Assembly (NCBI GenBank): GCA_027078415.1
Contig: JALWYX010000072.1
Span: forward strand, 1-32,171
DNA: 32,171 nt
Direction of reading: 5' to 3'
Source: Thermoanaerobaculia bacterium
Lineage (GTDB): Bacteria; Acidobacteriota; Thermoanaerobaculia; JALWYX01
Positions 1 to 32,171 of the stretch are shown in pieces. The position numbers and the translations under genes are program-made. The notes below the pieces were generated by a model that made no database searches, was not told where the DNA came from, and worked only from the letters and a program-made list of their open reading frames with translations. Each line of letters begins with the position of its first letter. Position 1 is the first letter of the stretch.

Positions 1-46
1 TTACAGTGGAATCCACCCGGCCAATAACAGCTATCAGGGCCTTCAT
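1..46 (-). other. Possible start of another coding region at the left edge (partial)
   Basis: An ATG at 44-46 overlaps the stop of the pgk fragment in an ATGA junction. The frame is open to the window edge and reads MKALIAVIGRVDSTV. The same frame is open rightwards to a stop near 118 and looks protein-like there too (RYNPFVIFKGIGRENIEKKG precedes the Met). About half of these 46 bases are G or C, more than the surrounding DNA. The start of the peptide faintly recalls small ACT-domain proteins, but too little is visible to name it. Confidence 0.2.
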
Positions 47-477
47 CCCTTTTTTCTCAATATTTTCCCGACCGATTCCTTTGAAAATAACAAATGGGTT
101 ATATCTCCCTTTGTCTCACCAGGATAAAACCTAATATTCTCAAGAAGCAACACAGAAGCCGGATAAAAATTTGCAACCTTCTCCCGTGCTTCTTCAAGAT
201 CCGAAAAAAGCACCTCTTTCCCTAGCAACTGAGCCAATCTATCAGCAACGGGACGAAGAGTTTTGTCTCTATCAACTTTCTTAGGTCTACCCAAATGTGA
301 CACTAAAACTACACTAACCCCCTTCTGCAAAAGAAAATTAATAGTTTCTAAAGATGCTCTAATACGTGTATCGTCTAGGATTTCACCGTTTTTTATAGGA
401 ACATTGAAATCTACCCTTACAACAGCCACTTTACCTTTACTCAACAGCTCTCCTAAACCATCTACCCTTGTATACAC
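43..477 (-). CDS. pgk: Phosphoglycerate kinase, N-terminal part only (frame broken)
   Basis: Phosphoglycerate kinase converts 1,3-bisphosphoglycerate and ADP to 3-phosphoglycerate and ATP in glycolysis and gluconeogenesis. Seen here are the N-domain hallmarks VRVDFNVP (residues 20-27), DDTRIR (35-40), SHLGRPK (60-66) and ENIRFYPGE (113-121). I chose a GTG start at 477 because AAGGGGAAGGAG lies just upstream and because Pgk normally has about 15-20 residues before the VDFNVP motif. After GETKGD (about residue 125, position ~103) the reading stops resembling Pgk and ends at a TGA at 43-45, giving 144 residues against about 390-400 for the family. Another frame becomes protein-like from the same place. 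The C-terminal domain that binds ADP/ATP is absent from this window in any frame I can see. Either the gene is disrupted or the assembly is chimeric here. Confidence 0.75.
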   Translation of the reverse strand: MYTRVDGLGELLSKGKVAVVRVDFNVPIKNGEILDDTRIRASLETINFLLQKGVSVVLVSHLGRPKKVDRDKTLRPVADRLAQLLGKEVLFSDLEEAREKVANFYPASVLLLENIRFYPGETKGDITHLLFSKESVGKILRKKG

Positions 478-536
478 CTCTCCTTCCCCTTTCCTTTTAC
501 AATTACAAACCAAGATACTTTCCTGTTAACACAAAT

Positions 537-542
537 ATTATA
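537..542 (-). promoter_or_regulatory. Candidate -10 box upstream of pgk
   Basis: On the minus strand this reads TATAAT, about 60 bases upstream of the pgk GTG and downstream of the protease terminator, so a separate promoter for pgk is expected here. No convincing -35 hexamer lies 16-18 bases further up, and the region is very AT-rich, so the call rests on the -10 alone. Confidence 0.3.
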
Positions 543-575
543 CATATACAAACTAATTACTAGCGAGAGAGAACC

Positions 576-601
576 CATAATATAGATACATAATATAGAT
601 A
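576..601. repeat. 13-bp perfect tandem duplication
   Basis: The unit CATAATATAGATA occurs twice in direct succession (576-588 and 589-601), in the 240-base spacer between the protease terminator and pgk. It could be a regulator binding site or a simple slippage duplication. The rest of this spacer, apart from the terminator and the candidate -10 box, shows nothing I recognise. Confidence 0.7.
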
Positions 602-717
602 TAAAAAATAGCCTTTTCCTTTTTGGATGGGAGTATATAGCAACCAGAAAAAACAGAATGTATACATAACAAGTTAAGAAAACAAATCCACCAACGTTGT
701 ATCGCGTCTGTTGGAAT

Positions 718-745
718 AAAAAAAATCCCGGCATAAGCCGGGATT
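718..745 (-). terminator. Rho-independent terminator after the M4 protease gene
   Basis: On the minus strand AATCCCGGC, a TTAT loop and GCCGGGATT form a perfect 9-bp stem, followed directly by a run of eight T (positions 725-718). It lies 28 bases after the protease stop codon. A second small hairpin (AGAGGT/ACCTCT, 751-766) sits between the stop codon and this terminator. Confidence 0.9.
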
Positions 746-773
746 TTCACAGAGGTGTCCACCTCTATAAAGG

Positions 774-3035
774 TTAGGGCAGGTCTAACCAGAGATCGTA
801 ATCACCTGATCCGGAATAAGAGTATACTCTCCATACGTAGTATCCGGCGGAACCGTCGTAACTTACATGCTCACTCGAGGAGGAGGACGTAGAAGAATCC
901 ACAGCCCACCAACCTACAAAAGTCCACTTATAGAGGTACAGATCGAAGTCAGCTGAAGATGGACCTTCAAGCCAGCCTTGATGCGTTCCTGCAGAGGCGT
1001 AATAGTAGGTTCCATCTGGATGATAGTCGTAATCACCATCACCGCTAAGAGTACCGCTGTAGTGATCGCATCCACTGCACGGAGCGTTTCCACCACCGTT
1101 TCCGCCACCATTATCACTAACCATCACTTGATAAGACTGACTATCTGTAGCACCATCATCATCTTGAACCGTTAAGGTAACTGTGTAAGTTCCAGCAGCT
1201 GCATAAGTATGGGACACCGTTACACCACTTCCTGTCGAACCGTCACCGAAATCCCAGCTATAAGAAACTATGCTACCATCACTATCACTGCTCCCACTCG
1301 CATCAAAACTAGCAGTTAAACCGTTGGTAGAGAAGGTAAACGATGCAGTTGGAGGAGTATTAGCAGTTCCTCCACAGCTACCCGGATCGTTCCAACTCCC
1401 AGGAACACCAACAGCATCCCACGCTAGATGAACAGCACGCCACTCACACGAATTGCTACCAAACTGGTTAGCAGCAGCTTGAGCTGTAGCATAACGTAGA
1501 TCTTCATAAGTGGAATTCTGATTAAGCAGCTGGGCGTTAGCCTCATAAAATATTCTTAAAGCTTTCGCTATCCCTATTCCTGGAACGTTAACTGTAGTTT
1601 TACCACGTGGATGCGTACCACCTTCGCTGAGCAAATAGAACGCTAAGTTACCTATACCACTGTTGGTATGTACTCCACAATAATCGTTCTGCTGAGAAGG
1701 AGTACAGTTGTTAGCGTAGTTTCGATCTGGATAATAATCCACACTACGACCATCTCTGGCTGGATCGTTCATATACCTGAGCGCATCACCTATAGAAGGT
1801 TTCGCTATATCATCACCTATAAGCCAGGTTCTTTGAAAAGTTCTAAAGTTAGTAGGATTACCTGCGGAGCTTCCACCTGACTGCTTCCACGCTTCAGCAC
1901 CTGCACCAAATACATCAGACATAGATTCGTTTATAGCACCCGAATCGTTCTGGTAAGCCAGGCCAGAGGTGTGATCGGTAACACCATGTGTCAATTCGTG
2001 GGAGGTAACATCTAACGAATAAGCTAACGGCTCAAAGTACTGGCCACCATCACCGAAAACCATCTGCTTATAACTACCACCCAAGTAAGCAGCATTATCA
2101 CCTGTACAGCTCCCAAAAAATCCGGCCTGGAATTGGATATGAACAGTGGAAACCAAAGTCAAGCCATTTCCATCTAGCGAATCCCTTCCTAAAAAGTGGT
2201 AGTAAAACCAATAGGTATGACCAGTATTGTTGTACGCAGCCATGGCAACCTGATCGCTACTTGAGCCACCCTCTTCAAACATCAGAGTTCCCGGTAAAAC
2301 AGAAGACACATTAAAACCACTTAAACACTCATTATTCCCGTCATAAATCTTACGATACAAACCGGTGTATATAAGAGGATAAGAAGTTATCCTTCTTCCA
2401 GTGCGAGCGTCTACAAAAACTCTCTGATAGTCAAATATACCACCATTACGGACAGCAACATCAGCTCTATAAGCCAAAACAGGCTCGTGACCATTAGCAG
2501 CATAGATTACAAGTTCCGGTCCCTCCACAACGTTATATTCAAAAGATGCTTCCCTCAGAACATTATCACCGTACATATGACGTAACGTTCTTTTAAAAAT
2601 CGATTCAAAAGAAGCAGCACCAGAAGTATCAAGATTTAACCCTCTTACAACAGACCCTAAAATAGCTCGCACACTACCACGATCAGAAACTTGCAAAGTA
2701 ACCTCACCACCAACAACCGGCAAACCGTTGTAATACTGACGCATCTTGAAAGCTCTTCTTCCTTCATAAGAAGCAACTCTACGCTCGAACTTAATTTCAT
2801 CGTTCATACCTAATCCTAAACTAGAACGAAGCTGCGAATTAAAAAGCTCCTCTGCAGCACGCTCACTAACAACACTCAACCTCTCACTAGCACCCAAATA
2901 AAACTTGCTAACCCTTCCTTCCTCCTTCACCCGCATATTCGAGAAACCGTAAAAATTTAGACTGCTCACATTGGCAGCAAGCAACGAAAACGGCAACAAA
3001 CCACCTATAACCCAGCTAAATTTCGCCAATCTCAT
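774..3035 (-). CDS. Secreted thermolysin-family (M4) metalloprotease with PKD and PPC-like domains
   Basis: A zinc endopeptidase predicted to act outside the cell, 753 residues. Residues 1-21 form a signal peptide (hydrophobic WVIGGLLPFSLLAA). A propeptide of FTP/PepSY type follows (about 40-220). The catalytic domain (about 225-550) has HELTH (346-350: zinc ligands H346 and H350, catalytic E347), third ligand E370 in GAINES, and H456 in GVHTNSG, matching the thermolysin transition-state histidine. A PKD domain follows (about 560-642, SYSWDFGDGS, GTYTVTLTV), then a Gly/Asn linker and a C-terminal region like PPC (about 653-753, DFDLYLY, GDYDLWLDL). I start at ATG 3035 because GGAGGT lies 9 bases upstream; the in-frame TTG at 3056 lies upstream of that site. 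It has its own candidate promoter and terminator, so it is probably monocistronic. Confidence 0.95.
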   Translation of the reverse strand: MRLAKFSWVIGGLLPFSLLAANVSSLNFYGFSNMRVKEEGRVSKFYLGASERLSVVSERAAEELFNSQLRSSLGLGMNDEIKFERRVASYEGRRAFKMRQYYNGLPVVGGEVTLQVSDRGSVRAILGSVVRGLNLDTSGAASFESIFKRTLRHMYGDNVLREASFEYNVVEGPELVIYAANGHEPVLAYRADVAVRNGGIFDYQRVFVDARTGRRITSYPLIYTGLYRKIYDGNNECLSGFNVSSVLPGTLMFEEGGSSSDQVAMAAYNNTGHTYWFYYHFLGRDSLDGNGLTLVSTVHIQFQAGFFGSCTGDNAAYLGGSYKQMVFGDGGQYFEPLAYSLDVTSHELTHGVTDHTSGLAYQNDSGAINESMSDVFGAGAEAWKQSGGSSAGNPTNFRTFQRTWLIGDDIAKPSIGDALRYMNDPARDGRSVDYYPDRNYANNCTPSQQNDYCGVHTNSGIGNLAFYLLSEGGTHPRGKTTVNVPGIGIAKALRIFYEANAQLLNQNSTYEDLRYATAQAAANQFGSNSCEWRAVHLAWDAVGVPGSWNDPGSCGGTANTPPTASFTFSTNGLTASFDASGSSDSDGSIVSYSWDFGDGSTGSGVTVSHTYAAAGTYTVTLTVQDDDGATDSQSYQVMVSDNGGGNGGGNAPCSGCDHYSGTLSGDGDYDYHPDGTYYYASAGTHQGWLEGPSSADFDLYLYKWTFVGWWAVDSSTSSSSSEHVSYDGSAGYYVWRVYSYSGSGDYDLWLDLP

Positions 3036-3114
3036 CTCTATCTTACCTCCTACCAAAAACTTAATTTTCTATACAAAAACTTCTATCACCACAAAACGCA
3101 TAAAGCATGCCAAA

Positions 3115-3143
3115 ATTAAAAAGCCCATATAAGCCAAAGACAA
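3115..3143 (-). promoter_or_regulatory. Candidate sigma70-type promoter for the M4 protease
   Basis: The minus strand reads TTGTCT (3143-3138), a 17-base spacer and TTTAAT (3120-3115). The expected transcript start near 3108 leaves a leader of about 70 bases before the protease ATG. Confidence 0.4.
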
Positions 3144-3185
3144 CCTACCATAACCAAATAACAAAAGGGATAAAATAAAACCATA

Positions 3186-3226
3186 GGTCAAATATTGACC
3201 CCTATTTTATGGGTAAATATTTGACC
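3186..3226. repeat. 41-base stem-loop of GGTCAAATATT arms
   Basis: GGTCAAATATT (3186-3196) and AATATTTGACC (3216-3226) are perfect inverse complements. After one g/a mismatch the stem continues with ACCC/GGGT around a 9-base loop. GACCC(C)TATTTTA also appears as a direct repeat (3197-3209 and 3223-3234). The methyltransferase stop codon begins at the very edge of the structure (3227-3229). There is no T-run on the minus strand just after it, so an ordinary terminator is unlikely. It resembles the palindromic units (REP-like) that flank small transposable elements, but no transposase is nearby. Confidence 0.75.
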
Positions 3227-4129
3227 CTATTTTAAACGCTGAAGCCATAGTGAAGAGTAGTGAGTATCGAAATTGTGAGGATCTAGAGGCGAATAACAAT
3301 ACAAATTGTTTTTGAGAAAAGAATAATTTTTTTGATTCAAATAAGAGGTAGCAAATCTAATTTTAAATTTATCGTTATATATAAGAAAAGCTTGTAAGAT
3401 CATAGCCTCGGTCCAAAACCAAGGCCACTTATTATCGAAGACATATCTCTGAGGAGGATACGGTACATTGTAAGGGAAATGAATATCGTGTATATGTACA
3501 TATACTCCTATCTCTAAGATAGGTAAAACTTCAAGATAAAGAAAAGGGACATCCCCGTCTATTTTAACCACATGAGTAGAGTCTATAAAAAGAATATCTC
3601 TCGATTTCAGTTTACTAAAAAACTTAGGATCTAGAGACTGTACTTCCTCCCTTATAACGTTTATCTTTTCCAGTTCTAAAATCTTTGAAGACGGGAAAGG
3701 ATCTATGACATAAAACTCAGCATCTCCACCAATTTTTTCCAGAGCTTTATGCATATAGTAGGTAGATACGCCAGAGCCTACCTCCACAATTTTGTTAGGA
3801 GAACAATAACGAACAAACAAGTAAAGCAAATATGCGTCTAGCTGTGGAAATCCTGGACCCCAACCCTCTTCCTTCAAAGGTTCCACTTCTCTTAGTTCTG
3901 GAAGCTCGTTTCTATAACGAAATGAAGGTCGAATAAACTCTTCCATCTCTCTTATAGAAGGAAAGTCGACACCTCTCATCGAACTAGGCCTACACCACCT
4001 TCTAATGGTACGCCTTAACTGACGTCTCACAGGTAACACAGAGTAGTAGTCATAGCTACGTGCCACATTCAACCCTAAATAGGCAAGAAAATCGAAGAAA
4101 AGTATATGTAATCTTTTATACAAATTCAT
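3227..4129 (-). CDS. Class I SAM-dependent methyltransferase (Methyltransf_24-like)
   Basis: A 300-residue protein with a Rossmann-type methyltransferase core. Motif I is IVEVGSG (114-120), an acidic residue at the end of the second strand is in VIDPFPS (141-147), then FIDSTHVVKIDGDV (181-194) and VHIHDIHFPY (211-220). The IDSTH...HDIHFP pattern is typical of Methyltransf_24 family proteins often found among glycan or surface-modification genes; the substrate cannot be read from the sequence. The first ~90 residues are basic and family-specific. Starts TTG 4132 and ATG 4129 are adjacent; neither has a strong ribosome binding site, and I prefer ATG. It is divergent from the plus-strand gene at 4156 with only 26 bases between start codons. 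Confidence 0.8.
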   Translation of the reverse strand: MNLYKRLHILFFDFLAYLGLNVARSYDYYSVLPVRRQLRRTIRRWCRPSSMRGVDFPSIREMEEFIRPSFRYRNELPELREVEPLKEEGWGPGFPQLDAYLLYLFVRYCSPNKIVEVGSGVSTYYMHKALEKIGGDAEFYVIDPFPSSKILELEKINVIREEVQSLDPKFFSKLKSRDILFIDSTHVVKIDGDVPFLYLEVLPILEIGVYVHIHDIHFPYNVPYPPQRYVFDNKWPWFWTEAMILQAFLIYNDKFKIRFATSYLNQKNYSFLKNNLYCYSPLDPHNFDTHYSSLWLQRLK

Positions 4130-4155
4130 CAAACTCTAATAAAATATCATAAAAG

Positions 4156-4626
4156 GTGACAAAAACTATCAGGAAATTTACTCTAATAAAATCGAAGTTG
4201 CCGAAAACTTTCCTCGTTTTCCAAGGAGTACCTTCAGGGATAGATGCAATAGTTGTAGAAGAAGATACTTTTATGGTACTGTCTTCCCCTTTAAAAATCG
4301 ACAAACCTCTTCCACATCCTATAAAAATCTTCAACGCCTTATGGAAGATAAAACCTTTAAAAGTTGGAGATATAAAAATAAAACCAGGCAAACCCACGAT
4401 AATATTTGCAATAATTTACGATTTTAATTCCGATCCTATATGCAAATTGGAGTGGATAGAAAAATCTTTAGAGAATATAAAACTATTTATCAAACAAAAG
4501 AAAATATCATCCATCTACGTGCCTCCGTTAGGATTGAAAGGACGTATAGGAAAAAATAAAAGTATTCCTTTAATTTTTGAAAAGCTTAAGGATTCAGGAA
4601 TAAGTCACTTCTACCTAGGGATCTAA
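4156..4626 (+). CDS. Hypothetical protein, possibly macro-domain-like
   Basis: Up to 156 residues, one of only four protein genes on the plus strand. The order of features recalls a compact macro domain: GIDAIVVEED near residue 28, a central strand IIFAIIYDF (83-91), a helix rich in charged residues, and SIYVPPLGLKGRIG near the C terminus where macro domains carry PALGTG. I do not see the canonical NAAN of ADP-ribose binders, so binding or hydrolysis of ADP-ribose is only a possibility. The first codon in the frame is GTG at 4156, without a clear ribosome binding site; TTG at 4198 would start just before the conserved part. It is rich in Lys and Ile. Its 3' end overlaps truA by 12 bases, tail to tail. 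Confidence 0.55.
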   Translation: MTKTIRKFTLIKSKLPKTFLVFQGVPSGIDAIVVEEDTFMVLSSPLKIDKPLPHPIKIFNALWKIKPLKVGDIKIKPGKPTIIFAIIYDFNSDPICKLEWIEKSLENIKLFIKQKKISSIYVPPLGLKGRIGKNKSIPLIFEKLKDSGISHFYLGI

Positions 4627-5469
4627 ATAACATTGCAAAGGCACTAAAGTATCTATAACCTCTCGGCCATTGTCAGCAAAAAACCACTTACTAGAAAGAG
4701 GATAGCGCTTATCAACACCCTTATACCAACGTTTAGGATAGTATACCCTCGCCAAATATAGCGCGTGAGGAGGCGCAAAAAAAGGCACTTTATCTCCATT
4801 ATCTCTTCTTAAAAAATCCCTAAATTGCTCTAGCGATAGAGTACCGTATCCTACTTCTAAGAGAGCTCCGACTATACCTCTAACCATCTTTCTAAGGAAG
4901 CCCTTTGAAACAACACGTATAACCACAACTCCACTCTCTAAATAAGCGATTCTCAAAGATATAATTCTTCTCAAAGGAGATTTGTTAGGAGTACGACGCG
5001 AAAAAGCATCGAAGTTATTTTCACCTAAAAGCATTTTAGAAGCAAGTTCAACCCTATCCCACTCTACCTTACGGTGAGAAAAAAACACCCTATCCCTAAC
5101 TATAGGATTTCTAGAGACCTCGTACGAGATAACGTACCTATACTCTTTAGCAGAAGCCAATCCTTTGGGATCAAAGTTGATCTTAACAGGAGCTACTCCC
5201 ATAACACGAACATCGTCAGGTAGATAAAAATTTAGAGCCTTAAAAACAGTCTCAGGAGAATACTTTCTAGATGATATAAACGATACTACCATACCCAAAG
5301 AGTGAACACCCTTATCGGTTCTACCAGCAGATTTTACAACCTTCTTTCCTCCTGTAAATCTCTCTAAAGCTTCTTCAACTACTTGTTGTACTGTTACTGC
5401 GTTAGGCTGAATCTGCCAACCATGATAATTGGTACCATCAAAAGATAAGAGTAACCTGTATTTGAACAT
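4615..5469 (-). CDS. truA: tRNA pseudouridine(38-40) synthase TruA
   Basis: TruA converts uridines 38-40 in the anticodon arm of tRNAs to pseudouridine. The catalytic motif SAGRTDKGVHSLG is present with nucleophile D52. The N terminus YRLLLSFDGTNYHGWQIQP and the motifs FDAFSRR and FLRKMVRGIVGALLEVG are as expected. At 284 residues it is slightly longer than usual, with a tail from about 248 (KRWYKGVDKRYPLSS) that is not family-typical. Its ATG abuts the stop codon of the phosphoesterase gene (TGAATG), indicating translational coupling. It ends the long minus-strand run and meets the plus-strand gene at 4156-4626 tail to tail. Confidence 0.96.
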   Translation of the reverse strand: MFKYRLLLSFDGTNYHGWQIQPNAVTVQQVVEEALERFTGGKKVVKSAGRTDKGVHSLGMVVSFISSRKYSPETVFKALNFYLPDDVRVMGVAPVKINFDPKGLASAKEYRYVISYEVSRNPIVRDRVFFSHRKVEWDRVELASKMLLGENNFDAFSRRTPNKSPLRRIISLRIAYLESGVVVIRVVSKGFLRKMVRGIVGALLEVGYGTLSLEQFRDFLRRDNGDKVPFFAPPHALYLARVYYPKRWYKGVDKRYPLSSKWFFADNGREVIDTLVPLQCYLDP

Positions 5470-6213
5470 TCAGAAGCCAACGGCTAACCGATCAGCTAGT
5501 ACTTTAGGCAATCCCGCGTTTATTATACGCTTTTGAGCAGCCGCTATAGGGTAATTTATCCTATACCATCTAACTACGCTTTTCTGTTCATCATAAATCA
5601 TAAAAGCAGCTTTAGGATTACGATCTCGAGGCTGTCCTACAGAACCAGGATTAATTAAATAACGTGCTTGAGGATGAAGCTTTATAACACCCTTATCCCC
5701 AAGAAGCATTGAACCTTCTACGTAACCATCGTAGTAAACAAAAACTGAAGCTATATGAGTATGTCCTATAAATACAACCCTCTCTTCACTCGCAGAAAAA
5801 GCAAACAACGCATCTCTTTCCGAAAGAATATAATAATCTTCATCCTGAGGAGCACCATGGCAAATAAGAAGCTCATCATTTACCTTCACAGGACCTTTAG
5901 GCAAAGAGCGGACAAAAGAGATATTCTCATACGATAACACTTTCCTCGTCCACAAAGCAGCAGCAAGAGCAACTCTATTAAAGGAAGACCCATCGTCAAT
6001 ACCTGCCACTACCTTATCGTGATTACCCCTAACCATATAAACTTTTCCTTTAAAAGCTCTAACAGCTTCAACCACCTGATTAGGTGCAGCACCATAACCT
6101 ACCAAATCCCCTAACACCAAAGTAGCATCAAACCTTTTCCTTTTTACTTTCCTCAATACGGCCCTAAAAGCCTCCCAGTTAGCGTGCATATCTGAAACTA
6201 TTAAGTATCTCAT
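5470..6213 (-). CDS. Calcineurin-type metallophosphoesterase (YfcE/Metallophos_2 group)
   Basis: A cytosolic 247-residue phosphoesterase with the complete dinuclear metal site: SDMHAN (7-12), GDLVGYG (35-41), RGNHD (62-66), CHGAP and GHTH near residue 150, and INPGSVGQPRD near 187-197. The NPGSVGQPRD tail motif is frequent in bacterial phosphodiesterases of unknown substrate. It overlaps aroK by four bases (ATGA) and abuts truA, so all three are likely translated from one message. The natural substrate cannot be inferred. Confidence 0.9.
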   Translation of the reverse strand: MRYLIVSDMHANWEAFRAVLRKVKRKRFDATLVLGDLVGYGAAPNQVVEAVRAFKGKVYMVRGNHDKVVAGIDDGSSFNRVALAAALWTRKVLSYENISFVRSLPKGPVKVNDELLICHGAPQDEDYYILSERDALFAFSASEERVVFIGHTHIASVFVYYDGYVEGSMLLGDKGVIKLHPQARYLINPGSVGQPRDRNPKAAFMIYDEQKSVVRWYRINYPIAAAQKRIINAGLPKVLADRLAVGF

Positions 6214-6719
6214 ACAATACTCTTTAAAATTAAAAAAATCCTCTCGGCAACTTCTTCTATACTTTCGTATCCTTTTATATCTATAACTAAATCAGCAACA
6301 CGCTCATAATAACTAGACCTAGTCTCATACAAAAATTTCAACGAGTTGTAGTCTTTAGCTAAAGGCCTATCCTCCTTACTAGCAACCCTTATTCTATCTA
6401 TTAAAACGTCAAAAGGCGGATGCAACCAAATAACCATACCGTACCTCTTTAAAAGTGTAAAAGAGGAATATTTAGTAACCGTTCCTCCTCCAGTAGCTAC
6501 TACTATATCATCAAAATATATAGTTTCTCTAAGAACTTCGTGCTCTATTTTTCTAAAAAAACCCTCTCCCATTTCTGCAAATATATCTTTAATACTCTTA
6601 CCGAACCTATCTACTATAACTTTGTCCAAATCTATAAACCTGAAATTCAACTTTTTAGCTAACAATTCACCCACACTACTTTTTCCTGAACACATAAACC
6701 CTATGAGAAAAACGCGCAT
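6210..6719 (-). CDS. aroK: Shikimate kinase
   Basis: Phosphorylates shikimate with ATP to shikimate-3-phosphate in the chorismate pathway. Walker A is GFMCSGKS (7-14), followed by the shikimate-binding DLD (about 31-33), FFRKIE (about 54-59), the ATGGGT loop and a lid with EDRPL. Length (169) is normal. In many diderm bacteria aroK directly follows pilQ; here about 8 kb of lipoprotein, accBC, thiE and transporter genes lie between them. It starts 5 bases after the small transporter subunit and overlaps the phosphoesterase by ATGA. Confidence 0.95.
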   Translation of the reverse strand: MRVFLIGFMCSGKSSVGELLAKKLNFRFIDLDKVIVDRFGKSIKDIFAEMGEGFFRKIEHEVLRETIYFDDIVVATGGGTVTKYSSFTLLKRYGMVIWLHPPFDVLIDRIRVASKEDRPLAKDYNSLKFLYETRSSYYERVADLVIDIKGYESIEEVAERIFLILKSIV

Positions 6720-6724
6720 AAGAA

Positions 6725-6820
6725 CTATTTCTCTTTAAAAGTAAGAAAAATAAGAAACAACAACCCTCCCCAAACTAAACCGCCCACAAGGAAAAACACT
6801 AAAACAGCTGCTGTATCCAT
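6725..6820 (-). CDS. MetS-like 31-residue small subunit of an NSS transporter
   Basis: A very short gene of 31 codons: MDTAAVLVFFLVGGLVWGG, then LLFLIFLTFKEK. It is a single hydrophobic helix with the VWGG motif seen in the small MetS subunits that accompany neurosodium-symporter-type amino acid transporters such as Corynebacterium MetP. It follows the transporter gene directly: the ribosome binding site AAAAAGGTAGG includes the transporter stop codon and lies 5 bases before the ATG. The position and motif support a real gene despite its size. The role is inferred from the MetPS pair. Confidence 0.8.
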   Translation of the reverse strand: MDTAAVLVFFLVGGLVWGGLLFLIFLTFKEK

Positions 6821-6825
6821 ACAAC

Positions 6826-8232
6826 CTACCTTTTTCTACCAAATATACTATACACAAAGATCAAACCCGCTCCCCACTGCAAAAGTATAGTACCTACAGA
6901 TTCAGGTATAAGAGGAGACCACCATATATCAGGGTACCACCTAATCGACTGAGCAATCCACCAAACAATAAGAATAACAGCTTGAACAGGAATCAAGTAC
7001 TTTATCAAAACTATCCACACCTTCTTAGAAAATAAAACAGACTCACCACTTAAAGCATTTGCCATCTTCTCAACACCTATCTGGATAGCTCCAAACGAGA
7101 AAAACAAACCAGATAGAATCAAGCCAACCCCCCAAACCCAATCCTGATTTCTAAAAAATTCCATAGATAAAGCTGAAGGTAGACCCATAACAAGGGAAAA
7201 AGTGGCAATAATAGCTACTGCTACTTTTCTCTTATAACCTATATCTATAAACACTCGTGTTCCCAACTCTATCATCGAAATCAAACTCGTAAGAGCAGCT
7301 ATAGCTAACGCCAGAAAGAAAAGCATGGTAAAAAAACCACCAAAAGGTACCGTTTCCAAAAGGCGAGGCATCCATATAAAAGTTATACCCTCATTTCCTG
7401 CACCCAATATTTCTTCTTTAGCACCAGGGTTAATAGAAAAAAGAGTAGATAACACCATAATTCCGGCCATAAGAGATATAGAATTGTTACCAAAAGCTAT
7501 TAAACTTGCAGTCAGCGGAATATCGTCCTTCTTTGACATGTAAACTGCATAAGCCAATATAAGGCCCCATCCAGCTCCTGTGTCCCAGGCATTTTGCGTA
7601 AGAGCATGTAACCACACCTTAGGATCCAACAACAAGCCAAAATCTGGCTTAAAGAGGTAATTTAACCCTCTCACCGCACCATCTAAAGTAACCGCTCTAA
7701 GGGCCAACAGTACAACCAATACAACTAAAGTAGGCATAAGTATCTTGGAAGTCTTTTCTATTCCTCTAACACCGGTATAAACAACGATAACTGCTAAAGC
7801 TAGAGATAACAGATGATAAGGTAGCACACTATATGTAGCTGCAAAACTTTGCCACAGCTCGTCGGTAGGAGTGTCCCATATACCCCCGGTTAAAGACAAG
7901 TGTAAATACCTAAAGCACCAACCAGCCACCACAGCGTAATAAGCCATAATCATCATAGAACAAAGCGCAATCCATCCTCCCATCCACGCAAACTTTTCTC
8001 CAACTAAGCTAGAAAAAGCTTCAACCGGTCCCTTACGCGCTTTTCTACCTATGTAAAACTCCACTATCATAAGAGGAATAGACCACATCAAAAGAAATAC
8101 AACCCACGCAATAAGGAAACTTCCTCCTCCCTGACTAGCTGCTATCCTAGGAAAACGCCATATATTACCAGTACCTACTGCCATACCTAAAGTAGCAAAA
8201 ATCAACCCCCACCTACTACTAAATCTATCCAT
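6826..8232 (-). CDS. Sodium-dependent amino acid transporter, NSS (SNF) family
   Basis: An inner-membrane symporter of 468 residues with LeuT fold. The signature GNIWRFP lies at 22-28 after SSRWGLIFATLGMAVG, and the second half of the inverted repeat is visible (NAWDTGAGWGLILAYAVYMS, FGNNSISLMAG). Length and number of hydrophobic segments fit 11-12 membrane helices. Together with the downstream MetS-like peptide it resembles MetPS-type importers of methionine, alanine or branched-chain amino acids, but substrate choice is not readable. The ATG overlaps the 3' end of thiE by 8 bases, with GAGGAGG as ribosome binding site. Confidence 0.94.
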   Translation of the reverse strand: MDRFSSRWGLIFATLGMAVGTGNIWRFPRIAASQGGGSFLIAWVVFLLMWSIPLMIVEFYIGRKARKGPVEAFSSLVGEKFAWMGGWIALCSMMIMAYYAVVAGWCFRYLHLSLTGGIWDTPTDELWQSFAATYSVLPYHLLSLALAVIVVYTGVRGIEKTSKILMPTLVVLVVLLALRAVTLDGAVRGLNYLFKPDFGLLLDPKVWLHALTQNAWDTGAGWGLILAYAVYMSKKDDIPLTASLIAFGNNSISLMAGIMVLSTLFSINPGAKEEILGAGNEGITFIWMPRLLETVPFGGFFTMLFFLALAIAALTSLISMIELGTRVFIDIGYKRKVAVAIIATFSLVMGLPSALSMEFFRNQDWVWGVGLILSGLFFSFGAIQIGVEKMANALSGESVLFSKKVWIVLIKYLIPVQAVILIVWWIAQSIRWYPDIWWSPLIPESVGTILLQWGAGLIFVYSIFGRKR

Positions 8233-8857
8233 AACCCTCCTCTCGAACTTCCTTAATAATAGTTGCTAACCTACTAACATTCTCCTCAAAATCCCCACGC
8301 CAAAGAGCGCTCACCATAGCTACAGCATCAGCTCCCGCTTTAAAAACATCATGCAAATTAGAAAAATTTATCCCACCTATAGCAACAATCCTTTTTCCAG
8401 TAATCCTCCTCACTTTATCTATGAATTTGATTCCCAAAGGTTTGTAACCAGTTTCTTTAGTGGTGGTTGAAAAAATAGGACCAACAGCTATGTAAGAAAC
8501 AGAAGAACCTATATGCTCACACACTTGCGAAATAGTGTGGGTAGAAATACCTACCCCGTACCCTGGCAATAACACTTCACATAAACTGGGAGGAAGATCA
8601 TCCTGACCAACGTGAATACCCTTAAAACAATGTCTGAAAACTAACGCTATATCTACCCTGTCATTTATCCACAAATCAAGCCTCTTTTCAAACCCGTACG
8701 ATAAAAGATAAGTAATCTGCTCCTTTATAAAAGTAAAATCAACATCTTTAAATCGTAACTGCACCCACTTTACCCCGTATTTAAAAAGGGTATCAAGATA
8801 GTAATCCCATCTATTCTTAACAATATCAGAACTAAGTATTACACATACTTTTTCCAT
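8225..8857 (-). CDS. thiE: Thiamine-phosphate synthase
   Basis: ThiE joins HMP pyrophosphate and thiazole phosphate to thiamine phosphate. Motifs in order: VQLRFKD (32-38; the usual VQLREKD with E changed to F, R and K kept), INDRVDIAL, GIHVGQDDLP, GISTHT, YIAVGPIFSTTTK and IVAIGGI, all of which line the TIM-barrel active site. Length 210 is normal. No other thi gene lies nearby. The presence of STTTK and VGQDD favours ThiE over the TenI aminase paralogue. The gene follows accC after 6 bases without an obvious ribosome binding site, so coupling to accC is likely. Confidence 0.93.
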   Translation of the reverse strand: MEKVCVILSSDIVKNRWDYYLDTLFKYGVKWVQLRFKDVDFTFIKEQITYLLSYGFEKRLDLWINDRVDIALVFRHCFKGIHVGQDDLPPSLCEVLLPGYGVGISTHTISQVCEHIGSSVSYIAVGPIFSTTTKETGYKPLGIKFIDKVRRITGKRIVAIGGINFSNLHDVFKAGADAVAMVSALWRGDFEENVSRLATIIKEVREEGYG

Positions 8858-8863
8858 AAAAAT

Positions 8864-10204
8864 TCATATCTTCTCAAGAAACTCGTCCATAAATCTCGTT
8901 CCAAATTCCCCACTAACAAATTTTTCTGAATTCAAAATCTTCAAATGCAAAGGTATAGTGGTCTTTATACCATCTATAATAGTAAGTTCAAGAACACGCT
9001 TCATTCTCTCTATAGCTTCCCTTCTATCCTCTCCATGAGTTATCACCTTCACTATTAAAGAATCGTAATAGGGAGGTATTTTATAACCATCGTATATGTA
9101 ACCATCTATTCTAACACCCGGTCCTCCACACACAACGTATTTATTTACCTTCCCTGGAGAAGGGATAAAATTAAACGGATCCTCCGCGTTTATCCTACAC
9201 TCTATAGCATGCCCATGTATAGGAACAGGCGTGGAAAGAAAATCTATTCTCTCTCCCGCGGCTATCTTAAGTTGCATCTTAACAATATCGACACCTGTAA
9301 TCATCTCAGTTACAGGATGCTCCACCTGTATACGTGTATTCATTTCCATAAAATAAAACTGTTCACCATCGACTAAAAACTCTACTGTAGCGGCATTCTC
9401 ATAATCCACTGCCTTAGCTAACTTTATCCCAGCTTCACCCATCTCCACACGTAACTCAGGCGTTACAACAGGAGACGGCGCCTCTTCGATCAATTTCTGG
9501 TGTCTACGCTGTACAGAACAATCGCGTTCATTCAAATGATAGAAGTTACCGTACTTGTCACTTATTACTTGTATCTCCACATGTCTAGGATTCTCTATAA
9601 ATTTTTCCAAATACAACGAACTATCTCCAAACGCTATCTTAGCTTCTTGAGAAGCGGTAATAAAATTATCCCTTAACTCTTCAGCCGATCTACACACTCT
9701 CATTCCCCTACCACCACCACCCGCAGAAGCTTTCAAGATTACAGGAAAACCTATTTTATCTGCAACCCTTAACGCTTCGTTTATATCTCGCAATTTACCC
9801 TCAGAACCGGGAATAACAGGCACGCCTGCGGATTTAGCTATCTCCCTAGCCTTAGATTTATCACCCATGGCAGAAATAGCGGTATGTGGAGGACCAATCC
9901 ACTTTATACCGCAAGCTGCAACTATCTCAGCAAATTTAGCGTTTTCAGCTAAAAAACCGTAACCTGGATGTATAGCATCAGCCCCTGTTATCTCCGCAGC
10001 AGAAATAATAGAAGGAATATTTAAATAACTATCCTTACTACTAGGAGGTCCTATACATACAGCTTCATCAGCAAACAATACATGTAAACTGTCTTTATCC
10101 GCTTCAGAATAAACAGCTACACTTTTAATGCCAAGCTCCTTACACGCATAAATTATCCTTAACGCTATTTCACCTCTGTTAGCAATGAGAACTTTCTTCA
10201 ACAT
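8864..10204 (-). CDS. accC: Acetyl-CoA carboxylase, biotin carboxylase subunit
   Basis: Carboxylates biotin on AccB using ATP and bicarbonate in the first step of fatty acid synthesis. The protein has 446 residues, the normal length. Visible are [15 protein letters not shown] (4-18), [14 protein letters not shown] (about 79-92), the ATP-grasp glycine loop [11 protein letters not shown], the HVEIQVISD strand, [11 protein letters not shown] and the catalytic [14 protein letters not shown]. It follows accB with 5 bases between stop and ATG, the usual accBC arrangement. The carboxyltransferase genes accA and accD are not in the window. Confidence 0.97.
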
Positions 10205-10209
10205 AAAAT

Positions 10210-10722
10210 TTAATCGAGTTTTATAGCAAACAGAGGATCACCATACTCAACAGGCTGAGCATTATCAGGGTATATCTTTACTACCGTACCCTCCACTTCA
10301 GATTCTATCTCATTCATCAACTTCATAGCTTCTATTATGCAAAGAACTTGTCCCTTCTGAACCCTATCCCCAACCTCTACAAAAGGAGGAGCACCAGGCT
10401 TAGGAGAACGATAGAAAGTACCTACTATCGGAGAAGTAACTACAAAAAGCTGTTCCTCATCCACAACCTCTTCATCTTTAACAAGAGAAACACCCTCTTT
10501 ACCAACAGTAGATACACCACTAGCCTCTTTACCTACCTCATCAATCGCATTTAAACTCTCTCTATCATCAGCGACCACTATACTCTTTTCAGAAGCTTTT
10601 TTTTGAAACACCCTATCCTTAGATATCTTTAACCTAAAAGAACCACTTTCAACTTCCAAATCGCCTATATCATACTCACTTACACAACGTATAAGCCTGA
10701 CTATATCGTCTATTGAATACAT
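10210..10722 (-). CDS. accB: Biotin carboxyl carrier protein of acetyl-CoA carboxylase
   Basis: Carries the biotin that shuttles carboxyl groups between AccC and the carboxyltransferase. The C-terminal biotinyl domain (about 93-170) has EAMKLMNE with biotinyl K134; the usual EAMKMMNE is changed by one residue. The thumb region [19 protein letters not shown] is intact. The N-terminal helix and an acidic linker of about 50 residues complete a 170-residue protein of typical size. A strong GGAGGAAGAGTA ribosome binding site precedes the ATG. It is directly upstream of accC and downstream of the Roadblock gene. Confidence 0.97.
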
Positions 10723-10733
10723 TACTCTTCCTC

Positions 10734-11090
10734 CTAGAAAAAGTCAGAAAACTTTAAGGCGCTTCTTCGTAACTCAAAACGGTTTTTACCTCTATAGAGA
10801 GAAACTTCGCCCAAATCTATAACACTCATAAGTAAATTATCTCCAATCTTAACCCCAAGAAATTCAAATTTATCGGTCTCCACAGAAACAAACCTGACAT
10901 CCTGCTCTTCCACTTCGTGGTTATCACGTTCTATCTCCTTTACAAGAGCAGCAATCTCGGCAGCTATAGCCTCTATATCCAACTCCGCCTTCGAAACACT
11001 TTCTATCAACAATCCATCCTTATCTACAATAAAAACACTCAAACACGCATCCAATTTTTTACAAATTTTCTCTAATTCATCCTTTACCAT
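10734..11090 (-). CDS. Roadblock/LC7-domain protein
   Basis: A 118-residue single-domain protein of the Roadblock/LC7 type. Typical features are the N-terminal helix followed by [17 protein letters not shown] (15-31), the helix with [14 protein letters not shown], a strand with [19 protein letters not shown] and a final helix. Bacterial members such as MglB act as partners or activators of small GTPases in polarity, but others have unknown roles; no GTPase gene is in the window. It overlaps the TPR gene by 14 bases, so the two probably form one functional unit. Confidence 0.85.
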
Positions 11091-11886
11091 ATCTACTAGC
11101 GTTGATTTTCAAAGTCTCTAAATACCGTTTCAAAAATTCTATCTTCCTAGCTATAACATCTCTCTTATTCAGAGAACTATCCTCTTCAATCTCTTGGATA
11201 ACAATATCTTCACCTATATCTTCTATAGAATACTCATCCTGTTGTAAACCGTGCACATCGGCTTTCTCGACCTCCTCAAAATCGATAGGTTGAGTACTTT
11301 CCTTGCCAACACTCTCTTCCTCCACTTGTTTATCAACTTCAGATACAACCCCTTCCTTATCCTCATACTCTTCTACTTTCGCTCCACCTAATAATACTTT
11401 TCCTTCTCCCAATAAAACAAAAAGATCTTCCACAACACTGGATGGTTCATGTACTACACCAGAAAACGGTTCACTATCAAAACAAGAAACTCCAGGAGTT
11501 AAAAACGAAAAATCACGCCTAGGCACTATATCTAATCTAAAAATGTCTCCTTCTAGATTGTTTAGTAAATCATTATAGTAAGATACCTTTTCATCCAGCG
11601 GATCTATAAATTTACACCTGTTCAGAGCTCTTTTCGCCGCTTTAACCATATTACGAGAAACAAAAATATCAACTAACAAAAAAGCAGCTTCTTTGTTAAG
11701 AGGATCATCCTTTAAAACTTTTTCGATAATCTCGGCAGATAAAACAAAAAATCTCTTTTCTCTAAGATATCTAGCAAAAGCTAAAAGAGCCTTATTATCA
11801 AGTCCCAATTCGTCTATAAACTGATCCCTTAAACTGTATTCTCCTTTTTCTATCCTAGAATAAAGAGACGCTAAAAATTTTTCCAT
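11077..11886 (-). CDS. TPR-like cytoplasmic protein paired with the Roadblock protein
   Basis: A 269-residue protein with no signal peptide. The first half is helical with degenerate tetratricopeptide repeats (KRFFVLSAEIIEKVLKDDPL at about 44-63, then a second repeat ending DPLDEKV). The middle (about 120-240) is acidic and low in complexity, rich in Glu, Asp and Val, and is probably disordered. The C-terminal 30 residues are a basic helix (RDVIARKIEFLKRYLETLK). Its ATG abuts the stop of the Big_1 lipoprotein gene and its end overlaps the Roadblock gene. TPR-Roadblock pairs occur in several diderm lineages, but I know no proven function. Confidence 0.75.
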   Translation of the reverse strand: MEKFLASLYSRIEKGEYSLRDQFIDELGLDNKALLAFARYLREKRFFVLSAEIIEKVLKDDPLNKEAAFLLVDIFVSRNMVKAAKRALNRCKFIDPLDEKVSYYNDLLNNLEGDIFRLDIVPRRDFSFLTPGVSCFDSEPFSGVVHEPSSVVEDLFVLLGEGKVLLGGAKVEEYEDKEGVVSEVDKQVEEESVGKESTQPIDFEEVEKADVHGLQQDEYSIEDIGEDIVIQEIEEDSSLNKRDVIARKIEFLKRYLETLKINASRYGKG

Positions 11887-12555
11887 CTAATTTCCTGCAA
11901 CAGGTAAAAGATGGGATAAAGTAACACTGCTGTTACCACTACTTACAATAGCAGCTACCTTAACTTCTCCTCCAGAATTTGCAACATCCATTGCTGATAG
12001 AAACAGAGAATCAACAGCTATTCCATCGGAATTGCTTCTAACAACACCCTCAGTAGCAAAAACACCTACACTACTTGAAAAAAGCACCGAAGCACCCTCA
12101 AGAGGATTACCGCTTTTATCAACAACTATAACTTTAACCTCAAACTCCCCTCCACTAGAAGGAACAACAGAGGGACTGATTCGTAATACCGCTTCTCCTA
12201 TCTCTAATCCCACACCCACCTCAACGGAAACCGGCTCAGCATTACCCGAAGAAGCGGTGATAGTAGCCTGCCCACCGAAAGAACCGGCTCGGAAAACAGC
12301 TGTAGCCACACCTCTTTCATCAGTAACGACCGGAGAATCTATAGATCCCAAAGTAGTGGAAAGAAAAATGTTAGTACCAGGATTGACTGGTTGCCCATTA
12401 ATCCTTACTGCAGTAACTGTAACAGTAGCTTCACCGTTTAAAGGCACTGTAGAAGGTGTAACTGTCATACTCAATATCGCTCCAGAAGGAGCAACAGGTG
12501 TACCTTTACCGCATCCGTAAATTATTAATGGTAGGATAAAAAGAAAACCTCTCAT
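11887..12555 (-). CDS. Lipoprotein with two Big_1-type (invasin-like) Ig domains
   Basis: A predicted lipoprotein of 222 residues. The signal peptide is MRGFLFILPLIIYGC with lipid-modified C15. Two bacterial Ig-like domains follow (about 25-115 and 125-215), each with the Big_1 pattern of a strand pair, GxxxxVTVTA or EFEVKVIVVDKSGNPL, and VxTDERGVATA or VRSNSDGIAVD. I start at ATG 12555 because GGAGAGAAGG lies just upstream; ATG 12567 lacks a ribosome binding site. The gene lies downstream of the terminator at 12584-12621, so it may head a new transcript or be read through from the pilus operon. Probable role: surface or periplasmic structural protein. Confidence 0.82.
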   Translation of the reverse strand: MRGFLFILPLIIYGCGKGTPVAPSGAILSMTVTPSTVPLNGEATVTVTAVRINGQPVNPGTNIFLSTTLGSIDSPVVTDERGVATAVFRAGSFGGQATITASSGNAEPVSVEVGVGLEIGEAVLRISPSVVPSSGGEFEVKVIVVDKSGNPLEGASVLFSSSVGVFATEGVVRSNSDGIAVDSLFLSAMDVANSGGEVKVAAIVSSGNSSVTLSHLLPVAGN

Positions 12556-12583
12556 CCTTCTCTCCATGATTCAGAGTATATAT

Positions 12584-12621
12584 AAAAAAAAAGTAAAGGG
12601 GAAGTTTTACACTCCCCCTTT
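12584..12621 (-). terminator. Rho-independent terminator after the IPT-repeat lipoprotein gene
   Basis: On the minus strand AAAGGGG pairs with CCCCTTT, extended past one mismatch by AGT/ACT around a 5-base loop, and is followed by TAC and a run of nine T. It ends the pilM to IPT-lipoprotein transcription unit about 20 bases after the last stop codon. Confidence 0.85.
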
Positions 12622-12641
12622 GAGTTAAGTTTCACCCTAAA

Positions 12642-14360
12642 TTACTGCGGTCTACAACTGGTATCGCTAGGTTGATATATAAATTTAACGGTAACTTCAC
12701 AGCTGTTTGCAAAAAAGCTCGTAATTACAACATCCACTGCTGTATCTATATTTTGTACACCTGGAGTACCTCCACCAGCGTCACAACTTTGTGTATCAAA
12801 CGGTCCTCCAAAGGGAGGGGTCTGCACAGTCATAGTATCAGGTATACCGTCACCGTCAGAATCTATAGGTCCACTAACTATAGTAGCTGGCACTCCAGCA
12901 AAAGTTACAGATATAGGCGTAAAAAACATATTACCTGTTATCGTAACCAACGTTCCTCCAGTATCAGGACCACTACCAGGAGAAAGACCATCAGCTGCAA
13001 ACTTAGGTACTATGTAAATAAATCCTGGCCCATCATCACTATCACCAGTATCTATATTAACAACCCTTGAAGCGGTACACGTTATATTTTGACCACACGC
13101 ACTCGGTTGAACTCCGCTTATGTTATAAACAATTTCCGTGCCTGTAACAGAAACAACTTGATGTGCAACACTACCAACTCCTTCACACTCGATATAGCTA
13201 AAAGCCACAGGAGACTCAAAGCCTTGACCGTACACTACCCCTTGATCTCCACCTGAAAATAGTGCAGAACCAGGTGAAAGAGCCGTTATAACAACATTAT
13301 GCTGATACTCAAAAGCACCAGAAAAAGTAGCAGATAATCCACTGCTCAAATTAACAACGGTTATATCAACCCTTTCTACAGGATTATCGATCCCGTAAGC
13401 TGTAATAGGAGGAGAAAGAACCTTTATCTCGTTTACACTTACACTAACAACACTTCCCTCAACTGCTTGCCCAGCTCTGCCTGTGGGACGAAATAATACC
13501 TGTACAGGAGCCTCAAAGTTATCCCCTCTTATGGTAATTTCCGTACCACCCTCAATTGGACCCGTAACAGGGGTAATCGAATATATAACAGGATTATCTA
13601 TACTACCACTCAAAGAATAAGTGAAAGCATTATCGAGAACCTTAGTCGAATCAGCTCCCGTAGCTGCACGTATAGTAACTTCTACACTAACAGTTGCAGT
13701 TGGCTGATTGCTATTAAGGGTACCTGTATATCTAGGAACCCTCACATCTATTTGAGAACTAGAAACAGACTCAACAACCGCTGGGATACCACCAAATTTA
13801 ACAGTAACCGGAGCTTCAAACCCTCCTCCCTTCACTTTTACAATGTAACCACCGTCAGCATTACCAAATGACGGTTCTACATAAGAGAGGTAAAAATCTC
13901 CAGGAGTAGTAGGTTCTTCTGGAGCCCAGCTGATCTGAATACTACCTGCAGCGCCTTTGAAGTTGGCAGTAATAATAGCATCACCTCTTTCACCTGAAGT
14001 GGTAAAGAGAACATAGGTTTGCCCGTTATTCAAGCTAGTAACAACACTTTGACTTGGCAATTCAGTGCTCCCCGGTATTGCAAGAGTACCGTTATCTGTA
14101 CTGATTATAACAGTTTCCCCGTGAGGTCTACTACCGTCGCTCCTTTGAACGTCTACAAATACTCTAACTGTAGCACTACCTGTCCCCCCCTCTAATACTA
14201 TAGAAGTTTGTTCAGCAGTCACTTGAACTGTATATTCACCAGCACCACTAGGAGATTGAGTTGGCGGAACAGCAGAAACCACAGGCTGACTCGGCGATTT
14301 AGCTTTGCACCCTATAAGAAGCGTGAGCCCCAACAATATTCCTCCATATTTTTTTAGCAT
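12642..14360 (-). CDS. Lipoprotein with one Big_1-like and four IPT/TIG domains
   Basis: A 572-residue predicted lipoprotein: signal MLKKYGGILLGLTLLIGC with lipid C18. After a Ser/Pro-rich linker a Big_1-like domain spans about 44-150. Four IPT/TIG Ig-like repeats follow, each opening with a PxxGxxxGG element: PSFGNADGG, PVTGPIEGG, PGSALFSGG and PGSGPDTGG. The last contains DSDGDGIPD, a calcium-binding-type loop. The C terminus has several Cys (SCDAGG, SCEV, SCRP) that could form disulfides. GGAGGAGAGAGAA precedes the ATG. It lies 27 bases downstream of the small lipoprotein gene in the pilMNOPQ transcription unit, so a pilus- or adhesion-linked envelope role is inferred, not shown. Confidence 0.85.
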   Translation of the reverse strand: MLKKYGGILLGLTLLIGCKAKSPSQPVVSAVPPTQSPSGAGEYTVQVTAEQTSIVLEGGTGSATVRVFVDVQRSDGSRPHGETVIISTDNGTLAIPGSTELPSQSVVTSLNNGQTYVLFTTSGERGDAIITANFKGAAGSIQISWAPEEPTTPGDFYLSYVEPSFGNADGGYIVKVKGGGFEAPVTVKFGGIPAVVESVSSSQIDVRVPRYTGTLNSNQPTATVSVEVTIRAATGADSTKVLDNAFTYSLSGSIDNPVIYSITPVTGPIEGGTEITIRGDNFEAPVQVLFRPTGRAGQAVEGSVVSVSVNEIKVLSPPITAYGIDNPVERVDITVVNLSSGLSATFSGAFEYQHNVVITALSPGSALFSGGDQGVVYGQGFESPVAFSYIECEGVGSVAHQVVSVTGTEIVYNISGVQPSACGQNITCTASRVVNIDTGDSDDGPGFIYIVPKFAADGLSPGSGPDTGGTLVTITGNMFFTPISVTFAGVPATIVSGPIDSDGDGIPDTMTVQTPPFGGPFDTQSCDAGGGTPGVQNIDTAVDVVITSFFANSCEVTVKFIYQPSDTSCRPQ

Positions 14361-14387
14361 TTCTCTCTCCTCCTTTCCATAACAACC

Positions 14388-14936
14388 TTACGGGGTGTAA
14401 TAAACATATATATGTATATCCTCACTATCTATATCTTTACCCCCAACAGTTCTACCGTAAAACTCTACTTCACAATTCAACGATATAAGGGTAGAGTTGG
14501 TTTCAGGATCCATCCCACCGTTCTCGTACAAAAGATAAGAAATAGGTGGATTTTGGATATGCTCTAAACCAAGCAACGGTAAATTGGTATAATCGGTAGT
14601 ACCACCTGCTGGAACAGTTCCAGTTATTCCTCTTATAAAAGGTGCAGGATGCATCGAACCTCCATCGATCCTCTTACACTCAACCTTAAAAAATCTAAGA
14701 ATAATATCCATCGCAGGTGTAGTTTCCGCAGTAGGATCAAGCACCCTACTAGCCAAAGACAAAGTCTCAAACATTGGAACTTGTCCAAGATTAGCCTGCA
14801 CCTGAGTAACCGCACTAAAATCTGATACGTACAGAACAACGCCCCCGCTATCCCTTCGATCAATCCTAGAACAGCCAAACAAAAAAACCACACTTACCAC
14901 CAACCCTATTTTTATAAGGCTTCTGCTATAAACCAT
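14388..14936 (-). CDS. Lipoprotein of unknown function in the pilus operon
   Basis: A 182-residue protein with a lipoprotein signal (LIKIGLVVSVVFLFGC, lipid C22). The mature part is not one I recognise. It contains few charged clusters, two further Cys (VECKRID and SLNCEVEFYG) that might pair, and a C-terminal strand DIHIYVYYTP ending abruptly, like an Ig-type beta sandwich. Its ribosome binding site GGAGGGGAGAAAG is strong. It sits 12 bases after pilQ, which suggests a periplasmic or outer-membrane accessory to the secretin. A pilotin-like role is possible, but no TPR or other known pilotin fold is evident. Confidence 0.75.
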   Translation of the reverse strand: MVYSRSLIKIGLVVSVVFLFGCSRIDRRDSGGVVLYVSDFSAVTQVQANLGQVPMFETLSLASRVLDPTAETTPAMDIILRFFKVECKRIDGGSMHPAPFIRGITGTVPAGGTTDYTNLPLLGLEHIQNPPISYLLYENGGMDPETNSTLISLNCEVEFYGRTVGGKDIDSEDIHIYVYYTP

Positions 14937-14948
14937 CTTTCTCCCCTC

Positions 14949-16889
14949 CTAAATTTTTACAACTCGTGGAGTTATAAATATAAGAAGCTCCTTGTTCTCA
15001 TCGCTAATACGCTTATTTTTAAATATTGCCCCTATAAAGGGTATATTGCTCAACCCTGGAACCCTATCTTGTCCATCTTCAGTTGTAATCTCATAGATAC
15101 CACCTATAACTGTAGTTCCTCCATCCTTCACTATAACCCTCGTTTGAGCTTCTCTAGTCCTTATAGGAGCATTTTGAGCACCAGCTACCGCAAAGGCCAA
15201 TTGAGGTTCCCTTTTAGAAACCCTTATATCCATTAAAATCGTTCCCTCAGCTGTTACATGAGGAGTAACATCCAACCTTAGAGTAGCATTTACAAACTGG
15301 GTTGTAACAGTGTTATTAGCAACTGTCTGAATAGGTATCTGCAATCCAGATTGTATATAAGCTGGATAGTTGTTAACAGTAGTAACCCGAGGAGCTGAAA
15401 GTATATTTATAAGACCATCATTTTCTGCCGCCTGAAGAAACACATCCAACTGAAAAGTATTAAGTACATTACCCAAAGTTATACCTAAAACACCACTCTG
15501 GCCTCCAGTTAACAAATTGACTCCACCAGATATATCGTAATTGTTGGGAAATATAAGCCCTGTGGTATTACCGTGCTGAATATCTGCAAGGGCCCTTGTG
15601 TTCCAAGAAATACCAAGAGTTCTACTAAACCTCTTGGTAGTCTCTACTATCCTAGCTTCTATAAGAATTTGAGGCTCAGGAACATCCAACTGCTCAACAA
15701 CAGCTAGAACAGTATCTACAAACTCAGGGAGCTCTTTGATAATAAGGGTATTGGTCCTCTCATCTACTATAACAGAACCTCGCTCACTAAGAATAGAGGT
15801 CTCTCCTGCCTGCAAAACACTCGCAATCTCCGAAGCACTTGCATAGCTAACTCTCTTTAAAACGGTCTTTAGAGGAGCGGTCAATATAGCTGCAGCCCGT
15901 GCTTCAGCCTCAGCTGCGGCCTCGGCAGCCAATCTATCTCTGGTAGCTATACGCATAACGTTACCTTCCATCTCATACCCTAAATCGTTTAACTTCAATA
16001 TGATCTCCAAAGCTTGATCCCAAGGAACCTGGTTTAGCTCAACGGTAACCTCACCTTCAACGTCGGGATGCACAACTATATTAAGACCACTTATCTTAGC
16101 AAAAGTACGCAAAACTTCCTTTATATCCGCTTCTCTTAAACTAAGAGAAATAGGCTCACCAAAATACTTCTTTCCCTCCCGTGTAACGTCCTGAGCTTCA
16201 AAAGATTCCGCACCACTTGTAGCAGCTTCCACTTGCTTTTTTAAAACATCTAAAGCTTTCTGCGGCTCAGGAGCCATCTCGAAAGCTTCAACCGAAGTAA
16301 GAGGAGACTCTGACGAAAAACGTTGCTCCTCTTTTCTATCTGTCTCCTGCAGCTCTACCTCCACACCTACAATATCTTCTCTCTCCTCCACAGTAGCATT
16401 TACACTAACCGTCTCCTTAACACTAGTCACATCGTCTCTATTCAACGACTTTAAGCTAACCTTCAGCAGCCATCCATCTTCAACAAACAGAGGTTCCACA
16501 GGAACCTTCAAATCAACCACCATCCTAACCCTAGAATTTTCTTCTACATGAGAACCAAACCTTACTTTTTCAAGTAAACCGCTGTTTACAACTTCTTCTG
16601 TTCTCGGCAAAGCAAAATCAACATTATCAAAATCGACAACCAACCTTAGAGGATCATCCACAAAAAACGCTTTGTAACCAAGCTTACCGTCAGCTCTAAC
16701 AACCACAACCACGTTGTCATCTGAAACTTTAATTACATAAAAATCCTCTATTTTACTAGCCTTTTTCCCTTCTTTAGCAACATTCTTTACAAAAGGAGCA
16801 TCTTTAGTCCACTCAACAGAAGAAAGTTGCATACTCCCAAAGAGAGCAACTCCCAGCAGAGCCAACATATTTCTACTTATTTTCAGCAT
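14949..16889 (-). CDS. pilQ: Type IV pilus secretin PilQ
   Basis: Forms the outer-membrane pore through which the type IV pilus passes. Of 646 residues, 1-25 are a signal peptide; one AMIN peptidoglycan-binding domain follows (about 50-148, DNVVVVVRADGKLGYKAFFV, LRLVVDFDN). A charged linker leads to the STN domain (about 245-315, VEGEVTVELNQVPWDQALE), one secretin N1 domain (about 345-405, DERTNTLIIKELPE) and the C-terminal secretin barrel (QILIEARIVETTK through VPGLSNIPFIGAIFKNK). Many PilQ proteins have two AMIN domains; only one is seen. GGAGGTG lies just before the ATG. It is fifth in pilMNOPQ. Confidence 0.96.
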   Translation of the reverse strand: MLKISRNMLALLGVALFGSMQLSSVEWTKDAPFVKNVAKEGKKASKIEDFYVIKVSDDNVVVVVRADGKLGYKAFFVDDPLRLVVDFDNVDFALPRTEEVVNSGLLEKVRFGSHVEENSRVRMVVDLKVPVEPLFVEDGWLLKVSLKSLNRDDVTSVKETVSVNATVEEREDIVGVEVELQETDRKEEQRFSSESPLTSVEAFEMAPEPQKALDVLKKQVEAATSGAESFEAQDVTREGKKYFGEPISLSLREADIKEVLRTFAKISGLNIVVHPDVEGEVTVELNQVPWDQALEIILKLNDLGYEMEGNVMRIATRDRLAAEAAAEAEARAAAILTAPLKTVLKRVSYASASEIASVLQAGETSILSERGSVIVDERTNTLIIKELPEFVDTVLAVVEQLDVPEPQILIEARIVETTKRFSRTLGISWNTRALADIQHGNTTGLIFPNNYDISGGVNLLTGGQSGVLGITLGNVLNTFQLDVFLQAAENDGLINILSAPRVTTVNNYPAYIQSGLQIPIQTVANNTVTTQFVNATLRLDVTPHVTAEGTILMDIRVSKREPQLAFAVAGAQNAPIRTREAQTRVIVKDGGTTVIGGIYEITTEDGQDRVPGLSNIPFIGAIFKNKRISDENKELLIFITPRVVKI

Positions 16890-16901
16890 CCCTACACCTC
16901 C

Positions 16902-17441
16902 TCATTCCTCATTCTTACCTCGATTTAAAGCTTTTCTAATTATCCTAAAAGGCTTAAGAGAACCTGGCTGCTCTATACGCTGCTTAAAGACAACCTCATT
17001 CTTGCTTATCTCTACCACCTCTCCATCGAACAACTTGTCTCCGATCCTGATTATATAGCTTTTTTCACCACCTGCAACCTCTATATACGCAACCCACTGA
17101 CCTCCCCAATTAAAAATACCCTTTATATCCACTTCATTAATATATACCCCCGGCAACCCTTTAGGCCTAATCCTCGCAACCTGCTCAGGAGCAGGTCTTA
17201 GAAGGGAGACAAAAGGATCTCTTCTACCTGCAGGATCGTAACTTACTCCACCACCAGCATATATTTCGTCTTTAGATTCCAATATTTTCTCGATATCTTT
17301 CAACTCCTCTGAAGGAACTTCTCCCTCCTGCACCACCGACTCTTTAACATCCATATCCTCATCTGCACTCTCTTCCTGAGCAAAGATCGCCACACCACTC
17401 AGCATCCAAAGACAGACAGAGGCCACAAAAACCTTATACAT
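16902..17441 (-). CDS. pilP: Type IV pilus assembly protein PilP
   Basis: Links the inner-membrane PilNO complex to the PilQ secretin in the periplasm. The 179-residue protein has the conserved RRDPFVSLL motif (about 53-61) and the C-terminal beta domain (GIFNWGGQWVAYIEV, IIRIGDKLFDGEVVEI). The N terminus is a plain signal peptide ending in VAIFA before QEES; no lipobox cysteine is present, whereas PilP of Neisseria and Pseudomonas is lipidated. I start at ATG 17441 because GGAGG lies 6 bases upstream; the in-frame TTG at 17447 touches that site. Confidence 0.92.
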   Translation of the reverse strand: MYKVFVASVCLWMLSGVAIFAQEESADEDMDVKESVVQEGEVPSEELKDIEKILESKDEIYAGGGVSYDPAGRRDPFVSLLRPAPEQVARIRPKGLPGVYINEVDIKGIFNWGGQWVAYIEVAGGEKSYIIRIGDKLFDGEVVEISKNEVVFKQRIEQPGSLKPFRIIRKALNRGKNEE

Positions 17442-17452
17442 AATCAACCTCC

Positions 17453-18040
17453 TTACAACTCCTCAACACCCTCTTCACCTTCTTCCATAGGTACATACCT
17501 GAAAGTCTTCGCTCTAAAAGTAGCAGAAATAGTATATCCTCCTTGGTTAAACGCCCCAATTCTCAACTCATCAACGTTAATTATTCTTGGGAAACGACTC
17601 AACTTATCGAAGAAAACAGCCAAATTATGGTAGGTGCCCTGCATAGCTATCTCCATAGGAATCTCCTTATAAAAATCGTGTGATATCTCATCGCGCACAT
17701 CTAGCCTTAAAATATGCAAATTACCCTGAGTTGCTATAGCCCGCAAGTCACGAAGTATAAACTCCATGTTTATCTCAGCAGGCATAATCTCTATAAGTTT
17801 CGCTAACTCTTTTTCCAAAGTCTTCAACCTTTCCTCAACAGCGGGCAACTCAGCCTTTATAGCTCTACCCTTCTCTACCTCTTCCTGGAGCTTAGCTACC
17901 TCTTTTTCTTTAGCTTCAATTACCCTTTTTTGCTCCTTTATCTTAAATACGTACAACCCACCTACTATAAAACCTCCCAAAACTACACCCAACACAGCCC
18001 CCTGCCACGGCTGCTCTCTTATATCATCCATCAGTCCCAT
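17453..18040 (-). CDS. pilO: Type IV pilus assembly protein PilO
   Basis: Inner-membrane protein that dimerises with PilN to form the alignment complex of the pilus machine. Of 195 residues, about 16-32 form a single membrane helix (GAVLGVVLGGFIVGGLYVF), 35-85 a coiled coil (VIEAKEKEVAKLQEEVEKG), and the rest a ferredoxin-like periplasmic domain with DFYKEIPMEIAMQGTYHNLA and FFDKLSRFPRIINVDEL, which are typical of PilO. GGAGGTG lies upstream of the ATG. Third in pilMNOPQ; 35 bases separate it from pilN. Confidence 0.94.
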   Translation of the reverse strand: MGLMDDIREQPWQGAVLGVVLGGFIVGGLYVFKIKEQKRVIEAKEKEVAKLQEEVEKGRAIKAELPAVEERLKTLEKELAKLIEIMPAEINMEFILRDLRAIATQGNLHILRLDVRDEISHDFYKEIPMEIAMQGTYHNLAVFFDKLSRFPRIINVDELRIGAFNQGGYTISATFRAKTFRYVPMEEGEEGVEEL

Positions 18041-18075
18041 CTTCTAACACCTCCCTTCCTTCCACAACACAACCT

Positions 18076-18702
18076 CTATAGTGCTTCCTCTCCCATTTCC
18101 TCTTCTTCACCTTCACCACCAGGATACTTAATTTTAAATGGAACCTTCATAACGAAATTATAGACCCTCTCACCTCCACTAAACACTAAGCTGTTTAGTT
18201 GCGGCTCCATAAATTCTATAGACTCAGATAACTCACCCTCTTTTGTAACGTCCTTCAAATTGTCTATAAAATTTGCCACCGCATTCTCATTAAACGCCTT
18301 ACCTCTTAACTCTATAGTACTCCCTACAACAGACATGCCATCCAACCACAAGTGATCAGGAACGGCTCTACTAATAGCATCCATAATCTTCACAGGCCCT
18401 ACCTGCTTACGCTTAAGCTCCTTTATGATAGAAATCTTGCGCTTAAGCTCCTCACTCTTTTTACGCAACTCTTCACTCTTTTTAATAAAAGGCTCTAACG
18501 CAGCCTTCTCCTCTTCTAACTCCGCTATCTTCGCATCCAGCTCCTCAATAGTCGACGAATTAACGTACCACCATCCAACCCCAACAAGCAAACCTATAAG
18601 AGCAAACACAAAAAGCAATACCTCGCCAACACTAATCCCTCCTCTTCCTCTAACACTAGGAGTTGTACGAGGACCTTCACGTAGCAAATTAACTCTAATC
18701 AT
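18076..18702 (-). CDS. pilN: Type IV pilus assembly protein PilN
   Basis: Bitopic inner-membrane partner of PilO whose cytoplasmic tail docks on PilM. The N terminus MIRVNLLRE (1-9) matches the PilM-binding INLLP-type motif. A membrane helix spans about 28-49 (EVLLFVFALIGLLVGVGWWY), then a coiled coil (ELDAKIAELEEEKAALE, KSEELRKKSEELKRKI) and a periplasmic domain. The 208-residue length is normal. The start codon overlaps the pilM stop by one base (TAATG), with GGAGGGG as ribosome binding site. The C-terminal tail is unusually acidic (GGEGEEEEMGEEAL). Confidence 0.94.
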   Translation of the reverse strand: MIRVNLLREGPRTTPSVRGRGGISVGEVLLFVFALIGLLVGVGWWYVNSSTIEELDAKIAELEEEKAALEPFIKKSEELRKKSEELKRKISIIKELKRKQVGPVKIMDAISRAVPDHLWLDGMSVVGSTIELRGKAFNENAVANFIDNLKDVTKEGELSESIEFMEPQLNSLVFSGGERVYNFVMKVPFKIKYPGGEGEEEEMGEEAL

Positions 18703-19754
18703 TATTCCCCTCCCTTCCTTAAAGCTAAACCAACAGCCACAGCAAAACTCGGAGCTTCACGAGTCACCTCTTCACTTTCACTACCTTCCTTTACATACAC
18801 GTTCCTAAAAGGATTCATAACGCTCACCTGTGCACCCAACTTCTTACCCAAAACATCAGGCAACTCGGGCGTTAACGCACCCCCACCAGAAAGAACAATT
18901 TCATCTATTGGACCTTCACCAGTTGTAGTTGCAAAAAAATCGAAAGTCTTTTTGAGCTCATTAGCCAAATCGTTACCAACCTTACTAAATACTCTCTTGG
19001 CATCCTTGATGGTTCTGCCACCTACATTCTCCCCCAACTTTAAAGCCTCAGCCTGTTCATAAGTCATATTAAATTCTCTTTGCAAAGCTTCAGTGAACAT
19101 CCTTCCTCCTACAGAAATATCACGCCAAAAAACAGTCTCTCCTCTCGAAATAATGTTAACATTTGTAACCGAAGCACCTATATTTACCAACGCAATAACT
19201 TTCATTGGATCTATCCCGTAGTTGTATTCGTAACAATTCTGTACCGCAAAACAATCTATATCAACAACACTAACCTGTTTACCAGCCCTCGCAACCACCG
19301 AAACGTAGTCTGTTATCTTATCTTGCTTTACAGCTATAAGAAGAACATCAACATCACCCACAGGCTCCGCACCTTCTGGGACAAGCGGAATATAATCGAG
19401 TTTGACCTCGCTTATATCAAAAGGAATAAATTGCTCAGCTTCCCACCTAATCGCCTCATCCAAATCTTGAGGAGAATTAACTTTAACAGCTATCTTTTTA
19501 ATAATAACTGAATGCCCCGAAACAGAAATAGCAAAGTTAGAGTTTTTTATTCTCTTTTCACCTATTAATTTTCTAACAGCCTCTACAACCATAGAAGAAT
19601 CCATTATCGCACCATCTACTATAACCTCCGGAGACAGCACCTCCTTACCTACAGCAAGAAGGTGATAACCGTCCTTCTTCTCTTTCAATTCGACAACTTT
19701 AACAGCGTAACTTCCTATGTCACATCCTACAAGTTCCCTTCTTCCAAAAAACAC
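18702..19754 (-). CDS. pilM: Type IV pilus assembly protein PilM
   Basis: Actin-like cytoplasmic ATPase-fold protein that recruits PilN and organises the inner-membrane part of the pilus machine. Actin-fold phosphate and nucleotide loops are visible: LVGCDIGSYAVKVVEL (8-23), ALVNIGASVTNVNII (about 188-202) and IVLSGGGALTPELPDVLGKK (about 287-306). Length 350 is normal. The start is GTG preceded by GGGAGGGGGGG. It is the first gene of the pilMNOPQ operon and has a good promoter at 19792-19821. Confidence 0.95.
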   Translation of the reverse strand: MFFGRRELVGCDIGSYAVKVVELKEKKDGYHLLAVGKEVLSPEVIVDGAIMDSSMVVEAVRKLIGEKRIKNSNFAISVSGHSVIIKKIAVKVNSPQDLDEAIRWEAEQFIPFDISEVKLDYIPLVPEGAEPVGDVDVLLIAVKQDKITDYVSVVARAGKQVSVVDIDCFAVQNCYEYNYGIDPMKVIALVNIGASVTNVNIISRGETVFWRDISVGGRMFTEALQREFNMTYEQAEALKLGENVGGRTIKDAKRVFSKVGNDLANELKKTFDFFATTTGEGPIDEIVLSGGGALTPELPDVLGKKLGAQVSVMNPFRNVYVKEGSESEEVTREAPSFAVAVGLALRKGGE

Positions 19755-19791
19755 TTCCCCCCCTCCCTTGGTTTAATTTTTCATATACACT

Positions 19792-19821
19792 AAAATACAC
19801 GCAATAACTATACCTTGTCAA
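19792..19821 (-). promoter_or_regulatory. Promoter of the pilMNOPQ operon
   Basis: The minus strand has a consensus -35 TTGACA (19821-19816), an 18-base spacer and TATTTT (19797-19792). Transcription would begin near 19785, about 30 bases before the pilM GTG. It is divergent from the tRNA promoter at 19925-19953. Confidence 0.65.
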
Positions 19822-19924
19822 GAGATAAAAACAACGAGAAAACCTAGAAACAACTTAAAAATTTACTATTAAGAACTACTCTTTACAAACAAGGATCTCC
19901 TCCGTTAAACCATATACTCCCGTC

Positions 19925-19953
19925 TTGACCTACCTTAAAAATTGAAATATCAT
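19925..19953 (+). promoter_or_regulatory. Promoter of the tRNA-Ala/dusA unit
   Basis: TTGACC (19925-19930), a 17-base spacer and TATCAT (19948-19953) are each one mismatch from the sigma70 consensus. The predicted start near 19960 is about 24 bases before the tRNA, so a short 5' leader would need trimming. Confidence 0.7.
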
Positions 19954-19983
19954 GAAATACCGTAGGTTTTAAGCAATTCTAAA

Positions 19984-20059
<76 letters not shown>

Positions 20060-20073
20060 TTTATCAGTTAAAG

Positions 20074-21027
20074 ATGCAAAAAGAGATCTCCGTAGCTCCT
20101 ATGGTAGGTAAAACGGATAGACATTTTAGATCTTTAGCTAGAATACTTTCACCCTCTATTCTTCTTTACACAGAAATGATCCACGTAAACTCTATAATCT
20201 ACGGAAATCCAGACACTATCCTTGGATTTAACGAAGAAGAACTGCCTGTGGCTCTCCAAATAGCAACTCCTTCGAGAAAAAATCTTGCCCCCGCTGTAGA
20301 AAAAATTAAAAATTTTAAATACAGCGAAATAAATATAAACTGTGGTTGCCCCAGCAAAGCAGCTCAAAAAGGAGAATATGGAATAGTATTACTCAACAAA
20401 CCAAAAACGGTAGCAGAGATAGTTTCAACATTAAAAGAAAATTTTCCCTATACAACAATCTCGGTAAAAACCAGAATAGGACTAGGAGAAAAAGCGAGCT
20501 TAGCAAAAGTGGTCAACTTTATCGAAACAGCTGCACGAGCAGGAGCAGAAAAATTTATATTGCATTCCAGAACGGCAATCTTGGGGCTAAATACAAAAAA
20601 AAATAGAAAGATACCACCACTCCAGTACCACATGGTGTACAAAATCAAAGAAATTTTCCCCAACTTAAAAATAGTTTTAAATGGAGGAGTAAAAAGTGTA
20701 GAAGAAATCAGAAATCACCTCTTACACGTAGACGGGGTAATGATAGGTAGAGCTATCTATCAAAACCCCTGGTTTCTTACCGAATTAGAAACGCTGTACA
20801 ACCCAAATTTTGTCCCTCCCACACCTCATCAATTTCTAAATAGAGCTATATCTTATATAGAACGAGAATCTGGAAACGTCCACCATAGCAAAATAGTAAA
20901 ACATATGTATAATTTTTTTAAAAACAGAAGAGGTAGTAAAAAATGGCGAAAAACGTTAAATTCTGTTACAAAAACAGATTTCGATTCTCATCTTTTACAA
21001 GATACGTTGGATTATATATTGTCGTAA
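20074..21027 (+). CDS. DusA-like tRNA-dihydrouridine synthase lacking the catalytic cysteine
   Basis: A 317-residue flavoprotein of the Dus family, closest in motifs to DusA (SVAPMVGKTDRHFR at 6-19, LLYTEMI, ELPVALQIA, ININCGCPSKAAQ, SVKTRIG, FILHSR, NRKIPPLQYHMVYKIK, DGVMIGRA). Dus enzymes reduce uridine to dihydrouridine in tRNA with FMN and NADPH. The general-acid cysteine normally lies in a YGACLL-type loop about 10 residues after GCPS; here the codons read GGA ATA GTA TTA CTC (G-I-V-L-L), so V105 replaces Cys. FMN-binding Lys and His motifs remain. I start at ATG 20074; the longer frame from 19999 would translate the tRNA. The start has no clear ribosome binding site. It follows the tRNA after 14 bases. 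Confidence 0.88.
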   Translation: MQKEISVAPMVGKTDRHFRSLARILSPSILLYTEMIHVNSIIYGNPDTILGFNEEELPVALQIATPSRKNLAPAVEKIKNFKYSEININCGCPSKAAQKGEYGIVLLNKPKTVAEIVSTLKENFPYTTISVKTRIGLGEKASLAKVVNFIETAARAGAEKFILHSRTAILGLNTKKNRKIPPLQYHMVYKIKEIFPNLKIVLNGGVKSVEEIRNHLLHVDGVMIGRAIYQNPWFLTELETLYNPNFVPPTPHQFLNRAISYIERESGNVHHSKIVKHMYNFFKNRRGSKKWRKTLNSVTKTDFDSHLLQDTLDYILS

Positions 21028-21488
21028 TCTCTTGTTCTCGACAACCACAAGTACCTATACAACCTCAACCGACCACACAGCCCACACAAAACTACCAAGT
21101 ACAACAACCCCAGCAGCAACAACCTATACAACAACCCATAGTTGAACAAGGAGTACCCAGTGGTACAATAGTAGCATTCTATGGACCTCAAGTACCAGAG
21201 GGATGGACAATATGTGACGGACGACTGACACCTACAGGATTAAAAACACCAGACCTAAGAGACAAATTTATAATGGGCACAGCAGCATTTAACGAAATAG
21301 GAGTAACAGGAGGCACCTCTTCCCATTCGCACGCAATATCTATCGGAAGCGCCAAAGGAGGAAGTGTAGGAACAGATAGGGATACAGACGCCTGGGTTTC
21401 TTCTCCAGTACATAAACATACAGCATCTGCTACAACTGCTAACCATATACCACCACACGTAAAACTGATATATATTATGAAAAATTAG
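20943..21488 (+). CDS. Lipoprotein with a phage-tail-collar-like C-terminal domain
   Basis: A 181-residue predicted protein. Residues 1-31 have a basic segment (KNRFRFSSFTR) and a short hydrophobic stretch ending in the lipobox VISC (C31). A Pro/Gln-rich linker of about 40 residues follows (many QQP units). The C-terminal half matches the tail-collar pattern: GVPSGTIVAFYG, VPEGWTICDGR (85-94), TPDLRDKFIMG (102-112), a glycine-rich part with paired His (SHSHAIS, HKHTASA) and PPHVKLIYIMK, as in tail-fibre collars and microcystin-dependent-type proteins. AGAGG lies 9 bases before the ATG, but the start overlaps dusA by 85 bases; no later Met precedes the lipobox. Role unknown. Confidence 0.72.
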   Translation: MAKNVKFCYKNRFRFSSFTRYVGLYIVVISCSRQPQVPIQPQPTTQPTQNYQVQQPQQQQPIQQPIVEQGVPSGTIVAFYGPQVPEGWTICDGRLTPTGLKTPDLRDKFIMGTAAFNEIGVTGGTSSHSHAISIGSAKGGSVGTDRDTDAWVSSPVHKHTASATTANHIPPHVKLIYIMKN

Positions 21489-21850
21489 TACAAAGAATCT
21501 CTACGCTTAAAGAGCATTCTTCGGTGTTAAAAAAACAAACCTAGATGGCCAACAAACATGTTAAATAAAAAAACTACCAAAAACCAAGATACATACAAAA
21601 CCACATAGATGCAAGTAAATAAAACTTATATTAACTATAGGAAGAAACAGTAAAACAAATAACTCAAAAGTATTTTTACTGCGTCTCAATTCAAGGAGAT
21701 AAATTGTACTTCTACTTAACCTATGTAAGATTTATTCTCATATAAAATATACGACTCATAAACAAAAATACAATCTTCACCATCTAGATGTGTACAATTA
21801 TTTAGTTTAATTGGGTTTAACTTTCCTACAACAGAATAATTTTAACCACC
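21489..21850. other. Intergenic region between convergent genes, no gene seen
   Basis: About 360 bases between the stop codons of the collar lipoprotein (plus) and the rhodanese (minus). I find no coding frame of note, no tRNA and no repeat array. An imperfect hairpin (AGAATCTCT and AGAGCATTCT, 21495-21521, one bulged base) lies just after the collar gene and is followed a few bases later by an A-run rather than a T-run, so termination there is doubtful. The stretch is strongly A-rich on the plus strand. Confidence 0.6.
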
Positions 21851-22300
21851 CTACCGGACTAACCCTAGCCCTTCATCTGTCCAAGATTTTACACCACCTT
21901 CTATAACAATCACGTGTGAAAAGCCAAGAGACACTAATATTTCAGCTCCTTTCCTGGTGCAATCCTCGTTGTCACAATACACCAACAAAGTATGTCCCTT
22001 AATGTAACCTAGGTTGACTTTTTCAGATACCAAGCTTTCCAGAGGAATGTTAAGAGCGTTATATATCCTACCCTTTCTAAATTTTGCAGCATCTCTAAGA
22101 TCGATAATCTTAACCTGCTCACCTCCATCTCTTATAATTTCAAATGCAACCAAAGGAGAAACCACCTTATATTCTGGGTTAACAACGCTACACCCTACTA
22201 TAAACACCGTTATAAAACCAACAAAAACGATTAACTTACCAGAATTACTTAACAGCAGCTTTAAAGGATTCCAGATTTTCATATATAGGAAACACTTCAT
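21851..22300 (-). CDS. Rhodanese-domain lipoprotein
   Basis: Up to 149 residues. A membrane/signal segment (KLIVFVGFITVFIVGC) ends in a lipobox, so the protein is probably anchored in the envelope. The rest is a single rhodanese domain: VKIIDLRDAAKFRKGRIYNALNIP, then TLLVYCDNEDCTRKGAEIL with the active-site cysteine in an active loop that holds a second Cys five residues later, and HVIVIEGGVKSWTDEG at the end. Such domains transfer sulfane sulfur or are redox proteins; the second loop Cys is unusual. ATG 22300 has AAGG upstream and overlaps the STAS gene by 56 bases; ATG 22282 is an alternative. It is the last gene of the hslV-led run. Confidence 0.82.
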   Translation of the reverse strand: MKCFLYMKIWNPLKLLLSNSGKLIVFVGFITVFIVGCSVVNPEYKVVSPLVAFEIIRDGGEQVKIIDLRDAAKFRKGRIYNALNIPLESLVSEKVNLGYIKGHTLLVYCDNEDCTRKGAEILVSLGFSHVIVIEGGVKSWTDEGLGLVR

Positions 22301-22583
22301 CCAACCTTGTCATTTCCAGCAACTTTCTCACTCTAGTTGAAGGATTAACCAATATAAGTTTTTTCCCCTCTCTTTTAAACTTTTCTAGATATCCAACCAA
22401 CTCTCCTATCCCTGTAGAATCTATGTAATTGATCTCGGAAAAATCTACAATCACACCTTCTCGGCTTTCCTGCAAATATCTCTCCAAAGTATCAGCAAAA
22501 AATTTAGCACTCTCCCCAAGTCGAATAACTCCGCTCAATTTACACACAACAAACCCTTCAAACTCTGAAGTACGCACTATCAT
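22245..22583 (-). CDS. STAS-domain protein, anti-sigma factor antagonist type
   Basis: A 112-residue cytoplasmic protein of the SpoIIAA/RsbV type. The phosphorylatable serine is S56 in NYIDSTGIGELVGYL (52-66), and VIVDFSEI and LILVNPSTRVRKLLEMTRL complete the STAS fold. These proteins switch partner anti-sigma factors or phosphatases by phosphorylation; neither an anti-sigma kinase nor a PP2C phosphatase gene is in the window. I start at ATG 22583 because AAAGGAGG lies 7 bases upstream; a longer frame to 22619 would run into dapF. Confidence 0.88.
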   Translation of the reverse strand: MIVRTSEFEGFVVCKLSGVIRLGESAKFFADTLERYLQESREGVIVDFSEINYIDSTGIGELVGYLEKFKREGKKLILVNPSTRVRKLLEMTRLDEVFPIYENLESFKAAVK

Positions 22584-22585
22584 CG

Positions 22586-23389
22586 TTAACCTCCTTTCCA
22601 CAAAAAGAGATCTTCCCACACTTCGACCTTAGCTAATAGCCTAGCATCACCTTTTAACCTCAACATATCGTTACCCACCTCTTCCAACTCAAGAACGATT
22701 TCACTAGATGGTACTATTCCTATTTTTTCTCCAAAAACAAGCTGACTTTTCTTTAACGCAAACCAACTCGAAATTATTCCAGAGGAACAACTTAGTGTTT
22801 CCCCTTCTATACCTCTCTCATAGGTCCTTATAAAAAGCGTGCCATCATCTCTGTAGTGAACAAAGTTTACGTTTGTACCGGAAGTAGCAGAAAAAGCATT
22901 GTGATTCCGCAAGTATCTGCCGGCCTTTTCTAAATCTAAATTCTTAAGCTTATTAAGATCGTCAACCAACACTACAAGATGAGGAACTCCAACATCCACA
23001 AACCACTTTCTGTTATTATCAGCTACATCCACCTTTTCTACCGAACGCAAAATAGAAGTTGAGAAAACTATCGAAACTTTACTAGAAGATGCATCTTCAA
23101 CAAAAAAGCGAAAATTATCAGTAACAATAATAAACTCCCCGCTATCTCCAAAACAAAAATTTATAAGTCTCGCACCACACCTTACCGAATTTACACAAAG
23201 GCTAGCTCTGCCACCATCGTTATTCCAGTAAATAAGTCTATATTCATCCTTATCAGGAATAATAGAGAAAAAACCATCTATACCTAGTGACACCCTAGGT
23301 GTACGTAAATAATTAAGATCGAAAGGAGGGTTTTCAAATCCTATTCCAGCCAAAAACAGGTTTCCAGCACCACTTAAAAGATACAGCAT
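22586..23389 (-). CDS. dapF: Diaminopimelate epimerase, divergent
   Basis: Interconverts LL- and meso-diaminopimelate for lysine and peptidoglycan synthesis using two cysteines. Both are seen: C65 in SLCVNSVRC (63-71) and C201 in ETLSCSSGI (197-205). Other family marks are SGAGNLF (6-12), NNDGGRA, GVPHLVVLVDD, GTNVNFV (171-177) and RTYERGIEGET. The usual MCGNG and CGTG loops are changed to LCVNS and CSSG, with loss of glycines that hold the substrate carboxylates, so it is a fast-evolving copy. The length (267) is normal. It abuts the FN3 lipoprotein upstream, a gene order like lptM-dapF of E. coli. Confidence 0.85.
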   Translation of the reverse strand: MLYLLSGAGNLFLAGIGFENPPFDLNYLRTPRVSLGIDGFFSIIPDKDEYRLIYWNNDGGRASLCVNSVRCGARLINFCFGDSGEFIIVTDNFRFFVEDASSSKVSIVFSTSILRSVEKVDVADNNRKWFVDVGVPHLVVLVDDLNKLKNLDLEKAGRYLRNHNAFSATSGTNVNFVHYRDDGTLFIRTYERGIEGETLSCSSGIISSWFALKKSQLVFGEKIGIVPSSEIVLELEEVGNDMLRLKGDARLLAKVEVWEDLFLWKGG

Positions 23390-24409
23390 CTATTCTATGT
23401 AAACCTTTACCGGAGAAGAAAATTCCCCTTTATTACCTTTTCTATCCACAAGAGCTACCTTATAGAAAAAAGTCATACCTCTTCCAAGCCCTTCATCTAC
23501 AAAGTAGTTTTTTCTATCCACATTAGCTATCTTATTCCAAACTTCATCAACCGCGGACTTTCTATATACTATTGCACTCTCCACGTCTTTATCGTATGTT
23601 AACCAACTCACCTTTACACGTCCCTCACCCAAATAGATAGCTTTTACTTGTGGAGGAGAAGGTGGGAAAATATCTTTGTATATTATACGATCAGTGACAC
23701 TAAGATCGCTTTCCACAAAAAAAGAAACCCCTTCCCGTTCCTTTTCTATAGATCTTGAAACTGCGTAATAATAGGAACCTCCATCCACCACATCTCTATC
23801 TAAAAAAAAGTTGTCTTTGCTAACTACCTCAATCTCTTTTCCAAATCTAGTTGTAGTACTTTTATATATACGTATTTTTCCCTCATCTTCCCTTACCCAC
23901 TCTAGATAGACACCATCTTTTCTTATCTCCCAAAAGAGAGAAACAATTTTCGGCGGAGGTTCAACGATATAAACTCTTACAATTTCCGATAAATCTGACC
24001 ATTCTTTCCCTGCTTTAACACGTACAGCTAAAAATAGCGTACCTTCTACCCATTCTCTTTCAATCTTTAAAGGAACAAAGAGTTTTTCCCCTATTATTAA
24101 CTTTGATATCTCATCTCCTTCGATCTCTTTAGATTGACCTGACTGTAGGATATCCACTCTCGAGCCTGATACAAAATCCCTAATAAACTTCCAAACAACT
24201 TCTATGCTACTTAACTTTTTAATAGGTAAACCTGAGATGGTGGTTTGGGGGAAATCAAAAATTATTATAACGTTCCATCCTCTCTGAAATAGCTCCAACT
24301 TTTCAATTTTTTGAGGTTTCAAACTCAAAGGAGGCATAGGAGGAGCTTTTTTCCCACACGTATAAAATACACTAAAGCATATAAATGGAAGTATCTTCCG
24401 CAGTAACAA
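23390..24409 (-). CDS. Lipoprotein with CGKKAPP N terminus and fibronectin type III-like domains
   Basis: A predicted lipoprotein of about 339 residues. A hydrophobic signal (LLLRKILPFICFSVFYTC) ends in a Cys followed by GKKAPPMPPL, the pattern found at the N terminus of small LptM/YifL-type lipoproteins. Three FN3-like sandwiches follow, the last two clear (PPPKIVSLFWEIRKDGVYLEW and PPSPPQVKAIYLGEGRVKVSW, with SYYYAVS and TFFYKVALVD). I propose TTG 24409 as start, three bases after GGAGA; ATG 24433 or 24442 would lengthen the signal with poorer spacing. The lipobox (YTC) is not canonical. It overlaps hslU and abuts dapF. Confidence 0.78.
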   Translation of the reverse strand: MLLRKILPFICFSVFYTCGKKAPPMPPLSLKPQKIEKLELFQRGWNVIIIFDFPQTTISGLPIKKLSSIEVVWKFIRDFVSGSRVDILQSGQSKEIEGDEISKLIIGEKLFVPLKIEREWVEGTLFLAVRVKAGKEWSDLSEIVRVYIVEPPPKIVSLFWEIRKDGVYLEWVREDEGKIRIYKSTTTRFGKEIEVVSKDNFFLDRDVVDGGSYYYAVSRSIEKEREGVSFFVESDLSVTDRIIYKDIFPPSPPQVKAIYLGEGRVKVSWLTYDKDVESAIVYRKSAVDEVWNKIANVDRKNYFVDEGLGRGMTFFYKVALVDRKGNKGEFSSPVKVYIE

Positions 24410-25664
24410 ACTTCTCCAACGAGTATCTAACATGATTTTCATCTATTACAACTTTTACACCTTTCATTTCAGGAGCAGCAAAAAAAAGCTCCTCACATAT
24501 TTTCTCCATAACCGTAAGCAAACGACGAGCTCCTATATCTTCACTTTTCTTATTTATTTCATAAGCATACTCGGCTATTAATTCTATAGCTCCCTTTGTA
24601 AATTCCAGTTCTACTTCTTCTGTAGCCATAAGAGCCTTGTACTGCTTTACCAGAGAAGCTTTAGGTTCAAGCAAAATTCGGACAAAGTCTTCCTTTCTAA
24701 GAGATTGCAACTCCACCCGTATAGGAAACCTACCCTGCAATTCCGGGATCAGGTCTGAAGGTTTAGCTACATGGAAAGCACCAGCTGCTATAAACAATAT
24801 ATGGTCCGTTTTAACTGGACCGTATTTGGTAGCTACCGTGGTACCTTCTACTATAGGTAAAAGATCTCTTTGGACGCCTTCACGAGAAACGTCAGGACCA
24901 ATGCCACTTTCCCTACCAGCAATTTTATCTATCTCGTCTATAAAAATAATTCCTTCTTCTTGAGCCCTTTTCAACGCGGTTTGAACAATCTTTTGACGAT
25001 CTATCATCTTATCCGCTTCTTCTCTCTCTAAAATTTCTAACGCATCTTTAACCTTAAAAGTGGAACTTCTTTTTCTTCCACCTCCAAAAATGCCAGGAAA
25101 CAAATCCTTAAAATTTATACCTATCTCTTCTATACCCTGAGGAGTTATCATTTCAAAGCTAGGAAAAGAGTGTGTTTCTACTTCTATATCAACTTCCTCT
25201 TCATCTAAAAAGCCATTCCTAAGCCTCTCTAGAAGAAGATCCTCCGATACACCCATACGTATACCCAATTGCCTTACAATTTCTCTCTCAGCTCTAGAAC
25301 GCGCTGCTTGTCTAACTCTAGTTCTCTCCTCCTCTCTAACCATCGAAACAGCTGCTTCTACAAGGTCACGCACCATAGATTCTACGTTCCTACCAACGTA
25401 TCCGACTTCGGTAAATTTACTGGCTTCTATTTTTACAAATGGAGCATTCGCAAGTTTAGCCAATCGTCGCCCTATTTCCGTTTTACCAACGCCTGTAGGA
25501 CCTATAAAAAGAATATTTCTAGGTATTATCTCAGCAGCTACCTCAGGAGGCAACTGTTTACGCCTCCACCTATTTCTCAAAGCAACAGCTACAGCTTTTT
25601 TAGCTTCTACTTGCCCTATAATATGTTTGTCAAGTTCTTTAACTATCTCCCGAGGAGTTAACAT
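24372..25664 (-). CDS. hslU: ATP-dependent protease ATPase subunit HslU
   Basis: AAA+ unfoldase that feeds substrates into the HslV peptidase in the cytoplasm. Walker A is GPTGVGKT (55-62), the pore loop is GYVG (88-91), Walker B is GIIFIDEIDKIA, sensor 2 lies in IGARRL, and the C terminus AEDTSIYML matches the tail that docks into HslV. The intermediate I domain is present (about 110-235), giving 430 residues, normal for the family. The ATG abuts the hslV stop (TGAATG) with GGAGGTGATGAG inside hslV. The 3' end overlaps the FN3 lipoprotein gene. Confidence 0.97.
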   Translation of the reverse strand: MLTPREIVKELDKHIIGQVEAKKAVAVALRNRWRRKQLPPEVAAEIIPRNILFIGPTGVGKTEIGRRLAKLANAPFVKIEASKFTEVGYVGRNVESMVRDLVEAAVSMVREEERTRVRQAARSRAEREIVRQLGIRMGVSEDLLLERLRNGFLDEEEVDIEVETHSFPSFEMITPQGIEEIGINFKDLFPGIFGGGRKRSSTFKVKDALEILEREEADKMIDRQKIVQTALKRAQEEGIIFIDEIDKIAGRESGIGPDVSREGVQRDLLPIVEGTTVATKYGPVKTDHILFIAAGAFHVAKPSDLIPELQGRFPIRVELQSLRKEDFVRILLEPKASLVKQYKALMATEEVELEFTKGAIELIAEYAYEINKKSEDIGARRLLTVMEKICEELFFAAPEMKGVKVVIDENHVRYSLEKFVTAEDTSIYML

Positions 25665-26222
25665 TCACTCATCACCTCCTAAGCATTCTACGGTTATATT
25701 GCTGTTAGTATAAATACAGATAGTTGCTGCTATCTCAAGAGCCCTCCTTGCTATATCTTGCACCTTCATCGTTGTGTAACGAGTCAAAGCTTTTGCCGCC
25801 GCATAAGCGTAAGGACCTCCAGAACCTATAGCAATTATCTCATATCCCTCCTCTTTATCTGGCGTTATCAAATCTCCTCTACCTGATACTAGAAAACTAT
25901 CCTCAACATCGGCAACAACCATAAAAGTTTCAAGATGTCTTAACACTTTATCGGTTCTCCATTCTTTAGCTAGCTCAACAACAGCCCTACGTAAACTCCC
26001 ACCAAACTCTGCCAACTTATCCTCTAACCTTGCAACTAAAGCCAAACTATCTGCACCAACACCGGCAAAACCAACTATAACTGGGTATTTGCCAAGACGC
26101 ATAACTTTTCTTGTACCCTGCTTAATAGCAATATCTCCCAAAGTTATCTGTCCGTCAGCTGCAATAGATACAACTTTCCCCCTTCTTACCATAACAACAG
26201 TAGTACCGCGAATTGTACTCAT
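25665..26222 (-). CDS. hslV: ATP-dependent protease peptidase subunit HslV
   Basis: Proteasome-like N-terminal threonine peptidase. The sequence starts MSTIRGTTVVMVRRG; processing after G6 would expose the catalytic T7, as in HslV proteins with a short pro-sequence. ADGQITLG, IVGFAGVGADSL, IAIGSGGPYAYAAAKAL and the C-terminal EIAATICIYTNSNITVECL are typical. Length 185 is normal. It starts 35 bases from a divergent RuBisCO-like gene, and no ribosome binding site is visible before the ATG; a palindrome containing -10-like boxes lies in between, so a very short or absent leader is likely. Confidence 0.96.
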   Translation of the reverse strand: MSTIRGTTVVMVRRGKVVSIAADGQITLGDIAIKQGTRKVMRLGKYPVIVGFAGVGADSLALVARLEDKLAEFGGSLRRAVVELAKEWRTDKVLRHLETFMVVADVEDSFLVSGRGDLITPDKEEGYEIIAIGSGGPYAYAAAKALTRYTTMKVQDIARRALEIAATICIYTNSNITVECLGGDE

Positions 26223-26231
26223 AAGGGAATT

Positions 26232-26247
26232 TTATACTAAAGTATAA
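26232..26247. promoter_or_regulatory. Palindrome with overlapping -10-like boxes between hslV and the RuBisCO-like gene
   Basis: TTATACT (26232-26238), AA, AGTATAA (26241-26247) form a near-perfect dyad centred in the 35-base divergent spacer. On the plus strand TATAAT (26243-26248) ends 9 bases before the ATG of the RuBisCO-like gene; on the minus strand TATACT and TATAAA lie 9-24 bases before the hslV ATG. No good -35 hexamer lies at the expected distance on either strand. It may be a shared promoter core or an operator. Confidence 0.45.
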
Positions 26248-26257
26248 TCTGAAAAAC

Positions 26258-27322
26258 ATGATAAAAATAAAGTACAAGATCAAAGGAGCCCTAAAGATAT
26301 CAACAGCGGAGCAGCTAGCTATTGAACAAAGCGTAGAAGTTCCCAATGAACTTATAACTCCAGATATAAAAACTAAAATAGTAGGAAAAATAACAGAAAT
26401 ATACAAAAATAGGGTAACAATCGAATACCCCACAAATCACCTATCAAAATCTCCTACTGCACTACTAAACCTATTAACAGGAAACTACTACATGTTTAAA
26501 AACGTAGCTATCGAAAAGATATATATACCTCATAGGATATACGAAGAATTTGGATTGGGACCCAAAAGTTCGTTAAAAACAATCAGAAAGCACACTGGCA
26601 ATATAGAGTTCCCGATTCTAGCAACAGCTATAAAACCGGTAGGTTCTCCTCTAAACACCCTTGTAAAGCTAGCAAAGAATTTGGCAAAAGGAGGGATAGA
26701 GATAATAAAAGATGATCACAACCTATTCGATCCCCCAACCTCACCGTTTAAAACACGAATACAAAAAATCCATCAAAATGTTCAAGAAATTAGCGGAGGT
26801 AAAACTTTATATTTCCCCCATATATGGGGAACAGGAAAAGAGCTTATCGATAAATTAGATTATCTAGAAAAAATAGGAGTAAAAGGTATATTAGTAGCAC
26901 CTTTTTTGATCGGACTACCAACAACTCTATGGATAAGCAAAAATTACAATTTCTTTATAATGGCACATCCTTCGTTCTCCGGATGGTGTATGTGGAATGC
27001 AGGACTAAAACCCGAAGTTGTATGGGGACAACTGTTTCCTTTATACGGCGCAGATGCTGTGATATTCCCTCACTTCAAGGGACGATTTCCTATTAGCAGA
27101 ACGGCTATAAAAAAAATAGTAGCTGAACTACGCTCTCATCCAAACCCTTCCGTTCCCGTACCAGCAGGAGGTATGAAAATAGCATCCTTAGACTCTTCCC
27201 TTACTATCTACGGTAAAGATAGCATACTCCTTATAGGAGGAGATCTTCTAAAAAATAACCAAACTTTATATGCAAGAAAATTCCGTGAAATAACAACAAA
27301 GATATTCTCTACTTTACTTTAA
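26258..27322 (+). CDS. RuBisCO-like protein (form IV)
   Basis: A 354-residue homologue of the RuBisCO large subunit. Matching segments are AEQLAIEQSVEVP (17-29), LLTGNYYMFKNVAIEKIYIP (72-91), ATAIKPVG (122-129, K126), GGIEIIKDDHNL (145-156), AHPSFSG (236-242), YGADAVIFPHFKGRFPIS (263-280), PVPAGGM (300-306) and LLIGGDLL (324-331). The carbamylation-type lysine K151 with D153 is kept, but the loop 6 lysine is absent (GQLF, Q258), the Ser of SGG is Ala, and H154 replaces Glu, so carboxylation is excluded. The nearest known role would be a tautomerase- or isomerase-type reaction in sulfur or sugar-phosphate metabolism, unproven. ATG without ribosome binding site; 3' end overlaps ybgF by 9 bases. 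Confidence 0.9.
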   Translation: MIKIKYKIKGALKISTAEQLAIEQSVEVPNELITPDIKTKIVGKITEIYKNRVTIEYPTNHLSKSPTALLNLLTGNYYMFKNVAIEKIYIPHRIYEEFGLGPKSSLKTIRKHTGNIEFPILATAIKPVGSPLNTLVKLAKNLAKGGIEIIKDDHNLFDPPTSPFKTRIQKIHQNVQEISGGKTLYFPHIWGTGKELIDKLDYLEKIGVKGILVAPFLIGLPTTLWISKNYNFFIMAHPSFSGWCMWNAGLKPEVVWGQLFPLYGADAVIFPHFKGRFPISRTAIKKIVAELRSHPNPSVPVPAGGMKIASLDSSLTIYGKDSILLIGGDLLKNNQTLYARKFREITTKIFSTLL

Positions 27323-28048
27323 TCTATCTCTAGCTATAAATGCAGCTCCGCTATTCGGATACTTTTCTACTACTTTCCTGTAAAAATATTTAGCCTCGTC
27401 CATTTTGCCCATATCGCGCAAACAATCTCCTTTTTTAAGAAGAATATCTGGAACCTTATTACCGTTAGGATAGAGTTCAACAGCCTTATCAAAAAAAGAA
27501 ATAGCCTTAGAGTATTGCTTAAGATTGCAGTATGCCGAACCTAACCAAAAATAAGCATTGTCTACCAGGTTATGCTTAGGATACCTAGAAACAAAATCCT
27601 CGAAAACCTCTATAGCAGCTTTTAACTCTCCTCGTCTATAAAAGAGATAACCTTTATCGTACAGAGCATTAGCATTTCTTTCTTGGTAATCTCCACGCTC
27701 TTCTATACCCCGCAAACCGATATTTTCACTTTCTATTGCCCTATTATTTACAGAAGAACCCCCAACTTCTTTGTTAGATCCTGAAAGATCCACACTTATA
27801 TCTTTATCTATTCTTTGTATATCGTCTCTAACATTTGCCTTTGGTTTCTCTTTTACATTGTTTAGCTCTTTTTTATCCTTATAAGAAAAAGCATCACTTT
27901 TAACCATCAAATTCTTAAGTTCCACTTCTAGTACCGTTATACGCTTTTCCAATTCCACTATTTTATTCTTTAGAGTATCCATATCGGAGCTCATGTAACC
28001 GCTGCAATTAACAAAAATAAAGCAAACCACAAGCAAGTATCTGTACAC
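27314..28048 (-). CDS. cpoB: Tol-Pal system protein YbgF/CpoB-like
   Basis: A 244-residue periplasmic protein. The N-terminal signal (YLLVVCFIFVNC) carries a Cys but a poor lipobox (VNC). A coiled coil spans about 22-48 (DMDTLKNKIVELEKRITVLE). A variable Asn/Ser-rich linker follows. Three TPR repeats form the C terminus from about residue 130 (ALYDKGYLFYRRGELKAAIE, AYFWLGSAYCNLKQYSKAI, ILLKKGDCLRDMGKMDEAKY). This is the CpoB layout: trimerising coil plus TPR. In Proteobacteria it coordinates Tol-Pal with septal peptidoglycan synthesis. tol genes are not in the window. GTG start with GGAGG 7 bases upstream, right after bamD. Confidence 0.85.
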   Translation of the reverse strand: MYRYLLVVCFIFVNCSGYMSSDMDTLKNKIVELEKRITVLEVELKNLMVKSDAFSYKDKKELNNVKEKPKANVRDDIQRIDKDISVDLSGSNKEVGGSSVNNRAIESENIGLRGIEERGDYQERNANALYDKGYLFYRRGELKAAIEVFEDFVSRYPKHNLVDNAYFWLGSAYCNLKQYSKAISFFDKAVELYPNGNKVPDILLKKGDCLRDMGKMDEAKYFYRKVVEKYPNSGAAFIARDRLK

Positions 28049-28049
28049 T

Positions 28050-28775
28050 TTATAACCTCCTTATTAGCTTACTTTTAGGAAACTCCCTACTCAACTTTTC
28101 TCTCCACTCAGAAGCATTCTCTACTTCTCCCAATTTGGTATAAGCCTTAGCCAACAGAAAATATATCTCTTCTCTATGCTTAAACGTAGGATAAGTATCC
28201 AAAATATAAAGAAGTCTTTTTATTCCCGCCCTCGGTACTCCAAACCTTATATAGAACTTTGCTACTATAAACTCATGCATAGCTAATCTGTTGCGTAATT
28301 CTTCTATACGCTGCTCGGCTAATTTGCGATATTTTCCCTCTATATCTACTACTATAACCTCGCCATACGCTTCCATAGCTTCTCTCGTAAGTGACTGATC
28401 TCTATCTGGAGGTAAAACTCTCTTGTAAAGAGATTCCGCTATCATGAAGTAAACGTATCCTATCTGTTCGCTAGTAGGAAACCTTTTAACAAAGTCCTTG
28501 TAATACCTGGTAGCAAACTCTAAATTTTTTTCTCCACCCATTTCAAAGTACGAATCTGCAAGTTTCAAAAGAGATTTTTGTCCAATCAAAGAATAAGGCT
28601 CAACTTCAAAGGCATGCTGAAAATATTTGATAGCTTTTTTAAAATCTCGATTGTTAAAAAACTGCATACCTATCTCAAAAGATTCTTTAGAAGAAAGCCT
28701 TAAAATAGCATCTTCTTTAGGTGCACAGGACGATAACGAGAAAATTAGAAAAAATATAACTCCTCCTATCCGCAT
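28050..28775 (-). CDS. bamD: Outer membrane protein assembly lipoprotein BamD
   Basis: Essential partner of BamA in inserting beta-barrel proteins into the outer membrane. The signal MRIGGVIFFLIFSLSSC ends in a lipobox (LSSC). TPR-like helix pairs follow (SSKESFEIGMQFFNNRDFKKA, FATRYYKDFVKRFPTSEQ, AYGEVIVVDIEGKYRKLAEQ). The loop PPDRDQSLTREAM is a hallmark of the YfiO/BamD family. 241 residues is the normal size. I start at ATG 28775, which gives the signal peptide; the open frame goes further up to 28814 into rpe. It overlaps rpe by 10 bases. Confidence 0.9.
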   Translation of the reverse strand: MRIGGVIFFLIFSLSSCAPKEDAILRLSSKESFEIGMQFFNNRDFKKAIKYFQHAFEVEPYSLIGQKSLLKLADSYFEMGGEKNLEFATRYYKDFVKRFPTSEQIGYVYFMIAESLYKRVLPPDRDQSLTREAMEAYGEVIVVDIEGKYRKLAEQRIEELRNRLAMHEFIVAKFYIRFGVPRAGIKRLLYILDTYPTFKHREEIYFLLAKAYTKLGEVENASEWREKLSREFPKSKLIRRL

Positions 28776-29413
28776 GCCGCTACCTTCAACTTCCTTATAT
28801 TTTCTTCTACACAACCTCCCGTAAACACCGCCCCTCCAGCAACTATTACTTCTACTCCTAAAGAAGCTAAACGCTTAACGTTACCCACATTTACCCCTCC
28901 ATCAACTTCCACCTCTACAGGAAAGTTACTTTTTAATTCAGCTATTTTAGTAAAAGTATAATCTATAAAACTTTGATGGGAAAAACCTGGATTGACACTC
29001 ATAACAAGTACAAAATCTACTATCTCTACTATAGGATATAGAAGAGCTATACTACTAGCGGGATTAATAGCAACCCCGGCCTGAACTCCCTTTAAACGTA
29101 TATTATTTATAACTCTATCCAAATGAACGGTAGATTCATAATGAACGGCCATTCTATCATCTTTACCTAGATAAGCAAGATATTGTTCATATACATAATC
29201 TGTATTAGCTACCATAAGATGAAGATCCAAAGGAAGTATTCTATCTCTAGCGAGGGATTTCACAAAAGGAAGACCAAAAGTTAAATTGGGGACAAAATGT
29301 CCATCCATAACATCTAAATGTATAAAATCAGCTCCTCCTTTCTTACACCTTTCCACTTCACTTCTAAAATTCAACAGATCTCCAGCCAAAATAGAAGGCG
29401 ATACCTTAATCAT
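28766..29413 (-). CDS. rpe: Ribulose-phosphate 3-epimerase
   Basis: Interconverts ribulose 5-phosphate and xylulose 5-phosphate. VSPSILAGD (4-12), FIHLDVMDGHFVPNLTFG (30-47), DLHLMV, HYEST, VLVMSVNPGFSHQSF and VEVDGGVN with AGGAVF give the complete metal-dependent TIM barrel. Length 215 is normal. The start overlaps the PASTA gene by ATGA with GAGGG upstream. It is the only sugar-phosphate gene of this run, which otherwise encodes envelope proteins. Confidence 0.97.
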   Translation of the reverse strand: MIKVSPSILAGDLLNFRSEVERCKKGGADFIHLDVMDGHFVPNLTFGLPFVKSLARDRILPLDLHLMVANTDYVYEQYLAYLGKDDRMAVHYESTVHLDRVINNIRLKGVQAGVAINPASSIALLYPIVEIVDFVLVMSVNPGFSHQSFIDYTFTKIAELKSNFPVEVEVDGGVNVGNVKRLASLGVEVIVAGGAVFTGGCVEENIRKLKVAACG

Positions 29414-30162
29414 TCTTCACCCTCAGAAACGATAATAGAAATAACAGTATCCTTGTACACAGGGTATCCAGGCAAAGGGAATTGTCCTACAACGGTACCT
29501 ATATCAACCCCCGGATAAGTAACGGTTGTGATTTTACCTACAGAAAGATTTAATAGTCTGAGCATTTTCTCTACATCATCTATAGATTTTCCAATCAATT
29601 CAGGCATAACCAACCACGGGCCTGGAGAACCTAAAGAAACAAATACAGCTATCTTACTTCCAACCTTAAGAGTCTCACCAGGAGCTGGTTTGGTTGCAAC
29701 GACTTGGTTCATCGAGATATTATCATCGTAAATTTTGAATACCTCTATTTGGTCATCCGATATTCCGTTATTACGTAAGATACCCAGAGCCGCATTTAAG
29801 CTTTTTCCTCTAAGAGACGGCACCTTTATCTCATGATCACCCAATGACAAACCAACTTCTATACTATTACCTTTTTTGGTAAGTGTACCAGGCAAGGGAT
29901 CTTGTACAAGTACCCGATCCTTCTCTATCTCCCTGGAGTAGTTATCCAATTCAGGATTATAGTTCAAACTTAAACCACTATCTTGAGCAATCGCACTTGC
30001 TTTGTCTAAATCCAAACCTCTCAGATCGGGAACGCTAACATTACCGCTTTTTACAAAATATGTAAAGCTTACATAACAAGCCAAGACAAAGACTACAACA
30101 AACAATATTACATTCACGAAAAGATAAAGCAACGAACTTACAACCTTTATAAGCCTATTCAT
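29410..30162 (-). CDS. Membrane protein with three PASTA domains and no kinase
   Basis: A 250-residue protein with one N-terminal membrane helix (about 11-36, SLLYLFVNVILFVVVFVLACYV) and three consecutive PASTA domains outside: VPDLRGLDLDKASAIAQDSG (about 44-63), VPSLRGKSLNAALGILRNNG (about 114-133) and MPELIGKSIDDVEKMLRLLN (about 184-203). PASTA domains bind peptidoglycan fragments or beta-lactams in Ser/Thr kinases and penicillin-binding proteins; neither partner domain is here. It overlaps rseP by 8 bases and rpe by 4, so it is embedded in an envelope operon. Confidence 0.88.
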   Translation of the reverse strand: MNRLIKVVSSLLYLFVNVILFVVVFVLACYVSFTYFVKSGNVSVPDLRGLDLDKASAIAQDSGLSLNYNPELDNYSREIEKDRVLVQDPLPGTLTKKGNSIEVGLSLGDHEIKVPSLRGKSLNAALGILRNNGISDDQIEVFKIYDDNISMNQVVATKPAPGETLKVGSKIAVFVSLGSPGPWLVMPELIGKSIDDVEKMLRLLNLSVGKITTVTYPGVDIGTVVGQFPLPGYPVYKDTVISIIVSEGEE

Positions 30163-31483
30163 TATCTGTAATGGGAGTATCCTGAGAATTTTTGCCTACT
30201 AGCCTTTTTATATCAGCATGGAATGCAAATACCATAATCATAACTATCGCTGTTATACCTAGTAACTGTAAGACTTTTTTGAAATTGTCTGACAATTCTC
30301 TGCGCGTTACAATCTCTACAAGAAGTATCATTATCTGACCACCGTCCAAAACGGGGATAGGTAAAAGATTCAAAATACCTATACTAACACTCACCAAGGC
30401 GATAAAATAAATAAGCGATGAAATCCCTTGTTTAGCTGCCTCTCCACTCAGAGAAGCTATCCCTATAGGTCCTTGGATAGAATCTTCTATTTCAGAATAA
30501 CCTGTCACTACTCTACTTAAGGCTTCTACAGTGCTTTTTACAATAAAAAGGTTAAATTTGATACTCTCAAACAAAGCCTCCATGGGCCTCATTTTGGTAA
30601 CTATTCCAATTACAATTCCTATTCTGGGAATACCGTTATCTATACGAGGTACCATCTTAAATTCGAACGTTTTACCTTTACGTTGCACAACCACAGTTGT
30701 ACGTGTAGGAGATTTTTGTACCGCTTTTACTACTTCAGAAGGAGAAAAAACGGTCACTCCATTAACTTGCAATATTTTATCTCCCTCTAAAAGCCCTGCC
30801 TTTTGTGCAGGGTATCCTTCCATAACTTTCTTTACAACGGGAATTATTTTTGGAAAAACTCCCAAATATCTGATTTTATAACCGTCTTCAGAAATAATTT
30901 TTGCCTTTATCCTTAAATCTTCAATTTTTCCATCCCTCTCCACCTTAACAATCAGATCAGGATCGGTACTGGACAGAAGAACAGCTAAGAAATCCCGCCA
31001 CTTTTTTACCTTAACAGCGTTGATCTCTACTATCTTATCCCCTGGTACAATTCCTGCTCTTGCCGCAGGAGACTCTGGTTCCACCCATCCAACTTCAGTT
31101 GATATACTAGTGACAAAAGGCGACATAACACCGAAGACAAAAGATATCCATATCAAAGCAACTGCCAAAATAAAATTCATAGCGGGGCCCGCAAGGTAGA
31201 TAAGTATCTGCTTCCACTTAGGCTGAGATCTGAAACTTGTAGGAGATGGGATGCTTTCCTCTTCTCCTTCCAGCTGTACATACCCTCCTAAAGGAAGCCA
31301 CCCTATCGCGTAAACAGTGGAGCCTCTTTTCCATTTGACAATAGGACGTCCAAAACCTATTGAGAACCTTTCAACTCCTACTCCGAACAGTCTAGCAATT
31401 ATAAAATGTCCAAACTCGTGGACAAGTACAATAACTCCTATAACAAATATAAAAGAGACACTATTTATTACAAATTCGATCAC
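30155..31483 (-). CDS. rseP: Site-2 intramembrane zinc protease RseP
   Basis: Cleaves membrane-spanning anti-sigma factors and signal peptide remnants within the inner membrane. The zinc motif is HEFGH (22-26) and the third ligand region is LDGGQ (379-383, D380). Two PDZ domains lie between (EPESPAARAGIVPGDKIVEI and GYPAQKAGLLEGDKILQV), as in E. coli RseP. Length 442 is normal. The start is GTG with AAAGGTGGGG upstream. It lies 12 bases after dxr; this pairing is widely conserved. Confidence 0.95.
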   Translation of the reverse strand: MIEFVINSVSFIFVIGVIVLVHEFGHFIIARLFGVGVERFSIGFGRPIVKWKRGSTVYAIGWLPLGGYVQLEGEEESIPSPTSFRSQPKWKQILIYLAGPAMNFILAVALIWISFVFGVMSPFVTSISTEVGWVEPESPAARAGIVPGDKIVEINAVKVKKWRDFLAVLLSSTDPDLIVKVERDGKIEDLRIKAKIISEDGYKIRYLGVFPKIIPVVKKVMEGYPAQKAGLLEGDKILQVNGVTVFSPSEVVKAVQKSPTRTTVVVQRKGKTFEFKMVPRIDNGIPRIGIVIGIVTKMRPMEALFESIKFNLFIVKSTVEALSRVVTGYSEIEDSIQGPIGIASLSGEAAKQGISSLIYFIALVSVSIGILNLLPIPVLDGGQIMILLVEIVTRRELSDNFKKVLQLLGITAIVMIMVFAFHADIKRLVGKNSQDTPITDNE

Positions 31484-31495
31484 TATACCCCACCT

Positions 31496-32171
31496 TTACC
31501 CAAAACATTCTTCAAGAAGCTCTTTTGCTTTGCTATAACCCCAATCATTCCAATAGATAGCTTCATCCACAGTTTTTACTTCCACACCCTCATGGCAATC
31601 TACTGTACTTTCAACTAAATCAAATATTTTGTCGAATCGCAACCTTCTTTGCAAAAAGTTTTCTACAGCACACTCGTTAGCTCCGTTAAAGACAGCAGGA
31701 TAACTACCACCCTTTTTTGTCACTTCCTTAGCTAAGGCTATAGGACGCCTGAAAAAACTCGGTATAGAATAAAACTCCAGTTTGCTCTCAGCAAGCTCGT
31801 AACTTACTTCAATTGGAGGTTCCAAACAGTGGGGATGTACCAAAGCGGCAGTTATAGGTATAACCATATCGTGGTAGTAAGAATTGAAAAATGAAACGCC
31901 TATGCTAGTTTCTATCACAGCGTGAACAAGAGATTGAGGGTGTACTACAGCATCTAAAAGGTTTATATCCAAGTTGAACAGATATTTTGCTTCTATAATC
32001 TCTAACGCTTTATTCATAAAAGTAGCCGAATCGATAGTTATCTTCCTGCCCATTCTCCAAACAGGATGCTTAAGAGCGTCTTCCGGTGTAACCTTTGATA
32101 AGTTTTCTTCTTTCAATTTCCAAAAAGGTCCTCCAGAAGCAGTTATTAATACTTTTTTTATTGCTTTAACA
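31496..32171 (-). CDS. dxr: 1-deoxy-D-xylulose 5-phosphate reductoisomerase, C-terminal part (runs off the window)
   Basis: First committed enzyme of the MEP isoprenoid pathway, forming MEP from DXP with NADPH. The coding frame is open to the right edge and begins there with VKAIKKVLITASGGPFW, the ASGGPF active-site loop. Further motifs are ITIDSATFMNKALEIIEA, VVHPQSLVHAVIE, MVIPITAALVHP and FNGANECAVENF. The N-terminal NADPH-binding domain lies outside the window. It precedes rseP by 12 bases. The TTG near 32116 is internal and not a start. Confidence 0.95.
   Translation of the reverse strand, partial: VKAIKKVLITASGGPFWKLKEENLSKVTPEDALKHPVWRMGRKITIDSATFMNKALEIIEAKYLFNLDINLLDAVVHPQSLVHAVIETSIGVSFFNSYYHDMVIPITAALVHPHCLEPPIEVSYELAESKLEFYSIPSFFRRPIALAKEVTKKGGSYPAVFNGANECAVENFLQRRLRFDKIFDLVESTVDCHEGVEVKTVDEAIYWNDWGYSKAKELLEECFG

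Follow-up and report, generated by a model that had tools for sequence, protein, structure and literature searches.

In Rhodopseudomonas palustris, the RuBisCO-like protein (RLP) named RLP1 (RPA2169), of the DeepYkr clade, is reported to turn 5-methylthioribulose-1-phosphate into 1-methylthioxylulose-5-phosphate and 1-methylthioribulose-5-phosphate, in the proportion 3:1 and with a kcat of 1.3 per s; in the parts of that paper used here, the cupin RPA2170 is a methylsulfurylase, and the activity of RLP2 on 5-methylthioribulose-1-phosphate is given as not detectable (PMC5893883). The MTA-isoprenoid shunt of Rhodospirillum rubrum, named for 5'-methylthioadenosine (MTA), is described in parts of two papers (PMC5893883, PMC6302742). 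Marshall et al. 2023, in the sections used here, count 181 species out of 4,400 that lack only Dxs, five of these with an RLP and a cupin, and offer the shunt as a hypothetical substitute for Dxs: the general idea that the shunt replaces DXS is already in print, as a hypothesis (PMC10663253).

This connection of sulfur salvage with isoprenoids has been described in purple bacteria; the gene studied here probably carries it into Acidobacteriota, to a small lineage that has diverged strongly. Judging from its sequence and from the genes that accompany it, we think it likely that it encodes a divergent DeepYkr RLP, a 5-methylthioribulose-1-phosphate 1,3-isomerase of the MTA-isoprenoid shunt. The clade of the protein is settled and its kind is ordinary; its divergence and its setting, a genome in which no dxs was found, are unusual.

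The gene and its surroundings

The window, that is, the whole stretch of 32,171 nucleotides that was analysed, has a G+C content of 39% and belongs to a genome of 1.96 Mb in 80 contigs, 97% complete. The 59 related genomes listed are all of the same class, and none is of the same genus, family or order. The RLP gene (Table 1) is convergent with an ORF on the reverse strand, 27314-28048, presumably of the tetratricopeptide type; on its other side lie two genes that we take to be hslV and hslU. Elsewhere in the window, positions 14949-19754 hold a type IV pilus assembly cluster, with what we take to be pilQ to pilM type genes, and positions 774-3056 presumably encode a secreted thermolysin-like (M4) metalloprotease with a PKD-type domain.

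Table 1. Features of the window, with residue numbers of the RLP in brackets
Feature	Position	Strand	Remark
RLP ORF	26258-27322	+	354 aa; DeepYkr-type; predicted 5-methylthioribulose-1-phosphate 1,3-isomerase
hslV (protease subunit)	25665-26222	-	divergent neighbour of RLP
hslU (ATPase subunit)	24372-25664	-	
KPV (K126-P127-V128)	26633-26641	+	K126, P127 in 95/95 family rows
KDDH (151-154)	26708-26719	+	metal/carbamate-type Lys, Asp, Asp; His replaces Glu of RuBisCO, MtnW
H237-P238	26966-26971	+	invariant, 95/95 rows
GQLF (257-260)	27026-27037	+	in helix 252-262, outside loop 6
KGRF (274-277)	27077-27088	+	true loop 6; G275, R276 in 95/95 rows
PAGG (302-305)	27161-27172	+	phosphate-binding type motif
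Gap between divergent hslV and RLP start codons	26223-26257	.	35 bp
Perfect 7-2-7 palindrome TTATACT-AA-AGTATAA	26232-26247	.	
dxr (DXP reductoisomerase), part	31496-32116	-	gene runs past window; would use shunt product

The initial annotation had called the product a RuBisCO-like protein of form IV, and this is borne out: it is the sole match of its genome to the RuBisCO family PF00016 (38.6 bits, for a cut-off of 30.1), and its AlphaFold2 model, built on a 51-row alignment, has the RuBisCO fold with a pLDDT of 95.1 and a pTM of 0.93. The start, which had been put at 26223, is only the first base of the gap after hslV, but the ORF itself is real, with its start codon at 26258.

The gap had also been said to hold a near-perfect dyad, in a start region shared with hslVU. 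A dyad is indeed present, and is exact rather than near-perfect, but it is weak as evidence: the window contains 19 perfect dyads with arms of 7 and loops of 0 to 4, where a first-order Markov model gives a mean of 12.6, and the chance of finding one in a given 35 nucleotides of local composition is 0.7%. The palindrome could be two opposed -10 elements, TATAAT at 26243-26248 (+) and TATACT at 26246-26241 (-); a promoter scan of 26100-26400 returned 0 sites, against 1.0 in shuffles. As a meaningful link, the proximity of hslVU finds no support: hslV is near the RLP gene in none of the 80 loci of relatives, the best 80 of at least 590, as far as their contigs reach. Since no promoter-like pair was found, such dyads are not rare in the window, and the hslV-RLP neighbourhood is seen nowhere else among these loci, we assign the palindrome no function. 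An operator common to the pathway genes was considered and rejected, with no copy of the dyad at two mismatches or fewer in 18 kb around mtnA, 16 kb around mtnP and 12.6 kb around the speE-cupin pair. One copy with two mismatches lies inside an ORF of another locus (L139, at 3349).

Clade and active site

The structure 3qfw, an RLP of R. palustris, comes first both in a sequence search of the PDB (E 4e-49; the next hits, MtnW structures, are at 1e-23 and weaker) and in a Foldseek search with the model (E 1.9e-33); in the VIA-align list, RuBisCO folds all lie within about 3 Z units, a range that does not separate the clades. We infer that 3qfw is RLP1 (RPA2169), since it is 72% identical to the RLP of R. 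infernalis, which has a cupin directly downstream, and since 2qyg, the second RLP structure from R. palustris, bears the title rlp2.

A phylogeny of the form IV clades, one of the checks suggested at the outset, places the protein in DeepYkr with RLP1. In a tree of 49 rows, the window RLP and 40 others, including 3qfw and the R. infernalis protein, stand apart from MtnW and the other RLPs with a support of 100/99; a quick tree of 108 rows yields the same placement with weaker support (83). The branch of the window RLP is very long in both trees, at 1.78-1.87 changes per column, and is the longest of the tree. Identity with 3qfw is about 32-34%, and the closest relatives among the matches listed are at most 38% identical. 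A profile of 65 cupin-linked RLPs gives the window RLP 330 bits, 110 bits below the lowest cupin-linked member, and 12 outgroup rows 124-189 bits.

A scan of the named genome collection found at least 590 relatives in many phyla, of which the best 80 were kept as contig loci; its search pattern demands KDDH, so that the presence of this motif is circular there. In a survey of the phylum, made without any motif pattern, 46 of 396 genomes match the RLP; a single group of 18, at 32-36% identity, has KDDH in 17 members and KDDQ in one, and the matches outside this group are at 8e-20 or weaker. The trees and residue counts exclude loci L091, L092, L105 and L112, which are the same contigs as L018, L015, L009 and L013; alignment A1 holds 16 of the 18 phylum loci, L013 and L017 being left out. 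One locus with RLP and cupin, L054, is probably mislabelled: it is titled as a 'Klebsiella pneumoniae' MAG, and its partner in the tree is an environmental gammaproteobacterium.

The active site can be read against 95 family rows. Identical in all of them are K126, P127, G129, K151, D152, D153, P187, H237, P238, G257, G275, R276, G304 and G305, and H154 is the same in 94. The carbamylation-type lysine is retained, as K151, and KDDH does replace KDDE, as the initial annotation had it; this is normal for the DeepYkr clade. The reading of GQLF as the substitute for the loop 6 GK motif was misplaced: GQLF belongs to helix alpha5, where residue 258, Q in this protein, varies among relatives (K, R, Q, T, D or E). 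In the AlphaFold2 model, the true loop 6 is PHFKGRFPIS, residues 271-280, which joins strand 267-271 to helix 281-293. Its KGR aligns with the VGK of RuBisCO-type proteins, with the invariant R276 at the place of the loop 6 lysine. In what we take to be RuBisCO numbering, K126 faces K175, V128 faces K177, and H237-P238 faces H294-R295.

The active-site set of the clade is complete: K126, K151-DDH, H237-P, G275-R-F, A/G303-GG and L325.GG. A direct comparison of active-site residues, also suggested at the outset, finds KP, KDDH, HP, GRF, AGG and LIGG common to the window RLP and 3qfw, and KDDE in MtnW. Over the 45 columns that are at least 95% conserved in the other 94 rows, the window RLP keeps 40 (89%), where the lowest of the others keep 91%; the five near-invariant residues that changed are S78Y, G105S, G108T, D148E and R261P.

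Two other families were tried and rejected. RuBisCO of forms I-III fails on R276, V128 and H154, which stand at the places of the loop 6 Lys, the second Lys of KPK and the Glu of KDDE, and its models reach 73 of the 497 bits and 68 of the 438 bits of their cut-offs. The decarboxylase OiaX (3-oxo-isoapionate-4-phosphate decarboxylase) of the apionate pathway shares membership of the RLP superfamily, its model NF042437 giving 49 bits for a cut-off of 700. Form IV Photo was compared pairwise, the tree having no Photo row: 3qfw, with the E value given above, is much nearer to the window RLP than 1ykw (1e-11) or 2qyg (1e-9).

Partner genes and the proposed reaction

The third suggested check, a search for methionine-salvage genes elsewhere in the genome, finds them scattered: mtnA on contig C60 (391 bits, cut-off 279), the MTA phosphorylase gene mtnP on C3 (311 bits, cut-off 275) and the partner cupin on C43 (E 5e-25, 38%), with the RLP gene on C72. 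Lying on four different contigs, these genes offer no proof of an operon. Of 23 residues that hardly vary among 58 RLP-linked cupins, this cupin keeps 22, including HxHxH, a distant His and a Cys. Its gene overlaps two others: the tail end of a spermidine-synthase-like gene and the beginning of one that is presumably xseA-like. The former is just below both cut-offs (238 of 260 bits, 212 of 250 bits), and this neighbourhood fits the shunt because spermidine synthase makes MTA. For O-acetylhomoserine sulfhydrylase, the genome returned only homologues below the cut-off, whose best models, methionine gamma-lyase and cystathionine gamma-lyase, are also below theirs.

A cupin adjoining the RLP gene is a common trait of the clade, not a defining one, and the two are apart in this genome. 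Of the loci of the best 80 of at least 590 relatives, 58 have a cupin gene no more than 300 bp from the RLP gene; of the 22 without it, three have less than 600 bp of contig downstream. The phylum loci, with a reach of no more than about 1.5 kb, show it in 9 of 18 cases. The gene mtnA adjoins the RLP gene in loci L080 and L116. In an Acidobacteria MAG (L060:2146-4579), a speE-like gene, the RLP gene and the cupin gene follow directly in a row, and their adjacency ties the shunt to MTA from polyamine synthesis. The residues of the protein agree with a cupin partner: six positions tell cupin-linked RLPs from transketolase-linked ones, and the window RLP has the transketolase-type residue at none of the six; its P252 and F260 are of the cupin type.

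From these genes, each step of the shunt can be given a candidate. MTA would be released by spermidine synthase and phosphorolysed by MtnP to 5-methylthioribose-1-phosphate, which MtnA would convert to 5-methylthioribulose-1-phosphate. The RLP, with a metal on its carbamylation-type K151, D153 and H154, would then move protons through enediol forms to give 1-methylthioxylulose-5-phosphate. The cupin would strip the methylthio group, which would leave 1-deoxyxylulose-5-phosphate (DXP) for Dxr and the MEP pathway and, once the thiol is exchanged, release methanethiol. The family, fold and residues, and a candidate gene for each step, were found here; the reaction, the metal, the carbamate and the flow between steps we infer.

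The likeness to R. palustris RLP1 covers the fold, the six motifs and a genome with mtnP, mtnA and the cupin gene. The cupin is the next gene in Rhodopseudomonas, whereas here it lies on another contig behind the spermidine-synthase-like gene. With the R. rubrum shunt (cited to Erb et al. 2012), the shared elements are MtnP, MtnA, RLP and cupin, with the MEP pathway downstream; a difference is that no dxs was found in the genome of the window, whereas R. infernalis (G447), the neighbour of R. palustris in the tree, has one.

The initial annotation held the reaction to be open. The protein groups with RLP1 and not with MtnW, has the same motifs, and comes from a genome with mtnP, mtnA and the cupin. 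To judge by its sequence, it belongs to a characterised clade with the same active site and a known reaction, the very outcome that the initial annotation had named as its refutation. A rival reading gives the protein a place in ordinary methionine salvage, as a 2,3-diketo-5-methylthiopentyl-1-phosphate enolase of the MtnW (YkrW) type. MtnW shares with the window RLP the RuBisCO fold, the carbamylation-type Lys and a substrate from the same pathway; mtnA and mtnP are common to both pathways, and the best NCBIfam models for the RLP are those of MtnW, with 122 and 93 bits. These scores are far below the cut-offs of 409 and 514, and the matches do not discriminate, since the RLP1-type protein of R. 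infernalis gives the same pattern (161 and 119 bits). MtnW forms a separate clade, constraining the window RLP to the two MtnW structures is rejected (p-AU 0.0077, at a cost of 20 log units), and the motif is KDDH, not KDDE: we regard the enolase as very unlikely.

A change of substrate is possible at an identity of at most 38% and on so long a branch, and the DeepYkr clade is not bound to a single pathway, the transketolase-linked branch also lying inside it. A diverged DeepYkr RLP could act mainly on 5-deoxyribulose-1-phosphate, derived from 5'-deoxyadenosine, a by-product of radical SAM enzymes, and yield DXP in one step, without the cupin. The chemistry would be the same, with H replacing SCH3, and an MTA-type phosphorylase and isomerase can feed such a substrate, according to the part used here of a paper on 5-deoxyribose salvage (PMC6079011). 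However, the genome retains the partner cupin, conserved residues included, which argues for a methylthio substrate, and our literature search found no mention of such an RLP activity; this substrate seems improbable, if somewhat less so than the enolase. That the gene is a decaying relic, no longer working, might be suspected from the longest branch of the tree and the five changed near-invariant residues, but its frame is open over the full length, all the catalytic-type residues checked are present, the model reaches a pLDDT of 95, and mtnA, mtnP and the cupin gene are kept, which leaves decay as unlikely as the enolase. The isomerase of the MTA-isoprenoid shunt is the reading we prefer.

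DXP supply and a sibling branch

In the genome of the window, no match to dxs exceeds the model cut-off of 466 bits. The highest score, 94 bits, belongs to a fused pyruvate-dehydrogenase-type E1, and a match of 674 aa is a transketolase. The genome does have dxr, ispG (C27, 375 bits) and, on C70, an HMG-CoA-reductase-like gene. The dxr gene (C72:31526-32822; window 31496-32171 and on) is interrupted by a short N run that has a repeated stretch on either side; the break is a gap of the scaffold, not a simple frameshift. HMG-CoA reductase was not accepted as proof of a mevalonate pathway, since genomes G345, G337 and G375 have it together with dxs, the dxs of G375 being two halves on two contigs.

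The searches covered 39 of the 80 contig loci for dxs, 30 genomes for dxr, 25 for HMG-CoA reductase and 20 for ispG. Among 57 genome entries with a KDDH-type RLP, 42 have a dxs over the cut-off; of the other 15, two have it split over two contigs and G437 repeats G108, leaving 12 genomes. The combination of dxr without dxs occurs in the genome of the window and in G062, G070, G096, G108, G362, G427 and G455. Among 13 genomes of the same class without a DeepYkr-type RLP, 5 are also without dxs, and three of them (G002, G003 and G007, at least 98% complete) keep dxr and ispG with neither a dxs nor an RLP match. Consequently, the RLP does not in general account for the absence of dxs: some other replacement of DXS exists in the class. 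In G455, a Gemmatimonadota genome, the RLP, cupin and mtnA genes lie side by side (L116:5995-8641), dxr and ispG are present, and searches for dxs and HMG-CoA reductase found neither; it is the cleanest candidate here for a shunt that replaces DXS.

The genome of the window is one more candidate of the kind listed by Marshall et al., with the caveat of its HMG-CoA-reductase gene. In the strongest form of the idea, the RLP and the cupin would be the only makers of DXP here: a RuBisCO-family protein would replace DXS as the obligatory entry to isoprenoids, and to the cofactors derived from DXP. The spermidine synthase of the cupin operon would supply its MTA, perhaps with 5'-deoxyadenosine as a further source. 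Such a role is supported by the lack of a dxs over the cut-off while dxr and ispG are present, and by the like situation of G455; it is weakened by an assembly that is 97% complete in 80 contigs, by the HMG-CoA-reductase gene, and by G002, G003 and G007, which lack dxs without any RLP. We think it rather doubtful. The dxs gap makes this genome a usable test case for MTA-derived DXP replacing DXS.

Within the clade, a sibling branch pairs the RLP with a transketolase-like thiamine enzyme, split or fused, near the RLP gene in 7 of the 80 contig loci (the best 80 of at least 590); none of the 7 has a cupin. The subclade, in which no cupin adjoins the RLP gene, has a support of 99/93 in the 49-row tree (8 rows) and of 98 in the 108-row tree (16 rows). 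The window RLP is without the marker residues of this branch, and its genome has no split transketolase among the matches to the dxs model. The thiamine enzyme would presumably cleave 1-methylthioxylulose-5-phosphate into glyceraldehyde-3-phosphate and a two-carbon unit bearing the methylthio group, which could then lose methanethiol. Our literature search found no published account of such a branch, and this type of operon, RLP with split transketolase, looks like an undescribed branch of methionine salvage. Among its loci are L062:1620-7113, L090:3970-7897, L088:1-3094, L106:3947-7041 and L143:4544-7684, and the same arrangement is seen in genomes G070, G096, G108 and G160. The order in L062 is mtnK (464 bits, cut-off 275), mtnA, the N half of the transketolase, its C half and the RLP gene; in L090, an MTA-phosphorylase-like gene follows the RLP gene.
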